Shown: one piece after another, positions 1 through 64,000 of the stretch | How positions within the stretch are numbered: the stretch's first letter is position 1 | How the letters are laid out: each line of letters opens with the position of its first letter | From: Antarcticibacterium flavum | GTDB lineage: Bacteria > Bacteroidota > Bacteroidia > Flavobacteriales > Flavobacteriaceae | Direction: 5' to 3' | Length of the DNA: 64,000 nucleotides | Assembly: GCF_006159205.1 (NCBI RefSeq) | Contig: NZ_CP040812.1 | Location: forward strand, 1,984,001-2,048,000 | Notes under the pieces: generated by a model | Told to the model about the DNA's origin: nothing | The model's database searches: none | The model's input: only the letters and a program-made list of their open reading frames with translations | Position numbers and translations under genes: made by a program

Positions 1-1
1 T

Positions 2-421
2 GCCGTTGTACTGCTATCCCTATATGTCAAACCATACGTGGAGGAGATCACCTCTCCCCAAAATGTCGATCACCTAATGGTTATTCAGCAGAATTTACCG
101 TTGTTGATCAGTGCCCTTATTCTTGTTTGGATCACCGCCGCTTTCCTTCGGGAAGTGATCTTTAGGGCATTCCTTATCAATACCCTGGATATCCTCCTGG
201 GCCGTAACCGCTGGTCCCCCTGGGCTGCCGTGGTTATAAGCTCCCTCATCTTCGGACTCATGCACGCCTGGCAGGGACTGGGAGGAATCATCCTCACAGG
301 GCTGGTAGGACTCGTCTTCGGCACCGCGTACCTGCTTAACAAAAGAAGGGTCTGGCCGTTGATTTTCGTTCATGGGTTGTTGGATACTATTGCGCTGGTG
401 TCGATCTATAATCTTGTGTAG
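2..421 (+). CDS. CPBP family intramembrane protease-like protein, 5' end outside window
   Basis: The reading frame is open from the first bases of the window, so the N-terminus is missing and about 139 residues are visible. Several hydrophobic membrane segments are present. The CPBP (CAAX-protease/bacteriocin-processing) signature can be followed: REVIFR stands where EExxxR is expected, then FGLMH for FxxxH, then a C-terminal His in VHGLLD. The first Glu of the EE pair is Arg here, so catalytic competence is uncertain. Family members cleave or bind membrane substrates in the inner membrane; the substrate here is unknown. The TAG stop codon (419-421) is the first triplet of a heptamer repeat array. 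Confidence 0.75.
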   Translation, partial: AVVLLSLYVKPYVEEITSPQNVDHLMVIQQNLPLLISALILVWITAAFLREVIFRAFLINTLDILLGRNRWSPWAAVVISSLIFGLMHAWQGLGGIILTGLVGLVFGTAYLLNKRRVWPLIFVHGLLDTIALVSIYNLV

Positions 422-899
422 TCTTTAGCCGTTAGTCGTTAGTCTTTAGAGGCTCTTCGTTGTGTTCTGTTTACCGTTTTCTGTTTTCTGTTGGCTCATC
501 TTGGGAAGTTCGATTCTCCTTTTTTCGAGAGTAATTTTTTGCTTAACCACGGAGTTTAAAATGAGTTAAAAAAGGAGTTTCACGGAGGAAAAAGGATTAT
601 GCGGATTTTAGCGGAATACGCGAAAAATGTAAGCCGCAGTGAGTTTTCCCCTCCTCCGGAGGGGTGCCCGAGGGGCGGGGTGGGCCGTCGCTAGTTCAGA
701 ATATATGGCTAGTTTTAAACAGTCAACCGGGAATGGAAAGAAGGACACATAGAATTATTTTTTGTTTCCCCTTTGGGTTTTAGGGGGCTCCGTCCAGACT
801 TTCCTCTCTCCTCTCTCCACTTTTTTTAACCGACAACCGATAACTGACAACAGACAACATCTCACTACTCAATTCTCAATACTAACTACTCACTACTCC
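422..899. repeat. Composite intergenic repeat region with heptamer arrays
   Basis: No gene is seen. From left to right there is a TAGTCTT/TAGTCGT heptamer array flush with the upstream stop codon, a TCTGTTT/ACCGTTT array (about 463-490), an ACGGAG-type module (about 541-600: CCACGGAGTT, GGAGTTTCACGGAGG), a GCGGATTTTAGCGGA module, a GC-rich tract, then CCGACAA/CCGATAA/CTGACAA and CTCACTA/CTCAATT heptamers (about 829-899) running into the stop codon of the M48 gene. The same modules recur in other intergenic regions of this window. Confidence 0.75.
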
Positions 900-1856
900 C
901 TAGAATTGTTCCAAAAACTCAATTCTCTTCTCAATTGGGGGATGCGTGGAAAAAAGTCCTCCCAGTCCGCCGAAGAGGCCGGCTGATGTGTCTTTGGGGG
1001 TGTTTTCTATGAACATTTGTTGTACCTCCTCGCTCCTCACTTTTACGTGGTGGTTGGGTGCGATCTTTTTTAAAGCAGAGGCAAGCGCCCAGGGTTTCCG
1101 GGTCATTTCAGCAGCACCGCTATCGGCCATATATTCCCGTTTTCGGCTTAGGGCAAATTTGAAGAGCATCGAGATAAAATAGGCGATAAAGGAAACTATC
1201 AGGATCACGATCATAAGCTGTCCGCCGCCGCTATCCTTTCCTCTTCTTCGGCTACCGCCAATATTTCCGTAGAGAAAACTTCGAAAAGCCACCTGCACCA
1301 CAAAGGCGAAGATCCCCACGAATACTATGGTGACTACCAGCAGGCGCACATCCTTGTTGCGTATATGCATCAGCTCGTGGGCGATCACCCCTTCCAGCTC
1401 ATCGTCATCCAGCTTTTCAATGAGACCACGGGTGAGGGTCACGGTGTAGTCCTTTTCCTTGAGTCCGCTGGCAAACGCGTTGAGGGCATCGCTTTCAATG
1501 ATGCGCACCGCGGGCATCTTCATCCCCACGCTCATACAAAGGTTCTCCACCAGGTTATAGACCCGCATATTCTCCTTCCGCTCCAGGGGTTTGGATTTGG
1601 TGGCCATGGAGATCATTTTCCCATGGGCAAAATAGGCGATGAGGAACCAAATGAGGACTACTGTAAGTACGAAAGGGATTGCCTGCAGGAAAACATCAAA
1701 AGCGTATTCCGGTGAAAAATTCCCGTATTCATCCACACTGGTAAAAAACACCACGGCATAGACCGCCGCCAGGATAAGCAACGGAAATGCGATAAGGAGC
1801 AGGATAGATTTCCTGTTATTCCTTTTGATCTGGGTGTGGATCCCTACAAAAGCCAC
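900..1856 (-). CDS. M48 family membrane metalloprotease (HtpX-like)
   Basis: 318 residues. Two N-terminal membrane segments (about 17-38 and 58-77) are followed by the M48 catalytic core: HELMH at 160-164 gives the two zinc His and the catalytic Glu, and the third ligand Glu is in REYMADSGA near 241. Two further membrane segments lie at about 172-190 and 215-235. HtpX-type enzymes degrade misfolded membrane proteins with the active site facing the cytoplasm. The gene lies 3 bp after lemA on the same strand, and LemA/M48 pairs are common in Bacteroidota, so co-transcription is likely. The stop codon is TAG and is directly followed by a TAG/TGA-rich heptamer array. The name htpX is not given because several M48 paralogues share this layout. 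Confidence 0.9.
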   Translation of the reverse strand: MAFVGIHTQIKRNNRKSILLLIAFPLLILAAVYAVVFFTSVDEYGNFSPEYAFDVFLQAIPFVLTVVLIWFLIAYFAHGKMISMATKSKPLERKENMRVYNLVENLCMSVGMKMPAVRIIESDALNAFASGLKEKDYTVTLTRGLIEKLDDDELEGVIAHELMHIRNKDVRLLVVTIVFVGIFAFVVQVAFRSFLYGNIGGSRRRGKDSGGGQLMIVILIVSFIAYFISMLFKFALSRKREYMADSGAAEMTRKPWALASALKKIAPNHHVKVRSEEVQQMFIENTPKDTSAGLFGGLGGLFSTHPPIEKRIEFLEQF

Positions 1857-1859
1857 TGT

Positions 1860-2420
1860 TTAGAATTTGATCTCTGGCGCAACATCCATACGCTCCCTTC
1901 CTGCAGCACCAAGGTCAAACATAGGCTGGGTAGTAAAGCCGAACATCCCTGCGAATATATTATTCGGAAATTTTTGAATAGCGATATTAAGCTCTTTGGT
2001 AGCACTGTTGAAGTAGCGTCTCACAGCAGCCAGTTTATTTTCAATATCGGCTATTTCCTTCTGAAGGTGCATAAAATTCTGACTCGCCTTCAGGTCCGGA
2101 TAAGCTTCCACCTGCACATTAAGTCCCTGCAGCGCTGAAGTAAGCTCTCTCTCCGCCTCGATCTTCTCATTGATCCCGGTAGCGTTGATAGCCTTTTGAC
2201 GTGCCTGGGTAACAGACTCCAGCGTTCCACGCTCGTGTTCCATATATCCCTTCACCGCTCCAAGCAGCTGCGGAATTAAATCGTGACGTTGCTTAAGCTG
2301 CACATCGATATCTGCAAACGCATTTTCCCGGTTGTTCTTCAGGCTTACCAGGTTGTTGTAAATAGACACACCCCAAATCACGAGGATGACGAGGATTCCA
2401 ATGATGATGTATATTGCCAT
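1860..2420 (-). CDS. lemA: LemA family protein
   Basis: 186 residues with one N-terminal membrane anchor (about 3-22), followed by a mostly helical body with the LemA signature: NNLVSLKNNRENAFADIDVQ, then LIPQLLGAVKGYMEHE, and a C-terminal NNIFAGMFGF segment. LemA proteins are anchored in the inner membrane with a helical domain; the biochemical role is unknown. The gene sits immediately upstream of the M48 protease, suggesting a shared envelope-quality role (inference from context). A heptamer repeat array begins about 40 bp upstream of the start. Confidence 0.92.
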   Translation of the reverse strand: MAIYIIIGILVILVIWGVSIYNNLVSLKNNRENAFADIDVQLKQRHDLIPQLLGAVKGYMEHERGTLESVTQARQKAINATGINEKIEAERELTSALQGLNVQVEAYPDLKASQNFMHLQKEIADIENKLAAVRRYFNSATKELNIAIQKFPNNIFAGMFGFTTQPMFDLGAAGRERMDVAPEIKF

Positions 2421-2906
2421 GTTTTTGGTTTTTGTTCTGTAATTGTAAATATAGTTATTTAGTTGTTAGTCTTTAGTCGTTAGTCGTTAGAAAGTGCCTG
2501 CGTCGTTTGACGTTTGGTGTTTGTTGTTTGGTGTTTGTTGTTGGGTTTTTCTGCGGAGGATGATTTTCATTTTTTCGAGGGTATTTTTTTGCTTAAACAC
2601 AGAGTTTAAATGGAGTTGAAAAAAGGAGTTTCACGGAGGAAAAAGGATTACGCGGAGGAAAAGGGATTACGCGGATTTTAGCGGATTACGCGGAGTAAAA
2701 GTCTTGGAGCGAAGCGGTCTTGATTCTTGATTCTAGTAACAAGCGTCTTTTTAAACGGCTCCCCTCCTTTTTTCAATCCCGATATGGATCGGGAGGGTGG
2801 ACAGCTTCGCTGGACGGGGTGGTCCCGTGGCGGGTTCGAGTTGACTCGCAGTTCTAACAGCCAACCGGTAATTTAAAACCAGGAATAACGTAGTGAGTTT
2901 TTAAAT
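2421..2906. repeat. Composite intergenic repeat region
   Basis: No gene is seen. It holds TAGTCTT/TAGTCGT heptamers (about 2463-2490), a TTTGGTG/TTTGTTG heptamer array (about 2507-2545), two ACGGAG-type modules with GCGGATTTTAGCGGATTACG (2590-2700), and a GC-rich inverted tract (CCCCTCC ... GATATGGATCGGGAGGG ... GGGGTGG, about 2760-2825) that recurs in reverse at about 28108-28170. Confidence 0.7.
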
Positions 2907-5882
2907 TTAATAAAGCCTCTCTTCCAAAGCACTTTTCCATACTACAAACCCTTTTCGTTCATCAGAATAATCATGTACTATCCGGCTAAAATTATTTTTA
3001 GAAGTTTGCAGGAAATATTGTCTCCCTTTGTTTCGTATAATATTTAAATCTTCATCAACGAGAATTAAGTTATCTTTTAAATCTCCCGTTTTTTTGTCCA
3101 GATGCCAAAGGTAGGTAGCTTCTTCAGTATCCAGGGTTTCTAAAACTAAATGATATGCGTCTCTACCTGAAAGCAGGAAAACAAAAGAGAAAGGTTGCAA
3201 TACAAAACGAATCCTAAGAATGTCACTCTCGTGTTTAGAAGCCAGATATTGGATTTGGCGGAAGTGTTTTAGGTGTTTATTCTTCAAAAGCTCATTCAGA
3301 AGCTCTTCTTCGGATTTATATAACGGAAAATTCTGTTCCTGTAAACTCTCTAAATCCAATAAGTTATTATCCGTTTCAGAGGAATGTGCTTTTCCTAAAA
3401 TATCTTTTTGCACAAACCGAAACCTGACACTTTCAATTAGCTCCTGATTAATTTTTTCTAGGTCATGGGAGTATGCAGATTGTGCCACCAACACCTTATT
3501 TTCAAATTCTGCATATATTTCGACCTCGATATATTTTGATTTGAGCGCCTTGGAAAAATAGGTTTTTAAGACTTCGAACTCCGGTCTTAAATCCTCATTT
3601 TCTATTTCAAATTCAAGTGTCTCAATGTCTGAAGTCCCGTACTTAAAAGCAGCCGCTCCATATCGAAAATCAAGATCCGAAATTGGCACTTTTATTTTTT
3701 TGTCGATGGTTAAAATTTGAGAAGTTGATGTCTTCATTTCTTCATCAAACAAGGTAGCTTGCTTATCGAAGTGTCTGTAATGCCTATTCCTTTTTAGAAA
3801 AAGCCGATTGAGATAATCAATTTTATAATCATGATAATCATATATGACAGGAGTCTTCTCTGAACGTTGTACCCTCCCAATATACTGGACCAGTTTACCC
3901 TTAAAGGAAAAAGGATATGCAAGGAAAAGACAGGAAGCATTTTGCAAATCGCTACCCTCACCAAAAAACTGTCCGGTGGTAATTAAAACCTGATAATTCC
4001 CTTCTTGTAATAATTTCCATTTTAAATTTCGGTTTGCCTCCGTATCCTCTCCACTCAGTGTTATAGATTCAAAAGATTGTTTAAGATATTGATTTAAAGA
4101 ATCTATATGTTCCTTGCGTTCTGTTATAATTACTACTTTTTTACCAAGTCTAAGTTCTGCTTCTACGTCCTTTAGGATTAAACTATTTCTAGAAGAATCA
4201 TGTATAAGAATTTTTGATAGAGTCTCGAAGGAATCAGTTTTAGAATTGAAAGGAATATCAAGGGAAGTTTTCCTAATCACAATTCGGGGTCGTTTGTATT
4301 CCTCTATATCCTGAGGTTTAATTTCTGCAATTTTCTCACCTAAATAAGCGAACAGTAACTTTTCATCATTTCCTTTACGAAAGGGAGTAGCAGTCAGCCC
4401 ATATTGATAATATGAACAGAATTTTGATATTGTCTTTCTATAAGTTTGGGCAGGAATGTGATGACACTCATCAATAATTATGGTGCCAAAAGATTGGGTA
4501 AAAGTTGCGGTTTGTTGTTTGTCAATGTATTTCCCCAAACTCTGTATCATAGCAACGCTAATCTTTTTGCCAGCTTTTGCCTTGCCCTGGCCTATCTTCC
4601 CAATTTCATTTTTAGGAATACCAAGAAAAGCCTGAATACTTTCAATCCACTGCTCCATTAATTGTTTCCTGTGCACAATGATAAGGGCCGGTTGTTGTTT
4701 AGAAGCAATTATCTTAAGAGCCATAACAGTTTTTCCTGAACCCGGAGGAGCTGAGATTATTCCAAAATCCTTTCTGGAAGAAACTTCAATCGCGAGGTTT
4801 TGGTGTGATCGAAGAGGCACTTCCCAAATGAAATCAACCGGCGCTAATTTTTTCCGGTAATCGTGAAAATCATAATTTATCTCCTGTTCCTTACAAAACC
4901 TGATCAATTTTCCGGCAAACCCTCTCGGTATGACTATTTCCTCTTCTGTAACATCGATACAACTGATGTAGGCTTGTGTTCCCCAGGTATTTTTACCCGC
5001 TTCCTTTTTAATGAAAAATTCAGAATTTGAAAAATTGAGTTCTTCCTTTAAAAAATTAATTAAACTGGAATTTATTCCAGCTCTGTTTAAATGAAGAGCA
5101 TTGCTCAGGCTTATTTGAAGTTTTCCTGAACTATTTTTTTTAATTGTACTATCTGTAGAGGTGCTAAGACCTAAAGAGTCATATAAGGTATCCAGGTGGT
5201 CAACCGGTGTCTTTTGAATTGCGGATAAAAATTTATTCTGATCTGGATAAGGTTTTAGGTCTTCAGTTGAAGGATCAACAAAACAACTATGACCATTTTC
5301 AACTGCAGGTTTATAAAAAGGTAATGCGATAAGATTGCCAAAACCTTTACCGGAAAGATAATCTTGATTTGGAAATAATCGGTCAAAGCTGGAGTTCTTA
5401 TCCAACACAGAAAACAAGCCGGCCAACTCCATTAATTTAAGCAGAATCCTCCTACTTTTAAATGCCTGATATGGTTGGTCGAAAAATATCCATACATGTC
5501 CCCCGTTACCAGATCGTGACCTTTCTAAATATGCAGAAATTCCATATTCATTACAAACTTCAATTAATTTCTGACATTCCTCAATCCAATTCTGCTTATC
5601 AAAATCGGCAGCTATAAACCAGGAGGTATTGTCCTTCAACAATGGATAGATTCCTACCAATTGTTGGCCACTTAAATGCTTTTGAATTTGGAGATCATTT
5701 AAGGGGAGGTGTGCTTTATCTTTATAATCCTTAAAAGATCCTCCCTTCATTTTATGTAACCGATACATATAAGGGTCATAGCGATATGCCGGCATATAAC
5801 CACTTTTCTTTCCTTTCTGCCAATGAACAGCAAACACATCGGTTCTCCCTTTAAATAATGAAGTTATATTATTTATATTCAT
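2907..5882 (-). CDS. Primase-helicase conflict protein (archaeo-eukaryotic primase domain plus SF2 helicase)
   Basis: 991 residues. An N-terminal primase-type domain (about 20-200) shows the metal-binding pair DFD at 93-95, SGNGGHVWIF around 124-133 with the His expected in primases, and FDRLFPNQD near 166-174. It resembles the AEP domain named for TOTE conflict systems. An SF2 helicase follows: Walker A APPGSGKT 378-385, DECHH 471-475, TATP 497-500 and QYIGRVQRS 666-674. About 280 C-terminal residues match nothing I recognise. Such proteins are thought to act on invading DNA; that role here is inference. The gene follows a HigA-like regulator by 23 bp and is probably co-transcribed with it. 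Base composition is more AT-rich than the backbone, consistent with transfer. Confidence 0.82.
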   Translation of the reverse strand: MNINNITSLFKGRTDVFAVHWQKGKKSGYMPAYRYDPYMYRLHKMKGGSFKDYKDKAHLPLNDLQIQKHLSGQQLVGIYPLLKDNTSWFIAADFDKQNWIEECQKLIEVCNEYGISAYLERSRSGNGGHVWIFFDQPYQAFKSRRILLKLMELAGLFSVLDKNSSFDRLFPNQDYLSGKGFGNLIALPFYKPAVENGHSCFVDPSTEDLKPYPDQNKFLSAIQKTPVDHLDTLYDSLGLSTSTDSTIKKNSSGKLQISLSNALHLNRAGINSSLINFLKEELNFSNSEFFIKKEAGKNTWGTQAYISCIDVTEEEIVIPRGFAGKLIRFCKEQEINYDFHDYRKKLAPVDFIWEVPLRSHQNLAIEVSSRKDFGIISAPPGSGKTVMALKIIASKQQPALIIVHRKQLMEQWIESIQAFLGIPKNEIGKIGQGKAKAGKKISVAMIQSLGKYIDKQQTATFTQSFGTIIIDECHHIPAQTYRKTISKFCSYYQYGLTATPFRKGNDEKLLFAYLGEKIAEIKPQDIEEYKRPRIVIRKTSLDIPFNSKTDSFETLSKILIHDSSRNSLILKDVEAELRLGKKVVIITERKEHIDSLNQYLKQSFESITLSGEDTEANRNLKWKLLQEGNYQVLITTGQFFGEGSDLQNASCLFLAYPFSFKGKLVQYIGRVQRSEKTPVIYDYHDYKIDYLNRLFLKRNRHYRHFDKQATLFDEEMKTSTSQILTIDKKIKVPISDLDFRYGAAAFKYGTSDIETLEFEIENEDLRPEFEVLKTYFSKALKSKYIEVEIYAEFENKVLVAQSAYSHDLEKINQELIESVRFRFVQKDILGKAHSSETDNNLLDLESLQEQNFPLYKSEEELLNELLKNKHLKHFRQIQYLASKHESDILRIRFVLQPFSFVFLLSGRDAYHLVLETLDTEEATYLWHLDKKTGDLKDNLILVDEDLNIIRNKGRQYFLQTSKNNFSRIVHDYSDERKGFVVWKSALEERLY

Positions 5883-5905
5883 TGACTATTGTAATAGGCG
5901 CATCC

Positions 5906-6391
5906 CTATTTTTTAAATGAAACTGAAAAAGGTTTTCGGGTATCTTCTCCAAGCGCCGCATCTACTTTCTCCTTCCCATAAAAACGAGTGATTTCTTCCT
6001 TCTCAATTCCGTTTCCCCGTTCATACACTCTACTAATAACTGCCTTACTTTTTTCCTGCCAGTTGATCTTATTAAAATCGGTATCCCAGAATAAGGCCTT
6101 TCTTAGTTTTGAAAGATCAGGCGTTTCCTGAACCTGCTTTTCTTTCTCTTTCTGTATATCATAATAGGTCTGTAAAATTGCCATTGCACCCTCTTCCAAA
6201 CCCAGTTTTTCCTCGATTTTCAGGGCAAGGGCAGTATTAAGATTTCTTTTTCCTTTAGTAATTGCATTTAAGGTTTGCGGATGTTCATTAATAGACAAAG
6301 CAAAAGGGCGTTGCTTTAATGAACGCTTATCCAGTTCACGTTTTAAAACTTTCCCAGGGTGTATGCCTTTGTAATTTAAAAAGTTATCCAT
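5906..6391 (-). CDS. HigA-like HTH regulator with C-terminal extension
   Basis: 161 residues. Residues 1-75 are a HigA-type helix-turn-helix (YKGIHPGKVLKRELDKR, then the HTH, NAITKGKRNLNTALALKIEE). A charged linker (about 80-95) leads to a C-terminal segment, ALFWDTDFNKINW ... RVYERGN ... ITRFYG, like the DUF6922-type tail of some antitoxins. Instead of a small toxin it precedes the primase-helicase, so it probably represses that operon. A perfect 22-bp palindrome covers its promoter, fitting autoregulation. The -7 box to ATG distance is only 4 nt, so the transcript may be nearly leaderless. Confidence 0.8.
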   Translation of the reverse strand: MDNFLNYKGIHPGKVLKRELDKRSLKQRPFALSINEHPQTLNAITKGKRNLNTALALKIEEKLGLEEGAMAILQTYYDIQKEKEKQVQETPDLSKLRKALFWDTDFNKINWQEKSKAVISRVYERGNGIEKEEITRFYGKEKVDAALGEDTRKPFSVSFKK

Positions 6392-6398
6392 AACACAA

Positions 6399-6420
6399 AC
6401 ATAAACAAATTTGTTTATGT
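6399..6420 (-). promoter_or_regulatory. 22-bp perfect palindrome over the promoter of the HigA-like/primase-helicase operon
   Basis: Half-site ACATAAACAAA is followed directly by its exact complement TTTGTTTATGT. On the minus strand the palindrome runs into TATGTTTG, a match to the Bacteroidota -7 box TAnnTTTG, 4 nt before the ATG at 6391. The overlap suggests an operator at which the HigA-like protein blocks RNA polymerase (inference). Confidence 0.7.
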
Positions 6421-6474
6421 TTAAATTATTTTGAAAGCTGGAAAAAACAAACTCTGTTATTAGTCCGAATCAAA

Positions 6475-6506
6475 TTTGGGATTTGTTACCTTTTTAGGTA
6501 ACTTTG
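6475..6506 (+). promoter_or_regulatory. Promoter and operator of higBA
   Basis: TTTG at 6475-6478 and TAACTTTG at 6499-6506, 20 bp apart, match the Bacteroidota sigma consensus (TTTG-N19/20-TAnnTTTG). An inverted repeat GTTACC-N6-GGTAAC (6485-6502) fills the spacer and overlaps the -7 box, the expected place for an antitoxin operator. Confidence 0.65.
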
Positions 6507-6530
6507 GTATGCGTTAAATGGTAATAAGGA

Positions 6531-6872
6531 TTGGAAGAATTTAATAGGCAGATAGGGTTTTACGAAAATCATTTCAGGGATTTTTACAAAAAACAGTCTC
6601 TTGCAGTTCAAAAGAAAATTGACTGGACTCTTTTGCTAATTAAAACTACAAGAATAGTCCCTGAAAAATTTCTTAAACACCTGTCTAATACCGACGGAAT
6701 TTGGGAAGTACGGATATCCGCCGGAAATGGGATTTTTCGAATCTTCTGTTTCTTTGATGAAGGAAATTTAATAATCCTGTTGAGCGGATTTCAAAAAAAG
6801 ACACAGAAAACCCCATTAAAGGAAATTAAAAAAGCAGAACGGTTAAAAAAAGAGTACTATGAAAACAGATAA
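6531..6872 (+). CDS. higB: HigB/RelE-type toxin (Gp49-like family)
   Basis: 113 residues of the RelE/HigB mRNA-interferase fold: an N-terminal helical part, then IWEVRISAGNGIFRIFCFFD with the conserved beta-strand arginines, LLSGFQKKTQKTP, and a basic C-terminal helix. Members cut mRNA on the ribosome when not bound by antitoxin. The start is TTG at 6531; an in-frame TAA lies 6 nt upstream and no ATG follows in the first 30 codons. It overlaps the antitoxin gene by 14 bp in the toxin-first order typical of higBA. A clear promoter-operator lies 25-56 bp upstream. Confidence 0.85.
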   Translation: MEEFNRQIGFYENHFRDFYKKQSLAVQKKIDWTLLLIKTTRIVPEKFLKHLSNTDGIWEVRISAGNGIFRIFCFFDEGNLIILLSGFQKKTQKTPLKEIKKAERLKKEYYENR

Positions 6873-7161
6873 GCGAATCACATCATTTGATGATCATTTG
6901 GACGAGCAGTATGGCAAAAGTGGAACAGCATCACGCGAGAAATTCCAGGAAGAATTTGAAACTTTTAAGATAGGGGTATTGATACAGGAGGCCAGAAAGA
7001 AACAGCAGATGACACAACAAGAGCTTGCAGATAAAGTTGGAACAACCAAAACCTACATTTCCCGAATTGAAAATAACGCCAGCGATATAAGACTTTCCAC
7101 ACTTATGAGAATAATTCGCGATGGACTTGGGGGAAGTTTAAAATTATCACTGGACGTCTAA
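6859..7161 (+). CDS. higA: HigA antitoxin, XRE-type HTH
   Basis: 100 residues. The N-terminal half (1-45) should be the toxin-binding part; the C-terminal half is an XRE helix-turn-helix (about 47-90: IQEARKKQQMTQQELADKVG, TKTYISRIENNASDIRLSTL). It neutralises HigB and represses the operon from the upstream inverted repeat. It overlaps higB by 14 bp. Its stop codon TAA runs directly into a TTTACCG/TTTTCTG-type heptamer array. Confidence 0.88.
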   Translation: MKTDKRITSFDDHLDEQYGKSGTASREKFQEEFETFKIGVLIQEARKKQQMTQQELADKVGTTKTYISRIENNASDIRLSTLMRIIRDGLGGSLKLSLDV

Positions 7162-7751
7162 CTGTTCCTGTTTACCGCTAACCGTTTTCTGTTGAATAAT
7201 ACCGTGGAAGAGTAATTATCATTGCTTCGAGACTATTTTTTTGTTTAACCACGGAGTTTAAAATGAGTTGAAAAAGGAGTTTCACGGAGGTAAAAAATTA
7301 CGCGGATTTTAGCGGATTACGCGGAAACCTTAAGGTACAGCGATTCCTTTTTTTGTTCCCCCTTTGGGGGCTAGGGGGCTGCCGGGGTGGTCCCGTGGCG
7401 GGTTCATATTAACAAGTAATTGATGACAGTCAACCGGGGATTTAAGAACGGAGAAAAATATAATCAGATCAAAGTTCTAATTCCAATCGCGGTCCTGTAG
7501 TTTTTTGGTTTTTCCCTGACCCTAAAGGGAACCCAAAAAACTACAGAGAAAGATTTGGGATAAAAAGTCTAGCAAAACAGCCAGGCAGACGCAGCCAGAG
7601 AAAACAAGAATCAAGAAATTCCAAAAACCAAATTCCATAATTCGGATTAACGAATTAACCACCCTCAAACGGAAAACAGAAAACGGAAAACGGAAAACGG
7701 TAAACGGAAAACCCCGCAGGCCACTAACGACTAAAGACTAACGACTAACGA
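7162..7751. repeat. Composite intergenic repeat region between higA and the LVIVD lipoproteins
   Basis: No gene is seen. It contains TGTTTAC/CGTTTTC heptamers right after higA, an ACGGAG-type module and GCGGATTTTAGCGGATTACGCGG-like text (about 7245-7325), a GC-rich tract (7356-7400), a long hairpin (7495-7546), then CGGAAAA/CAGAAAA/CGGTAAA heptamers (about 7668-7712), the box CCCCGCAGGCC, and ACTAACG/ACTAAAG heptamers (7722-7754) that end in the stop codon of the next minus-strand gene. Confidence 0.75.
7495..7546. repeat. Nested 14-bp hairpin
   Basis: Arms CTGTAGTTTTTTGG and CCAAAAAACTACAG pair perfectly over 14 bp. The 24-nt loop holds a second inverted repeat (TTCCCT ... AGGGAA). There is no T-run outside the stem, so it looks more like a cruciform or small palindromic element than an ordinary terminator. 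Confidence 0.7.
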
Positions 7752-8492
7752 CTAAAATTGAATACTACTCCTAAAAACAACCTCCCCCATATCATCCGGA
7801 TTTAACCGGTACTGACTCAAAGACTCCTCCCCTATTATGAACAGGTCATCATTGCGAATTATAAGGTCAAAAGCATCCTGTTCTATTCCTCCAATAAGAT
7901 CTGGCTTTGCAGGGTTGGTGACATCAAAGATACGCACCACCCCAAGGTCTGTTACTAAAAGGTGATTTTGGTATAATCCAAGACCAATTGGCCGGTCCAT
8001 GGTGATGGTGGCCAGTAATTCCGGCCTCATGAGATCCCGGGTATCATATACTTCCAGCTGATTTATATTTCCTTCGCAAGAGGCATTCGTGTGCAGGGTG
8101 ACATAGGTATAATCTCCCGAAGAAACTACGGGGTCGCAACTTCGCGCATGCTGCACTTCAGATAGCTGAAGGGGAAATTTAGGATCGGAGATATCAAAGA
8201 TGAACATTCCCAGCCGGCTTCCCACAAATAGGTAATCATCCAGGGAATAGAGCGTTTCTATATCAAAACCAATATATTTTTCTCCCACAAAAGCAGGCTG
8301 TTCGGGATCGATGATATTAAAGATTCGGAGGGATTGATCATCCACCGTGTACAAATAGTCCCCAACAAGAGAGAACCGGGCAAGGGAGCCGCCGCTGCCA
8401 TCTCCAGAATTGTAACCGGGGGAAATATTGTCTCCACTGCATCCTGCAAGCATCAGTGCTACAGAAAAATAAAAATTACCAATCTTTCTCAT
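7752..8492 (-). CDS. LVIVD repeat-containing lipoprotein
   Basis: 246 residues. The signal peptide ends in a lipobox (LAGC, Cys 18). The rest is built of about four to five LVIVD-type beta-propeller repeats with the pattern DYLYTVDDQSLRIFNIIDP, YLFVGSRLGMFIFDISDP, LEVYDTRDLMRP and VRIFDVTNPAKP. Such proteins sit on the outer or cell surface and probably bind proteins or glycans; no enzyme motif is seen. The start is 6 bp after the end of a second LVIVD-like lipoprotein gene, so the two form an operon. The TAG stop (7752-7754) lies inside the TAGTCGT heptamer array. Confidence 0.8.
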   Translation of the reverse strand: MRKIGNFYFSVALMLAGCSGDNISPGYNSGDGSGGSLARFSLVGDYLYTVDDQSLRIFNIIDPEQPAFVGEKYIGFDIETLYSLDDYLFVGSRLGMFIFDISDPKFPLQLSEVQHARSCDPVVSSGDYTYVTLHTNASCEGNINQLEVYDTRDLMRPELLATITMDRPIGLGLYQNHLLVTDLGVVRIFDVTNPAKPDLIGGIEQDAFDLIIRNDDLFIIGEESLSQYRLNPDDMGEVVFRSSIQF

Positions 8493-8498
8493 GTTGTC

Positions 8499-9005
8499 TT
8501 AGTTTACTAATTCATAGCCGATTACCACCTCATCTTCAGGCACATCAAAAAAAGAAGCATCATACCCATCTGGCGAGCGCAGTTCGGGAAAAACATTCCG
8601 TTCCCGGTGTACGATCTTAAGGGAATTGGCATTATAAGTGAAAGCCACCAGGTCTACCGCATGGTGCACATATACGATGTTGTTGCGAATTGCAAGATCT
8701 GTAGCAAGGGGAATGTTTAGAAAAGCCCGCGGCACAGGATTTTCGGGATCAGAATTATCGATGATATGGAATCCTTCACTTTTTTCATTTAAATAGATAA
8801 GATCGTCTTTTACATAGATCTTTCCGGAGTTTAATACCGGCCGGTCCCCCATAATAGTCATAGTCGCTTCAAAAGAAGAACGCTGCTGTGTAATAGGTTG
8901 ATACCTGCTCTCCTCAACAAAACCCACATCATCCTGAAGATTCCTCCAACAGGATTGAAGTAGCATCAAAAAAAGCAGTAACAGAAGTAAAAGAGGTTTT
9001 TTCAT
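8499..9005 (-). CDS. Short LVIVD-like lipoprotein
   Basis: 168 residues. A leucine-rich signal peptide ends in LLQSC (lipobox Cys 19). The mature part carries one or two blades of the same type as its neighbour (KIYVKDDLIYLNEKSEGFHI, IDNSDPENPVPRAFL, NIVYVHHAVDLVAFTY). It is the first gene of a two-gene operon with the longer LVIVD lipoprotein. Function unknown; a surface partner role is inferred from location signals only. Confidence 0.72.
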   Translation of the reverse strand: MKKPLLLLLLLFLMLLQSCWRNLQDDVGFVEESRYQPITQQRSSFEATMTIMGDRPVLNSGKIYVKDDLIYLNEKSEGFHIIDNSDPENPVPRAFLNIPLATDLAIRNNIVYVHHAVDLVAFTYNANSLKIVHRERNVFPELRSPDGYDASFFDVPEDEVVIGYELVN

Positions 9006-9476
9006 ATTAAATGATCTTTTATGAGAGAAATTTTCAATGATTTTTTAAATATATAACAAATCATTCATTTTTTTGTTAATTGTAAAAACATGAGGATATT
9101 AAATAGAAATTGAGAATAGAAAAAAGAGAAAAGGGATACGGAAAACAAACTTTTCACGCCGCGACCTAAGGAAATAACCCGGGGTAAGATTAGAGATGTG
9201 AGATACCGCACGTCAAATTATTAACTCCTTGAACTCCGTGGTTAAATACGTTTATTTTCGGAAAAAACAAGAATTAATCTCGCCACCTAAATCCACTCAA
9301 CAAACACCAAACAACAAACGCCGAAGGCCCAAACGATTACCATTCCGCGAAATCCGCTTTAATCCGCGCAATCCAAAAAATTTATATTAAATTTGAATTT
9401 CGATCCTTTAACGCCACCATTTCCCGGAACACCCTACTAACCCGGTGTGGCGGTAACGGAAAAATCTTTCGGATAT
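9006..9476. repeat. Intergenic region with repeat modules and possible upxY leader
   Basis: No gene is seen. It has purine-rich heptamers (about 9110-9140), the ACGGAG module in reverse (about 9220-9250), CAACAAA/CACCAAA heptamers with CGCCGAAGGCC (9299-9331), and reversed TCCGCGNAATCC text (9345-9372). A -7-like box TAAATTTG (9388-9395) and a possible hairpin (CGCCAC ... GTGGCG) precede upxY; a good -33 box is not visible. Confidence 0.55.
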
Positions 9477-9955
9477 ATGAATTGGTACGTGATATACACC
9501 AAACCCCGGTGGGAAAAGAGGGTGGCTACCGAATTGGAGGAAACGAATATAGAGTCCTATTGCCCAGTGATCACCGAGGTGCGGCAATGGAGCGACCGCA
9601 AGAAAAAAGTGGTGACACCACTCTTTAAATCCTATGTATTCGTAAGACTTACAGAAAAATCCAGACAGGATGTCTTCAAGGCTCCCGGAGTAATACAATT
9701 CCTTTATTGGCTGGGTAAACCGGCGATCGTTAAGGATAAAGAAATTGAAACAATCAAAAGCTGGCTCAATAACGACGAAATTGAGATCTTCTCCACAGAT
9801 CATCTCTCTCCCGGAGACAAGTGATCACCATTGCTGAAGGCGACTTCAAAGGACAGGAAGCGATCATTCAGAAAATAGGTAAAAAACGAATGAGACTTAT
9901 TCTGAAGTCTATGGGATTTGTGGTGAATGTGAGGTCCTCAGATGTGGTTGATTAG
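9477..9955 (+). pseudogene. UpxY/NusG-like antiterminator, broken by a frameshift
   Basis: The product begins MNWYVIYTKPRWEKRVATEL, the NusG N-terminal (NGN) domain of the UpxY family that lets RNA polymerase read through capsule and exopolysaccharide operons in Bacteroidota. The frame stops at 9822-9824 after LSPGDK, but the KOW part continues in another frame (VITIAEGDFKGQEAIIQKIG ... VVNVRSS) to TAG 9953-9955. One missing G after the AAG codon at 9820 would restore a normal protein of about 159 residues. ATG 9477 fits the family start; a GTG at 9447 is possible. No polysaccharide genes follow. An IS21 and a NUDIX relic follow instead, so the locus it served may be gone. Confidence 0.85.
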
Positions 9956-10394
9956 TATTGAGTAGGTAGTATTGAGAATTGAGTAAAAGAGTCTGGAATC
10001 TAGAGTCTAGAGACTGGACTTGTGTATTACTAATTTGAAAAATGCCGCTCTTATTTCTTTTTTAAACACGGAGTTTAACAATAAATTAGACTCGAGAAAA
10101 TGAAAAGCACTCTCGCCCCCAGCCGCTAATGAAACCCTTCTGCTGAAGCTATTTACTAATACTCTGCCTTAGAAATTAGGTGAACTTCCATAAGTTATTG
10201 ATTGAATATATGATTTTTTCTGTAAAGTCGGCAAGACAAAAAATTCCAGACACCGAATTTTAAATTTTAAAAAATCAAATAAGAGTAACGAAATTACAAT
10301 CCTCGATGTGAACAAATTAACCAATCCCCAATTAACCCATTAACCGTCCTCAAACGGTAACCCGCAAACGGAAAACACTCCCACTAACGACTTA
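9956..10394. repeat. Repeat-bearing spacer between upxY relic and IS21
   Basis: No gene is seen. TATTGAG-type heptamers follow the upxY stop. A TCTGGAA/TCTAGAG/TCTAGAG/ACTGGAC heptamer array lies near 9988-10020, an ACGGAG fragment at about 10065, and CGGTAAC/CGGAAAA text plus ACTAACG heptamers at 10350-10394, where IS21 has inserted. About 10100-10330 is AT-rich with nothing recognisable. Confidence 0.6.
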
Positions 10395-10399
10395 TGGCT

Positions 10400-10603
10400 A
10401 TTTCGGTTCGAATTGTGCCAGTGATTTCGGTCGGTTAGTGCCAGGCATTTCGGTTTGATTTGTGCCACTTTTTGGCAGCAATGAAAATCATAACGGTTCA
10501 AATTGTGCCAGTCATTTCGGTTTGATTTGTGCCACTTCCGGAATTCAAGGAACCATAACGGTTCGTTTTGTGCCAGTCGTATCGGTTCAATTTGTGCCAC
10601 TTT
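10400..10603. repeat. Seven subterminal IstA-binding-type repeats of IS21 left end
   Basis: Seven imperfect direct copies of a ~21-bp unit, approximately ATTTCGGTTTGATTTGTGCCA, lie between the left tip and istA. Two inverted copies lie at the right end (about 15352-15396). IS21 elements carry such multiple repeats as transposase-binding sites. Confidence 0.85.
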
Positions 10604-10645
10604 GGAAGATCAAGTAATATCTTGTTGCAAAAAATGTAATAAGAT

Positions 10646-12199
10646 ATGGCCAACACCCTTGATCCGATGGACTTAAAACAAATTATTACCTTAAAACTGG
10701 ATGGTTTTAGTAACCGTAAAATCGGTGCTACTCTGGGCATCTCCCGAAACACTGTCAACAGCTACATGAAGCTTTTTAAGGCCAGTGACTATTCTTTTAA
10801 AGAACTACTATCCTTTGATAATGTACGCCTGGATGCGCTTTTTCCTTCACTTACCACTATTGATAATGAGCGGCATGATGAACTGATGCTCTACTTTGAA
10901 GGGGTCAATAAGGCCCGGAATCATCCTGGTTTTACGTTTTTATACCATTATCAGGAATATGCACAACATGCTTCCCAGCCTTATAGCTACACGCAGTTTA
11001 TGGAGCATTACCGGCGTAAATATGCTAAGGTCAAAGGTTCTATGAAACTTGAGCACGAAGCAGGTAATGAGATGTACATTGATTATACGGGCAAAAAACT
11101 GCATATCGTTGATAAAGACACTGGAGAACTTATTCCCGTAGAAGTATTTATTGCTATCCTTCCTAACAGCCAGTATACTTACGTAGAGGCTAGTCAAAGC
11201 CAGAAACGGGAGGATCTTATCACTTCTTGCGGTAATGCATTACATTTTTATGGAGGTGTGCCTAAAGCCATTGTATCAGATAACTTAAAATCTGCAGTGA
11301 CCAGGGCAAGTAAATATGAGCCGGAGATCAACCGAAGCTTTAAAGACTTTGCCCGCCATTATAACTGTGTGATCAATCCCACCCGCAGCTATGCTCCACA
11401 GGATAAAGCTCTGGTGGAGAATGCAGTCCACCTGGTCTATCAACGGATTTATTATCCCTTGCGGGAGATGACCTTCTTCTCCTTAAAAGATCTAAACCGG
11501 GAGATAAAACGCCTGCTTGTTACCTATAATAATTTACTGTTCCAGCGAAAGGAAGCCAGCCGCAGGGAACTCTTTCAATCCATAGAGCGGGAATACCTAA
11601 AACCCTTGCCTACATCTGCCTATGAGATCAAGGATTATAAACGTGCAAAGGTTCAGAAGATGGGATATGTATACTTCTCTCCAGATAAAAGTTATTATAG
11701 CGTTCCTTACCGATACATCGGCAAAAAGACTCTGATCCATTATACAAAAAGTGTGGTAGAGGTTTATTATAACCACGTTCGAATTGCCCTGCATCAGCGA
11801 AATCCTGTTAAGGGAACCTACACCACAAATACAGAACACTTAAGTAGCACCCATAAAGGATATACCTCCTGGAGTCCTGAATACTTTAAAAACAAAGCCG
11901 CTGCGCATGGGGCTAACGTAGTGAGCTGTGTAGAAAAGATCCTTGCTGACAGTGACTATCCTGAAACAGGTTACAAACGGGTGATGGGGCTTATCATGCT
12001 TCACAAGTCCTACAGTTCCCAGAGGCTTGACAATGCGTGTAAAAGAGCTTTGCAGGCAGATGCGGCTTCATACAAGCGGATCAAAAAGATATTAGAAAAC
12101 AACCTCGACCAAAGCTCCCTCTTTTACCAGGACCTTGAAGAAGATAAGACCCATATTCCATCCCATCAAAACATTAGGGGTGCTGCTGCTTACAAGTAA
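10646..12199 (+). CDS. istA: IS21 transposase IstA
   Basis: 517 residues. An N-terminal helix-turn-helix (about 8-45: KLDGFSNRKIGATLGISRNT) is followed by an rve-type DDE integrase core: YIDYTGKK near 149, IVSDNLKSAV near 212 and the Glu in DKALVENAVHLVYQRIY near 257. A C-terminal beta/helical domain completes the protein. IstA cuts and joins the element ends. The full-length frame is intact. istB follows after 20 bp, the normal IS21 order. Confidence 0.95.
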   Translation: MANTLDPMDLKQIITLKLDGFSNRKIGATLGISRNTVNSYMKLFKASDYSFKELLSFDNVRLDALFPSLTTIDNERHDELMLYFEGVNKARNHPGFTFLYHYQEYAQHASQPYSYTQFMEHYRRKYAKVKGSMKLEHEAGNEMYIDYTGKKLHIVDKDTGELIPVEVFIAILPNSQYTYVEASQSQKREDLITSCGNALHFYGGVPKAIVSDNLKSAVTRASKYEPEINRSFKDFARHYNCVINPTRSYAPQDKALVENAVHLVYQRIYYPLREMTFFSLKDLNREIKRLLVTYNNLLFQRKEASRRELFQSIEREYLKPLPTSAYEIKDYKRAKVQKMGYVYFSPDKSYYSVPYRYIGKKTLIHYTKSVVEVYYNHVRIALHQRNPVKGTYTTNTEHLSSTHKGYTSWSPEYFKNKAAAHGANVVSCVEKILADSDYPETGYKRVMGLIMLHKSYSSQRLDNACKRALQADAASYKRIKKILENNLDQSSLFYQDLEEDKTHIPSHQNIRGAAAYK

Positions 12200-12867
12200 A
12201 ACTCATTTAAATCAGAAATATGAATAACAATCAAACTATTGAAAAATTAAAACAAATGCGATTGGGTGCTATGGCCCAGCTACATCATCAGTACGTGAAC
12301 AACAATCAACTAAACGATATTACTGCCGATGAATACCTGGCACTACTGGCAGACCACGAATGGGAGGATCGCGAGAACCGAAAGATTGACCGTCTTTTTA
12401 AACAAGCAAACTTTAGGCAGAAAGCAAGTCTTGCTGAAGTGAACTACACCTCCAGTCGTAATCTGGATAAGAATATGTTTGTACGCCTGGGATCCTTGGA
12501 CTTTATAAGCAGAAGAGAAAATGTTATTCTCACCGGTGCCTCCGGTGTTGGTAAAAGCTATTTAGCCCAGGCATTAGGGCATCAGGCTTGCCTTATGGGA
12601 TATAAAACTGTATACTCCAATACAGCTCGCCTCTTTAAGAAATTTAAACTTAGTAAAGTTGATGGAACCTATCTTAAAGAACTCAACAAACTACTTAAAG
12701 CAGATCTACTCATCCTTGATGACTTTGGACTTCAGGCCTTCGATAATCACGCAAGAGAGACCTTAATGGATATTATAGATGACCGCTACAATGTATCCGG
12801 CCCACCAACTGCATCTTTTAACTTAGCATGATTTTATTTACAGGATGCTCTTTTTGGTAAATTTGAT

Positions 12868-14376
12868 TTATCCTTGCTGTAATTTCTTGTAATTCTGCGG
12901 GTACAGATTCCGGATGTCTTTATGGTTGATGGACATAATATTCTCCAGGGTGTACTTGAGCCATTCATATGGGTTTACCTCGTGTTTTTTGCAGATCGCA
13001 AAGAAGGAGTACATTATTGCACCACGTTGAGCTGCATCATCAGAACCTGCAAACAGGTAGTTTTTTCGGCCTAGTGCCAGTTTTCTAATGGCATTTTCAA
13101 TAAGGTTGTTATCTATTTCCAGGATTCCATCATAGAGGTAAGCGCTGAGCTGATCCCAGCGATCCATGGAATATCGGAAGGCTTTTCCGATAGGACTCTT
13201 GGGAAGAATCAACTGATGCTTCATCTGTTGGAACATCCATTTGGCAAATTCATTAATAATGGGTAATGCATTTTCCAGGCGCAGGGATTTACGCTGTTCC
13301 GGGCTTAAGTTGTGTTCTCGCGCTTGAGCTTCCACCGCGTAGAGTTTTTGGATGAAGCTCAGGGCTATTTCGGCACGTTCCCTGTCATTATCCTTTGCTT
13401 TATCAAATTCTCTTCTGGCATGGGCCCAGCAGTTCAGGTGGGTAACCCCCTCCCGCTTGCCAATCTTGTCATAGGCAGCATAGCCATCACTTTGGAGGTA
13501 GCCTTTAAAATCAGCCAGTACATGGTCGGCAGCCTCTCGGCTTCGTCCCCGGTGATAATCAAAGAGTACGCTTCCATCCATAGGGTTATGGTACACCCAA
13601 TAGTAGCCCTGGTGGGTGGTGCCTTTTTTATTCTTGTCGATTACTTTTATCGGGGACTCATCCGCCTGGAGGTACCCCATTGACCTGGTGTCCTCCAATA
13701 GATGTTGATAAAGGATATCTAATATTTTAAGACTTTGCCTGGTCCAGCCTTCTAAAGTGGAAGAGGCAATGGGGATATCTGCTCTTTTAAAGCGTTGCAG
13801 TTGCCGGTAAAGCGGGAGATGATCCTCATACTTATCGACCAGAATGGAAGCCAGGAGTCCGGCTCCCGGAATGCCTTTTTCAATCACCCGCTCGGGCAAT
13901 TCTCCAATGATTACTCCTTCTTTATTTTTAGGAGCATACTTATAGCGGATGTAACGTTTGATGTAGTATTTAGCTGGCTCGTATTCCAGCTCATTGGTCA
14001 CTTCCTTGCCGATACAGATCATATCGGTGATATCTTCCTGGGGATAGATTTCAATTTCTTCTACCGGAAGATGCTCAGGCAGGGCCATTCGCCCTTTATG
14101 GACGGAAGTTCTTTTGCGACGCTCATAGCTGAGCTTCTCTTTTAACTCGGCTTCTTGTTTTTCCGCTTTTTCCGGCTCCATCTCAAAGGGAAGACTCATC
14201 TGGTTTTTATCCCCTTCGAAGCGTTCCCTTTTTTGACCAAAAGCCAGGCGCTTATAATAAGCTAATTGGAATTTAAGATCGATATTTTCTTTTTCTGCTT
14301 TCGCCCTTCTCTCAGTCTCCTTATCAAGGAGTGCCAAAAGCTCATCTTTAGTAAGATTTTCTATGGGTTTTTGCAT
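12868..14376 (-). CDS. tnpC: IS66 transposase TnpC
   Basis: 502 residues. An N-terminal leucine-rich coiled coil (about 1-60) is followed by a TnpC zinc-finger-like segment (DITDMICIGKEVTNELEYEP near 116-135, lacking a full cysteine set) and the DDE catalytic domain with MGYLQADESPIKV, YLQSDGYAAY and the Glu in DNNLIENAIRKLALGRKNYL. It catalyses transposition together with TnpA and TnpB. No frame damage is visible. Confidence 0.95.
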   Translation of the reverse strand: MQKPIENLTKDELLALLDKETERRAKAEKENIDLKFQLAYYKRLAFGQKRERFEGDKNQMSLPFEMEPEKAEKQEAELKEKLSYERRKRTSVHKGRMALPEHLPVEEIEIYPQEDITDMICIGKEVTNELEYEPAKYYIKRYIRYKYAPKNKEGVIIGELPERVIEKGIPGAGLLASILVDKYEDHLPLYRQLQRFKRADIPIASSTLEGWTRQSLKILDILYQHLLEDTRSMGYLQADESPIKVIDKNKKGTTHQGYYWVYHNPMDGSVLFDYHRGRSREAADHVLADFKGYLQSDGYAAYDKIGKREGVTHLNCWAHARREFDKAKDNDRERAEIALSFIQKLYAVEAQAREHNLSPEQRKSLRLENALPIINEFAKWMFQQMKHQLILPKSPIGKAFRYSMDRWDQLSAYLYDGILEIDNNLIENAIRKLALGRKNYLFAGSDDAAQRGAIMYSFFAICKKHEVNPYEWLKYTLENIMSINHKDIRNLYPQNYKKLQQG

Positions 14377-14449
14377 GGGTTAAAGATACGAAAACCACAC
14401 TTTTAAACCTATTGTCAACCCTTGTTTTTACTGGGTTTTTGTTACTTTT

Positions 14450-14791
14450 TTATCTGGGATACCTCAGTTTCTGATGGGCTTTTTTTACCTGCAGGCCTTC
14501 CACCATAAGCACCAGTTCTGACCAGGTCATACCATGGTTATTTCCTTTAAAAACCGGCGGGGTAAAACTGCCCTGTTCCAAGCGTTTGTAGTACAATACA
14601 AAACCCCCGGCTTCCCAGTGCAGGAGTTTAAGGTGCGTGCGGTTACGGTTCAAAAAAATAAACACATCGCCACTGGTTGGTTCCCTGCCAAGTTCATTTT
14701 TTACCAGTCCGCTCAGGCCATTAAAAGATTTTCGCATATCACAGGCTTTGGGATAAAAGTGATATTTATGGAACGAGCTTAGGGCAAACAT
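14450..14791 (-). CDS. tnpB: IS66 accessory protein TnpB
   Basis: 113 residues, the standard size. It has the family pattern CDMRKSFNGLSGLV, DVFIFLNRNRTHLKLLHWE, GGFVLYYKRLEQGSF. TnpB is required for IS66 transposition; its biochemical role is unknown. It abuts or overlaps tnpA by a base and precedes tnpC by 73 bp, as expected for the operon tnpA-tnpB-tnpC. Confidence 0.94.
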   Translation of the reverse strand: MFALSSFHKYHFYPKACDMRKSFNGLSGLVKNELGREPTSGDVFIFLNRNRTHLKLLHWEAGGFVLYYKRLEQGSFTPPVFKGNNHGMTWSELVLMVEGLQVKKAHQKLRYPR

Positions 14792-15072
14792 TAATAAAGC
14801 CTGAGAAGTTTACTGATCAGTGGAAGTTGTGAGACCTCAAGTATTAGCCGGATCCCATTAGGATAAATAAGTTCCAGGTTTCCATCCTTAACAGTGTTAG
14901 GACTGATAACTATAAATCCTCCACTCCCGGGTGATTCATTGCGGGCTTTCTTTTTTTTCCAGTAATAAAATGTGGAGAGTACCAACCCTTTAGTTTCACA
15001 AAATTCTCTCCCGTTTAGAGAACCACTTTCAAATTCATCGATCAAGGCAAACATTTCTTGTTCTTTACTCAT
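14791..15072 (-). CDS. tnpA: IS66 accessory protein TnpA
   Basis: 93 residues. The N-terminal helix-turn-helix-like half (LIDEFESGSLNGREFCETKG, LVLSTFYYWKKKK) probably binds DNA; the C-terminal part NGIRLILEVSQLPLISKLLR is the conserved TnpA tail. It is the first gene of the IS66 operon, about 70 bp inside the right terminal repeat. Confidence 0.9.
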   Translation of the reverse strand: MSKEQEMFALIDEFESGSLNGREFCETKGLVLSTFYYWKKKKARNESPGSGGFIVISPNTVKDGNLELIYPNGIRLILEVSQLPLISKLLRLY

Positions 15073-15448
15073 TTTATTTGTTTTTGAGCAAAGCTATATT
15101 CAGGCTAGGTTTTTAGCAATATGCACTTTGTGGGGTGGATACGCTACAATAAAACATCTACTATACTATCCTCTCAAATACCGGTATCTGCATGGTATGA
15201 TATTATCGGGGAAGGAACTATTGCCGATGCGATCCTGGACAGAATTGTAAATTCCTCTCACAGGATAGATCTCAAAGGAGAATCATTAAGAAAAGGAGTT
15301 TTAAAAAACGAGTAACATTAATTTTTTATATAATTGCAGTATCTTTCAAAGTGGCACTGTTTGAACCGAAATCAGTGGCACGGTCACTCCGAAATAGCCA
15401 ACTTATTCGGATCCTGGAAAGACTTCCCTCAAACAGGCGTAGCTATAA

Positions 15449-15619
15449 TGGCCAAACAGAAAAATAGAATCGATCCCATTTCGCTGTTCCCTGCAAACAT
15501 TTGAAATGCATCTTAAAGAACATTTGAAAATAAAATGGATGCCGGTAAATGAATTACGCAAGTTGGATTGGGCTGAAGCGGATGTTACAATTGTAGAGTA
15601 TTATATAAATAACAAGTGA
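15449..15619 (+). pseudogene. C-terminal relic of a NUDIX (MutT-like) hydrolase
   Basis: An open frame without a start codon reads FRCSLQTFEMHLKEHLKIKW then MPVNELRKLDWAEADVTIVE and ends at TGA 15617-15619. This matches the C-terminal part of small MutT/8-oxo-dGTP diphosphatases (pattern EH..xKW....EL..LDWAEADxPIVE). The NUDIX box itself would lie upstream and is absent. An in-frame TAA at 15446-15448 and the IS21 end at 15400 truncate it. It is probably a casualty of the rearrangement that brought the mobile elements. Family assignment is from memory of the pattern. Confidence 0.7.
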
Positions 15620-15664
15620 AATTTTCTTAAAAATTTTATTGGAAAATATCTTATCCTGGTTTAA

Positions 15665-16819
15665 CTATTTTATGAAAGGTTCCACCCCCGATTTAGCATT
15701 TGAAATTGCCAGATCCGATCGCTTTTCAATTAAATAAAATTTAAGGTGCTCAGCCCAAGCTTTGGATAATAAAGGTGGAACTGCATTTCCAACTTGAACG
15801 TAAAAATTTCTTTGTGTTTTAGATACTAGGTGAAAATCATCAGGAAAGGACTGAAACCTTAAACCCTCTCTAATCGTAATCATTCTATTATCTTCATAAT
15901 GTATATTACAGCCAATATTTGGTCTATTAAAATGTGTGTTTAATGTATAACTAGGTTTATTAGGATCAAGTCTACCATACGTAGTAGTCCTACCTCCAGT
16001 ACTCTTGAAATACATTATTCTTTTAGTAGAAACCTTATCAGGCACATCCATATAATTACCACCAGGTTTGACATGCTTCATTATTTCTTTATCAGTAGGA
16101 CTAGAGTAGGGTATCTTATGCAAGGTAGTTCTATTTGTATTTTCTCGCATAAGTGATTGATATTCACATAATGGACTATTTCTATATTTTACATTTCCAT
16201 TTTCAGAGGGAGATTCTAAATCAGAAATAGCTTCAAAGGAGGTAATCCAAGGTTTTTTATCCTTTACACTATCGAAATGAGTTTGTGGAGGTGCCGTTAT
16301 GTCGACACCAATTCTGTTTCCAATTATAAATACTCTTTTCCTTTTTTGTGGCACACCATAATCTGCAGCGTTTAATGTGTGAATATTAATATGATAGCCA
16401 ATATGTTCAAATGCATTTTTTAGATTATCTATAACTTTAGTACCATCAGGAGTCTTTGAAGATTTTATACCTGTCACATTCTCAAATAAAAAAATCTTTG
16501 GTTGAATCTTATTCACTACATCTAAATACGAATAGACTAATGCAGATCTATTATCATTTGGATCCCTTTTACCTATCCCTGAAAATCCTTGACAGGGAGG
16601 ACCACCAATTATCAGATCAGCAGGCGGAATTGATTTCAAATCAATTTTAGTTATATCTTCATTTACAATATGGTTCCCGACATTTAATTTATATGTATCA
16701 CAAGCATCTTTTAAAATGTCATTCGCCCAAATAATATTATAACCTGCTTGCTTAAATCCTAAATCTAAACCACCGCAACCTGAAAATAAACCTACAATTT
16801 TTATTTTATTTTTTTTCAT
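15665..16819 (-). CDS. DNA (cytosine-5) methyltransferase of an R-M system
   Basis: 384 residues with the canonical m5C motifs in order: FSGCGGLDLGF (12-22, AdoMet binding), GGPPCQGFSG (72-81, catalytic Cys 76), FENV (112-115), QKRKRVFIIGNR (158-169). A target-recognition region of about 100 residues is followed by motifs IX-X (TIREGLRFQSFPDDF, YVQVGNAVPP). It methylates cytosine in the cognate site to protect host DNA. Its start overlaps the stop of the preceding nuclease-methylase gene by 4 bp (ATGA), showing translational coupling. Strongly AT-rich, like the rest of the operon. Confidence 0.95.
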   Translation of the reverse strand: MKKNKIKIVGLFSGCGGLDLGFKQAGYNIIWANDILKDACDTYKLNVGNHIVNEDITKIDLKSIPPADLIIGGPPCQGFSGIGKRDPNDNRSALVYSYLDVVNKIQPKIFLFENVTGIKSSKTPDGTKVIDNLKNAFEHIGYHINIHTLNAADYGVPQKRKRVFIIGNRIGVDITAPPQTHFDSVKDKKPWITSFEAISDLESPSENGNVKYRNSPLCEYQSLMRENTNRTTLHKIPYSSPTDKEIMKHVKPGGNYMDVPDKVSTKRIMYFKSTGGRTTTYGRLDPNKPSYTLNTHFNRPNIGCNIHYEDNRMITIREGLRFQSFPDDFHLVSKTQRNFYVQVGNAVPPLLSKAWAEHLKFYLIEKRSDLAISNAKSGVEPFIK

Positions 16820-19566
16820 AATTTTCTATCTTCTACTAACTCTGCTAAAAAGAGTTCGAAAAAATCAGCTAATTCACCACTTGAGCTAAAACCTAAATTA
16901 TCCCTCAAGAAAATTATTTTCGCAATTTCTTCATCTAAAATTCTTCTAGGCGTTGCTAATCCTTCATCTCCACTTGTAGAAATATTTTGTTCATTAAGAT
17001 TTTCAAAGGCAGTTACTGCCGAAATTATTTCAGTTCTGCTTAATTGTTTTAAATCTGGCACTTTGAATTGGTCAATATGAAAACCCTCCAGCTTTCTTAA
17101 TCCTTCTTGATTATTAGAGTGAATTTCAAATTGTATTTGGCCAAAACAAGAATTTAAGAATGCAACTATAAATTTCATTTGACTGCTTGAAGAAAGTGAA
17201 GAGTCAGCATTTCCATTTTCAAAACCTCTTAAATAAAAGAAATTAGTAGTTAAAACCACTGGATTGTTAAAAGGATTATAATAACATGTATGTTTAGTTC
17301 TCTCTGCTCTAGGAATCAAAATGTCAAATGAAACTTTATTCCTATAAGCTGTATTTACTATTCTTTTCCATTTACCTGCGTCTATTGCATTTTGGATGTT
17401 GAAAACAGCATTTAGAGAAGTGTCACTTTGATTAATAGCATCTAATCCGTTATTTGTATTATCATCATATCGACTTGGAAAATGTATAGCAGGCTCTGAC
17501 TCTAAATCTTCTTGGTCTAAAATTAATTTTCTGGCACTTCTACTATTTTTAATACCAAAACCTTTATTCGAAGAGTTTATTTCGGAAAATGGTATTTTTT
17601 TAAAATCGGGAAAAATTATTTTAGAGCCTCCATAATTTTCGGCACCCCCTCGTTTCTTAATTTTAAAAAAAGTATCCAAAGGCTCTAAAAAGGAAAGAGA
17701 ATCTAGATTGTGAAATTTATCCTCAGGATCAATTAAATACAACTTCCAATTTTCTGAAGAATCTATGTCTCTATTCGTCTCTTTAATTGTGTAATCTGAA
17801 GTTATCACCGTGCCAGAATTCGAAGAAAGAATTGATTTAATGTCATTTGGACGAGATAACAAATCAGAGTCTAATATTCGCAAAAACTTTATTTTACTAG
17901 GTGGCTGTTTATTAAGAATTGTAATTACAGTGGTGACTTTAAACTCTTCAAAATAATTTCTAGGATATAATATAATGGCCTCAACCTTATCTGATATAAA
18001 TTCTTTTAAGTGCTCTCCCTCCTCGTTATTTAAAAATTTCGCCATTAATATTAATCCTGCCCTTCCCTTATCATTCAAAAAATGCAACGCATAATTTACG
18101 AAGTAAAAATATAAATTCGGTTGCGAAGCGAGAGTAACAAAGTTTGGCTGCCCATTATTCCTTATTGCGCTATTCATTAAGGTTTTGTCCGCAATTGTAA
18201 TAGGGGCTTCCGGATTATCATTTCTCAAAAAAGGAGGATTCATTAATAAAACATCAAATCCTGATTTTTCAGGATTATCAAAAGTATTACCCGTAAGGAT
18301 GTTAGCATTGGTACTGTTATTAACCCCAGATAAATTTTTAGAAACTAATCTAAATGTTGCCAATTGAGCCAAAAATGGATCGACTTCCGTACCTCTAATT
18401 TGACTTAATAGTTCATTATGACTTTTCGTTATTCCACTAGAAAGATTAAGTATATTAATATAATCATATGCTGCATCTAATAAAGCACCATCCCCCGAGC
18501 AAGGATCAATTACCAAAGAATTTTCATTTTCAATTGTCAAAGTTGCAAGTAATATTGACAATTCTGTATCTGACATTATTTTACCCTTCTTGTGCAGAGT
18601 TTCTTTATCATAAACTTTTGAAGTTAAAAGATTAAAAATATATTCCGGTAATGGATTGTCTGAGACTGCTTGGGTGCCAAAATTATTCAGTGTTTGGATT
18701 GTGTTTATGAAGTATCGTTTAATAGGTTCAGTAAAGTTTTCAGGAAATATTCTGTCAGTTGAATTTGGATGGTTGGAAAAAATTTGTTTAAAATCTAATT
18801 GTAAAACTCTATTGTAATTATTTGATAGCCTATTTTTAAAAGCTTGTAAGCTTTCGTCCGCAACAGGAAGACTTCTGAAATAACTTTGATTGGTGTTATT
18901 TGTTTGGTTATAATAATCTTTTAAATAAGTAAAAGCTAGTAAACGGAATAGTTCGTATAAGGTAAGTTCTGCAGACAATTCCTTATTATGCATTAACCCG
19001 GCGCTAACACTCTTGTAATTTTGAAAAAATGAATCTATGATGGGCCCCCAATTATTTTCCCATTCAGGTTGAACTCTGTTATAAATTATTGGTAAAATTT
19101 GTTCTAAAGTGGCCTGAAACTCTCTTATTGTGTGAGTAGCGTCACGAGTTTGGGGGTTGAAAGGTAAATGTGATTTTGGATTATCCTTTAAGATGCAATT
19201 TGAGATTGGTCCTTGCCTATCTGCAAATAAAATCAATTCTTCAATATTAGTCAGGCAAAAATATTTCGGATAATTTGGTTCCCAAAAAGGAGAAAAATCT
19301 GAAACATATGACCTTGCTTGATTTTGAAATCTTTGTGAAGTAATATCACGAGCAGTTTTTTTTACTTCCATAACAAAGATATATCTGTTGGAAGCTTTTA
19401 ATTTGATTGCAAAGTCAGGAACTATAGTGCTATTAGGAATTGCTGGGTGATGAATTACTTCTAACAGAGAATTGTAACCACAGTTTGAAATAGCATCATT
19501 TATTGCTTTCTTGACAACTGGATGAAAACCTGTAACTTCATCTGAGTTGTACCAGAGATTTACCAT
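16816..19566 (-). CDS. Fused restriction nuclease-methyltransferase (type IIG-like)
   Basis: 916 residues. The N-terminus (about 1-130) looks like a PD-(D/E)XK nuclease: VPDF with D51, then MEVKK with E67 and K69, as in HsdR/Eco57I N-termini. A helical linker (150-320) leads to a gamma-class N6-adenine methylase core: DPCSGDG 354-360 and NPPF 443-446. The C-terminal third (about 560-900) should be the specificity domain (HIDQFKVPDL near the end). This layout suggests one protein that cuts and methylates. It lies 1 bp after a second N6A methylase gene and overlaps the m5C gene by 4 bp. The recognition site cannot be predicted by eye. Confidence 0.88.
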   Translation of the reverse strand: MVNLWYNSDEVTGFHPVVKKAINDAISNCGYNSLLEVIHHPAIPNSTIVPDFAIKLKASNRYIFVMEVKKTARDITSQRFQNQARSYVSDFSPFWEPNYPKYFCLTNIEELILFADRQGPISNCILKDNPKSHLPFNPQTRDATHTIREFQATLEQILPIIYNRVQPEWENNWGPIIDSFFQNYKSVSAGLMHNKELSAELTLYELFRLLAFTYLKDYYNQTNNTNQSYFRSLPVADESLQAFKNRLSNNYNRVLQLDFKQIFSNHPNSTDRIFPENFTEPIKRYFINTIQTLNNFGTQAVSDNPLPEYIFNLLTSKVYDKETLHKKGKIMSDTELSILLATLTIENENSLVIDPCSGDGALLDAAYDYINILNLSSGITKSHNELLSQIRGTEVDPFLAQLATFRLVSKNLSGVNNSTNANILTGNTFDNPEKSGFDVLLMNPPFLRNDNPEAPITIADKTLMNSAIRNNGQPNFVTLASQPNLYFYFVNYALHFLNDKGRAGLILMAKFLNNEEGEHLKEFISDKVEAIILYPRNYFEEFKVTTVITILNKQPPSKIKFLRILDSDLLSRPNDIKSILSSNSGTVITSDYTIKETNRDIDSSENWKLYLIDPEDKFHNLDSLSFLEPLDTFFKIKKRGGAENYGGSKIIFPDFKKIPFSEINSSNKGFGIKNSRSARKLILDQEDLESEPAIHFPSRYDDNTNNGLDAINQSDTSLNAVFNIQNAIDAGKWKRIVNTAYRNKVSFDILIPRAERTKHTCYYNPFNNPVVLTTNFFYLRGFENGNADSSLSSSSQMKFIVAFLNSCFGQIQFEIHSNNQEGLRKLEGFHIDQFKVPDLKQLSRTEIISAVTAFENLNEQNISTSGDEGLATPRRILDEEIAKIIFLRDNLGFSSSGELADFFELFLAELVEDRKL

Positions 19567-19567
19567 A

Positions 19568-21220
19568 TTAATTATAATATTCTTTTAATTCCTTTTTCAA
19601 GTCATTTAGCGAAAATGAGGAATTATATTGTTCGTTATATTCATTGAGCAATAAATTATCAATTTGCTCAATTATTTGTTGTTGTTCATTTTGATATCTA
19701 TTTACTGATAACAATTTTTCTCCTAGTTCATTTAATTTAGCAGAGGTTTGATTAGACAAATTTTTGACATCTACAACTTTAACTTCTTTGAATTCATAAA
19801 GCTGAATTTTCCTTAAACCATTGCCTTGACTTCTTGAGTTACTTAAAACATTTAGTCTTGTAAAGGTTGAGTTTAATATTGCTAAATATACCAATTCGGA
19901 ACTTGGAATACTAAGATTATAAAAATTATCAGAAGACAAACATTTATTAGGATTTAGAATAAAGTCTACATTGTTTCTGAGATAATAATTAAAAATAAAA
20001 TTCCCACTGGATTTTGTTTTTATTTTAAACCAATTTTTTCCAGATAATATTTTATTTTTTACTGCTTTGTATTTATCTGGCGGCGAATTAAGTATCTTAT
20101 TTCTTATTACATCTAAATACTCTTTAGTATTGCAGGAAGTTGTATCACTAACTGCTAGAACATACGCATTTCCTTGATAAACAGAATAGGTTTTTATTTG
20201 AGAAATATCTTTAATAATTGGCTTTAATTCAGGTAAAATATTATTGGTAAATATAAAATGCTGGTTGATTATAGCAGATGTTCCTCGTTGGATTGGTTGA
20301 GAAACGATGGATTTAAGTGTTTTAAATAGAGGCAATTTAAAATCTATTGCACTTTCATTATTAAAAGAATGTGTCAATAATTCATGTTGTTTAAATCTTT
20401 GGCAATGAAAATTTAAGTCATTATAGCTCCTCAAATCATTTAAATCTTTTAGAGAGTGATAAGAGAAAGATTTACTCTTATTTTTATCCTTTACGAATTT
20501 AATTACGGTAGCTCCAACATCAACATTTTCAAAAGCACTTTTTTTAAAATGGTAAATGCTTTGCAAAGATCCTAATTTTAAAAACGAGTCTTTTAAAAAA
20601 TTCCCAAAACTACTATAAAGCCAACTATCATAAATTACAGCAACCATTTCCCCATTATCTTTCAAGTGGACAATTGATTTCAACAGAAAATAGATATATA
20701 AGTTAGACTGAGAGGGTACTGCTGTCAAACCTGCTAAAAAGTTGTTTTTAATATTTCTCTTTGAGTTAACTCCATTCCGCAATAACTCCTGTCTTACATA
20801 TGGTGGGTTCTGTATGATTAAATCGAATTTTTCGGAAATTGGTAAATCAAAAAAACTACCTTGAATTAATGTTCTTTTTGAACCACTAAAAAAACTTTCA
20901 ATTTCATCATTAATTAAATTTTTATCAATTTCAATTCCTTTAAGATTACAATTGGCTAAATCTAGCGGTAAAGCCTTGAAAAAAGTATTTGGACCAATGC
21001 AAGGATCAAGGATGGAACAGTTTATCTCTTTATTTTTCTTGAACAAACTTACCATAAACTTAGCCAAGATAGGAGAAGTGAATACTTGACCTAAATTTTC
21101 ATCTGGCGCTGGTGTCTCTGATTTTGTTTTAAAGTCGTTCGAAAAAAACAGCTCAAGTTGTTCCTCAAAGGATTTAACAACATCATCATTTATATATGGC
21201 TTAGAAATTGTATTAAACAT
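19568..21220 (-). CDS. N6-adenine DNA methyltransferase (Eco57I/TaqI-like)
   Basis: 550 residues. LGQVFTSPILAKFMV (43-57) and LDPCIGPNTFF (71-81) form the AdoMet site, and NPPY 138-141 is the catalytic motif of N6-adenine methylases. The segment IQRGTSAI near 318 and the C-terminal RSQGNGLRKIQLYEFKEV resemble a target-recognition domain. It is probably the companion modification enzyme of the adjacent fused enzyme. It overlaps the upstream controller gene by 8 bp and the next gene follows within 1 bp. Confidence 0.9.
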   Translation of the reverse strand: MFNTISKPYINDDVVKSFEEQLELFFSNDFKTKSETPAPDENLGQVFTSPILAKFMVSLFKKNKEINCSILDPCIGPNTFFKALPLDLANCNLKGIEIDKNLINDEIESFFSGSKRTLIQGSFFDLPISEKFDLIIQNPPYVRQELLRNGVNSKRNIKNNFLAGLTAVPSQSNLYIYFLLKSIVHLKDNGEMVAVIYDSWLYSSFGNFLKDSFLKLGSLQSIYHFKKSAFENVDVGATVIKFVKDKNKSKSFSYHSLKDLNDLRSYNDLNFHCQRFKQHELLTHSFNNESAIDFKLPLFKTLKSIVSQPIQRGTSAIINQHFIFTNNILPELKPIIKDISQIKTYSVYQGNAYVLAVSDTTSCNTKEYLDVIRNKILNSPPDKYKAVKNKILSGKNWFKIKTKSSGNFIFNYYLRNNVDFILNPNKCLSSDNFYNLSIPSSELVYLAILNSTFTRLNVLSNSRSQGNGLRKIQLYEFKEVKVVDVKNLSNQTSAKLNELGEKLLSVNRYQNEQQQIIEQIDNLLLNEYNEQYNSSFSLNDLKKELKEYYN

Positions 21221-21512
21221 TTTTACCAGTTTGATATTTAATTTGCTCTTCAGCTACTTTTAAAGCATTTAGACCTTCTTTCTCATTTTTGATAATATCA
21301 TAAATTTTAGTCGCAATCCAAAGCGCTTCTAATTCCTCATAGGAATAATTAAAAGTTTTACTTATCGTTTTCAAATGAGCGCGTCTGAGAACTTTTTGAT
21401 CACTCTCAACCTTACTTAAATATCCATCTCCAATTTCAAGAATAGCCGCAAGTTGTCTTTGTAGCATCCCTGACGATTCTCTTAATATTTTAATTTTTTG
21501 CCCAAGTGTCAT
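21213..21512 (-). CDS. XRE-family controller protein of the R-M operon
   Basis: 99 residues. An N-terminal XRE helix-turn-helix (about 5-60: KIKILRESSGMLQRQLAAIL, GYLSKVESDQKVLRRAHLKT) carries a short helical tail. As the first gene of the R-M operon it fits the C-protein role of delaying nuclease expression after entry into a new host. A short palindrome AGACTTGTCT lies 13-22 bp upstream of the start. Confidence 0.85.
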   Translation of the reverse strand: MTLGQKIKILRESSGMLQRQLAAILEIGDGYLSKVESDQKVLRRAHLKTISKTFNYSYEELEALWIATKIYDIIKNEKEGLNALKVAEEQIKYQTGKNV

Positions 21513-21524
21513 TTTACTAAAAAT

Positions 21525-21534
21525 AGACTTGTCT
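21525..21534 (-). promoter_or_regulatory. Candidate controller-protein operator
   Basis: AGACTTGTCT is a perfect 10-bp palindrome just upstream of the controller gene. It resembles C-box half-sites (GAC...GTC) in form. Only its position and symmetry support it. Confidence 0.4.
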
Positions 21535-21740
21535 TAATATGGTCAAATATAGTTTTATTTATTTCAAATTTCTCTTTTTACTCAAAAATATTATCTTCTT
21601 TACTTGATTGTCCTACACATAGTTTTATTGTCTCACCAACAAATTCCTTGAAGGTAACTCATATGGCAATATTATTTTCCTTCTCAAGAGTCCTTGCAAT
21701 GGCATAATAAAGAAGTCTTCTTACTTTAAGGCAAAAAAAT

Positions 21741-21989
21741 ATGAATACAATAAACCAAATTGAAGTCAAATATCTAAGGCCTTCCAGAACAATTGAAAAA
21801 CTTGAAATATCTAAGGATCTAAAAAGATCTATATGTTTTGTTTACAATCACGAGGGTAATCACTTCAGGTTATTTGACAATGAAATGGCTTTAAACTTAT
21901 TTCTTAAACAAGGAAGCGAGCCAAAAATAACTTTTGATTCTGAGGAAGAATTGGACAAATTTCTTCTATACCAATATTCATCTTTTTAA
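21741..21989 (+). CDS. Small hypothetical protein
   Basis: 82 residues, no signal peptide or membrane segment, acidic C-terminus (FDSEEELDKFLLYQYSSF). An internal FRLFDNEMALNLFL resembles short alpha/beta proteins found in flavobacteria; I do not recognise a family. The purine-rich AAGG about 8 nt upstream and a second small gene 55 bp downstream on the same strand suggest a short operon. Confidence 0.6.
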   Translation: MNTINQIEVKYLRPSRTIEKLEISKDLKRSICFVYNHEGNHFRLFDNEMALNLFLKQGSEPKITFDSEEELDKFLLYQYSSF

Positions 21990-22043
21990 ATTTCCATTAA
22001 CCACATCTCAAATTTTCCTGGTAACTTTCCTTAAAAAGCAACC

Positions 22044-22358
22044 ATGAAAACTTCAGCAAACAACATCAAATTTGAATACCTACATCGGGATGAAGGGAAC
22101 TATAAGATCTTCGGAGAACTAATTTTCAGAAATGAACAAAACCATACAATCGAGGAGGTAACCAGGAAGTTACAAAGCAACCTCATCGATCAGGAATATT
22201 TCTACCCACTTTCAGCTAAAGTCCCATTATTTCCGGAGCATAAAAGCATAGTTCAGGATTTTACAGATTGGTATGAATTCCGGCAATTTTCCTTCACAAA
22301 AGAAGCACCTTCAGCTAAACGATCCATAGAAGAATTCCTGAACGAGTTCTCCACTTAA
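22044..22358 (+). CDS. Hypothetical protein
   Basis: 104 residues, soluble. It contains FEYLHRDEGNYKIFGELIFR, then a helix with TIEEVTRKLQSNLIDQEYFY and the C-terminal KRSIEEFLNEF. Similar short proteins occur beside R-M and other accessory genes in Bacteroidota, but no function is known to me. Its TAA stop is followed by a TCTCTTC-type heptamer array (about 22359-22400). Confidence 0.62.
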   Translation: MKTSANNIKFEYLHRDEGNYKIFGELIFRNEQNHTIEEVTRKLQSNLIDQEYFYPLSAKVPLFPEHKSIVQDFTDWYEFRQFSFTKEAPSAKRSIEEFLNEFST

Positions 22359-22463
22359 TCTTTTTTCTCTGTTCTCTTCTCTCTTCTCTCTATTCTTCAG
22401 CTTAAAAAAATTTCAGAAAATCCCTATCTTACCGCCTCATTATCAAATTCAAAATTTTAATTT

Positions 22464-25400
22464 ATGACAAAGCCCCTACAGCTGCTCCTGGCATTTTTAC
22501 TGCTGGGAACCGGCATTAGCTTCGGCCAGGATACTATTGCCAAAAAAGACAGCCTGGCCACCAAGGAATTACCCCTGGAACCTGAAAGAAAGATATCCCT
22601 CACCACCAACGAGGGCACCTGGATCTCTGTAGACGTGAGCCCAGATGGGAAGAACATCATCTTTGATATGATGGGGAACCTTTACCGTATGCCCCTCACC
22701 GGCGGGAAGGCCGAGAATATTACCAGCGGGATGGCCTATGACGTGCACCCGCGCTACAGCCCCAACGGGAAGGAGATCGTTTTTATTTCAGACAGGAGCG
22801 GGGCAGACAATATCTGGCTTATGGACCTCGAGACCAAAGAGACCACCCAGATCACAGAAGATGATAACCAGAACTACTTTTCTGCCAGCTGGTCGCCAGA
22901 TGGGGAATATATCGTAGGAGCCAAGGGCCGCCGCAATATCAAACTGCACCTCTACCACCGCGAGGGCGGCAAGGGCGCGCAGCTGCTTGATAAGCCAGAT
23001 AATCTCAAGGCCATAGACCCCGCCTTTAGCCACGACGGGAAGAGCATTTACTATTCAAAACGCAGCGGTGCGTGGAATTACAACGCGCAGCTCCCGCAGT
23101 ACCAAATTGGCAGCTATGATATGGAGACGGGGGAGACTACAGATGTTACTGCCCGCTACGGCAGTGCTTTCACCCCTGTGCTGTCCCCCAATGGAAAATG
23201 GCTTGTCTACGGTACCCGCTTTGAGGACCAAACCGGGCTGGTAAGGCGCGAGCTCGCCACCGGCCGCGAGGAGTGGCTGGCATATCCCATACAGCGCGAT
23301 GACCAGGAGTCTATCGCTTCCCTTGGCGTGCTGCCGGCGATGTCCTTTACGCCCAACAGCGATCATCTTATCACTTATTACGGCGGAAAGATCCACAAGA
23401 TCAATGTGGAGACAAAACAAGCTTCAGAAATTCCTTTTGAGGTAGACCTGGACCTGCACATGGGGCCCGAGGTTATTTTCAAATATCCCATCAAGGATGA
23501 TCCCACTGCCCGGGTGACGCAAATAAGGAATGCCGTGCCGTCTCCGGATGGTTCCAAACTGGCGTTCACGGCCCTTAACAGGTTGTACGTGATGGATTTT
23601 CCAAACGGGGAACCCCGCAGGCTTACAAAGCACGATTTTACCGAGGCTCACCCCGCCTGGTCGCCAGATGGGAGCCGCATTGTTTTCACCACCTGGCAGG
23701 AAGAGGGCGGGCATCTTTACAGCGTGAATGCCAACGGCCGCAATTTGAAGAGGCTCACCTCCCAGAGCGCCATCTACTCCCAGCCCGCGTATTCCTATAA
23801 CAGTGACAGGATCGCGTTCCTGAGGGGTACTGCTGAAACGTATCGCAATTCCTTTAGCGGCTTTGGCTCCCGCAGCCGTGAAGATCTCGCGTGGATCCCT
23901 GCGGAAGGTGGGGAGGTCACCATTATTGAGCGGTACAAAGGCAGGACGAATCCGCACTTCACGAAGGTGGACGATCGCGTTTATCTGAATGATGACGAAA
24001 AACTGATCTCTATCCGCTGGGATGGGACCGATGAAAAAGAGCTGCTGAAGGTAAAGGGGATCACCCCCTTCGGAAGTTCTGTCCACGACCACGATCACGA
24101 CCACGCCGCCCTGACGCAGCAGAACGGGGCTGAAAATGATAAAGCCTCGAAGCCATCTATTATCCTGATCTCTCCCGATGGGAAGAAGGCGCTGGCAAAG
24201 ATCAACAACGATATTTATTCGGTAACCATTCCAAGATTCGGAAAAACGCCGGAGATCTCTGTTGCCAATGTAGATAAAGCCGCTTTCCCCGCATCACAGG
24301 TGACTGAAATTGGAGGGGAATTCCCGGCCTGGAGCGGTAACTCCAAAAATGCCCACTGGTCCCTTGGTGCCAGCCATTTCGTTTACGACCTGGCAGCAGC
24401 AAAAGTGCACAATGACAGCCTGAAAGCAGCCAAAAAACTGAAAGCCGAAGCTGAAGGGAAAGATGCTTCAGATGATGAGGAGGAAGGCGATGAAGATGAG
24501 AAAGAGAACGGGGATGAGGAAGAAGATTCAGAAGAAGAGGAGATCACCCCAAAAGATGAGGATAGTTTCAAGGCTGATGAGTTTGAGATAAACATCACCT
24601 ACCAGAGAGCCCTTCCGCAGGGAGCAGCTGTCATAAAGAACGCCCGCATCCTTACGATGAAGGGAGACGAGATCATCCAGAATGGGGATATTCTCATCAA
24701 GAACAACCGGATTGAAGCCGTGGGACCTGCCGGAAGCCTGGACGTGCCCCGCGGTGCGACTGAGATCGACGCATCTGGTAAGACCGTGATGCCGGGCTTC
24801 ATTGATACCCACGCGCACTTACGACCTAATGCTGAGATCCATAAGAACCAGGTTTGGATGTATGCCGCCAACCTCGCCTATGGGGTCACCACCACCCGAG
24901 ACCCGCAAACCGGAACCACAGATGTGCTTACGTATGCAGATATGGTGGAAGCCGGGATGCTGGCAGGACCGCGAATCTACAGCACAGGACCGGGTCTTGG
25001 ATACTGGGGTTATAAGCTGAAGGATCTTGACCACACCAGGCGGGTCCTGAAACAATACAGTAAATACTACGACACCAAGAGCATTAAGATGTACCTGGTA
25101 GGAAACAGGCAAATGCGCCAGTGGGTGATCCAGGCCAGTAAAGAACTCGAACTAATGCCAACCACAGAGGGCGGACTCGATTTCAAACTGAATATGACTC
25201 AGTTACTCGACGGCTATCCCGGGCACGAGCATTCCTTTCCGGTGTATCCCGTTTACAAAGACGTGATCCAGACTGTTGCCGAATCTAAAATGGCGGTAAC
25301 CCCTACCCTGCTCGTTTCCTATGGCGGGCCGTGGGCAGAGGAATATTACTACGCTACAGAGCAGCCTTACAACGATCAAAAGCTACAGCGCTTCACCCCT

Positions 25401-25877
25401 TACGAGGAACTGGCGAGAAAATCCAGAAGACGCGGCGCCTGGTTCATGGAAGAGGAACACGTTTTCCAAAAACATGCTGCGATGATGAAAGACCTAATCG
25501 ACGCCAACGGACTTGTAGGTGTGGGTAGTCACGGTCAGCTACAGGGCTTGGGTTACCACTGGGAGCTCTGGGCCCTTCAAAGCGGCGGAATGGATGAGCA
25601 CACCGCCCTGCGCGCCGCCACCATCCTGGGAGCAGAATCCCTTGGCCTCGACGGCGACCTGGGAACGGTAGAAGCCGGAAAACTGGCAGATCTTGTGATC
25701 CTGGATGGGAATCCGCTGGAGAACATCCGCAACAGCAACACCGTTCGCTACGTCATCAAAGACGGAAGGATCTACAACGCCGAAAGCCTCGACGAGCTCC
25801 ACCCCGAAAAGAAACCGGCCAAAGAATCTAATTGGCAAACCGTGCAGCCGGAGAATTTGCCGGGGATACGGGAGTAG
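22464..25877 (+). CDS. Secreted PD40 beta-propeller-amidohydrolase fusion protein
   Basis: 1137 residues. A signal peptide (about 1-21, ending FGQ) is followed by WD40-like/PD40 propeller repeats to about 650 (SPDGKNIIFDM, SPNGKEIVFISDRSGADNIW, SPDGSRIVFTTW). A His-Asp run (HDHDHDH) sits near 540 and a very acidic linker at about 658-692. The amidohydrolase domain starts near 720 (AAVIKNARILTM), with the metal motif DTHAH at about 780-784 and the C-terminal GKLADLVILDGNP. The fusion is known in Bacteroidota; the substrate is unknown, perhaps a peptide-derived or cyclic amide in the periplasm. A terminator follows. Confidence 0.88.
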   Translation: MTKPLQLLLAFLLLGTGISFGQDTIAKKDSLATKELPLEPERKISLTTNEGTWISVDVSPDGKNIIFDMMGNLYRMPLTGGKAENITSGMAYDVHPRYSPNGKEIVFISDRSGADNIWLMDLETKETTQITEDDNQNYFSASWSPDGEYIVGAKGRRNIKLHLYHREGGKGAQLLDKPDNLKAIDPAFSHDGKSIYYSKRSGAWNYNAQLPQYQIGSYDMETGETTDVTARYGSAFTPVLSPNGKWLVYGTRFEDQTGLVRRELATGREEWLAYPIQRDDQESIASLGVLPAMSFTPNSDHLITYYGGKIHKINVETKQASEIPFEVDLDLHMGPEVIFKYPIKDDPTARVTQIRNAVPSPDGSKLAFTALNRLYVMDFPNGEPRRLTKHDFTEAHPAWSPDGSRIVFTTWQEEGGHLYSVNANGRNLKRLTSQSAIYSQPAYSYNSDRIAFLRGTAETYRNSFSGFGSRSREDLAWIPAEGGEVTIIERYKGRTNPHFTKVDDRVYLNDDEKLISIRWDGTDEKELLKVKGITPFGSSVHDHDHDHAALTQQNGAENDKASKPSIILISPDGKKALAKINNDIYSVTIPRFGKTPEISVANVDKAAFPASQVTEIGGEFPAWSGNSKNAHWSLGASHFVYDLAAAKVHNDSLKAAKKLKAEAEGKDASDDEEEGDEDEKENGDEEEDSEEEEITPKDEDSFKADEFEINITYQRALPQGAAVIKNARILTMKGDEIIQNGDILIKNNRIEAVGPAGSLDVPRGATEIDASGKTVMPGFIDTHAHLRPNAEIHKNQVWMYAANLAYGVTTTRDPQTGTTDVLTYADMVEAGMLAGPRIYSTGPGLGYWGYKLKDLDHTRRVLKQYSKYYDTKSIKMYLVGNRQMRQWVIQASKELELMPTTEGGLDFKLNMTQLLDGYPGHEHSFPVYPVYKDVIQTVAESKMAVTPTLLVSYGGPWAEEYYYATEQPYNDQKLQRFTPYEELARKSRRRGAWFMEEEHVFQKHAAMMKDLIDANGLVGVGSHGQLQGLGYHWELWALQSGGMDEHTALRAATILGAESLGLDGDLGTVEAGKLADLVILDGNPLENIRNSNTVRYVIKDGRIYNAESLDELHPEKKPAKESNWQTVQPENLPGIRE

Positions 25878-25896
25878 TACTGTTTTAGAATGATTT

Positions 25897-25927
25897 GAAA
25901 AACCCGGCGAGTGTGTCGGGTTTTTTG
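25897..25927 (+). terminator. Rho-independent-type terminator after the amidohydrolase gene
   Basis: AAAAACCCG and CGGGTTTTTT form a 9-bp stem around a 10-nt loop and end in a T-run, 20 bp after the stop codon. Confidence 0.75.
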
Positions 25928-25929
25928 TT

Positions 25930-26160
25930 TGTTGGAGGTGGAAGGGTTGTAAGTTGTAGGTTGTAGGTTGTAGGTTGAAAAAAAATGTTGTCGGTTGTGG
26001 GTTGTCGGTTGTCGGTTGAAAAAGTTGTAGGTTGTAGGTTGTAGGTTGAAAAAAAATGTTGTCGGTTGTGGGTTGTCGGTTGTCGGTTGAAAAAGTTGTA
26101 GGTTGTAGGTTGAAAAAAAATGTTGTCGGTTGTGGGTTGTCGGTTGTCGGTTTTTGTGTT
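25930..26160. repeat. GTTGTAG / GTTGTCG heptamer minisatellite
   Basis: A higher-order array. A unit of several GGTTGTA copies, a run of A, ATGTTGTCGGTTGTGGG and further GTTGTCG copies is repeated about three times. All steps are multiples of 7 bp except the A-runs. Translated frames here are repeat artefacts (NLQPTTYN, TDNRQPTTDN), not genes. Confidence 0.9.
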
Positions 26161-27660
26161 GTGGTGGCGAGATTAATCCGCATTTTCTTGAGGCTAATTT
26201 TAACTTGATCCCGTAGTGCGAAGTTGTAATAGGATTGCTTTTTTTTGCTTTGTAGGGCAAAATATACCCGATAGAAAAATTTCCCGGCCTACGAAAGTTT
26301 ATCGTAAAATTTGAAATGAAAGGGGCGTTAAGAATTTTAGGCTGTTTGAGCGATACGGATTATTCTCGCCAGAATGAATATTCCCGCGAGTTCCTAAAAT
26401 TTAGCAACCGAATGAAAAATTTAGATAAGCTTTCGTAAGCCTAGACTTTTTTGCTTCTTTTTCTTGCAACCGACGACCAGAGGGAGAGGATTGCAGCAAA
26501 AAAGAAGGAACGGTCCTATGAAGGGAGAATTGACTAGACGGTGGAAAAATGGTCATTGGGCAGAAAAAGTGGAGAGTGGAAAGTGGAGAAAGGACAGTCA
26601 GGGCGGGTTATTCGTTATAGGTAGTAGGTTGTAGGTTAAAAAAATGTTGTCGGTTATCTGTTGTCGGTTGTCGGTTTTTGTGTTGTGGTGGCGAGATTAA
26701 TCCGCATTTTCTTGAGGCTCATTTTAACTTGATCCCGTAGTGTGAAGTTGTAAAAGGGTTGCTTTTTTTTTGCTTTGTAGGACAAAATATACTCGATAGA
26801 AAAATTTCCCGGCCTACGAAAGCTTATCGTAAAATTTGAAATGAGAGGGGCGTTAAGAATTTTAGGCTGTTTGAGCGAAACGGATTATTCTCGCCAGAAT
26901 GAATATTCCCGCGAGTTCCTAAAATTTAGCCACCGAATGAAAAATTTAGAGAGGCTTTCGTAAGCCTAGACTTTTTTGCTTCTTTTTCTTGCAACCGACG
27001 ACCAGAGGGAGAGGATTGCAGCAAAAAAGAAGGAACGGTCCTATGAATTGAGAATTGACTAGACGGTGGAAAAATGGTCAAGAAAGTGGAGAGTGGAAAG
27101 TGGGGAGTGGATAGTCAGGACGTGTTATTCGTTATAGGTAGTAGGTTGTAGGTTAAAAAAATGTTGTCGGTTATCTGTTTTCGGTTGTCGGTTTTTGCTT
27201 TGAGGTGGCGAGATTAATCCGCATTTTTTTGAGGCTCATTTTAACTTGATCCCGTAGTGTGAAGTTGTAAAAGGATTGCTTTTTCTTGCTTTGTAGGACA
27301 AAATATACTCGATAGAAAAATTTCCCGGCCTACGAAAGCTTATCGTAAAATTTGAAATGAGTGGGGCGTTAAGAATTTTTGGCTGTTTGAGCGAAACGGA
27401 TTATTCTCGCCAGAAGTTATATTCCCGCGAGTTCCTAAAATTTAGCCACCGAATGAAAAATTTAGAGAAGCTTTCGTAAGCCTAGACTTTTTTGCTTCTT
27501 TTTCTTGCAACCGACGACCAGAGGGAGAGGATTGCAGCAAAAAAGAAGGAACGGTCCTATGAAGGGAGAATTGACTAAACGGTTGAAAAATGGTCAAGAA
27601 AGTGGAGAGTGGAAAGTGGGGAGTGGATAGTCAGGACGTGTTATTTGTGGTCGGTTGTCT
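26161..27660. repeat. Three tandem copies of a ~520-bp non-coding repeat
   Basis: The anchor GCGAGATTAATCCGC recurs at 26167, 26691 and 27208 (spacing 524 and 517). Copies are very similar over about 440 bp and are joined by heptamer text (GTGGAGA/GTGGAAA and GTTGTAG/GTTGTCG). Each contains an inverted pair, GGCCTACGAAAGCTTATCG and AAGCTTTCGTAAGCC, about 150 bp apart, and a second hairpin formed by CTTTTTCTTGCAACC and GGATTGCAGCAAAAAAGAAG. No open frame is conserved across the three copies. It could be a structured RNA, a MITE-like element or a recombination product. Confidence 0.85.
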
Positions 27661-27712
27661 GGTGTCAGCTGTCGGTTAAAAAAAGTGGCCAGAGAGCATA
27701 GCCCCCCTTCAC

Positions 27713-27910
27713 TTGTCATCCTGAACGTAGTGAAGGATCCCTACGGTCGGTGCAGCAGGAAGGGATAGTTGCAGGTACAAAACACAGGACACGCTCCTCC
27801 TTAAACTGGCAAACTCGCTTCTCCTTCCGCACGAGTTTAGAAATAAGCGGGACGAAAACTCTCCGCCAGAGATCCTTCCTCGGCCGAAAAAGGCCTCCTC
27901 AGGATGACAA
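27713..27910. repeat. 198-bp element with TTGTCATCCTGA terminal inverted repeats
   Basis: TTGTCATCCTGA at 27713-27724 pairs with TCAGGATGACAA at 27899-27910. The interior (GAAGGATCC, AGATCCTTCCTCGG) is of the GTCATCCTGA...AAGGATC kind seen in many bacterial genomes as a dispersed repeat. The 83-codon frame across it is an artefact. Confidence 0.65.
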
Positions 27911-27959
27911 ACAGTAGGGGCGACTTCCTCCTGAGTTAAATCCCAATTCAGTTCGAACA

Positions 27960-27991
27960 AACCTCACAGGTTTTTTTTAACCTGTGAGGTT
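27960..27991. repeat. AACCTCACAGGTT hairpin, copy 1
   Basis: AACCTCACAGGTT and AACCTGTGAGGTT form a 13-bp perfect stem with a 6-nt T loop, followed by TTTC. A close copy is at 44965-44997. Both copies lie near a TGTCCCG palindromic element and on the corresponding side of it. Confidence 0.75.
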
Positions 27992-28291
27992 TTCTTAGAA
28001 AGACCAAATTATTCGCATCCTTAATTGGACAGGAATATGAGGATGGTTAAAATGTAAATAAAGATTTGGACGATAACGTTAGGAGGTGCGAACATATTTT
28101 TCCAAACCACCCCGTCCCCGCTATGGCGCCCCCTCCCAATCCCTATCAGGATTGAAAAAAAGGAGGGGAGCCAGTAAAAGGACCTGACAGGCTGCTAGAA
28201 TCAAGGCCGCTGCAGGACGAAAAATATTGTCTGTTTTACTCACGAATATAACCAGAAAAGGCCTCTTATTTTTGACCTTCGGTAGGTTTTT

Positions 28292-28448
28292 TGTCCCGTT
28301 AGGGACCACATATGGGTAGAAAAAAGATGGATTAAAAACCCTGTGCCTTTAGGTACGGCATATAAGATCCCCGGTTTATATGCTGTACCTACGGCACAGA
28401 TAGACTCCGGGATAATTTTTTCTACCAATAGATAGTCCCTACGGGACA
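28292..28448 (+). repeat. TGTCCCG palindromic MITE-like element, copy A
   Basis: A 157-bp element that starts TGTCCCGTTAGGGAC and ends GTCCCTACGGGACA; each tip is itself a small palindrome. Inside are ATGGGTAGAAAAAA opposite TTTTTTCTACCA, and GTGCCTTTAGGTACGGCATA opposite TATGCTGTACCTACGGCAC, giving nested hairpins. It has no coding capacity. A second copy in opposite orientation lies at 44769-44923. Confidence 0.8.
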
Positions 28449-28668
28449 CAAAAAAAAGAATATTAGAAATCTATATACTACACCAGGTAATTTTTTGCAC
28501 GAGTCTAAGGATAAAATCAAGAGGAGAATCCCTGTCTTCAAAACGGCCGGATCATTTATATTTTTCGCCTAAATGTTCAGAGTACTCCTTTTATTTAGGT
28601 GTAATGTCAGTTTTGCTTTCATTCCAAAACTATAATAGGAGATTCGCCCAGATGTATATATAGTCAGC
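28449..28668. other. Spacer with no recognised feature
   Basis: AT-rich; no open frame with coding character, hairpin or repeat module was recognised. Confidence 0.5.
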
Positions 28669-28836
28669 TTATTTTCTCCAATTTTTGAACTCTTCCTTTA
28701 ATTGTTCCCGGGTGATAAAATTTCCATTTTTATAATCCTCTTCAGCCGAAGCAATTTCAATTCCCAACTCCATTATAGTCAATGCCCTTCCATCAACAGT
28801 AAAAATTTCTAAATCATCTCTATCTTCAGCTTCCAT
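28669..28836 (-). CDS. Small antitoxin-like protein
   Basis: 55 residues starting MEAEDRDDLEIFTVDGRALT and ending KEEFKNWRK. It is acidic at the start and has the form ASAEEDYKNGNFITREQLKE, the pattern of short RelB/ParD-like antitoxin tails in Bacteroidota (entry of a helix followed by E-[DQ]-L-K-x-E-x-x-x-W). No toxin gene is adjacent, so it would be an orphan. The call rests on amino-acid pattern only. Confidence 0.5.
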   Translation of the reverse strand: MEAEDRDDLEIFTVDGRALTIMELGIEIASAEEDYKNGNFITREQLKEEFKNWRK

Positions 28837-28956
28837 ATCTCAGCGATTTGATTAAAGATAAAAACTTCCATCTTCGCTTTATTCTCCTTGCCTTAAAAAA
28901 TTATCCCTCGGAAGAAATTTCGCTTAATATGCGAAATTGAACTAATTTGATTCCAT

Positions 28957-28971
28957 TACCAGCTTTTGGTA
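28957..28971 (+). promoter_or_regulatory. ParD-type operator TACCA-N5-TGGTA
   Basis: TACCA GCTTT TGGTA stands 23 bp upstream of the decayed parD. The same symmetry, TACCA AAAAT TGGTA, stands upstream of the intact parD (45623-45637). Shared only by the two parD loci here, it is a good candidate ParD binding site. Confidence 0.6.
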
Positions 28972-28994
28972 TTTTTACTATAACACTATTCACC

Positions 28995-29135
28995 ATGGGA
29001 AAGAACACATCCATATCACCGGGAGAACATTCTGAAGTATTAATTAAAGCTCTGGAAATTGGAGAAAAAAGCGGATTTGTTGATGATTTCGATGCCAAAG
29101 AAAATTTAGCTTATTTACATCGCAAGCACCTATAG
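28995..29135 (+). pseudogene. parD antitoxin with internal deletion
   Basis: 46 residues: MGKNTSISPGEHSEV then LIKALEIGEKSGFVDDFDAK. The first part equals the start of a ParD (compare MNKNTSISLGQYFEQ at 45598) and the rest is the toxin-binding C-terminus, but about 30 residues of the ribbon-helix-helix between them are missing without loss of frame. No parE follows. An operator-like repeat remains upstream. It is probably a non-functional leftover of a TA pair. Confidence 0.7.
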
Positions 29136-29500
29136 CACCAAAAAAGACCTGCTGCGGGATCCCATCCATCTGTTCAGGCGGAGCATTAAGTAATCCCCGG
29201 TTGACAATTCTGAAATGAAATCATATTCTGAACCCGCCAAGAGCCCACCCCGCCCTACGGGCACCCCTCCGTAGGAGGGGAAGCGTTAAAACCAATCCGC
29301 GTATTCCGCGTAATCCTTTTACTCCGTGTAACTCTGTACCTAACTCCTTTTAACTCCGTGGTTAATTAAAAATAGCCTCGAAAAAATGAAAATTATTCCC
29401 CAAGGAAAAGCCAACAGAAAACAGAAAACGGTAAACAGAAAACGGTAAACACCAAACAACAAACGCCGCAGGCCATCTTCTAACGACTAAAGACTAACGA
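29136..29500. repeat. Composite intergenic repeat region
   Basis: No gene is seen. In reverse orientation it has a GC-rich tract (29228-29285), CGCGTATTCCGCGTAATCC and ACTCCGTG modules (29296-29365), the CTCGAAAAAATGAAAA link, CAGAAAA/CGGTAAA heptamers (29412-29445), CACCAAA/CAACAAA, CGCCGCAGGCC, and ACTAACG/ACTAAAG heptamers that supply the stop codon of the following minus-strand gene. Confidence 0.75.
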
Positions 29501-30244
29501 CTACCGACTACTTTCAGTTCCCATCCACTTATCCCAAAACGTAAAATAAAGCCCATAGTTGGTATTAAACTCGGAATGATGATGATGGTGATGTGTGGCA
29601 CCGATGAATAGTTTCCCGACTTTACTATTCATAAATGCCGGGGGATAGATCTCAATGTCCAGGTGGTTCACTACACTGCTTATGGTCATAATAATCAAAT
29701 AAAATCCCAGCACATAAATATTCACCGGAATAAAAACAAGAATAAGCGGAAGGATAAGCGCCTCCAGGATCGATTCCCACCAGTGGAAGGAAAAGGCGGT
29801 CCAGGGAGTGGGCGCCAGGCTGTCGTGGTGCACCTTATGCACTTTCCTGAAAACTTTGGGATTGTGCATCCACCTGTGAACCCAGTAGTAATAAGTCTCG
29901 TGCAGCAGCAGAATGATGACGAGACTTACAGGGAGGTACCAGTAGGGATATTGGGCTGCATCCAGATAAATAGCGGTATATCCTTGTTGCCACAACCAGA
30001 AAGTAACGGCACCAAAGGCCGCGAAGACCAAAGAGGATTTTATGCTCCAAAGGATCTCCTTCCTCACCTGCCCTTTTCTGAGTTTCCGTTTACTAAGCCG
30101 CAGGTTTTTGTATTTACCAGCATTCCAAACGTAATAATACCCATAGAACACCCCCGCCGCCACAAAATACCGCAGCAGGATCGCGATGAAAAAGATGGCG
30201 ATGAAGATTAAAAAGGTGGAGGCCGATGTTATTCCGTGGATCAT
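29501..30244 (-). CDS. Fatty acid hydroxylase / sterol desaturase family protein
   Basis: 247 residues from the ATG at 30244. A longer open frame reaches 30430, but its first 62 residues are translated heptamer repeats. Four or so membrane segments are present, with the di-iron histidine clusters HETYYYWVH (115-123) plus H127, HKVHH (136-140) and THHHHHH (217-223). Members use a membrane di-iron centre to hydroxylate or desaturate lipids; the substrate here is unknown. The last codons AGT CGG TAG are already part of the TAGTCGT array. Confidence 0.88.
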   Translation of the reverse strand: MIHGITSASTFLIFIAIFFIAILLRYFVAAGVFYGYYYVWNAGKYKNLRLSKRKLRKGQVRKEILWSIKSSLVFAAFGAVTFWLWQQGYTAIYLDAAQYPYWYLPVSLVIILLLHETYYYWVHRWMHNPKVFRKVHKVHHDSLAPTPWTAFSFHWWESILEALILPLILVFIPVNIYVLGFYLIIMTISSVVNHLDIEIYPPAFMNSKVGKLFIGATHHHHHHSEFNTNYGLYFTFWDKWMGTESSR

Positions 30245-30893
30245 ACAGTTTTCTAAACTGAAAATGAAGTTAAGAAAAAAAGTTGTCAGTTGTGGGTTGA
30301 AAAAGTTGTAGGTTGTAGGTTCGAAAAGGTTGTAGGTTGTAGGTTGTAGGTTGTAGGTTAAAAAAAGTTGTCGGTTGTCGGTTGTCGGTTGTCTGTTGAA
30401 AAAAAAGTGGACAAGCCCCCTAACCCTCAAAGGGGGAATAAAAATCCACTATGTATACTTTTCAGTGTAATCCGTTAAAATCAGCGAAATCCCTTTTTTC
30501 CGTAATCCTTTTAACTCCGTGAAACTCCTTTTTAAACTCCCTATAACTCCGTGGCTAAATAAAAATTAGCCTCGAGAAAATGAAAAGCCCCCTGGCCCCA
30601 AAGGGGGAACAAAAAAATCACTATTTATACTTTTCCGCGTAATCCGCTAAAATCCACGTAATCCATTTGCCTCCGTGAAACTCCTTTTTAAACTCCTTAA
30701 ACTCTGTGGTTAAATAAAAATTAGCCTCGAAAAAATGAGCCTTAACCTCCCAGTAAAAAACCAACAGAAAACAGAAAACAGTAAACGAATGAAAACAGTA
30801 AACAGTAAACGGAAAACAACAACAAACCCCGAACACCAAACAACAAACGCCGCAGGCCATCCCATCTAACGACTAAAGACTAAAGACTAAAGA
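30245..30893. repeat. Composite intergenic repeat region
   Basis: No gene is seen. It holds GTTGTAG and GTTGTCG heptamers (30279-30400), a CCCCCTAACCC...AAAGGGGG tract, two reversed ACGGAG/CGCGTAATCCG modules (about 30465-30560 and 30640-30735), CAGAAAA/CAGTAAA heptamers (30765-30820), CACCAAA/CAACAAA, CGCCGCAGGCC and ACTAAAG heptamers ending in the pcm stop codon. Confidence 0.75.
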
Positions 30894-31589
30894 CTAATCC
30901 CTCGTAAACGGCACGAACCTCACCGGCATAAGCTCCCGGGTCCTTATTTTTCCATTTGCACGTTTCTCAATAAGTTGCAGGTTTTGCACCGTTCCCCTGG
31001 CACCTACCGGGATGACCATTCTGCCGCCTTCCTTTAGTTGCTCCACCAACCGGGGCGGAATTTCTTCCGGGGCGGCAGTGACGATGATAGCATCAAATGG
31101 AGCATGTTCCTCCCAGCCATGATAGCCGTCACCTACTTTAAAGTGAATATTATTATAGCCCATATCTTTTAGATCTCCCTGTACCCGGCGGGCTAGTTCT
31201 TCCACAATTTCAATGGTATATACCTCATCAACGATCTCTGCCAGCACCGCTGCCTGATATCCACTGCCGGTTCCAATCTCCAGCACCTTCATATCTGGTT
31301 TTGGCATTATAGCTTCTGTCATAAAGGCTACCATAAAGGGTTGCGAAATAGTTTGCCCCCCTCCTATTGGCAGCGGACCGTCCCGATAGGCATTTTTTTT
31401 CATATCTTCGGGCACCAGTTTATGCCGCTCTACTTTGCGCATGGCATCCAAAGTGGCTTGATCTTTTATTCCACGCGCCTCCAGCTGCCTCTTCACCATT
31501 TGTTCCCGCTGTTGCTGGAATCCATCCTGAACAGTTTCGGGAATTATGATGAAGAGGATTAATCCAAGTAAAATTATTCCTGTTTTCAT
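30894..31589 (-). CDS. pcm: Protein-L-isoaspartate O-methyltransferase with N-terminal signal or anchor
   Basis: 231 residues. A hydrophobic segment (about 3-16) suggests export or anchoring, unlike the cytoplasmic E. coli enzyme. The PCMT core follows: KLVPEDMKKNAYRDGPLPIG (58-77), QTISQPFMVAFM (79-90), the AdoMet loop VLEIGTGSGYQAAVLA (102-117) and the C-terminal ELMPVRFVPF. It repairs isoaspartyl residues in damaged proteins using AdoMet. The TAG stop (30894-30896) is the first triplet of the heptamer array. Confidence 0.93.
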   Translation of the reverse strand: MKTGIILLGLILFIIIPETVQDGFQQQREQMVKRQLEARGIKDQATLDAMRKVERHKLVPEDMKKNAYRDGPLPIGGGQTISQPFMVAFMTEAIMPKPDMKVLEIGTGSGYQAAVLAEIVDEVYTIEIVEELARRVQGDLKDMGYNNIHFKVGDGYHGWEEHAPFDAIIVTAAPEEIPPRLVEQLKEGGRMVIPVGARGTVQNLQLIEKRANGKIRTRELMPVRFVPFTRD

Positions 31590-31660
31590 GATTTCGTAAT
31601 TAATTGGATGCTAGTATAATATATGAAATAAAGTGGAGAATGGAAAGTCTGGACGCAGCC

Positions 31661-32280
31661 CCCTAACCCCAAAGGGGGAACAAAAAAATCGTTGTGCCTC
31701 AAGGTCGCTGTGTAATCCTTTTTCCTCCGTCCAACTCCTATTTAAATCTACTTTAAAAAGTCTGTGGTTAAATAAAATTTGCATCGAGAAAATGAGAAAC
31801 AGTCTCCAAATCAAAGCCCCAACGGAAAACAGAAAACGGTAAACGCCAAACTGCTGGCTTCTGCGTAATCCGCTAAAATCCATAATCCAGTTGCCTCCGT
31901 GAAACTCCTTTTTCAACTCCCTTTAAACTCTGTGGTTAAATTACAAATAACCTCGAAAAAATGAAAAACCCCCTAACCCCAAAGGGGGAACAAAAAAATC
32001 GTTGTGCCTCAAGGTCGCTGTGTAATCCTTTTTCCTCCGTCCAACTCCTATTTAAATCTACTTTAAAAAGTCTGTGGTTAAATAAAATTTGCATCGAGAA
32101 AATGAGAAACAGTCTCCAAATCAAAGCCCCAACGGAAAACAGAAAACGGTAAACGCCAAACTGCTGGCTTCTGCGTAATCCGCTAAAATCCATAATCCAG
32201 TTGCCTCCGTGAAACTCCTTTTTCAACTCCCTTTAAACTCTGTGGTTAAATAACAAATAACCTCGAAAAAATGAAAAGCC
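31661..32280. repeat. 310-bp perfect-phase tandem duplication
   Basis: 31661-31970 is repeated at 31971-32280 with only about two mismatches (TTACAAATAA/TAACAAATAA and AAAAACC/AAAAGCC near the end). Each unit contains CCCCAAAGGGGG, reversed ACGGAG modules, CATCGAGAAAATGAGAAAC and CGGAAAACAGAAAACGG heptamers. A third unit begins at 32281 but diverges after about 30 bp. The near identity shows a recent event. Frames inside are not genes. Confidence 0.93.
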
Positions 32281-32673
32281 CCCTAACCCCAAAGGGGGAA
32301 CAAAAAAATAACTATTTATACTTTTCCGCGTAATCTGCTAAAATCCATAATCCAGTTGCCTCCGTGAAACTCCTTTTTAAACTCCCTTTAAACTCTGTGG
32401 TTAAATAACAAATAACCTCGAAAAAATAAGACTTAACCACCCCAGTAAAAAACCAACAGAAAACGGTAAACAGTAAACGGAAAACAACAACAAACCCCAA
32501 ACCCCAACCAACAAACGCCGCAGGCAACTCCGTGGTTAAGTAAAAATAACCTCGAAAAAATGAGAATTACCTTCCCCGAACAAGCCAACAACTGATAACC
32601 GATAATCGACAACTGACAACAGAAAAACGACTAACTATTTTTTCGTAATTTCGGCCCGTAATATTACTTATTT
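32281..32673. repeat. Further repeat modules upstream of the HupE-like gene
   Basis: Reversed ACGGAG module (32320-32415), CAGAAAA/CGGTAAA heptamers (32455-32490), CCAACCAACAAACGCCGCAGG, a second CTCCGTGGTTAAG fragment and CTGATAA/CCGATAA/CTGACAA heptamers (32590-32620). About 50 bp of ordinary AT-rich leader precede the next gene. Confidence 0.65.
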
Positions 32674-33264
32674 ATGTCTGAATTTTGGTTGTACTTCAAT
32701 CTGGGCCTGGAACACGTGTTGGACTGGAATGCCTATGATCACATTTTATTTTTGATCGTCCTTGTAGCTGCTTACAGTTTCTCTTCCTGGAGACGGGTGC
32801 TGTCGCTGGTTACCATCTTTTTCCTGGGTCACACTGTTGCTTTATTTCTTTCGGTTTACCAGGTGGTGAGCATAAGCAGTAAGTGGATCGAGCTGCTCAT
32901 TGCCGTGACAATCCTGGTAACTGCACTTTTCAACCTGTTTACCGCAAAACGAAAAGAGAAACAGCTCAATGCAGGATTGCTCTACTTCAGCACAGGATTC
33001 TTCGGCCTCATACATGGCTTCGGATTTTCTACCTTCTTTAAAATGGTGGCGGGGAACCAGGAAACCAAATTCCTTCCGCTTATAGAATTTGCATTGGGAA
33101 TAGAAGCGGCGCTTATTATCGTGGCATTCGTGGTGCTTTTATTTTCCTTTATCTTTCAGAATTTCTTCCGGGTATCACGGCGGGACTGGATCATTGTTAC
33201 CTCATCTATAGTTATAGGGGTTATTCTTCCTATCTTACGTGAAAATATACAGCCGTTTTTATAA
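32674..33264 (+). CDS. HupE/UreJ-2 family membrane protein
   Basis: 196 residues, about six membrane helices. The family signature is present: GLEHVLDWNAYDHILFL near the start and FGLIHGFGFSTFF in the middle, both with His residues that could bind metal. HupE/UreJ proteins are linked to nickel or other metal uptake; in flavobacteria they often occur alone, as here, so the ion is uncertain. It is preceded by repeats and followed after 102 bp by an unrelated gene. Confidence 0.85.
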   Translation: MSEFWLYFNLGLEHVLDWNAYDHILFLIVLVAAYSFSSWRRVLSLVTIFFLGHTVALFLSVYQVVSISSKWIELLIAVTILVTALFNLFTAKRKEKQLNAGLLYFSTGFFGLIHGFGFSTFFKMVAGNQETKFLPLIEFALGIEAALIIVAFVVLLFSFIFQNFFRVSRRDWIIVTSSIVIGVILPILRENIQPFL

Positions 33265-33366
33265 AATTTTAACTCACTTAAATTGTAATAAACCTCACCT
33301 TGCAATACTTTAGTAGGTCCTCTTTCACAGGTGCCTGCGGGAATATTGCAAAGCTTTTTTTAAGAT

Positions 33367-33798
33367 ATGCAAGATACCAAGCAACTCAAATATGACAAGG
33401 CCTACCTGCGCATAGCCCGGGAATGGGGGAAGCTTTCCCACTGTAAAAGAAAGCAGGTTGGCGCACTTATTGTGAAAGACAGGATGATAATTTCCGACGG
33501 ATATAACGGTACCCCCACCGGTTTTGAGAATTTTTGTGAGGATGAAGAGGGTTATACAAAATGGTACGTACTTCACGCTGAAGCAAATGCCATCCTTAAG
33601 GTAGCTTCCTCTACACAATCCTGCCAGGGTGCAACCTTATACATTACCATGTCCCCTTGCAAGGAATGCAGCAAACTCATTCACCAAAGCGGGATCACCC
33701 GGGTGGTGTATCAAATAGATTATAAAGACAATTCTGGCCTTGATTTTTTACAAAAGGCCGGGGTTAAATTACAACAGGTAACAGAGCTTGATACTTAA
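33367..33798 (+). CDS. Deoxycytidylate (dCMP) deaminase family protein
   Basis: 143 residues. Zinc-dependent deaminase motifs: HAE at 70-72 (proton shuttle Glu 72) and SPCKEC with Cys 98 and Cys 101. The extra N-terminal region with SHCKRKQVGALIVKD and NGTPTGFENF is typical of dCMP deaminases (ComEB-like), which make dUMP for thymidylate synthesis. The S41 protease gene starts immediately after its stop codon, so the two are co-transcribed. Confidence 0.9.
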   Translation: MQDTKQLKYDKAYLRIAREWGKLSHCKRKQVGALIVKDRMIISDGYNGTPTGFENFCEDEEGYTKWYVLHAEANAILKVASSTQSCQGATLYITMSPCKECSKLIHQSGITRVVYQIDYKDNSGLDFLQKAGVKLQQVTELDT

Positions 33799-35385
33799 TT
33801 GAAGAACAACAACAAAATATACCTTCCGCTCTTATTGGGGCTTGTTTGTGCCGCAGGGATCCTGCTTGGCTCAAAGATAAACTTTACCCAAAATCAGGGG
33901 CTTTTTTCCTCCAATCCCAAGAAGGAAAAACTCAACCGGCTTATAGATTACATTGACTACGAATATGTAGACGCGGTGAATACAGATAGTATTGTGGATA
34001 TCACGGTGAACAGGATCCTGGAGAATCTGGACCCTCATTCAGTCTATATCCCACAGCAGGAATATGCCAGTGTTTCAGAAAGTATGAAAGGCGATTTTGT
34101 TGGGATAGGCGTAAGTTTCCAGAGTGTAAATGACACCATTGTCGTAATACAGCCCCTTAAAGGAGGCCCCAGCGAACGCATAGGGATCAAAGGCGGGGAC
34201 CGCATCCTCTATGCCAATGACGAGCAGCTTTTTGACCGCAATATGACCAATGATTCGCTTATAAGTCAGCTTAAAGGAGTCGAGAATTCAAATGTTACCC
34301 TTACGGTTTTTCGAAAAGGACTAAAAGATCTGCTCAAGTTCAATGTAAAGCGTGGAAGGGTACCTTTAAAAAGTGTGGATGCTGCATATATGCTTACCAA
34401 TGATCTTGGGTACATTAAAATAAACCGTTTTGCTGAAACTACTTTTAAAGAATTTAAGGAAAGCCTTAAAGAATTAAAGAGACAGGGAGCAACCCAAATC
34501 GCTTTGGACCTTAGGGATAATCCTGGCGGTTATCTTTCAGAAGCCATAAATATAGTAGATGAATTCCTGGAAGACGGGAAGCCAATCCTCTTTACCAAAA
34601 ACAAGAAAGGGGCTATGGAAGAGACTTTTTCCAGTAGAAAGGGTACTTATGAGGACAAGGAGATCTTTGTTCTTATCAATGAGAATTCTGCTTCTGCCAG
34701 TGAGATCATAGCGGGGGCCTTCCAGGATAATGACAGGGGTACCATTATTGGACGTAGATCTTATGGAAAAGGCCTGGTGCAAAGGGAAATGGAACTGGGC
34801 GACGGCAGTGCTGTGCGTCTTACAATTGCGCGTTATTATACTCCTACAGGGAGGTCCATTCAGAAATCTTATGAAGAAGGCAATGAGGCTTACTTCAATG
34901 ACTATATACGCCGGTATAAGAACGGTGAACTTTCCAGTGCCGATAGTATAAGCGTGGATGACAGTTTGAAATATGTGACCCCGGGAGGACGCATAGTTTA
35001 TGGTGGTGGGGGAATAATTCCGGATGTGTTTGTGCCAAAGGATACCAATGTGGAGAAGGAAAACCTTACCTATATCCTGCGCAGCGGCTTCCTGAGCACT
35101 TTCGTATTCCAGCAGCTTGAAAAAGACCGTAGCTTTTACAACTCCCTTAGCTGGGAAGAATTCAACAACCGGGAACTTGTAAATGATGAGACTGTAGAGG
35201 ACTTTCGTAGATATGCCCGCTCCCAGAATATTCCTGTGAGGATCAATAACTATAAGCCCCTGGTGAAACGTTACCTAACGGCTGTTATGGCCCAGCAATT
35301 GTTTGGCACCGATGAATTTCAGCGATTAATTAATGAAGATGACCGAATTGTAGAAAAAGTCATTGAATTATCTAAAAGTTCCTAG
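33799..35385 (+). CDS. S41 family C-terminal processing protease
   Basis: 528 residues. The start is TTG directly after the TAA of the deaminase gene (no ATG nearby fits the signal sequence). An N-terminal membrane anchor (about 8-24) precedes a PDZ domain (about 95-185: GIGVSFQSVNDTIVVIQPLK) and the protease core with LRDNPGGYLSEAI (238-250), NENSASASEII (294-304, nucleophile Ser) and RSYGKGLVQ (320-328, Lys 324). These Ser/Lys enzymes trim or degrade periplasmic proteins from the C-terminus. Confidence 0.92.
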   Translation: MKNNNKIYLPLLLGLVCAAGILLGSKINFTQNQGLFSSNPKKEKLNRLIDYIDYEYVDAVNTDSIVDITVNRILENLDPHSVYIPQQEYASVSESMKGDFVGIGVSFQSVNDTIVVIQPLKGGPSERIGIKGGDRILYANDEQLFDRNMTNDSLISQLKGVENSNVTLTVFRKGLKDLLKFNVKRGRVPLKSVDAAYMLTNDLGYIKINRFAETTFKEFKESLKELKRQGATQIALDLRDNPGGYLSEAINIVDEFLEDGKPILFTKNKKGAMEETFSSRKGTYEDKEIFVLINENSASASEIIAGAFQDNDRGTIIGRRSYGKGLVQREMELGDGSAVRLTIARYYTPTGRSIQKSYEEGNEAYFNDYIRRYKNGELSSADSISVDDSLKYVTPGGRIVYGGGGIIPDVFVPKDTNVEKENLTYILRSGFLSTFVFQQLEKDRSFYNSLSWEEFNNRELVNDETVEDFRRYARSQNIPVRINNYKPLVKRYLTAVMAQQLFGTDEFQRLINEDDRIVEKVIELSKSS

Positions 35386-35398
35386 TATATTCGTAAGC

Positions 35399-35704
35399 AT
35401 GGATGCCTATAATGACTATACGGCCATTTTTTTATTGTTGTCCCCCCTGTGTTTCTACATAATAGCTGTAAGCTTCAGGTTAATGGACAACAGTGCCTTG
35501 TTATTCCTGCAAAAGGAGATCCTGGTAGACTCTTCAAATGTCTCTTTAAAAGCAATCGAGGAACAGATAAAATCCTCTGCCGACTTTAGATTTAAAAAGC
35601 AACTTAAGCGCGCGTTACTGTTCAGGAAACTCCACAGGATCTTTATTATCATTATGATCGCCTGCCTTCCCGTAACTGTGATTACCTACTTTACCTTATT
35701 CTAA
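35399..35704 (+). CDS. Small membrane protein, unknown
   Basis: 101 residues from ATG 35399; an earlier in-frame start at 35363 would overlap the protease gene. Two hydrophobic helices (about 7-27 and 75-98) flank a charged amphipathic middle (KAIEEQIKSSADFRFKKQLK). No family recognised. It follows the S41 protease by 13 bp and may be its operon partner. Its 3' end overlaps the convergent oxidoreductase gene by 9 bp. Confidence 0.65.
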   Translation: MDAYNDYTAIFLLLSPLCFYIIAVSFRLMDNSALLFLQKEILVDSSNVSLKAIEEQIKSSADFRFKKQLKRALLFRKLHRIFIIIMIACLPVTVITYFTLF

Positions 35705-36304
35705 TTTATCGTGCACCTTAGTGTGCTCTCCATCATTCCACAAGGTCAAAATATCTGTAGCAACGGCAGCTCCACTCCCACAGGCTATAGCATACTGGCT
35801 CCTGTGACCTGCAAGGGTACCTGCAACATAAAGTCCCGGGAGCACCAGGTGGTCTTCATTCTTTAATTGTATCCTGTTCTTTGCTGAAGGGGATTTTTTA
35901 TGCGGAATGATATAGGACTCCAGCCCCTTTATCTTCATAAGGTCTGTATACCCCACAGCGACAACTATAATTTTAGATTTGTAGGAATTTTTATTGGTGC
36001 GTAACCTGATTCCCTCACCCTCAACTGAAATTTCGATCACTTTCTCCCGGGAGATCTGCACTACCTGCGGGTATAATTTCTCCAGATGAACCAGGCCTTC
36101 CCGAAGGATCTCTGCTCCCGTGGTACCCGGGGTAATGCCCAATGCATTATTGATCACAGCAGATTGTAAATGCGAAGCCTTCTGGTGCGCAATAATTCCT
36201 ACAGAATGATTTTGTGCGTAGGATTTTTCTTTCGCCGACCCTAAAACAAGGGCGCAGGAAAGTCCGGCAGCACCGGCCCCTACGATCATCACCTCAAAAT
36301 TCAT
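35696..36304 (-). CDS. FAD-dependent oxidoreductase, thioredoxin reductase-like
   Basis: 202 residues. The Rossmann motif VGAGAAGLSCALVLG (8-22) binds FAD. Near the C-terminus LVLPGLYVAGTLAGHRSQYA is the second FAD-binding segment of the thioredoxin reductase fold. The NADPH domain and redox CxxC are absent, so this is the short single-domain form found in Bacteroidota. The electron acceptor is unknown. It shares a base with the small membrane protein gene upstream. Confidence 0.8.
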   Translation of the reverse strand: MNFEVMIVGAGAAGLSCALVLGSAKEKSYAQNHSVGIIAHQKASHLQSAVINNALGITPGTTGAEILREGLVHLEKLYPQVVQISREKVIEISVEGEGIRLRTNKNSYKSKIIVVAVGYTDLMKIKGLESYIIPHKKSPSAKNRIQLKNEDHLVLPGLYVAGTLAGHRSQYAIACGSGAAVATDILTLWNDGEHTKVHDKLE

Positions 36305-36501
36305 TATTGTTTGGATTTCTTAGCAATAGCACGCGACGTAAGCAGAATGCCCAGGAGTACCAGCACGCAGGCGGCACAAAGGATCCCTATAAGGGCAATC
36401 CCGCTTTGCCCCGCAAGGAGGTTTTCAAAATCCAGTACGGTAAAATTATACCCAATTACTGCCACCGCAATGATCATAAGGATATATATAAAGATCTTCA
36501 T
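36304..36501 (-). CDS. Small two-helix membrane protein
   Basis: 65 residues, two membrane helices (about 3-22 and 33-54) separated by a short acidic loop and ending in KKSKQ. Function unknown. Overlap of stop and start with the FAD protein gene indicates coupled expression. Confidence 0.65.
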   Translation of the reverse strand: MKIFIYILMIIAVAVIGYNFTVLDFENLLAGQSGIALIGILCAACVLVLLGILLTSRAIAKKSKQ

Positions 36502-36546
36502 AATAGATTATTTTTTTTGCCGGAAGCTTAACCTGTAGTTTTCCGG

Positions 36547-37122
36547 TTAATCAAACAGGCTTTGAATATTCGTGGTAAAAAGCTTAACAGCTATCGCCAG
36601 CAAAATTACACCAAATATTTTTCGTATCACATTGATGCCTTGTTTCCCCAAAAACCTTTCCATCTTTCCAGAGGATTTAAGCACAATGTATACAATGATG
36701 ATATTTACCAGGATAGAAGCTACTATATTCACAGTATGATATTCTGCCCTTAGGGAAAGCAGCGTTGTCATGGTACCCGCTCCCGCGATGAGCGGAAAGG
36801 CAAGCGGCACCACCGCAGCAGTCTCTGGTGCGTCATCCTTATATAAAGTAATGCCCAGGATCATTTCCAGAGCAAGAAAGAACAGGATAAAAGAACCAGC
36901 TACCGCAAAGGAATTCACATCTATCCCAATAAGGTTAAGGATCTCCTTCCCCACGAACAGGAACACGATCATAAGGATACCCGCAACAATAGTAGCCTTC
37001 TCGCTTTGAATATGCCCCGCTTTTTTTCGCAGGTCAATGATGATTGGAATACTCCCAATAATATCTATTACCGCAAAAAGGATCATGCTTGCAGTCGCGA
37101 TTTCCCGGAGATCAAAATTCAT
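36547..37122 (-). CDS. MarC family integral membrane protein
   Basis: 191 residues from ATG 37122 (an upstream ATG at 37149 would add nine unlikely residues). Six membrane helices with the MarC signature DIIGSIPIIIDL near the start and PLAFPLIAGAGTMTTLLSL in the middle. MarC/UPF0056 proteins were once thought to be drug exporters; the function is not established. Confidence 0.9.
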   Translation of the reverse strand: MNFDLREIATASMILFAVIDIIGSIPIIIDLRKKAGHIQSEKATIVAGILMIVFLFVGKEILNLIGIDVNSFAVAGSFILFFLALEMILGITLYKDDAPETAAVVPLAFPLIAGAGTMTTLLSLRAEYHTVNIVASILVNIIIVYIVLKSSGKMERFLGKQGINVIRKIFGVILLAIAVKLFTTNIQSLFD

Positions 37123-37269
37123 AATTAAGGATCTTAAAATTCTGGGCAAAATTAAGTTTTAAAACCAGATCCCGCGTTATATAACTGTAAAATAAAGTCT
37201 GTTTTCATTGCCTGTGTTTTTGGCTGCTGAAGTGTTTCTAAAATTCACATAATTAGATATCTTTGCCGC

Positions 37270-37863
37270 ATGTTTCAACTGGGAAAAACCATCGTTTCTG
37301 AAGAGATCTTTGAAAAAGATTTTGTGTGCAACCTCTCTGCCTGCAAAGGTGCCTGCTGTATTGACGGCGACGCCGGCGCCCCTCTTGATGAGGAGGAGAC
37401 CAAAATCCTGGAGGAGATCTATCCTGCAGTAAAACCATTCCTTCGTCCTGAAGGTATCGAAGCCATCGAAAAACAGGGAACTTCGATAATTGGCGAGGAT
37501 GGGGAATTTGAAACCCCGCTGATCGATGGGGCAGATTGTGCTTATGTCACCTTTGACACCAAAGGCATTGCACTTTGTGGCATCGAGGAAGCCTATAACC
37601 AGGGAAAGATCTCCTGGAAAAAACCTGTTTCCTGCCATTTGTATCCCGTAAGAGTGCAGGATTATTCAGAATTTGCGGCTGTGAACTACCACCACTGGCA
37701 TATTTGCGATGATGCCTGCTCCCTGGGGAAGGAATTACAGGTACCGGTATATAAGTTTGTAAAGGAGGCTTTGATTAGAAAATTTGGGGAAGACTGGTAT
37801 GAGGAACTGGAGAAAACTGCCCTGGAGTTTAAACTGAAAAAAGAAAAGGCCGTTAAACGTTAA
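37270..37863 (+). CDS. DUF3109 family cysteine-rich protein
   Basis: 197 residues. Conserved cysteines occur in CNLSACKGACC (20-30), DCAYV, LCGIEEA, SCHLYPVR and ICDDACSLG, a set suited to bind zinc or an iron-sulphur cluster, as in YkgJ-like proteins. DUF3109 is widespread in Bacteroidota; its role is unknown. It is transcribed divergently from marC. Confidence 0.9.
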   Translation: MFQLGKTIVSEEIFEKDFVCNLSACKGACCIDGDAGAPLDEEETKILEEIYPAVKPFLRPEGIEAIEKQGTSIIGEDGEFETPLIDGADCAYVTFDTKGIALCGIEEAYNQGKISWKKPVSCHLYPVRVQDYSEFAAVNYHHWHICDDACSLGKELQVPVYKFVKEALIRKFGEDWYEELEKTALEFKLKKEKAVKR

Positions 37864-38306
37864 TTCCCCTAATCAACTAATTCTTTATATCTCATCTTTG
37901 GTGTGAGATTAAAGATAGGTGAATGTATGTTAAGCCTTGCTGTAAATAATCAGAGACCATATAATTCTCACTCAGGCGTTCACTTTGAATCCGGAATTGT
38001 TTAAGAAATTTCACGCTTTTTAGAATTTCGTCAGGTGTTGTTTCCTATATACGTAGAAGTTAGTCCACGCTCTATATTCTAGCAGCGGAAGCGATCCAGA
38101 CTATTTTAACCGGGCAACAATATTATTTTTAATATCTGAATTCTCCCGTGAGGAATTTTCTTTAAATTTACTGTTCCCTTCCTTAGGAAGCTACTCCAAA
38201 AATGAACCCCTCTGCGATTGCCCGACAGTCCCGGAGCCCTTCACAGTTAAATCCTGTTGCATTCCCCTATTCATCTGCATTTTTAAAGAATTTACAATTT
38301 TATTTT
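37864..38306. other. Intergenic region with a possible gene relic
   Basis: Apart from the minus-strand frame at 37892-38044 (listed separately) nothing is recognised. There are no heptamer arrays here, unlike most long spacers in the window. Confidence 0.45.
37892..38044 (-). pseudogene. Possible C-terminal gene relic
   Basis: An open frame of 50 codons without a start reads TTPDEILKSVKFLKQFRIQS then ERLSENYMVSDYLQQGLTYI and ends at TGA (37892-37894). Residue use looks protein-like (amphipathic helices), and an in-frame TAG lies immediately upstream. No family recognised. Confidence 0.3.
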
Positions 38307-38771
38307 ATGCATAGCATTACTTTACGCCAAATGGCCCTTCTTTTTGTGACCGGTCTTCTAACCTGCTCTATTGCGCAGGCCCAGATCCAAAAACCCGATC
38401 GCCCGATAGAGGACTTTGAATTCCGAAAGAATACTGCCCTGGTATACTCTGTAGATCCCAAAACCAACGGGATCAACGAGGTATTTTTAAAAGAACCCAA
38501 TGTGGAGCACCAGCTCTATAAATTAAAGGAAGATTGTTACAGGTGTGAATATTATTTAGGAAGTGTAGAAGGCACTTTAAAAATAAAGGACAGTAAGATC
38601 GTAAACAGCAGGAGCTCTGTTTTCACTATTAATACAATGGAAAACCTAATGCCCGGCACCGATTTTCTTCCAGGGCCGGAATATGCCCCCGGCAGCCGCT
38701 TTAGTCTGGCAGGAATAAAAACCACTGTTTTGGCCAATCAAAAAGGATCCTTTGTTCTTAAAGCAAATTGA
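38307..38771 (+). CDS. Secreted hypothetical protein
   Basis: 154 residues from ATG 38307. An earlier in-frame ATG at 38202 would put 35 non-signal residues before the signal peptide. The signal peptide (about 1-24) ends AQAQ. The mature part is small and beta-rich with a Cys pair in EDCYRCEYY, perhaps a disulphide. No family recognised. Confidence 0.65.
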   Translation: MHSITLRQMALLFVTGLLTCSIAQAQIQKPDRPIEDFEFRKNTALVYSVDPKTNGINEVFLKEPNVEHQLYKLKEDCYRCEYYLGSVEGTLKIKDSKIVNSRSSVFTINTMENLMPGTDFLPGPEYAPGSRFSLAGIKTTVLANQKGSFVLKAN

Positions 38772-38820
38772 AAATTTGCAGATTATTTTAACCACTGTTT
38801 TTTTCGGAATCGCAGACCGT

Positions 38821-38839
38821 CAATAACTCTAAGTTATTG
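38821..38839 (+). terminator. Weak stem-loop downstream of the secreted protein gene
   Basis: CAATAACT and AGTTATTG form a perfect 8-bp stem with a 3-nt loop, followed by ATTTTG. It could act as a weak terminator for the gene ending at 38771. Confidence 0.4.
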
Positions 38840-38998
38840 ATTTTGTGCGATAAAACTTTTGAAGGATCATTTCTTTTTGTAAATTTAGATCACTTCCCTA
38901 ACAAGTTTAACTCCAAAGCACGAACCCTGCTTCCCACAGCAGTGGAGAAAAAGGAAATTTAATCTGGCCAATTTTCCGGCTGTCCAAATATTAAGCAT

Positions 38999-39958
38999 AT
39001 GAAGTTGAACGATCAAATTATCTCAATATTCCTGCTTTGCAGTTCGCTACTCCTGGCTGGAAATGCCTTTAGCTTCCAGCAGGAGGAAATACGGCATATG
39101 ATGGCACAGGATACTATCCTGGTAGTCTCTACGGGAATGAATTTTGAACTCCCGGCAGAGTTCCCTTCGGGCTGGACAACCTTTAAATATGATAACCGCA
39201 GCGGGGATACGCATTTTTTTGTGCTGGAAAAACTGCCGGAAGGTAAAAGCATAGAGAACACCCGCAAGGAGGTGGTACCTGTATTCAACAGGGCGATGGA
39301 TTATATAAATAACGGCGACAGCGAACAGGGATTTGCTGAATTTAATGACCTCCCGGCCTGGTTCTTTGATGTGGTCTTCACAGGAGGCCCCGGTCTTATT
39401 TCTCCTGGTAGAGCGGCAATCACCACAGTAGATCTCGAGCCCGGCAATTATGTGATAGAATGTTACGTCAAGATGCCCAATGGGATGTTTCATACAGCTA
39501 TGGGCATGCTGGAGGAATTTAAAGTGAAAGAGACTAAAGGAGAAGGAAAACCACCGTATGAGGATGTGCTCCTGGAGATCTCGGCAGATGAAGGCATTAC
39601 CTACAAAGAAAATCCACGTGAGGGGAAAATGAATTTTTCTGTATTCTTTCGCGATCAAAAACCACACGAACATTTTGTAGGACACGATGTGCACCTGGTG
39701 CGGCTGGAGGAGAATGCCAACCTGGATGAATTAAATACCTGGATGAACTGGAGTGATCCAGATGCTTTTAAAACGCCGGTACCAGAAGGGGTCATATTCC
39801 TTGGCGGCACCCAGGAAATGCCCGAAGGAAAGACGTCCTATTTCACTGCCACCCTTACCCCGGGAAATTATGCCTTTATAGCCGAAGTGCCCGACCCAAG
39901 GTCCAAAAATATGCTGGTAACTTTTAGTATCCCCGGCAACAGGTTAAGTAAACGGTGA
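38999..39958 (+). CDS. Secreted protein with cupredoxin-like repeats
   Basis: 319 residues. A signal peptide (about 1-25) is followed by two similar beta domains, each with a DTHFFVLEKLPEG or DVHLVRLEENANL strand and ending PGNYVIECYVKMPNGMFHTA or PGNYAFIAEVPDP. The first has Cys, His and Met spaced as in cupredoxin copper sites (ECY...FHTAMGM); the second lacks them. A periplasmic copper-binding or structural role is possible but unproven. Confidence 0.6.
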   Translation: MKLNDQIISIFLLCSSLLLAGNAFSFQQEEIRHMMAQDTILVVSTGMNFELPAEFPSGWTTFKYDNRSGDTHFFVLEKLPEGKSIENTRKEVVPVFNRAMDYINNGDSEQGFAEFNDLPAWFFDVVFTGGPGLISPGRAAITTVDLEPGNYVIECYVKMPNGMFHTAMGMLEEFKVKETKGEGKPPYEDVLLEISADEGITYKENPREGKMNFSVFFRDQKPHEHFVGHDVHLVRLEENANLDELNTWMNWSDPDAFKTPVPEGVIFLGGTQEMPEGKTSYFTATLTPGNYAFIAEVPDPRSKNMLVTFSIPGNRLSKR

Positions 39959-40053
39959 TAAAATTGGAGGGAAAACAGGTATAGGAAATATATAAATTGG
40001 AAAGTACTTTTTGCAGTTAATATATGAGTATTCCACCTTAAAACTGCTTGGAT

Positions 40054-40800
40054 ATGAGACATCTAATTCTTAAACTGGTAGTGCTCCCGGTGTTCTTTTA
40101 TTTTACCTATAACACCGCTGCACAAAGTAGCCTCCAGGGAAATGTAACCAACTGGACCCAGGGGGAGAGCCTTATCGTTTATTTTGGAATGTTCAATGAT
40201 GAAATGACAAAGATTGGGACCATTAGTGAAGACGGGACCATGAATATTCCATTGGATCCCGATTATTTGAACAGCTTTAGAGAAATTGCTGAAAAAGAAG
40301 CCGCTAACGCCCCACAGGGCTGGTCTATGAGTTATAAGACGCTCGCCACCACCTTCCCCTGTCTTAATGAAGAATCTGCTGTGACTATCAACGGAGAGGC
40401 TATAGTAAGCGGTCTTCCTCAATTATTTCTTACAGACCCATCGGGCTTCACAGAATTGGGGATCCTTTATGCCGCCAGCTCAATCGAAGTTGCCACCTGG
40501 TTAAAATCTTACGGAATGGAGAGTGTAATACCGGGTTATTATTTAGAATGGCTTTTTATGGAAGAGGAAGGATTTGCCAACGGCAAATGTGTAACGCCCA
40601 CCTATACTGGTAATGATAGTGAATCATATGAAGACACATACCTGGTAGATGTAAAGCTGCAAAAGGGCTGGAATATGATCAAATATGAGATTACAGATGT
40701 TTTTACCTCAAAAACAGGAAAAACCTATCCTTCAAAAACACTTGTAAGCAGGGTGGAAAACCTGCCAGAAGATATCCAATGGCTGGCCATTGGAAATTGA
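40054..40800 (+). CDS. Secreted hypothetical protein
   Basis: 248 residues from ATG 40054 (TTG 40048 is a possible alternative). A signal peptide ends near NTAAQ. The mature region begins with a carboxypeptidase-like beta segment (LQGNVTNWTQGESLIVYFGM) and holds a Cys in TTFPCLNEES and another in NGKCVTPTY. No family recognised. It is the middle of three consecutive plus-strand genes for exported proteins, without obvious shared function. Confidence 0.62.
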   Translation: MRHLILKLVVLPVFFYFTYNTAAQSSLQGNVTNWTQGESLIVYFGMFNDEMTKIGTISEDGTMNIPLDPDYLNSFREIAEKEAANAPQGWSMSYKTLATTFPCLNEESAVTINGEAIVSGLPQLFLTDPSGFTELGILYAASSIEVATWLKSYGMESVIPGYYLEWLFMEEEGFANGKCVTPTYTGNDSESYEDTYLVDVKLQKGWNMIKYEITDVFTSKTGKTYPSKTLVSRVENLPEDIQWLAIGN

Positions 40801-40867
40801 GCCCTTACCCCACTAATTTTTAAAGGGATCCAAAGAATGTAGTTTTAATATTTTAAAGATGTACACC

Positions 40868-41692
40868 ATGAAAAAAGTACTAATAACAGGAATCTTAGTG
40901 GCCTTTTGCGCCCTGCCGTTACAAGCGCAGTTTTTAAAGAAGCTTCAGAAAAAAGTGGAGCAAAGGGTTGAAAACACAGTCACCAATAAGGTGGCCGACA
41001 AGGCTGCTGCAGAGGCAGGAAAGTCAATGGATAACATGCTGAATTTTGACTTTGGAAAAACCGGCTTTGCTCCAGGTTTTGAAATGGTGGATGTGGCCGA
41101 GGTGCCGGAGGTGTATGAATTTGAATGGCGCTATGTTATGACTATGAACACTGCCCAGGGGGATATGGAGATGGAATACTTTCTTAAAAAAGATGCCCCC
41201 TATTTTGGAATTCGCATGCCGCAAAATGATGTTTTTATGGTGATGGACCACAAGAGGCAAATGAATGTGATGTACATGAATTCCGGGGAAAACAAAATGG
41301 TCATGGCAACAAAAATGCCTGAACTAACGGCTGAAGATATGAAGGAGGCTGAAGAGTACAACGAGGAAATGTCATTTAAACCCATAGGAAGTAAAGAGAT
41401 CCTGGGTTATGACTGCAAGGGTTTCCAGGCAGAGAATGAGGATATGGTCTATACCTTTTATGTAACCTCAGAGCCGGAAATAAGTTTTAATGACATCTAC
41501 AGGAATGAAAACACACAGCTCCCTAAAGGATTTGATCCGCAATGGCTGGAAGATGCAAATGGACTTATGATGCAAATGATCATGGAGGGCAAGAAAAAAG
41601 CAAAGGAGAACGTCTCAATGACCTGCACTGCATTGGAGAAAAAACCCTTCAGCATCCAAAAGAATGAATACAAGAGTATGGCAGGAGAATAA
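40868..41692 (+). CDS. DUF4412 family exported protein
   Basis: 274 residues from ATG 40868 (an ATG 9 nt earlier is possible). The signal peptide ends QAQ. A lysine-rich helix (FLKKLQKKVEQRVENTVTNK) is followed by a DUF4412-like domain: YEFEWRYVMTMNTAQGDMEM, IGSKEILGYDCKGFQAENED, and a methionine-rich body. Such proteins are probably periplasmic; no activity is known. A strong terminator follows. Confidence 0.75.
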   Translation: MKKVLITGILVAFCALPLQAQFLKKLQKKVEQRVENTVTNKVADKAAAEAGKSMDNMLNFDFGKTGFAPGFEMVDVAEVPEVYEFEWRYVMTMNTAQGDMEMEYFLKKDAPYFGIRMPQNDVFMVMDHKRQMNVMYMNSGENKMVMATKMPELTAEDMKEAEEYNEEMSFKPIGSKEILGYDCKGFQAENEDMVYTFYVTSEPEISFNDIYRNENTQLPKGFDPQWLEDANGLMMQMIMEGKKKAKENVSMTCTALEKKPFSIQKNEYKSMAGE

Positions 41693-41712
41693 ACTAACCG
41701 GCCTTATTTCCG

Positions 41713-41748
41713 GATCCCGTTCTCATCACGAACGGGATCTTTTTTTTT
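41713..41748 (+). terminator. Rho-independent terminator
   Basis: GATCCCGTTC and GAACGGGATC form a perfect 10-bp stem with a 7-nt loop followed by nine T. Confidence 0.9.
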
Positions 41749-42046
41749 CGATTTTGTAAATAACAAAACAAAGGAAGGGGTATTATCCTGGACCTCAACC
41801 AAATGACCCTCAACACTTGTTAAAAATTAATTGAACCTATTTTTATAATCTTTAAAATATATTTGTTTGGAAATCAGCGTTTTGATCCTTTAAAAGCCTT
41901 AAAACAGCATCCAAAATTTCCTGTTTTATGTTAAAAACTTTGTTGAAAACGTTTGCCGGAGTCTCTCCTTTTACCTGATATTAATTTTCATATTTGTTAA
42001 AGCCAAAATCAATACGGCTGATAATCAATACGAAACGGGTCTAAAA
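41749..42046. other. Leader region of the R2-like gene
   Basis: AT-rich, no repeat modules. TATATTTG (41858-41865) resembles a -7 box, but the nearest TTG is 24 bp upstream, so the promoter call is weak. No NrdR-box pair is evident. Confidence 0.35.
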
Positions 42047-43006
42047 ATGCCAAATAAGGAACCTATTCTCAAGGACAACAAAGACAGATTTGTAATTTTT
42101 CCTGTAAAACACAATGATATTTGGGACTGGTTCAAGCAAGCACAGGCCACCTTCTGGACTGCTGAAGAAATAGACTTCCATCAGGACGTGCAGGACTGGA
42201 ATACCAAACTCTCCAGCCGCGAACAAAATTATCTTAAACAATTACTGGCATTCATGGCTGCTTCACAGGACTTGAGCCGTAATTTAACCGCGTCCTTAAA
42301 TACTGAAATAAAGGAGCCGGGGTCAGGATCATTTTTTGGTTTCCAGCAAATGATGGAAAACACTTACCGGGAAACTTTCTCTATGCTTTTGAATATTTAC
42401 ATTCCCGAAGAAGCAGAATATGAGGAGCTGCCAGAGAAGGTAACCTCTTCCAAAACATTTATCGAAAGATCAAATTGGCAGGCTGCTTTTGAGACCGCAG
42501 CATTTGCCGAAAGACTGGTTGCGATGGCTGCTTTAAAAGGGATTTTCTCTACGGGAACCGCTTGTGTTATTAACAGGTTGAAGAACCGCAATCTGCTCCC
42601 GGGATTAACTTATGCGGGAAACCTAATTGCAAGGGACCTTGAGACCCACAGGGATTTCGCCTGTTACTTGCATAACAATCATTTGACAAACAGGGTGAGC
42701 AAGGCCAGGATACGCGAGATCCTCCTGCAGGCTCACAGGATAGAAGAACAATTTTTCACCTCCTGCCTTCCAATTAATATGAGCGGCCTTAGTCCCGCTG
42801 CCACCACACAGCATTTAGAATTTGTTACCGATGCTTTGTTGGAAGCCTTTGGTTGTGAAAAGGAATTCGGCAGTGAAAGCCCTTATGCTTTTATGAACAA
42901 TACCCCCTCTCCACAGGTGGGAATCCTGGAAAGGAGAGCAGGAGAATTGAAAAAGACAACTAAAGAACAGGATACTAATAAGATAAACCAGAATACCGGT
43001 CATTAG
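42047..43006 (+). CDS. Ribonucleotide reductase R2-like protein with degenerate active site
   Basis: 319 residues, clearly homologous to class I R2 (NrdB) along its length: WTAEEIDFHQD 37-47, FGFQQMMEN 97-105, FAERLVAMAAL 153-163, LLPGLTYAGNLIARD 183-197. The catalytic residues are altered. The first carboxylate position is Gln 74 (Asp 75 is next to it), Glu 104 is kept, the first His is Tyr 107, the radical Tyr is Phe 111, Glu 155 is kept, the next Glu is Leu 198, and His 201 is kept. The acidic/aromatic C-terminal tail that binds R1 is absent (end KINQNTGH). No nrdA is nearby. It cannot work as a standard tyrosyl-radical R2; a regulatory or new role is inferred. The frame is intact. Confidence 0.85.
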   Translation: MPNKEPILKDNKDRFVIFPVKHNDIWDWFKQAQATFWTAEEIDFHQDVQDWNTKLSSREQNYLKQLLAFMAASQDLSRNLTASLNTEIKEPGSGSFFGFQQMMENTYRETFSMLLNIYIPEEAEYEELPEKVTSSKTFIERSNWQAAFETAAFAERLVAMAALKGIFSTGTACVINRLKNRNLLPGLTYAGNLIARDLETHRDFACYLHNNHLTNRVSKARIREILLQAHRIEEQFFTSCLPINMSGLSPAATTQHLEFVTDALLEAFGCEKEFGSESPYAFMNNTPSPQVGILERRAGELKKTTKEQDTNKINQNTGH

Positions 43007-43016
43007 GCCGACTCTA

Positions 43017-43056
43017 AGCCGGTACAGCCGTGTCCCCCATCACGGCTGTACCGGCT
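43017..43056 (+). terminator. Very stable 16-bp hairpin after the R2-like gene
   Basis: AGCCGGTACAGCCGTG and CACGGCTGTACCGGCT pair perfectly around TCCCCCAT, starting 10 bp after the stop codon. It has no T-run, so it may protect the mRNA end or attenuate read-through rather than terminate by itself. Confidence 0.65.
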
Positions 43057-43131
43057 AACGAATAGAGATGCGGAAACAGGGAAAACCGCACCTAAAGATT
43101 TTATCCCCCGACAAATAATGTCAATTACCTT

Positions 43132-43167
43132 AAAAAGGGAAGTATTCGAGAGTTTACTTCCCTTTTT
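43132..43167 (+). terminator. Terminator upstream of dgt
   Basis: AAAAAGGGAAGTA and TACTTCCCTTTTT form a 13-bp stem with a 10-nt loop, followed by TATTATTTTT. It separates the R2-like gene from dgt. Confidence 0.8.
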
Positions 43168-43243
43168 TATTATTTTTGGCAGCCGGGCAAAAATACCTGC
43201 AGCAGGGAAATGAAAGGGATAATTCAAATAAAATAGCACAATA

Positions 43244-44590
43244 ATGATGAACTGGGAACAGCTCCTTTCTCTAAAGAGATATGGAGATAAAAACAAAAGG
43301 TTACGCAAGGAACAAAATGAGACCCGGCTGGGTTTTGAAGTAGATTATGACAGGATCATCTTCTCCCAGGCATTTCGAAGTTTGCAGGACAAGACCCAGG
43401 TCATCCCCCTTTCAAAAACAGATTTTGTTCACACCCGCCTTACCCATAGTTTGGAAGTATCTGTAGTGGGACGTTCCCTGGGCAGGCTGGCAGGACAAAA
43501 GATCCTGGAAAAGCACCCGCACCTTAACACCATCCACGGTTACCAGATGAATGATTTTGGCGCTATAGTAGCCGCAGCTTCCCTGGCACACGATATTGGG
43601 AATCCGCCGTTTGGACATTCGGGTGAAAAGGCGATTGGAGAATATTTCAGCCTTGGAAATGGCAAACGATTTAAAGACCGGCTTACCGCAGGAGAATATG
43701 AGGACCTCATCAGGTTTGAAGGAAATGCAAACGGCTTTAAAATCCTTACCCAGACCCGGCCCGGGATTGAAGGAGGTATACGCCTGTCCTATGCCACCCT
43801 GGGAGCATTTATAAAATACCCAAAGGAATCCCTTCCGCATAGACCCACCCGAAATATAGGTGATAAGAAATTCGGCATCTTTCAAACCGAGAAAGAGATA
43901 TTTGAGGAAGTGGCTGGAGAACTAGGGCTTTTACAGGTGAGAAAAGGAGAACAGGTAGCTTTTGCAAGACATCCACTCGCGTTCCTTGTGGAGGCTGCAG
44001 ATGATATTTGTTATACCATCATTGATTTTGAGGATGGGATCAATTTAGGCCTTATCGATGAGGAATATGCCCTGGAATATCTCATTAAGCTGGTAAAGAA
44101 CAGCATCAATACTGCCAAATACAATGCCCTTACCAATACTGCCGACAGGCTTAGCTACCTGCGGGCACTGGCCATTAATACTCTTATAACCGAAGCGGTA
44201 GAGATCTTCCTGAAGAATGAGGAGGCTATCCTCAAGGGCGAATTTCACGAATCCCTTTTTGATAAGAGCAGCTATGAAGCCCAGATCAAGGATATTATAA
44301 AAATAAGCGTGGAAAAGATCTACCAGAGCGAAGAGGTGATCAATAAGGAGATTGCCGGCTATAAAATGCTCTCCCACCTGCTGGACACTTATACCAGTGC
44401 TTTCCTTCCCGCCAGCCCTGAGGAAGAGGATTCCAATTTTAATGGCCTGGTAAGAAAATCTGTAGCAAGATTAAATCCAGGGGAAGGATCTGTTTACAAC
44501 ACCCTCCTGGAAATATGCTCCTATACCGCTTCGCTTACAGATGGGTTTACGGTGGCGTCGTTTGAAAAATATAAAGGGTTGAGATTGTGA
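43244..44590 (+). CDS. dgt: Deoxyguanosinetriphosphate triphosphohydrolase-like protein
   Basis: 448 residues of the HD superfamily. The metal-binding residues are visible: His 68 in RLTHSLEV, HD 116-117 in SLAHDIGNPPFGHSGE, and the distal Asp in VEAADDICYTIIDFEDG near 250. Dgt-type enzymes split dNTPs into nucleoside and tripolyphosphate, controlling dNTP pools and phage growth. The length is normal for the type-1 subfamily. A start 3 nt later (second Met) is equally possible. Its stop is followed by NNCAAGA heptamers. Confidence 0.92.
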   Translation: MMNWEQLLSLKRYGDKNKRLRKEQNETRLGFEVDYDRIIFSQAFRSLQDKTQVIPLSKTDFVHTRLTHSLEVSVVGRSLGRLAGQKILEKHPHLNTIHGYQMNDFGAIVAAASLAHDIGNPPFGHSGEKAIGEYFSLGNGKRFKDRLTAGEYEDLIRFEGNANGFKILTQTRPGIEGGIRLSYATLGAFIKYPKESLPHRPTRNIGDKKFGIFQTEKEIFEEVAGELGLLQVRKGEQVAFARHPLAFLVEAADDICYTIIDFEDGINLGLIDEEYALEYLIKLVKNSINTAKYNALTNTADRLSYLRALAINTLITEAVEIFLKNEEAILKGEFHESLFDKSSYEAQIKDIIKISVEKIYQSEEVINKEIAGYKMLSHLLDTYTSAFLPASPEEEDSNFNGLVRKSVARLNPGEGSVYNTLLEICSYTASLTDGFTVASFEKYKGLRL

Positions 44591-44768
44591 TCGTCGCCGC
44601 GGAGGCGGAATCAAGAGGCAAGAGACAAGAATCAAGAACCAAGAAACAAGAGACTTCTGGATTAGAAAATTGAGAAGAGAAGAGAGAAGTTATAGTACCG
44701 CCACTCTGATAATCACAATTTTAAAACATAGTTAACTACTTAAAATTTTTAAGTAGCTCAAATAACTT
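44591..44768. repeat. NNCAAGA heptamer array and spacer
   Basis: About 44611-44655 is a run of ATCAAGA, GGCAAGA, GACAAGA, ATCAAGA, ACCAAGA, AACAAGA, then AGAGAAG heptamers near 44670-44690. The rest is AT-rich spacer. Confidence 0.75.
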
Positions 44769-44923
44769 GTCCCGTAGGGACTATCTATGGGTAGAAAAAA
44801 TAATCCCAACGTCTACCTGTGCCGTAGGTACAGAATATGACACAAATTTTATATGCCGTACCTAAAGGCACGAGATTTTTTTACCTGGTTCGATTCTACC
44901 CATATGTAGTCCCTAACGGGACA
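44769..44923 (-). repeat. TGTCCCG palindromic MITE-like element, copy B
   Basis: 155 bp, starting TGTCCCGTAGGGACTATC and ending CCCTAACGGGACA. It equals the reverse complement of copy A (28292-28448) with scattered differences, including the inner GTGCCGTAGGTACAG and GCCGTACCTAAAGGCAC pair. Confidence 0.8.
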
Positions 44924-44964
44924 AAGCAGAAATCCTGATTATATAAAATCCAGTCTCGCCAGGT

Positions 44965-44997
44965 AAACCTCACAGGTTTTAAAAACCTGTGAGGTTT
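44965..44997. repeat. AACCTCACAGGTT hairpin, copy 2
   Basis: AAACCTCACAGGTTTT pairs with AAAACCTGTGAGGTTT. Same core as 27960-27991; it follows palindromic element B after 41 bp. Confidence 0.75.
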
Positions 44998-45055
44998 GAA
45001 CGTGAAAGAAAGCAAAAAGAGAACTTAACTAAGAGATGGGAGTTTGAAAATTTCT

Positions 45056-45355
45056 TTATCCAGAGATCCTCTTTTTTAAGTCCATTCTCTCGTGTAGAAT
45101 TCTTGAAATTTCTACATAATTCTCATTCATCACTCGATAAAAAATAATATGTCGGTTCGTTTTTAAACCTAACAAACCCGGAGTGATCCCGTCATAATTC
45201 TTACCGAGATTTGGATCATTAGCAATTTGGCGACAAATGGGAATAAGTGTTTCGTAATATTTATCGGCTTGCTTTTCAGACCAGAATTCACGCGTATATT
45301 CCCAAATTCCAGACAAGTCCTGAACGGCTTTATTAGTCAGCCTAAATCCGGCCAT
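45056..45355 (-). CDS. parE: ParE/RelE superfamily toxin
   Basis: 99 residues with the ParE pattern: FRLTNKAVQDLSGIWEYTRE, WSEKQADKYYETL, GLLGLKTNRHIIFYRVMNEN and VEISRILHERMD. ParE toxins poison DNA gyrase. Its ATG directly follows the TAA of parD, so translation is coupled. The pair is likely functional because both genes are full length. Confidence 0.92.
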   Translation of the reverse strand: MAGFRLTNKAVQDLSGIWEYTREFWSEKQADKYYETLIPICRQIANDPNLGKNYDGITPGLLGLKTNRHIIFYRVMNENYVEISRILHERMDLKKRISG

Positions 45356-45598
45356 TTATTTTCTACCTGCTTTTAAAGATTTCAGATGTCTTTTTGGATC
45401 GAAATCAGTAGCAATCCCGCTATCAATCCCTTCCTGAATGGCGATCCTTAAAACAGCAGCTTTGTTTTCCTCCTCTTCTAAAAGCCTCAATCCTGCTCGT
45501 ATAACTTCACTAACGTTTTTATAGCGCCCTTCTTCAATACGGCTTTTCACAAACTGTTCAAAATATTGCCCAAGGGAAATGGAGGTGTTTTTATTCAT
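45356..45598 (-). CDS. parD: ParD antitoxin, ribbon-helix-helix
   Basis: 80 residues: N-terminal RHH domain (NTSISLGQYFEQFVKSRIEE, VSEVIRAGLRLLEEEE), then a toxin-binding tail (GIDSGIATDFDPKRHLKSL). It neutralises ParE and represses the operon, probably through the TACCA-N5-TGGTA repeat 25 bp upstream. Confidence 0.93.
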   Translation of the reverse strand: MNKNTSISLGQYFEQFVKSRIEEGRYKNVSEVIRAGLRLLEEEENKAAVLRIAIQEGIDSGIATDFDPKRHLKSLKAGRK

Positions 45599-45622
45599 AA
45601 AACTACATATTGAACTCTAATA

Positions 45623-45637
45623 TACCAAAAATTGGTA
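45623..45637 (-). promoter_or_regulatory. ParD operator TACCA-N5-TGGTA
   Basis: TACCA AAAAT TGGTA is centred about 32 bp upstream of the parD start. Its twin precedes the decayed parD at 28957-28971. Confidence 0.6.
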
Positions 45638-45793
45638 TAAATTCAGTTTTTCTGATTGATAAATTTCTACGAGGAAGGATTGAAAGAAATATTAAATAAT
45701 CAAAATCCAGTCTCGCCAGGTTTTGAGCCTGAAAGAACGATTTTCGTATAGTCTTGATCTGAAGTTTAGAAAATAGGACAAGGGCATCAGGCT

Positions 45794-46855
45794 CTAAAAA
45801 TTATAAACCACTCCCACTCCAAGCATTTGCTTCCACTGAATACGCGGGCCAAGGGTTTCCAGCTGGCCATCTCCATTAATGTCCTCGCGCACCTTTACAT
45901 CGTCATCATAGCGCACGTGTGAGCCAATACTGGCTTTAATGAAGTCATTCACCTGCATATTCACATTGAGCTCCCAGTCCACATCGATATTTCCAAACCG
46001 GTTAAGATAATCTGAATACAGGCTTAATTGATTATCCAGATTTACGTTATCAAATATCTCTTTGGTAAAACCGCTGGTGAGCAGGATCCCGAGCTCGGTA
46101 CGTACTCTTTCTCCATCTTCGATTATGTTACCCTCCTCATCCCTAATTGCAGGGGTAACCCCAAACCGTCCCTGATTCGCCAGCGTCCTGTCCAGAACGA
46201 AGGTGGATTTTTGTGTTACCGGGGAGAGGTATACTGTTAGATCTTCTCTTGGGTGTGTATATTCTGTTCCTATCCCGATAAAAATATAACCCGGAGCCAT
46301 GAATTTGGAAATGGGTTGTTCGGTATCAGGATATCTGTACCCATTGGCGAACTGGGTATTAAAATTGAATTTTGCCGAATACCGAAAATCTGATATCGAG
46401 TCCCTCCTGTAACCAAAGGTAGAGTTCACTACTATTTGATCTTCAGTTTTTCTAAGTTCCCTGCCTTCCTGCGCATTGATCCCATAGCGTACCTGGGCAT
46501 TACTTCGCCAGGAAAGGAGATCTTTTTGATAACGGCGTTCAAAATTCCCATGGAACAATGCTGAAACCGAATTGTTTCCCCCTGCATTCCAGTTCACGAA
46601 AGCTACCTCATTAAAGTTGACTCCCACGGCATTCTTTTTTGTCCAGAATATCATCACCTCCTGCGGCACATCGGCCACACTCTCCACACTGGTAGAATCT
46701 ATAGTGGGCAAGGCAGTACCTGTAGTATCAATACCAACCAGGGGTTTGAACTCTGCCTTTATAATTCGGGGAGCAGCCGGCATCGCAAAGATCCCGGTGG
46801 TAAAAAATAAGAAGCATATTAAAAAGGGAACGGGGTATTCAATTCTTTTAAACAT
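45794..46855 (-). CDS. DUF3078 outer-membrane beta-barrel protein
   Basis: 353 residues with a signal peptide (about 1-24). The DUF3078 signature FNEVAFVNWNAGGNNSVSAL (about 80-99) opens a series of amphipathic beta strands ending in the aromatic C-terminus GVGVVYNF, typical of outer-membrane insertion. The function is unknown. It follows dxs by 23 bp on the same strand and may share its transcript. Confidence 0.9.
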   Translation of the reverse strand: MFKRIEYPVPFLICFLFFTTGIFAMPAAPRIIKAEFKPLVGIDTTGTALPTIDSTSVESVADVPQEVMIFWTKKNAVGVNFNEVAFVNWNAGGNNSVSALFHGNFERRYQKDLLSWRSNAQVRYGINAQEGRELRKTEDQIVVNSTFGYRRDSISDFRYSAKFNFNTQFANGYRYPDTEQPISKFMAPGYIFIGIGTEYTHPREDLTVYLSPVTQKSTFVLDRTLANQGRFGVTPAIRDEEGNIIEDGERVRTELGILLTSGFTKEIFDNVNLDNQLSLYSDYLNRFGNIDVDWELNVNMQVNDFIKASIGSHVRYDDDVKVREDINGDGQLETLGPRIQWKQMLGVGVVYNF

Positions 46856-46878
46856 AATATTCTGCAGGGACTACAAAT

Positions 46879-48654
46879 TTAACTTAACAAGTCCGTCATG
46901 GTCTTTCCTATACTCTCAACGTCAATTTTGGCAATTTCATATAATTCTTCCAAACTTCCGTGTTCAATAAACTCATCTGGGATCCCAAGGCATTTTATGG
47001 TAGCGCTATATGAATGTAAGGCTGCAAATTCCAGCACCGCGGTACCGAAGCCTCCTGTCACCGCAGCATCCTCTACTGTGATCACCTTCGCAAAATTATG
47101 GAATATATCGTGAAGCAGGCTCTCATCCAGAGGTTTAACAAATTTGGCATCAAAATGTGCGATTTTCCCCGGTTTATTTATTAGATCGATAGCCTTCTCC
47201 ACATTATGAAAAATACTGCCAATACTTATAACAGCAATCCTGCTTCCTTTCCTTACCTGTTCCCCTTTTCCATATTCCATTTTTTTGAACGGCAGCTGCC
47301 AGTTGGGAAATACACCTCTCCCTCGCGGATATCTTATAGCAATAGGGCCCGGCAGTTCTTCCTGTACCGTGTAGATCAAATTACGCAGGTCATGTTCATT
47401 TGCAGGAGCTGCGATCATCATATTGGGAATACATCGTAAATATGATATATCAAAGACACCATGATGCGTAGCCCCATCCTCGCCAACCAGCCCTGCCCTG
47501 TCAAGACAGAATATTACAGGTAGATTTTGCAGCGCCACATCGTGGATCACCTGGTCATAAGCTCTTTGAAGGAAAGTGGAATAGATCGCACAAAAAACGC
47601 TAAGCCCCCGGGTAGCCATACCGGCTGCCAGGGTTACAGCGTGCTGTTCGGCTATACCCACATCAAAGGCCCTTTCAGGAAAAGCCTCCATCATATATTT
47701 AAGAGAACTTCCGGTGGGCATTGCCGGGGTAATTCCTATGATCTTTTCGTTCTTTTGAGCCAGTTCAACAAGGGTAAGTCCAAAAACATCCTGATATTTA
47801 AGGGGAAGCCCGTAGGTATCATACGGCAGCAGTTCCCCGGTATCTGGCACAAATTTACCCGGGGCGTGATATTTCACCTGGTCCTCCTCAGCCTTTTTGA
47901 GCCCTTTCCCTTTTGTAGTGATCACATGCAGGAACTTGGGACCATCAACTTTTTTCAATTCCTCCAGGGTTTTTATAAGCCCAGGGAGATCATGCCCGTC
48001 TACCGGACCAAAATATTTAAAATTAAGGGCTTCAATAATATTATCCTGTGCAGGTTTATATCCTACCCTCGCTTTGGTAAGGTATTGCTTTAAAGCGCCA
48101 ACACTGGGATCAATTCCAATGGCATTATCGTTAAGGATGACAAGCAGGTTTGCCTTTGTCACCCCGGCGTGGTTGAGGCCTTCAAAGGCCATCCCGCTGG
48201 CGATAGAGGCATCTCCAATTACGGCGATATGCTGCCTCTCCAGGTCTCCCTGCAAGGCCGAGGCAATGGCCATTCCCAGTGCTGCAGAGATGGAGGTGGA
48301 GGAGTGACCCGTACCAAAGGTATCGTACTCACTCTCGCTGCGCCTGGGAAATCCGCTAAGGCCTTCCAGCTGCCTGTTCGTATGGAACGACTCTCTTCTC
48401 CCGGTAAGAATCTTATGGCCATAAGCCTGGTGGCCCACATCCCATACAAGGAGATCATTGGGAGTATTAAAAACATAATGCAATGCGATTGTGAGTTCCA
48501 CCACCCCAAGACTGGCACCCAGATGGCCCTCCTTGGTCGCTACGATATCTATGATGAATTTCCTTAATTCACCCGCCAATGCCGCCAGCTTTTCCTCAGG
48601 AAGTTCCCGTAACTGCGCAGGAGAATCAATTTTATTCAGGATTTTATATGCCAT
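46879..48654 (-). CDS. dxs: 1-deoxy-D-xylulose-5-phosphate synthase
   Basis: 591 residues. It joins pyruvate and glyceraldehyde-3-phosphate, the first step of the MEP isoprenoid pathway, using thiamine diphosphate. Evidence: HLGASLGVVELTIALHYVFN and DVGHQAYGHKILTGR near the start, the ThDP/Mg motif GDASIASGMAFEGLNHAG (GDG is GDA here, as in some homologues) with LVILNDN, then the transketolase domain with DVGIAEQHAVTLAAGMA and DRAGLVGEDGATHHG. The length is slightly short of the 620-residue E. coli form, as common in Bacteroidota. Confidence 0.97.
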   Translation of the reverse strand: MAYKILNKIDSPAQLRELPEEKLAALAGELRKFIIDIVATKEGHLGASLGVVELTIALHYVFNTPNDLLVWDVGHQAYGHKILTGRRESFHTNRQLEGLSGFPRRSESEYDTFGTGHSSTSISAALGMAIASALQGDLERQHIAVIGDASIASGMAFEGLNHAGVTKANLLVILNDNAIGIDPSVGALKQYLTKARVGYKPAQDNIIEALNFKYFGPVDGHDLPGLIKTLEELKKVDGPKFLHVITTKGKGLKKAEEDQVKYHAPGKFVPDTGELLPYDTYGLPLKYQDVFGLTLVELAQKNEKIIGITPAMPTGSSLKYMMEAFPERAFDVGIAEQHAVTLAAGMATRGLSVFCAIYSTFLQRAYDQVIHDVALQNLPVIFCLDRAGLVGEDGATHHGVFDISYLRCIPNMMIAAPANEHDLRNLIYTVQEELPGPIAIRYPRGRGVFPNWQLPFKKMEYGKGEQVRKGSRIAVISIGSIFHNVEKAIDLINKPGKIAHFDAKFVKPLDESLLHDIFHNFAKVITVEDAAVTGGFGTAVLEFAALHSYSATIKCLGIPDEFIEHGSLEELYEIAKIDVESIGKTMTDLLS

Positions 48655-48898
48655 AGCAACAAAGGTACATTTTGGATTTGAATTTGGAAGGCCAAAAATT
48701 TTGGTTGGCGGTAGGGGATGTGGTATGAAGGCAGCATGCTGCGTTTCTACAATTTAATTTTCCCCCTTTGTGGCTGGCGATGGTGGGGACGCAGCATGCT
48801 GCGTCCCTACAGATTCATCTGCCTTGTATCTTGTTTCCTGGTTCTTGTTTCTTGATTCTTGTTTCTCCTTTCCATATCTTTTCAGCAAAATCTAAAAA
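48655..48898. repeat. GCAGCATGCTGC palindromes and TCTTGNN heptamers
   Basis: GCAGCATGCTGC at 48731-48742 and the larger palindrome GACGCAGCATGCTGCGTC at 48788-48805, each followed by GT...CTACA text. About 48825-48870 is a TCTTGTA/TCTTGTT/TCTTGAT heptamer run ending near the tadA leader. Confidence 0.7.
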
Positions 48899-49351
48899 AT
48901 GCAAATCACTCCCTTTGATGATACTTATTTTATGCAGAAGGCAATTGCTGAGGCAGAACTGGCATATGAGAGGGGGGAAATTCCTGTTGGGGTGGTAGTG
49001 GTGATCAACAACAGGATCATTGCCCGGGGACATAATCTTACTGAAACTCTGAACGATGTCACTGCTCATGCTGAAATGCAGGCCATCACAGCAGCAGCCA
49101 ATTTTCTTGGGGGGAAGTATCTCAAGGACTGCACGATGTACGTTACCCTGGAACCCTGCCAGATGTGCGCCGGGGCATTATACTGGAGTCAGCTATCGCG
49201 ATTGGTTTTTGCTGCTGAAGACCCTCAGAGAGGTTACAGGGCTATGGGTGGTAAACTTCATCCAAAAACAAAGGTTTCCCACGGCACTATGGAAACTGAA
49301 GCATCAGGTTTACTGAAGCGTTTCTTTATAGAAAAAAGAAATTTGAAATAG
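48899..49351 (+). CDS. tadA: tRNA-specific adenosine deaminase
   Basis: 150 residues. Zinc site HAEM (His 57, catalytic Glu 59) and PCQMC (Cys 87, Cys 90), with the TadA-type C-terminus ending LLKRFFIEKR. It converts A34 to inosine in tRNA-Arg(ACG). Homologous guanine deaminases share the fold, but the length and NDVTAHAEMQAI pattern favour TadA. It converges on the sugar transporter gene with a 10-bp gap. Confidence 0.92.
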   Translation: MQITPFDDTYFMQKAIAEAELAYERGEIPVGVVVVINNRIIARGHNLTETLNDVTAHAEMQAITAAANFLGGKYLKDCTMYVTLEPCQMCAGALYWSQLSRLVFAAEDPQRGYRAMGGKLHPKTKVSHGTMETEASGLLKRFFIEKRNLK

Positions 49352-49361
49352 TTCCTCGCGT

Positions 49362-50762
49362 TTAAATTTTCTTGGCTTCTTCAGGAATATCCCACATATC
49401 CTCCAGCTCTTCCAGGGTTTTCCCTTTGGTTTCAGGTATGTATTTATAGGTGAAAATGATTATCCCTAAAATGAATACTGAGAAGATAAAATATGGCAGG
49501 GAGCCACTCCAGAAATCGCTTCGGTTCAACTCACTTTCAGCAACCATAGGGAAGGTTTGCGTTACCACGTAATTGGCTGCCCACTGTGCTGCAACGGCAA
49601 TAGACATAGCGATACTCCTCATATTGTTGGGGAACATTTCAGAAAGGATCACCCATACCACAGGACCCATAGACATCGCAAATGAGGCGATGAAAAGTAA
49701 TACCCCAATGAGGGATAGTAGACCTACCGAGTTGCTCATAAGGGTTGCCCCAAGGAGAAGGAATCCTGCCAGCATCCCAACTGCACCTATATAAATAAGC
49801 GGTTTTCTTCCAAATTTATCTACGGTTGCCATTGCCACGAAGGTGAATACAAGGTTGATCCCGGCGAGAAGCACCTGCTGCTGCAGTACATCTTCCTGAC
49901 CGAAGCCAAGGGCACTCTCAAAAATATCGGCTCCGTAATATAACACGGCATTGATACCGGTGAATTGCTGCAGGACAGAAAGGACCGTACCTATAACTAT
50001 TATAGCAAAAACACCCTTCGCAAATATGTTTAGCTTGTTCTTTTGCTTATCGCGGGCTATGGATTTCTCTATTTCTTTGATTTCAAAATCGGCCACCTCT
50101 TTCCCGTGTATCCTCGTGAGCACCTTATAAGCTTCAGAATTAAGCCCTTTGATTGCCAGCCATCGCGGACTTTTAGGCACAAAGAAAAGCAGGACCAGGA
50201 AGAGCGTACTGGGAATGAGCTCGCTCCATAGCATATACCTCCATCCAAATTCAATATTCTCTGCCTCTGTAGCACTGCTACCAATAAAATATGTAACCAG
50301 GAATACCACGAAGAAACCTACTACAATTGCCAGTTGATAATAACTTACAAGAGTACCTCTAATCTTTGCGGGAGCGATCTCTGCGATATAAGTGGGTGCA
50401 TTCATTGATGCTATCCCTATCCCCAGACCACCCAATAACCTAAAGACCACAAGCAGGGAAACAGACTCTGGTAAGAACGCAGGCAAACCAGATCCCCAGG
50501 CTGAAAGTGAAAAAAGCACTGCCGAGATTATTAGGGAGTACTTCCTTCCTATGGCTTTACTTATTGGTCCGGCGACGATAGCACCTGCAAAACAACCCAG
50601 CAGGGCACTACCTACAACCCACCCCTTCATCCCGGGGTCAAGATCAAAATACTGACTAAAATAATATTGCGATCCATTGATAACCCCTGTGTCATAACCA
50701 AATAATAAGCCTCCAAGAGCAGAGACAATGGTGATAAGGATCAAATAAGTTTTATTCTTCAT
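49362..50762 (-). CDS. MFS sugar porter, utilisation-locus transporter
   Basis: 466 residues, 12 membrane helices. Sugar-porter signatures: LFGYDTGVINGS (20-31), GRKYSLI, FRLLGGLGIGIASM, PKSPRWL, QQFTGINAVLYY, VDKFGRKPLI and PETKGKTLEEL near the end. It probably moves glucose across the inner membrane with protons. As the last gene of the minus-strand utilisation operon it imports the monosaccharide released by the GH3 enzyme. Confidence 0.93.
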   Translation of the reverse strand: MKNKTYLILITIVSALGGLLFGYDTGVINGSQYYFSQYFDLDPGMKGWVVGSALLGCFAGAIVAGPISKAIGRKYSLIISAVLFSLSAWGSGLPAFLPESVSLLVVFRLLGGLGIGIASMNAPTYIAEIAPAKIRGTLVSYYQLAIVVGFFVVFLVTYFIGSSATEAENIEFGWRYMLWSELIPSTLFLVLLFFVPKSPRWLAIKGLNSEAYKVLTRIHGKEVADFEIKEIEKSIARDKQKNKLNIFAKGVFAIIVIGTVLSVLQQFTGINAVLYYGADIFESALGFGQEDVLQQQVLLAGINLVFTFVAMATVDKFGRKPLIYIGAVGMLAGFLLLGATLMSNSVGLLSLIGVLLFIASFAMSMGPVVWVILSEMFPNNMRSIAMSIAVAAQWAANYVVTQTFPMVAESELNRSDFWSGSLPYFIFSVFILGIIIFTYKYIPETKGKTLEELEDMWDIPEEAKKI

Positions 50763-50812
50763 AGGTAGGAATTAAGAGAGGCTTAAAACTAATTAAAAAA
50801 TTTGGCAATAAG

Positions 50813-51574
50813 CTACTCCTGCGTCACTTTGATATAATCAACATAGAATTTTACAGGAAATATAGTGTCATCCACCTCCGGGCCGCCAAAGTTCCCTCCC
50901 ACGGCCATGTTGATAAGGAAATAGAAAGGATGGCGAAAGGGGTAATGTTCCTCATCATAAACCTTTGGCGTAAATGTATACACATGCTCCCCATCAATAT
51001 AATATTGAATATCATCTTTTGTCCATACGGTTTTAAAGGTATGATAGCCTTCTTCAATATCCTCGATAAAGGTTTTCTTCGAATTTTCAGTATCCCCGTG
51101 GCTGGCAGGAGTGTGCAGGGAAGAATATATGGTATGCGGCTCCCGCCCAACATATTCCATAAGATCTATCTCTCCTGAAGCTGGCCAGCCCACTTCTCCT
51201 ATATTAGTACCCAGCATCCATACTGCAGGCCAGATACCGTGACCCTGTGGCAATTTCAAACGGGTTTCAATGGTGCCATATTGGAATTCCATTTTATCCT
51301 TCGAATTTATTTTGGCTGAGTAATATTTATCTCCATCCTTCACAGCCGTAATGACCAGCTTGCCATCTTCCACACTTAGATAATCCCGGCTGTAGATTTG
51401 TCGCTCGTTATTTCCCCAGCCACAAAGATTAGGACACCCATCACCCTCTTCGTGATTCCACTTTGTCATATCCAGGCTGTCCCCTTCAAAATTATCTTCA
51501 AACAGTACCTGGGCGGGTGATGTGAGACTCAAACAAAGGGCAAGAGCTGTAAATATTAGATTCCTGTTATTCAT
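50813..51574 (-). CDS. GH16 endo-beta-1,3-glucanase (laminarinase-like)
   Basis: 253 residues: signal peptide (about 1-21), then one GH16 domain. The catalytic motif GEIDLME has the nucleophile Glu 135, the helper Asp 137 and the acid/base Glu 140, preceded by WPAVWMLG. The SPAQ end of the signal lacks a lipobox Cys, so the enzyme is probably periplasmic. It lies 3 bp after the GH3 gene. Confidence 0.93.
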   Translation of the reverse strand: MNNRNLIFTALALCLSLTSPAQVLFEDNFEGDSLDMTKWNHEEGDGCPNLCGWGNNERQIYSRDYLSVEDGKLVITAVKDGDKYYSAKINSKDKMEFQYGTIETRLKLPQGHGIWPAVWMLGTNIGEVGWPASGEIDLMEYVGREPHTIYSSLHTPASHGDTENSKKTFIEDIEEGYHTFKTVWTKDDIQYYIDGEHVYTFTPKVYDEEHYPFRHPFYFLINMAVGGNFGGPEVDDTIFPVKFYVDYIKVTQE

Positions 51575-51577
51575 CTA

Positions 51578-53854
51578 TTATTTTTTTAAAGTAAATGTTG
51601 TTTTCTTTAGGTCCCGTGAGTTTCCTCCCGTCATAACTTCAAATTCCCCTGCTTCTGCTTCCCACTTTTTGTTGGCGCTATAAAACTGAAGCATTGGTTC
51701 CTCAATGGTGAAAGTTACAGTTTTTGACTCTCCCGGCTCCAGGTCCACAAGTTGAAAATCTTTTAATTCCTTAACCGGGCGGGTGGTGCTTGCAACAAGA
51801 TCTCTAATATATAGCTGAACCACTTCTCTTCCTTTTACCTTGCCCGTGTTCTTTAAATTCACCCTCACCTCCAGGTTACCACTTACCGTGATCTCTTTTG
51901 CTGAAAGTTGTGGTTCGCCATATTCAAAGGTAGTATAGCTTAAACCAAACCCAAAAGGATAAAGAGCGTCATTTTTTTCATCGGTATATGCTGAATAGGT
52001 TACATGTTCAGCGCTGTATGGCCTTCCTGTATTCTTTTGATTATAATATAAAGGCTCCTGTCCCACTGCTCTTGGAAATGAAACCGGAAGTTTTCCTGAC
52101 GGATTATAGTTTCCAAAAAGCACATCGGCAATCGCATTTCCGCTTTCTGAACCAAGCTGCCAGGCTACAAGTACTGCCGGTACCTCTTCACTTGCTTTGG
52201 AGATCTCCAGGGGCCTTCCATTGATAAGTACAAGCACAATATTTTCGTTTACTTCACGTATCGCCTTCAGCAATTCCTGTTGCACCCCTGCAAGGCCAAT
52301 ATTCACCTGGCTGCGGCCTTCCCCACTTTGGAAAGCATCTTCTCCAAGGGCCATTACTACTAGATCTGCCTTACGGGCTACCTCAACAGCTTCAGCAAAG
52401 CCAGACGTATCTGTCTTATTGATCTTGAGTGGCATTAAGAAACTGCGCTCCCCCATTCCAAGATCGGCTCCTTTGGCGTAAGTTACATTTACATCCTTAC
52501 CTGCCGCATTGCGAACTCCTTCAAGAACAGATACAGCAGAATTTGCTTCTCCCTGTCCTCTCCAGTTCCCTATCGGGGTGTCCTTATCATCTGCCAGAGG
52601 TCCTATCACTGCTATATTTTTTACAGTTGATGCAAGTGGCAAAACATTATTCTCATTCTTTAAAAGTACAATTGACTTCCTCGCTATATCGCGGGCAACT
52701 TTTCTGTGATCCTCGTAGGAGATGGATTTGATGGTTTCAGGATTAGAATAACGGTAGGGATCTTCAAAAAGTCCCATTTTGAACTTGATACGCAAGATCC
52801 TTTTTACAGAATCATCTATTAGGGATTCATCCAGATTTCCTTCTTCCACAAGTTCCTTTAGCCCCACTTCATAGGCGCCACCTTCCATATCCATATCACT
52901 ACCGGCTTTTAAGGCAATTTCAGCAGCGTGTTTACGATCCCTGGCAAAGCCGTGATCTATCATTTCAGATATCGAAGCCCAGTCTGAAACTATGAATCCG
53001 TCCCAGTTCCAATCTCCTTTTAGCACATCCCGCTGCAGGACCTTATGGCCAGTTGCCGGGGTACCGTCTATGTCATTGAAGGCATTCATCACCGTGGCAA
53101 CTCCCGCATCTGCCGCAGCTTTGAAGGGTGGAAGCAGGGTGTTGTGAAGTTCATTCTCTCCAATGTGCACGGTATTGTAATCACGTCCTGCCTCAGCAAA
53201 ACCGTAACCAACAAAGTGCTTGGCGGTAGCAGCGATGGTATGAGGATTTGCAAGGTCATTCCCCTGGTAACCATTCACCTTGGCCACAGCTACTTTGGAG
53301 GTTAGGTAAGGGTCTTCCCCGCTACCTTCCATGATCCTTCCCCAACGGGCATCCCGCGAAATATCTATCATAGGGGAAAAGGTCCAGTTCACCCCATGAG
53401 CCACAGATTCCAGCGCAGCAATTCGTGCCGACTCCTCTGCAGCTTCCATATCCCAGCTGGCAGTTTCTCCCAGGGGCACCGGGAAAATTGTTTTATACCC
53501 ATGGATAACGTCATACCCAAACATCATTGGGATCTTTAAACGGGAATTTTCCATCACCAGTTTTTGGGCGTGGTTAGTGGCTTCAACAGAAAGTACATTG
53601 AGCATGGAGCCCACACGACCATTCTTGATATTTTCTTCTTTTTGCCGGGCATCCATATTGGAAGCCGGTCCTGTTAAGTCCCAGCTACCATTATATTGTA
53701 CCAGCTGCCCTATCTTCTCCTCCAGGGTCATGAGTGCTAGAACCGAGTCTACTTTTTTCTCTACATCCCTTACAGAACTGGGGATGCGGGAATTTTGTCC
53801 CTGTGCCAGGTTAATACCCAGGGCGAACAGGACGAAGAGGCTTATTTTTTTCAT
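51578..53854 (-). CDS. bglX: GH3 beta-glucosidase
   Basis: 758 residues: signal peptide (about 1-19), N-terminal TIM barrel with KHFVGYG (212-218) and nucleophile Asp 291 in IVSDWAS, the alpha/beta sandwich domain (about 400-620, with LALGEDAFQSGEGRS), and a C-terminal fibronectin-type III-like domain. It removes glucose from the non-reducing end of laminarin oligosaccharides in the periplasm. The symbol follows the periplasmic BglX family. Confidence 0.93.
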   Translation of the reverse strand: MKKISLFVLFALGINLAQGQNSRIPSSVRDVEKKVDSVLALMTLEEKIGQLVQYNGSWDLTGPASNMDARQKEENIKNGRVGSMLNVLSVEATNHAQKLVMENSRLKIPMMFGYDVIHGYKTIFPVPLGETASWDMEAAEESARIAALESVAHGVNWTFSPMIDISRDARWGRIMEGSGEDPYLTSKVAVAKVNGYQGNDLANPHTIAATAKHFVGYGFAEAGRDYNTVHIGENELHNTLLPPFKAAADAGVATVMNAFNDIDGTPATGHKVLQRDVLKGDWNWDGFIVSDWASISEMIDHGFARDRKHAAEIALKAGSDMDMEGGAYEVGLKELVEEGNLDESLIDDSVKRILRIKFKMGLFEDPYRYSNPETIKSISYEDHRKVARDIARKSIVLLKNENNVLPLASTVKNIAVIGPLADDKDTPIGNWRGQGEANSAVSVLEGVRNAAGKDVNVTYAKGADLGMGERSFLMPLKINKTDTSGFAEAVEVARKADLVVMALGEDAFQSGEGRSQVNIGLAGVQQELLKAIREVNENIVLVLINGRPLEISKASEEVPAVLVAWQLGSESGNAIADVLFGNYNPSGKLPVSFPRAVGQEPLYYNQKNTGRPYSAEHVTYSAYTDEKNDALYPFGFGLSYTTFEYGEPQLSAKEITVSGNLEVRVNLKNTGKVKGREVVQLYIRDLVASTTRPVKELKDFQLVDLEPGESKTVTFTIEEPMLQFYSANKKWEAEAGEFEVMTGGNSRDLKKTTFTLKK

Positions 53855-53927
53855 TTTGGTGCGTGTTAAGTTAACCGGAGGGAAAAAACCCTCCGGGGAA
53901 CTACTTCAAACAAAAACTAACATTAAA

Positions 53928-55577
53928 CTATTGGTACACCCTTATGTAATCCACTTCCATAGAGGATTCTTCAAAAGCAGGGTCAATTTCACCGCCAAAG
54001 GTTCCTCCCATGGCTACATTAAGGATTAGAAAGAACTCCTGGTTAAAAGATGACGCAGGATCATTGGCATAGGTATGAACCACCTGGTCGTCTACCAGGA
54101 ATACAATTCTTTCCGGAGACCACTCCATGGTATAAATATGGAAATCTGTGCTTACGCCAGGTACTTCCAGGGAGCCACCATCGGCATTACCGCCGGAACG
54201 CCCGGGATAGTGCAGGGTACCATGGATCACATCCTGTTGGTTTCCTACGTGCTCCATAATATCTATCTCCCCGCTCTCTGGCCAGCCAACTTCTCTAAAG
54301 TTGGAGCCCAGCATCCAGATCGCAGGCCAGGTCCCGGCTCCTTCTGGAAGTTTGGCACGTGCTTCCACACGACCATACTGGAACTGGAAATTATTTTCAG
54401 TTGTGATCCTGGAGGAGGTGTAATTGAATCCATCTCTCTCTTCAGCACGGGCAGTGATCACCAGGTTGCCGTCTTCAATAACTGCATTCTCTGTAGTATA
54501 ATATTGCTGCTCCTGGTTACCCCAGCCAGCCTGACCATTTCCGGTTTCAAAATTCCAGATCTCAGTATCAACGGGACCATCGGTATCAAAATCCTGCTCC
54601 CATAAAAGATCGTTGTAAATAGATGTAAATTCATCTGGCTCTTCTTCTCCCTGGGAAGTTGTGAATTTTAAATACCAGGCAAGACCGGGATCATTACCCA
54701 TTATTGCCCTTACGTGCATAAAGGTAGGAGTGATCTCCAGGATCTCAAAAGAACTTGTGCCTATGTAGTAACTCATAAAGCCACCGCCAGAGATATTTAT
54801 TACCGTTCCCACTGTTTGCTCCTCTGAAAGACCGGAACTCGATGGGGAAAGCGAAACATTATAAGAAGTCGCCGGACTAAAATCGAGACATTCATCTTCA
54901 GATCCAGAGCCACCAAAGTCGGGACCGTAAGAAGCATTGTAGAAAGTTTGCCCCATGTTATCATAGGTATAAACAATATTTTCTCCCTCCAGGCTAAAGG
55001 TAAGCTCATCTGTATAAAAACAAGAGCTTACAGGTGCACCTGCCTTTTCAAAAGGAGCTGCGGCATACCAGATAGGGCTTGAAAAACCTTCTCCAGCAGA
55101 TGGCCCCACTCCCAGGTGGCCGGGTTGTGCTGCTGCCACATACCAGGTCTTGGAACTTCCACCGGTTAATAACTGCTTGGTCTCAGGATCGCTGAAATCG
55201 CTAAAAACAGTTACCGTCGTGGTCGTGTTGGCAGAGATCCCGCCGGTGCCCGAAGCTATAACAGTTATTGTATAATCATTGACCCCGTTCTCATTGAAGT
55301 TATGAGTGGTTCTCCCGCTGTGGGATACCTCCTCAAAACCATCGCCATATATGAACTTATAGGTCATTGCATCATCTGCACTTGCAGTGAATTGTACGGC
55401 ACCACTGCCGTCCCCATAGGGATCCTCAGTCGTGGCTCCTACCACCTCTGCTGTTACGCTAAGGCTGGTAGGATTTTTAAGTTCCCCTATGCTATAATCA
55501 TCTTCGACACAACTCATTGCTCCAAAAACAAGAAGCAGCATGAAGAAGGTTCTTTTTATAATTATTAATTTTTCCAT
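53928..55577 (-). CDS. Surface GH16 laminarinase lipoprotein with PKD domain
   Basis: 549 residues. Lipobox GAMSC with Cys 23 followed by acidic residues suggests surface export. A PKD domain (about 35-126) leads to a middle beta domain (about 130-310, unassigned, perhaps glycan-binding) and a GH16 domain (325-549) with GEIDIME: nucleophile Glu 437, Asp 439, acid/base Glu 442. It should make the first cuts in beta-1,3-glucan outside the cell. Its GH16 domain resembles the smaller periplasmic enzyme of the same operon. Confidence 0.92.
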   Translation of the reverse strand: MEKLIIIKRTFFMLLLVFGAMSCVEDDYSIGELKNPTSLSVTAEVVGATTEDPYGDGSGAVQFTASADDAMTYKFIYGDGFEEVSHSGRTTHNFNENGVNDYTITVIASGTGGISANTTTTVTVFSDFSDPETKQLLTGGSSKTWYVAAAQPGHLGVGPSAGEGFSSPIWYAAAPFEKAGAPVSSCFYTDELTFSLEGENIVYTYDNMGQTFYNASYGPDFGGSGSEDECLDFSPATSYNVSLSPSSSGLSEEQTVGTVINISGGGFMSYYIGTSSFEILEITPTFMHVRAIMGNDPGLAWYLKFTTSQGEEEPDEFTSIYNDLLWEQDFDTDGPVDTEIWNFETGNGQAGWGNQEQQYYTTENAVIEDGNLVITARAEERDGFNYTSSRITTENNFQFQYGRVEARAKLPEGAGTWPAIWMLGSNFREVGWPESGEIDIMEHVGNQQDVIHGTLHYPGRSGGNADGGSLEVPGVSTDFHIYTMEWSPERIVFLVDDQVVHTYANDPASSFNQEFFLILNVAMGGTFGGEIDPAFEESSMEVDYIRVYQ

Positions 55578-55598
55578 TATATGTTGTTTTTGATGCTG

Positions 55599-57710
55599 TT
55601 AATTATGAAATAATATATTGTCAACATAGACAGTTCCTTCGCCAGAAGGGTTTCCGGAAAATATGAGCTGCGAAATATTATTTCTTGTGGTAAGCCCTTC
55701 AAAATCCTCAAGCGGAATATCAAGTCTTACCCACTGTCCCTGTGCAGGATTGGAGATGACGATCTCGTGTTCCACATCATCACCACCGCCATCATATACT
55801 CCATTAGGGCCAAAATCCACCAGTTTGATCCTGAATTCTGTAAGATCTGCTGTCCAGAAGTCTACGTGGAAATGTGTCATATCACCTGCATCAATTTGAG
55901 GATTGGTTGTTTCAATGCCTACAAAATTTAGGTTGCTGTACACTTTAACTTCATTCCCTCCCAGAGACACATCTTCGAGCAGCCCGGCAGACCAGCTGGT
56001 CAACCAGGTATCTACAGGAACATTGGTATATGAATCACTGAACATAGAGATCACATTTGCCTCGTCAAAAGTTGGGGCAGCTGCGGCTGCGGTTGGCTCT
56101 GTTGCACCACCACCACCGGTAGATTCTCCTACTGCGATATCGTCAAAATACATGGTTGCCCCTGTACCAGGATTTCCAAAGTCGTAGAATATGATCACCC
56201 TGTCATAATCGATGTCGCTGCTGAAGGCTTCAAAACTTGTAAGGTCAAAATTCATCACTTCCCACTCATTTGAAGTGGTAGTATTCTGGATCACCTCAAC
56301 AACTACTGAAGGATTTCCATTGGCATCTGGTGCTGAGGCTGAATTCTCCATTTTGAACAGGATTGGCACCCCGGCGGCCGGAGACCAAACTTTCATACTT
56401 ATTGTAGTACTCTCTGTAAAATCTACAGGCTCATCAAGGTTTAAAGAAATACCTGCCCAGGTTTCAGCTCCCGAGGATTTGGTGATCTGGGAAACTTTGG
56501 CACTGTTGTTAAGGCCGCTGGCATCTGGATTATCTATTACTGAACCTCCTGCGCCTCCAAAACCTCCCCAGTTGTAGGCAAGGGTTTCAGATTCAAAGGT
56601 AAGTGGCAATTTTACAAGCTCCAGCCTGGTGGTTCTTATATTATCAAAGTAGTAAGTTTCTCCAGTTCCGGATTCTCCAAAGTTAAAGAAGAGGACAACC
56701 CTTCCATAATCTTGTGAAGCATCAACTCCAGACATATCAAATATTAAAGTTTCCCACTGGTTTTCTACTGTGGTAGTCGCAACCGCTTCCACATTAATGT
56801 TGGCATCTCCAAGATTTTCAATCTTGAATATCACATCAGCTCCCGCAACAGGAGACCAAACATCAACGGCGATATATTGATTTGTTGAGAAATCTATAGG
56901 TTCATCAAGGGCAATGGTAGTACCTGCCCACACTTCACTTCCGGCAGGCTTGGTATATGATGCTACTCTTGCACTGGTATTGATCCCGCTAGGATCTGGA
57001 TTATCTATTATTGGTACTCCTGCACCTTCGCCTCCACCAAAATTATTGAAGGTATAGTTAAGAGTTGAAGATTCAAAGTCTATTGGCAGGTATAAAGGAT
57101 CTGTGATCATCACCTCGGTTACCACCTCTGTTGTCGCAGCTCCTCCACTTAAGGCAACTACTCTTACGCTGTAAGTACCTATAGAAGAATAGGTATAGGA
57201 AACGGTTTCCCCCGGCATTAACAGCGCTGGTTCCTCTTCCTCATCCTCTCCAAAATACACCTCATACATAGCAGCATTTTGTGCAGTTGCAGCAACACTT
57301 ATAGTGTAATTGTCTACAGGATCACGAATGATATCCACTTCAAGATTTTCTGGTGCCAGGAAAGAAACGGTTAAAGGCTGTATTCCGGTTGCCGTTTTTC
57401 CATTCACATTGATCCCTGTGATTCCAACTTCGTATTGTCCTTCTTCATAAACATGGGTTACTTTTTCCCCTACCTTTACTTCTTCAGCAACCGGGGAACC
57501 ATCTCCAAAATCCACTTCAAAAAGAACCGCACCTTCTCCCGTTGGGATTATGGTGACCATTCCACTATTGTCCTGCGTTATTTGGAAAGTTGCTCCCAGG
57601 TTGGATGGTGCCTGCAGGCTGTTAAGATCCAGGTGGTCATCGTCCTTATCACAGCCTGTAACTGCTATGACGAAAAGCACCGAAAAGAGTATTTTAAAAT
57701 ATTTTTTCAT
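55599..57710 (-). CDS. Surface glycan-binding lipoprotein with PKD and repeated beta domains
   Basis: 703 residues. Lipobox VTGC (Cys 20) followed by DKDDD suggests outer-membrane surface location. Two PKD-like domains (about 30-200) precede two similar domains of about 165 residues, starting LPIDFESSTLNYTFNNFGGG (near 207) and LPLTFESETLAYNWGGFGGA (near 372), and a third, diverged domain from about 550. Located directly after susD, it occupies the SusE/SusF position and probably binds laminarin. The repeats are carbohydrate-binding-module-like by appearance only. Confidence 0.8.
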   Translation of the reverse strand: MKKYFKILFSVLFVIAVTGCDKDDDHLDLNSLQAPSNLGATFQITQDNSGMVTIIPTGEGAVLFEVDFGDGSPVAEEVKVGEKVTHVYEEGQYEVGITGINVNGKTATGIQPLTVSFLAPENLEVDIIRDPVDNYTISVAATAQNAAMYEVYFGEDEEEEPALLMPGETVSYTYSSIGTYSVRVVALSGGAATTEVVTEVMITDPLYLPIDFESSTLNYTFNNFGGGEGAGVPIIDNPDPSGINTSARVASYTKPAGSEVWAGTTIALDEPIDFSTNQYIAVDVWSPVAGADVIFKIENLGDANINVEAVATTTVENQWETLIFDMSGVDASQDYGRVVLFFNFGESGTGETYYFDNIRTTRLELVKLPLTFESETLAYNWGGFGGAGGSVIDNPDASGLNNSAKVSQITKSSGAETWAGISLNLDEPVDFTESTTISMKVWSPAAGVPILFKMENSASAPDANGNPSVVVEVIQNTTTSNEWEVMNFDLTSFEAFSSDIDYDRVIIFYDFGNPGTGATMYFDDIAVGESTGGGGATEPTAAAAAPTFDEANVISMFSDSYTNVPVDTWLTSWSAGLLEDVSLGGNEVKVYSNLNFVGIETTNPQIDAGDMTHFHVDFWTADLTEFRIKLVDFGPNGVYDGGGDDVEHEIVISNPAQGQWVRLDIPLEDFEGLTTRNNISQLIFSGNPSGEGTVYVDNILFHN

Positions 57711-57728
57711 TTTTCTCTATTTTAGATT

Positions 57729-59192
57729 TTAGTAACCAGGATTTTGGCTCCAGTTCCCTTGTGAGAATTCTATTTCTTCCAATGGAATAGGAAATACTTC
57801 GTTTTTACCCGCGGTAAATCCGTCGATGGCTTGTGCAGCTCTACCTGTACGTACCAGGTCAAAGAAACGATGTCCTTCCCCTACAAGTTCCAGTCTTCTC
57901 TCTCTGTAAATAGCCTCGGTTAAATTATTTCCTGAAACCTCTACAGCATCCAGGCCTGCTCTTTCCCTTACCATATTGAGATAAGTTCTTGCTCGGGTGT
58001 CATTGATCCCGCCGCGGTTCAAAGCTTCAGCCGCCATAAGAAGCACATCTGCATAGCGTATAGCCCTGTAGTTATTCGGCTGGGTTAAATTAGCATCTCC
58101 CATATTGTCGTTTTGACGTGGAAGGTATTTGCGGTTGAAATATCCTGTGTGTTTATAACCTTCAGCATAAGTAGCTCCGGTTTGTGCGGCCCAGGCTTCA
58201 ATATCAAGGATTGAATAATCCCTTCTTATATCATCTTCTGTAAACAAATTGTAAACCTCCTCTACCGGCACGTTAAAACTAAAGCCCGATTCAAAAAGAG
58301 GGCCTGTATAATTCCTGATGCCCTGGAATCCTACAGCCACATTTCCTTCGCTACACTGCAAGCAGCCAAAACCTGCTCCCTGTTCCCCTGTATATTGAAC
58401 TTCAAAAACAGATTCCTCGTTATTCTCTCCCTCATATTCAAAAAGAGTAGCGAAGTTTGAAAGAGCGTAAGGCCCATTGTTTATAAGTGTTGTAAGTACA
58501 GTGGCGCTCTGGTCAAATTTATCCTGGTATAGATACACTTTTCCAAGAAGGGCCTGGGCAGCACCTTTTGTTGCCCGGCCTGTTTGTGGTGCGGTATATT
58601 CCAGATTATCTACGGCAAACTGTAGGTCACTCTCAATTTGAGCATACACTTCTTCTCTTGATGCACGTGGTACGGTCTTTTCATCCCCAAGCACAAAACG
58701 CTCATCCCCTTTAAGCGGGATAGGTCCAAACCATTTAAGAAGTTCGAAGGTGAAATATGCCCGCAGGAAACGTGTTTCTGCAATGATCATATCCTTCCCG
58801 TCAAAATCTGTCTTATCTTCAAATTCCAGGATGTAATTGGCACGTTGTACTCCTGCAAAGTTCCAGTCCCACACATCATCCAGGTTATCATTTACAGGGG
58901 TATGTGTCATCTCGTCTACCTGTTGAAAGCCTATAACATCTGTAGCACTTTCACCCCCGCTAAGGGTATTATCTGAAGCTATCTCACCCAGCAGGACGTT
59001 CACGTAGGTGGATTGGAGAATGTCATAAACTCCTACCAGCGCATTGTAATAATCTGTTTCAGAATTGAAATAATTCTCTGAGTCGATATTATATTCTTCT
59101 GTTTTTTCAAGATAATCCTCGCTACAGCTTACCCCACTTATAAGGACAAGCGATAAAAGAAGATATTTGAATTTCAAACTATATCTTTTCAT
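57729..59192 (-). CDS. susD: SusD/RagB family nutrient-binding lipoprotein
   Basis: 487 residues. Lipobox SGVSC (Cys 23). SusD architecture: TPR-like helices with TRFLRAYFTFELLKWFGPIP and SREEVYAQIESDLQFAVDNL, and the C-terminal RYADVLLMAAEALNRGG and RERRLELVGEGHRFFDLVR. It forms the lid of the SusC channel and binds oligosaccharide. It lies 11 bp after susC. Confidence 0.97.
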   Translation of the reverse strand: MKRYSLKFKYLLLSLVLISGVSCSEDYLEKTEEYNIDSENYFNSETDYYNALVGVYDILQSTYVNVLLGEIASDNTLSGGESATDVIGFQQVDEMTHTPVNDNLDDVWDWNFAGVQRANYILEFEDKTDFDGKDMIIAETRFLRAYFTFELLKWFGPIPLKGDERFVLGDEKTVPRASREEVYAQIESDLQFAVDNLEYTAPQTGRATKGAAQALLGKVYLYQDKFDQSATVLTTLINNGPYALSNFATLFEYEGENNEESVFEVQYTGEQGAGFGCLQCSEGNVAVGFQGIRNYTGPLFESGFSFNVPVEEVYNLFTEDDIRRDYSILDIEAWAAQTGATYAEGYKHTGYFNRKYLPRQNDNMGDANLTQPNNYRAIRYADVLLMAAEALNRGGINDTRARTYLNMVRERAGLDAVEVSGNNLTEAIYRERRLELVGEGHRFFDLVRTGRAAQAIDGFTAGKNEVFPIPLEEIEFSQGNWSQNPGY

Positions 59193-59203
59193 GTTGCAGT
59201 TTT

Positions 59204-62200
59204 TTAAAAGTTAAGGTTTATCCCGGCCATATATATTCTTGGGATTGGGTAGAACCCATAATCTATCCCGCCACCAATAGCAGCTCCAGAGGATGCCGCA
59301 GGGTCAAACCCGCGGTATTTTGTGAATGTATAAAGGTTGTTGACAGAGGCATATATTCTAAGCCTGCTTACTCCCAACCCGGACAGATATTCTTCCGGTA
59401 GCGTATATCCCAGTTGAACGGTCTGTATCCGGGCGTAGGAAGCATCTTCTACATAATAATCTGAGAACACCATATTTGAAGTTGCCCCTGTGGTTACCCT
59501 GGGAACTTCATTGCTGGTTCCCGGGCCTGTCCACCTGTCCATAATATAGGCGTGGCGGTTCACGTTTGGCTGGTTTCTCTCATAGTTCCTCACCATATCA
59601 TTCCCAAGGGAAGCGAAGGTGTAACTCACAAAATCAAAGTTTTTATAATCAAAGCTAAGGTTGATACCCATAATTGCTTTTGGAATTGGATTTCCAATGT
59701 TCGTACGGTCATCTGTATTTATAACACCATCTCCATTTATATCAACATATCTAAGGTCACCCGGGGCAGCAGGGGCTCCAAGGGCAGCCTGTGATGGGTG
59801 AGCATCTACTTCTGCCTGTGACTGGAAAATACCATCTGTCTTATACCCGAAGAAATAACCTATTGGGAATCCTGCCTGGAATCTCGCCGGTTGTGGCTGG
59901 CCTACTCCAAAGTTCCCGCCGGGCACAAACTCGGTTCCATTTACTGCAACCACTTCATTCCTAAGGAAAGTAGCGTTGTAGCTTACATTAAAGTTGAAAT
60001 CATCTGCAATTTTATCTGAATATCTTACTGCAAATTCAAGTCCCTCGTTACGGGTAGTTCCCGCATTTACCGTTGGAGCTCCTGCACCGGGTGCTCCCCC
60101 TCCAAGGATCCCTGAAACCGGGATTCCGGCAACCAGCAGGTTCTTACGGTCCTCACGGAAAAGGTCTGCTGTGATATCAAGTTTGTTATTGAACATCCTT
60201 AGGTCTACCCCGAAGTTGATCTTTTCAGATTCTTCCCATCCTGAAGCAGGGTTAGGAATACGGCCAAGAGCAGTACCATTTACAAGAAGGCCATCAAAAA
60301 CATAGGTGGCCTGTCCATCAAGAAGGGAGCGGTAAAACTGGGGACTACCTGCCTCGTCATTTCCAAGAACCCCGTAACTACCTCTAATTTTAAGGAAAGT
60401 AATGCTTGCGTTATCCTGCAGGAAATCTTCTTCAGAAAGTATCCATCCTGCTGTTGCAGAAGGGAAGTATCCTACCCTGTTCTCTGGTCCAAACCTGGTT
60501 GAGGCATCACGACGTATCATACCAGATATAAGATATTTTCCAAGATAATCATACTGCACCCTTCCAAAGAAAGAAAGTTTTCTAATATCATATACATAAG
60601 AACTGTTAGGCTTATCGTCTACAGTTCCTGTGGTAAGGCTAATATCTGCAAAGTCCCAGGAATTGTTGGGAACATCAAAGCCTGAGGCAAATAGACCATC
60701 TCCCCAGTTTCTTATTACCGTCATACCACCTGTGGCGGTTAGGTGATGATCATCACCAAAATAAGTATCGTAAGTACCAAACAGGTCATAAGTATAACTG
60801 TTATCATTGATCCTGTTCTGGTTCACCTGGCTCCTGGTATTGTTAAATACCTTCCCGGGGCCATACGAGATCAAAGGCGCAAAGTCCTTTCCTTTGCTCA
60901 ATGAAAGGTTGTATCCTATTCTTGAGGTAAAAGTTAGCTCGCTTGTAGGGGTGAAATCCAGGGCAAAAGATCCATTGAACTTATTAAGGTTATAATCATT
61001 AAACGTATTCTGTATCTGGGATAACGGATTAATGATCTCATTCCCCAACCTACCCTGCAGGTCTTCCTGGTCCAGGGCAAAAGTGGGCGCCATATTAAGG
61101 GCGTTGAAAAGTACTGAGCCAAGCCCGCCTTCATTAATGGAACGCCGGTCTATATTAGTATAGATGGAGTTTGCAGTGAAATCGAACATATCTGAAATAT
61201 CAATTCCCAGGTTAAACCTCGCTGTACTCCTGGTAAAATCAGATTTCTCTGCTCCCACGATACCTTCCTGGTAAAGATGAGATCCACCTACAGAGTAAGT
61301 CACCCGTTCCGATCCGCCCGAGAGGGTAAGGTTATGCTGTTGCATTGGAGCTGTATCAAAAACCGCATCCTGGAAGTTCGTTCCTTCTCCTAATCCGTTT
61401 ACATTTGGATAAGGAAGAGGCTGTCCATTGTTGGCATATGCCTCATTTAAAAGCAATGCATATTCTGTAGCATTTAGTAAGGGCACTTTTCTACTGGTCT
61501 CCTGTATACCAAGGTAAGCATCATACTGTATAGTAGGAGCGGTATTCTTAGAACCAGATTTGGTTGTGATAAGAACCACCCCGTTCGCACCTGCGATACC
61601 ATAAATAGCAGCCTGCGCATCTTTAAGAATGGAAATGGACTCTACATCATTGGGGTTGAGGGTTCCAAGATCTCCCTGGTAACCGTCAATTAATACAAGA
61701 GGACCGTTTACACTATTGGAGGCGATACCTCTAATGTTAATATTGATACCTGCACCCGGTGCTCCCGAGGACGGGAGAACATTTACACCTGCAGCAGTAC
61801 CCTGTAAAGCCTGCTCGATCTTGATTGGACGCAGGTCATCAATGGTCTTGCTGGAAACAACCGAAACAGCCCCGGTCACATCCCTTCGCTGCTGGGTACC
61901 ATATCCAATAACGACAACCTCATCAAGGGCACCGGCATCGGTTTGCAGCATTACTTCAATAAAACTGTCATTTGTAATTGTAACCTCCTGCGATACGAAT
62001 CCCACATAAGAAAATTGCAGAACATCGCCTGTAGAAACATTGGCCAGTGCGAAATTACCATCAAAATCTGTGGTTGTACCCCGGCTTTGGTCCTTAACTA
62101 AAACATTTACCCCCGGTAAAGGCAGATTATTATTGTCTACAACATTTCCTTCAACCGAAAACGATTGAGAAAACATGGACAATACCCCACCAAAAAGGGC

Positions 62201-62227
62201 AATTATAAAACATGTGAATTTCTTCAT
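59204..62227 (-). CDS. susC: SusC/RagA TonB-dependent oligosaccharide transporter
   Basis: 1007 residues. Signal peptide (1-20); carboxypeptidase-like domain (about 23-105: GNVVDNNNLPLPGVNVLVKD); TonB-interacting and plug region (VVIGYGTQQRRDVTGAV near 107, then GSGAPGAGININIRGIAS-type plug text); a 22-strand barrel ending YMAGINLNF. It imports glucan fragments across the outer membrane, powered by TonB. It is the first structural gene of the operon, with 252 bp of leader upstream. Confidence 0.97.
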   Translation of the reverse strand: MKKFTCFIIALFGGVLSMFSQSFSVEGNVVDNNNLPLPGVNVLVKDQSRGTTTDFDGNFALANVSTGDVLQFSYVGFVSQEVTITNDSFIEVMLQTDAGALDEVVVIGYGTQQRRDVTGAVSVVSSKTIDDLRPIKIEQALQGTAAGVNVLPSSGAPGAGININIRGIASNSVNGPLVLIDGYQGDLGTLNPNDVESISILKDAQAAIYGIAGANGVVLITTKSGSKNTAPTIQYDAYLGIQETSRKVPLLNATEYALLLNEAYANNGQPLPYPNVNGLGEGTNFQDAVFDTAPMQQHNLTLSGGSERVTYSVGGSHLYQEGIVGAEKSDFTRSTARFNLGIDISDMFDFTANSIYTNIDRRSINEGGLGSVLFNALNMAPTFALDQEDLQGRLGNEIINPLSQIQNTFNDYNLNKFNGSFALDFTPTSELTFTSRIGYNLSLSKGKDFAPLISYGPGKVFNNTRSQVNQNRINDNSYTYDLFGTYDTYFGDDHHLTATGGMTVIRNWGDGLFASGFDVPNNSWDFADISLTTGTVDDKPNSSYVYDIRKLSFFGRVQYDYLGKYLISGMIRRDASTRFGPENRVGYFPSATAGWILSEEDFLQDNASITFLKIRGSYGVLGNDEAGSPQFYRSLLDGQATYVFDGLLVNGTALGRIPNPASGWEESEKINFGVDLRMFNNKLDITADLFREDRKNLLVAGIPVSGILGGGAPGAGAPTVNAGTTRNEGLEFAVRYSDKIADDFNFNVSYNATFLRNEVVAVNGTEFVPGGNFGVGQPQPARFQAGFPIGYFFGYKTDGIFQSQAEVDAHPSQAALGAPAAPGDLRYVDINGDGVINTDDRTNIGNPIPKAIMGINLSFDYKNFDFVSYTFASLGNDMVRNYERNQPNVNRHAYIMDRWTGPGTSNEVPRVTTGATSNMVFSDYYVEDASYARIQTVQLGYTLPEEYLSGLGVSRLRIYASVNNLYTFTKYRGFDPAASSGAAIGGGIDYGFYPIPRIYMAGINLNF

Positions 62228-62479
62228 TAGACTATAAGTTTAAATTGCTACAGCAAGATATGCGAGATATGTTAAGGAATTCAAAAAGCCACCTTTACAA
62301 AAAATATACAGGAGTGAATTATTTTGTAACCTGGGAAAGAAAGATTGAAATTACGAGCATAAAGTCTCTAAAAAGGCAGGTTTCCAAGTAGGGAAAGAAT
62401 CTAAAGAACTAACAGCATATCCCCTGGAAAACAACACATGTAGAGTTATTGTAGAGGTAAATAAGAAGAATGTAAAGAT
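62228..62479. promoter_or_regulatory. susC leader and promoter region
   Basis: 252 bp between the regulator gene and susC, both on the minus strand, so the operon promoter should be here. The AT-rich text read on the minus strand includes GTATATTTTTTGTAAAG, a near match to a -7 box about 65 bp before the start. No clear -33 box or operator repeat was identified. Confidence 0.35.
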
Positions 62480-64000
62480 TTATATTGCCAGGATGTAATC
62501 TACGAGATTCACATCATGCTCCAAATCCATCTTTTTTCGCAAACGATATCGCTTTATTTCCACACTTTTTACAGAGATATTTAAAAGCGGGGCTATCTCC
62601 TTCGAGGTGAGATTCAACCTTAAATATGCACAAAGCTTAAGATCATTGGCCGTTAGGTTGGGATGCCGGGATTTTATTTTCTTAAAGAAATCCTTATCGG
62701 CATTATTGAAGGCTTCTTTAAAAAATTTCCAGTTGTCTTCTTCACTTATATCCTTGTCAATGGTTTTTATCACAGAAGAAACTTCACCAGAAGCCCGGGA
62801 ATCTTTGAGTTTTTCCTTTATACTGCTAAGGAATTCATTTTTTTTGATCAAACTCATAGTAGACACAGCCAGTTCCTTGTTCTTGCTCTCCATATCCCTC
62901 TCCAGCTGTTCATTTTGAAGTTCTATGATCCTCTTTTCTGCCTCCAGGTTTTTCATGCGCAATTCTTTCTCATTCTCTCTTATGACCTTTTGGTGCTTCC
63001 TTTTGTATAATTTATTGATAAGATATACCAGCAGGATAAAGAATAGAAAATAGACAGTTAACGCAGTAAAACTTAAATACCAGGGGCGGGAAATTTGAAA
63101 AGAATACAGTACTGGGTCCAGATACTTATCCCCTATTCTCCCCCGTACTTCAAATTCATAATCCCCAAAAGGAAGATTTGTGAATGAAACAACAGAGTTT
63201 TGTGACCATGGGCTCCATTGGCTGCTTAGTCCCAAAAGTCGATAACTATATTCTGGCCTGTAGAATTTCTTAAATACGGGAATGCTGTATTTAAAGGTTA
63301 TATTATTTGTTTTGTAATGGAAAGGCTCCTCATTCTCAAGGTCAAGTAAGTGGGGCTCTGCATCAAGCGCAGAAGCGGTTATTTGGTTTATCCTTAACTC
63401 ATAATCCTCAATGCTCGTAAATTCCTCTTCAAACTTTAAATATCCATTAGAGATCCCAAGGAGATAGGAATCATCTGGAAGAAAGCTTATATTTTCATAA
63501 CCCAGGGTGATATTCCTTAATTCCCTGGGTAAATAAATGGAGTTTTCCCTATATGTATTGCTAAAGCCGGAAACCTCCACATTAAATATAGTATTTTCAG
63601 AAAACCCCCATATCCTTCCATCTCCGGTGGTTATCACTTTCCCTGAAATGAGCTCTTTTGTATTGAAAATTTCTGAAAGACCACTATCAGGTTTAAAATT
63701 TTCTTCTTCAGGATCATATTTTAACAAGCGTTCCCTGGAGGAAAAATAAAGACTGTCATTAAATTTAAAAATACTCGAATTGATCCCTGAAATTGTATCA
63801 AAGCTGAAATTCTTAAGGATATTAAGTTTCTGTTTTTCAAAATCCAGCTTAAGCCTGAAAATTCCTTTATGTTCATTTACTGTCCAGAATTCATCATTAC
63901 CGGTTTGAACAATGAATTTGGAGGAATGAGGAAAATCTTCCAGCATCCCCAGGTCTTTAAATTCCCCATCAATTTCCCGTAACAGGCTAAGCCCATTGTA
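62480..64000 (-). CDS. Periplasmic-sensor transcriptional regulator (Y_Y_Y plus LuxR-type HTH), 5' end outside window
   Basis: About 506 C-terminal residues are visible; the frame is open to the window edge. In order: beta-propeller sensor repeats, a Y_Y_Y domain (YSYRLLGLSSQWSPWSQ, PFGDYEFEVRG), one membrane helix (LSFTALTVYFLFFILLVYLI), a long coiled coil and a LuxR-like HTH (NLTANDLKLCAYLRLNLTSK, NISVKSVEIKRYRLRKK). There is no histidine-kinase domain, so it should act as a one-component membrane regulator that senses glucan fragments and controls the adjacent susC operon (inference from position). Confidence 0.88.
   Translation of the reverse strand, partial: YNGLSLLREIDGEFKDLGMLEDFPHSSKFIVQTGNDEFWTVNEHKGIFRLKLDFEKQKLNILKNFSFDTISGINSSIFKFNDSLYFSSRERLLKYDPEEENFKPDSGLSEIFNTKELISGKVITTGDGRIWGFSENTIFNVEVSGFSNTYRENSIYLPRELRNITLGYENISFLPDDSYLLGISNGYLKFEEEFTSIEDYELRINQITASALDAEPHLLDLENEEPFHYKTNNITFKYSIPVFKKFYRPEYSYRLLGLSSQWSPWSQNSVVSFTNLPFGDYEFEVRGRIGDKYLDPVLYSFQISRPWYLSFTALTVYFLFFILLVYLINKLYKRKHQKVIRENEKELRMKNLEAEKRIIELQNEQLERDMESKNKELAVSTMSLIKKNEFLSSIKEKLKDSRASGEVSSVIKTIDKDISEEDNWKFFKEAFNNADKDFFKKIKSRHPNLTANDLKLCAYLRLNLTSKEIAPLLNISVKSVEIKRYRLRKKMDLEHDVNLVDYILAI

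Follow-up and report, generated by a model that had tools for sequence, protein, structure and literature searches.

A gene in the window (the whole 64,000-nucleotide stretch of Antarcticibacterium flavum DNA analysed here) encodes a small subunit (R2) of ribonucleotide reductase (RNR) that is class Ia, or eukaryote-like, by descent, and we conclude with high confidence that it has been orphaned in place and stripped of its cofactor residues. The best overall explanation, which we regard as probable, is an orphaned, disarmed and presumably metal-free R2 scaffold with a role that does not depend on the large subunit (R1).

The R2 protein and its altered residues

The coordinates of the open reading frame are exact, it contains no internal stop, and its product of 319 residues matches the Pfam model Ribonuc_red_sm (PF00268) over residues 14-277 (E = 7.6e-64; 216 bits against a cut-off of 33.6), in agreement with the initial annotation of an intact eukaryote-like R2 relative. 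Membership of the PF00268 small-chain superfamily is indicated by fold as well as by sequence. The AlphaFold2 model has the R2 fold (pLDDT 80.9), and the closest structures found with it by Foldseek were human and yeast class Ia R2 (best 1.3e-17, TM 0.82); an orphan R2 of Salegentibacter gave a similar outcome (pLDDT 83.5), both models being monomers. The protein is 65-68% identical to five clade mates, which are metagenomic. With canonical Flavobacteriaceae class Ia NrdB it shares fold, length, locus, upstream box, following hairpin and about 47% identity (to the nearest such proteins), but it has none of the three ligands, the radical tyrosine, the docking tail and the partner nrdA of the canonical form.

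The ligand and radical positions, which read D-E-H-Y-E-E-H in canonical flavobacterial NrdB, read Q-E-Y-F-E-L-H in the window protein (Gln74 at the canonical Asp, followed by Glu104, Tyr107, Phe111, Glu155, Leu198 and His201). Compared with the six ligands D/E/H/E/E/H of a functional class Ia R2, the series is Q/E/Y/E/L/H, and three metal ligands (the Asp, a His and the bridging Glu) are missing; the radical tyrosine is Phe111, and the R1-docking tail ISFDADF of canonical proteins is replaced by KINQNTGH. The changes to Tyr107, Phe111 and Leu198, the retained Glu104, Glu155 and His201 and the absent C-terminal tail had all been read correctly from the start. It had also been suggested that the first Asp was either Gln or displaced by one residue. 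The five mates carry the string Q/H-E-H-F-E-L-H, with Gln at the Asp position in four and His in one, and since the mates also lack the Asp, Gln74 is a loss and not a shift. A proposed check of Tyr107, Phe111 and Leu198 across the clade held for the latter two, which are fixed in 6/6 members, but Tyr107 is peculiar to the window protein, the five mates retaining His. From the alignment, loss of the Asp and the Tyr-to-Phe and Glu-to-Leu changes are features of the clade, whereas Tyr107 is not.

Locus, upstream box and reductase complement

Sister genomes from the window's genus (G004, G009 and G011) have nrdB-nrdA-dgt in that order at the same place. At the G011 locus (L153), the broken nrdA occupies three ORFs and dgt two, perhaps because of sequencing errors or early decay of the class Ia RNR. 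The sister species have a CCCC-loop hairpin after nrdB and, after nrdA, a terminator and the dgt promoter. The gap of 237 bases between the window gene and dgt contains both the hairpin and a stretch corresponding to what lies beyond the nrdA stop codon in those species (Table 1). Local alignment of this stretch scored 73 with G004 and 91 with G009, against shuffle maxima of 32 and 47 (0/500 shuffles reached the score in each case), and 68 with G022, a genome of another genus (0/500). The hairpin match was reached by 0/500 shuffles for G009, 14/500 for G004 and 215/500 for G022. These alignments show that nrdA was deleted in place at the window locus. A search for a protein-coding nrdA remnant in the gap gave only a chance-level match (tblastn, best E 0.50), and the non-coding scar is the sole trace of the nrdA side. 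The missing nrdA had gone unseen in the initial annotation, as had its absence beside the degenerate nrdB of Salegentibacter and of one other genus.

Table 1. Features of the window around the orphan R2 gene.
Feature	Position	Strand	Remark
dCMP-deaminase-like gene	33367..33798	+	syntenic, 8 kb upstream of the orphan R2 gene; name by resemblance
Upstream neighbour	40859..41692	+	resembles the gene preceding nrdB in G004, a sister genome
Tandem box TGTTAAAAACTTTGTTGAAAAC	41929..41950	+	also found before canonical nrdBA operons in related genera
Degenerate orphan class Ia R2 (label NrdB*)	42047..43006	+	319 aa
Hairpin, CCCC loop	43015..43050	+	between nrdB and nrdA in sister species; covariation
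Remnant of region after nrdA stop	43098..43178	+	terminator and start of dgt promoter; local alignment
dgt (dGTP triphosphohydrolase family), downstream neighbour	43244..44590	+	TIGR01353 above cut-off

The hairpin occurs at the same spot after nrdB in 17 related loci besides the window, with a nearly invariant CCCC loop. Across these 18 loci, canonical and orphan, 9/10 pairs changed on both sides and 89.4% of cells were paired, where shuffles gave 73.1% and slid controls 24-56%; the alignment omits L079, L081 and L083 (spacers of 279-328 bases), L150 (no such hairpin) and L028. This covariation shows a real RNA element, perhaps one for mRNA processing or protein binding. The one Rfam match near the gene (20.6 bits, gathering score 50) lies over the hairpin on the opposite strand and was taken as chance.

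The neighbouring dgt and dCMP-deaminase-like genes belong to an ancestral neighbourhood that likewise surrounds canonical nrdBA. Their positions had been given correctly, but they amount to inherited synteny and not to evidence for a role in dNTP control, for which they had been cited. Elsewhere in the window, the minus strand carries two nearly identical short tandem ORFs (31611-31916 and 31936-32226; MKKEFHGGNWIMDFSGLRRSQQFGVYRFLF...), a local duplication, and a gene run at 49362-57710 that resembles a laminarin or beta-glucan utilisation locus (names by eye), with two laminarinase-like genes, a beta-glucosidase-like gene and a repeat protein, and an adjoining sugar transporter.

A 22-base tandem box (TGTTRAAAACTTTGTKGAAAAC) is found about 85-100 bases before the start codon of canonical and orphan nrdB genes alike, in upstream regions that otherwise align poorly except at a promoter-like end. 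The window contains an exact match, its only one, and none occurred in 100 shuffles. The box is present in 10/10 canonical loci of three related groups and, at up to 3 mismatches, in 10/13 orphan loci (the misses being L084, L085 and G255), and in 0/18 loci of more distant groups. In a scan of 792,622 bases, some stretches of which were counted twice, the only other matches, with 3 mismatches each, preceded the window genome's class Id nrdB (L025:4959-4980, about 300 bases upstream) and a class Id remnant in G022. The match at class Id nrdB suggests a shared control of class I RNR genes; no box was found upstream of class Id nrdB in G255. The box may resemble tandem DnaA boxes (TGTTGAAAA / TGTGGAAAA). 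With a putative 16-base NrdR consensus and up to 4 mismatches, 2/16 RNR genes had weak upstream matches (3-4 mismatches), and the orphan R2 gene had none. In G022, remnants of class Id nrdB and nrdA lie at L154:4011-4579, and a second, full-length class Id copy is located elsewhere in the genome.

The window genome (G000; one contig, 99.99% complete) has two PF00268 genes, the orphan R2 and a 324-residue class Id R2. The nearest solved relatives of the latter are 6cwo (1.3e-156) and 8dq4 (6.3e-156), the second titled as class Id of Flavobacterium johnsoniae, and its gene adjoins that of a 569-residue R1. A class II NrdJ (TIGR02504, 570.9 bits against a cut-off of 399.95) is the third RNR. The search for a canonical nrdAB elsewhere in the genome, advised in the initial annotation, found no class Ia R1 (NrdA) that could be the cognate partner, and the other class I R2, whose absence would have counted against the original proposal, is the class Id protein. 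The two ends of the G000 contig repeat each other (99.8% identity over the 13 kb compared), so that NrdJ was found twice; this is probably an untrimmed circular assembly with an overlap of about 34.6 kb, judged by offset.

In Salegentibacter, a relative of the window's bacterium, genome G046 (100% complete) goes further. Its only R1-type match is NrdJ, 83% identical to that of the window genome, and its only R2-type match is the degenerate R2, with no class Id R2. Because class II is the sole RNR of G046, its R2 exists without a class I R1, and by this example the degenerate R2 needs no class I partner. The same pattern was seen in G421, a 2.0-Mb assembly whose completeness is not stated. Class Id R2 was detected in 9 of the 11 Salegentibacter assemblies examined (82-84% identical to that of the window genome) and in G255 (74%).

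Distribution and origin of the degenerate R2s

Among 397 genomes of the family, this R2 was found in 295 (E <= 1e-30) and class Ia R1 in 294 (E <= 1e-150); since each of the 295 shows one match, no genome was seen with both forms of R2. The R2 occurs without class Ia R1 in four genomes (G000, G046, G255 and G271, the last with the coordinates of G418, the genome of L083), and the bridging Glu is replaced in 4/4; class Ia R1 occurs without the R2 in three (G096, G121 and G126; 64-95% complete). A scan of GTDB species gave 33 related loci, 10 of them from Salegentibacter, and the bridging Glu is Lys in all 10 as well as in G046. In a set of 15 Salegentibacter genomes, the gene is present in 13, with Lys in 13/13 and internal stops in 0/13 (L204 being, by its coordinates, G046 again). 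Because dgt starts 205-334 bases 3' of the degenerate nrdB in 13/13 loci, these loci have no room for nrdA; the genome-wide search for class Ia R1 covered 11 of these 13 genomes. The remaining two of the 15 lack the gene, without trace beside dgt, and it is therefore dispensable there. Ten genomes without the R2, these two included, show no trace of one within about 1.5 kb of dgt. The gene can thus be lost, and its retention is therefore informative.

One genome of a third genus (G255) also has a degenerate orphan R2. In that genus the R2 is present in 10/12 genomes, that of G255 being the diverged one, and the two lacking it are 74-75% complete. The G255 gene has lost the upstream box, the hairpin and one ligand His, and could be decaying. 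All 24 Christiangramia genomes (24/24) are canonical, and 15/16 genomes of the window's genus have a match, two of them partial. One distant viral match (26% identity) was set aside.

The alignment of 289 proteins, whose make-up is biased by the searches, includes 236 that are canonical at all seven positions. The bridging Glu is Lys in 43, Leu in 6 (the window clade) and Gln in 1, and 3 keep it and differ elsewhere. P0204 differs from the Christiangramia NrdB of L061 at 1 of the seven positions and by 31 differences overall, with the tail almost intact; judging by this protein, Lys may have been the first change. P0075 and P0209, in which the Asp is gone and the Glu retained, speak against a fixed order. 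In Salegentibacter, a first type keeps the radical Tyr and a second has Phe.

The Christiangramia group with Lys nests within its genus (tree supports 100/98 and 97/85), and Lys therefore has at least two separate origins. Most of the remaining degenerate R2s form a group apart from the canonical cluster (97/87) in a tree that omits 22 of 53 deviating rows and for which the tool warned of long branches. This grouping would be expected if one ancient disarmed nrdB had spread between genera and replaced local operons, instead of repeated origin in place, and we accord this alternative real though lesser weight. It is also favoured by AU tests, in which placing G255 with the canonical NrdBs of its own genus was rejected (p 0.006), and by Val20, a residue inside the N-terminal arm shared by 11/12 degenerate lineages and 0/34 canonical rows. 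However, long branches meet in the grouping, a union of the window clade and its own genus was not rejected by the same tests (p 0.17), and the deletion scar matches the window's own genus. The dgt tree (20/25 loci, dgt chosen by key words; L058, L060, L061, L064 and L090 missing) likewise puts the window in its genus with moderate support (85/86), and the Christiangramia Lys group, nested as described and keeping Ile20, implies at least two origins. For the window, an origin in place is well supported by the scar and dgt.

Selection and function

In the 22 closest of 55 possible Salegentibacter pairs, dN/dS is 0.06-0.15 for the degenerate nrdB and 0.02-0.05 for dgt; the former is about 3 to 7 times the latter, which is a real yet looser constraint. 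We conclude with high confidence that selection keeps the gene in Salegentibacter, where these ratios were computed and not for the window clade or G255, and that the same is likely in the window clade; the original statement that the gene is under selection is borne out to that extent.

The constraint is distributed unevenly. The 34 canonical rows share 199 invariant columns. Of these, 22 are retained by at least 95% of the 29 degenerate rows (most known as proteins only; P0075 and P0282, with single ligand changes, excluded), and 11 of the 22 fall within residues 1-38, a segment that contains 20 of the 199 (P 2e-7). The degenerate rows match the canonical consensus with an identity of 0.67 and 0.75 in the first two blocks of 20 residues, against 0.33-0.61 elsewhere, while canonical rows are not unusually strict in those two blocks (0.88 and 0.92). 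The constraint on the arm acts at the protein level: in 28 pairs of Salegentibacter type 1, the first 40 codons have dN 0.057 and dS 1.08 and the remainder dN 0.173 and dS 1.46. The three type 2 pairs show no contrast in dN/dS (0.137 in the arm and 0.130 in the rest; dN 0.033 vs 0.061, dS 0.24 vs 0.47). The strongest conservation of the degenerate R2s thus lies in the N-terminal arm, to which constraint has been relocated, although it could reflect dimer assembly alone.

These results bear directly on slow decay, in which an R2 useless after the loss of nrdA would be a young pseudogene that happens to be open. The number of canonical-invariant columns changed (85/199 in the window clade, 109-116/199 in the Salegentibacter-like types), the two Salegentibacter genomes that have lost the gene without trace and the eroded locus of G255 would all fit such a course. 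The dN/dS ratios, however, show purifying selection and largely refute it in Salegentibacter; moreover, neither the 13 Salegentibacter loci nor the window contain an internal stop, the clades are old and diverged (as the identity of the window protein to its mates shows), the arm is under regional constraint, and the box is retained in most orphan loci. We therefore consider decay unlikely. Isolated, decaying homologues, which would have spoken against the initial annotation, are not what was found: the relatives are not isolated and, in Salegentibacter, not decaying.

Our preferred reading, that of a disarmed scaffold, starts from an ancestral class Ia RNR that lost its large subunit through the in-place deletion of nrdA, class Id and class II RNRs being present in the same genome. 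An R2 that still loaded iron and reacted with oxygen would presumably be a hazard without R1. The remaining R2 would then have been disarmed at its di-metal site, mostly by replacement of the bridging Glu with Lys and, in the window clade, with Leu, either of which should leave the helix bundle folded; the first Asp was usually replaced as well, the Tyr often became Phe, and the docking tail was lost. The product would be an R2-fold protein, probably metal-free and probably still a dimer, that acts as a non-catalytic binding scaffold, is expressed under the old signal of the RNR operon, and has its selected function on the N-terminal arm (residues ~8-38). It may tune the supply of DNA precursors by way of a partner that is not a class I R1, such as class II NrdJ or Dgt. 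A scaffold working through the arm in precursor supply is our best guess, offered tentatively, and the role in dNTP control raised in the initial annotation is possible. On a more speculative view, R2s of this kind may always have had a second, R1-independent function of the arm in precursor supply or replication, and loss of R1 would have left a metal-free standalone regulator with its radical centre switched off, mostly by Lys.

A different chemistry, in which the leftover Glu and His residues hold one metal or a ligand, would make the protein a new enzyme. Glu104, Glu155 and His201 (together with His107 in the mates) are indeed retained in most degenerate proteins, but the Lys that replaces the bridging Glu in most lineages should repel metal, and the arm, not the core, is most constrained. 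R2lox, which is R2-like and believed to work without R1, offers a comparison; it keeps its metal centre, and the window protein falls far below the cut-offs of the NCBIfam R2lox models (best 30.6 bits against 274). Such an enzyme appears improbable.

Yeast Rnr4 (beta-prime), an R2 in which three iron-coordinating residues are changed and which stabilises the centre of Rnr2, is a working precedent for a cofactor-deficient R2 kept for a non-catalytic role (PMC2704937). The orphan R2 might, in the same manner, form a heterodimer with class Id R2 and aid its metal loading, and class Id R2 is present in the window genome, in G255 and in most Salegentibacter assemblies. Against this, Rnr4 works as a dimer with a functional R2, together with an R1, and its partner is a close paralogue, 55% identical (PMC2704937), whereas the orphan R2 has none: G000 offers only the class Id R2, against which the score of eukaryote-type class Ia chains does not exceed 44.9 bits and that of class Id chains is above 290, and G046 has neither a class Id R2 nor a class I R1. 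We regard this arrangement as quite doubtful. The apicomplexan R2_e2 is likewise a divergent R2 that often lacks the radical Tyr, but it is a second R2 in organisms that each also have one orthodox R2, its iron-coordinating residues are kept with few exceptions, and its C-terminus is conserved (PMC3824934).

It is very improbable that the protein is a metal-free radical R2 of the class Ie kind that serves class Id NrdA or class II. In favour of this are the Tyr kept in the first Salegentibacter type and the Lys at the bridging Glu of most degenerate lineages, which in class Ie appears to replace metal site 1 (PMC8463856) and is the third residue of VPK/QSK (PMC11846895). Class Ie R2s, however, have three Glu replaced, retain the Asp and the Tyr and function alongside NrdI and R1, whereas here as a rule one Glu is replaced and the Asp mostly lost, the window clade has Leu (E, E and L at the three Glu) and, like the second Salegentibacter type, Phe, the docking tail is gone, NrdI (PF07972) was found in 0/7 genomes searched, the class Id R1 has its own R2 adjacent, and G046 has no class I R1. 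The initial annotation had already judged that the residue pattern was not that of class Ie.

In the open-access papers searched, subscription journals lying mostly outside the search, we found no bacterial R2 described as both orphaned and cofactor-dead. R2 is regarded as a radical generator that is purposeless without R1. Genomes that lack the cognate R1, one of which relies on class II alone (G046), and whose R2, its cofactor site ruined, has diversified across a genus, constitute a natural experiment for any R1-independent function. In addition, replacement of the bridging Glu by Lys, which marks metal-free class Ie, is seen here to arise in another R2 group. Such proteins are annotated in the database as 'ribonucleotide-diphosphate reductase subunit beta', a label that would mislead metabolic models.
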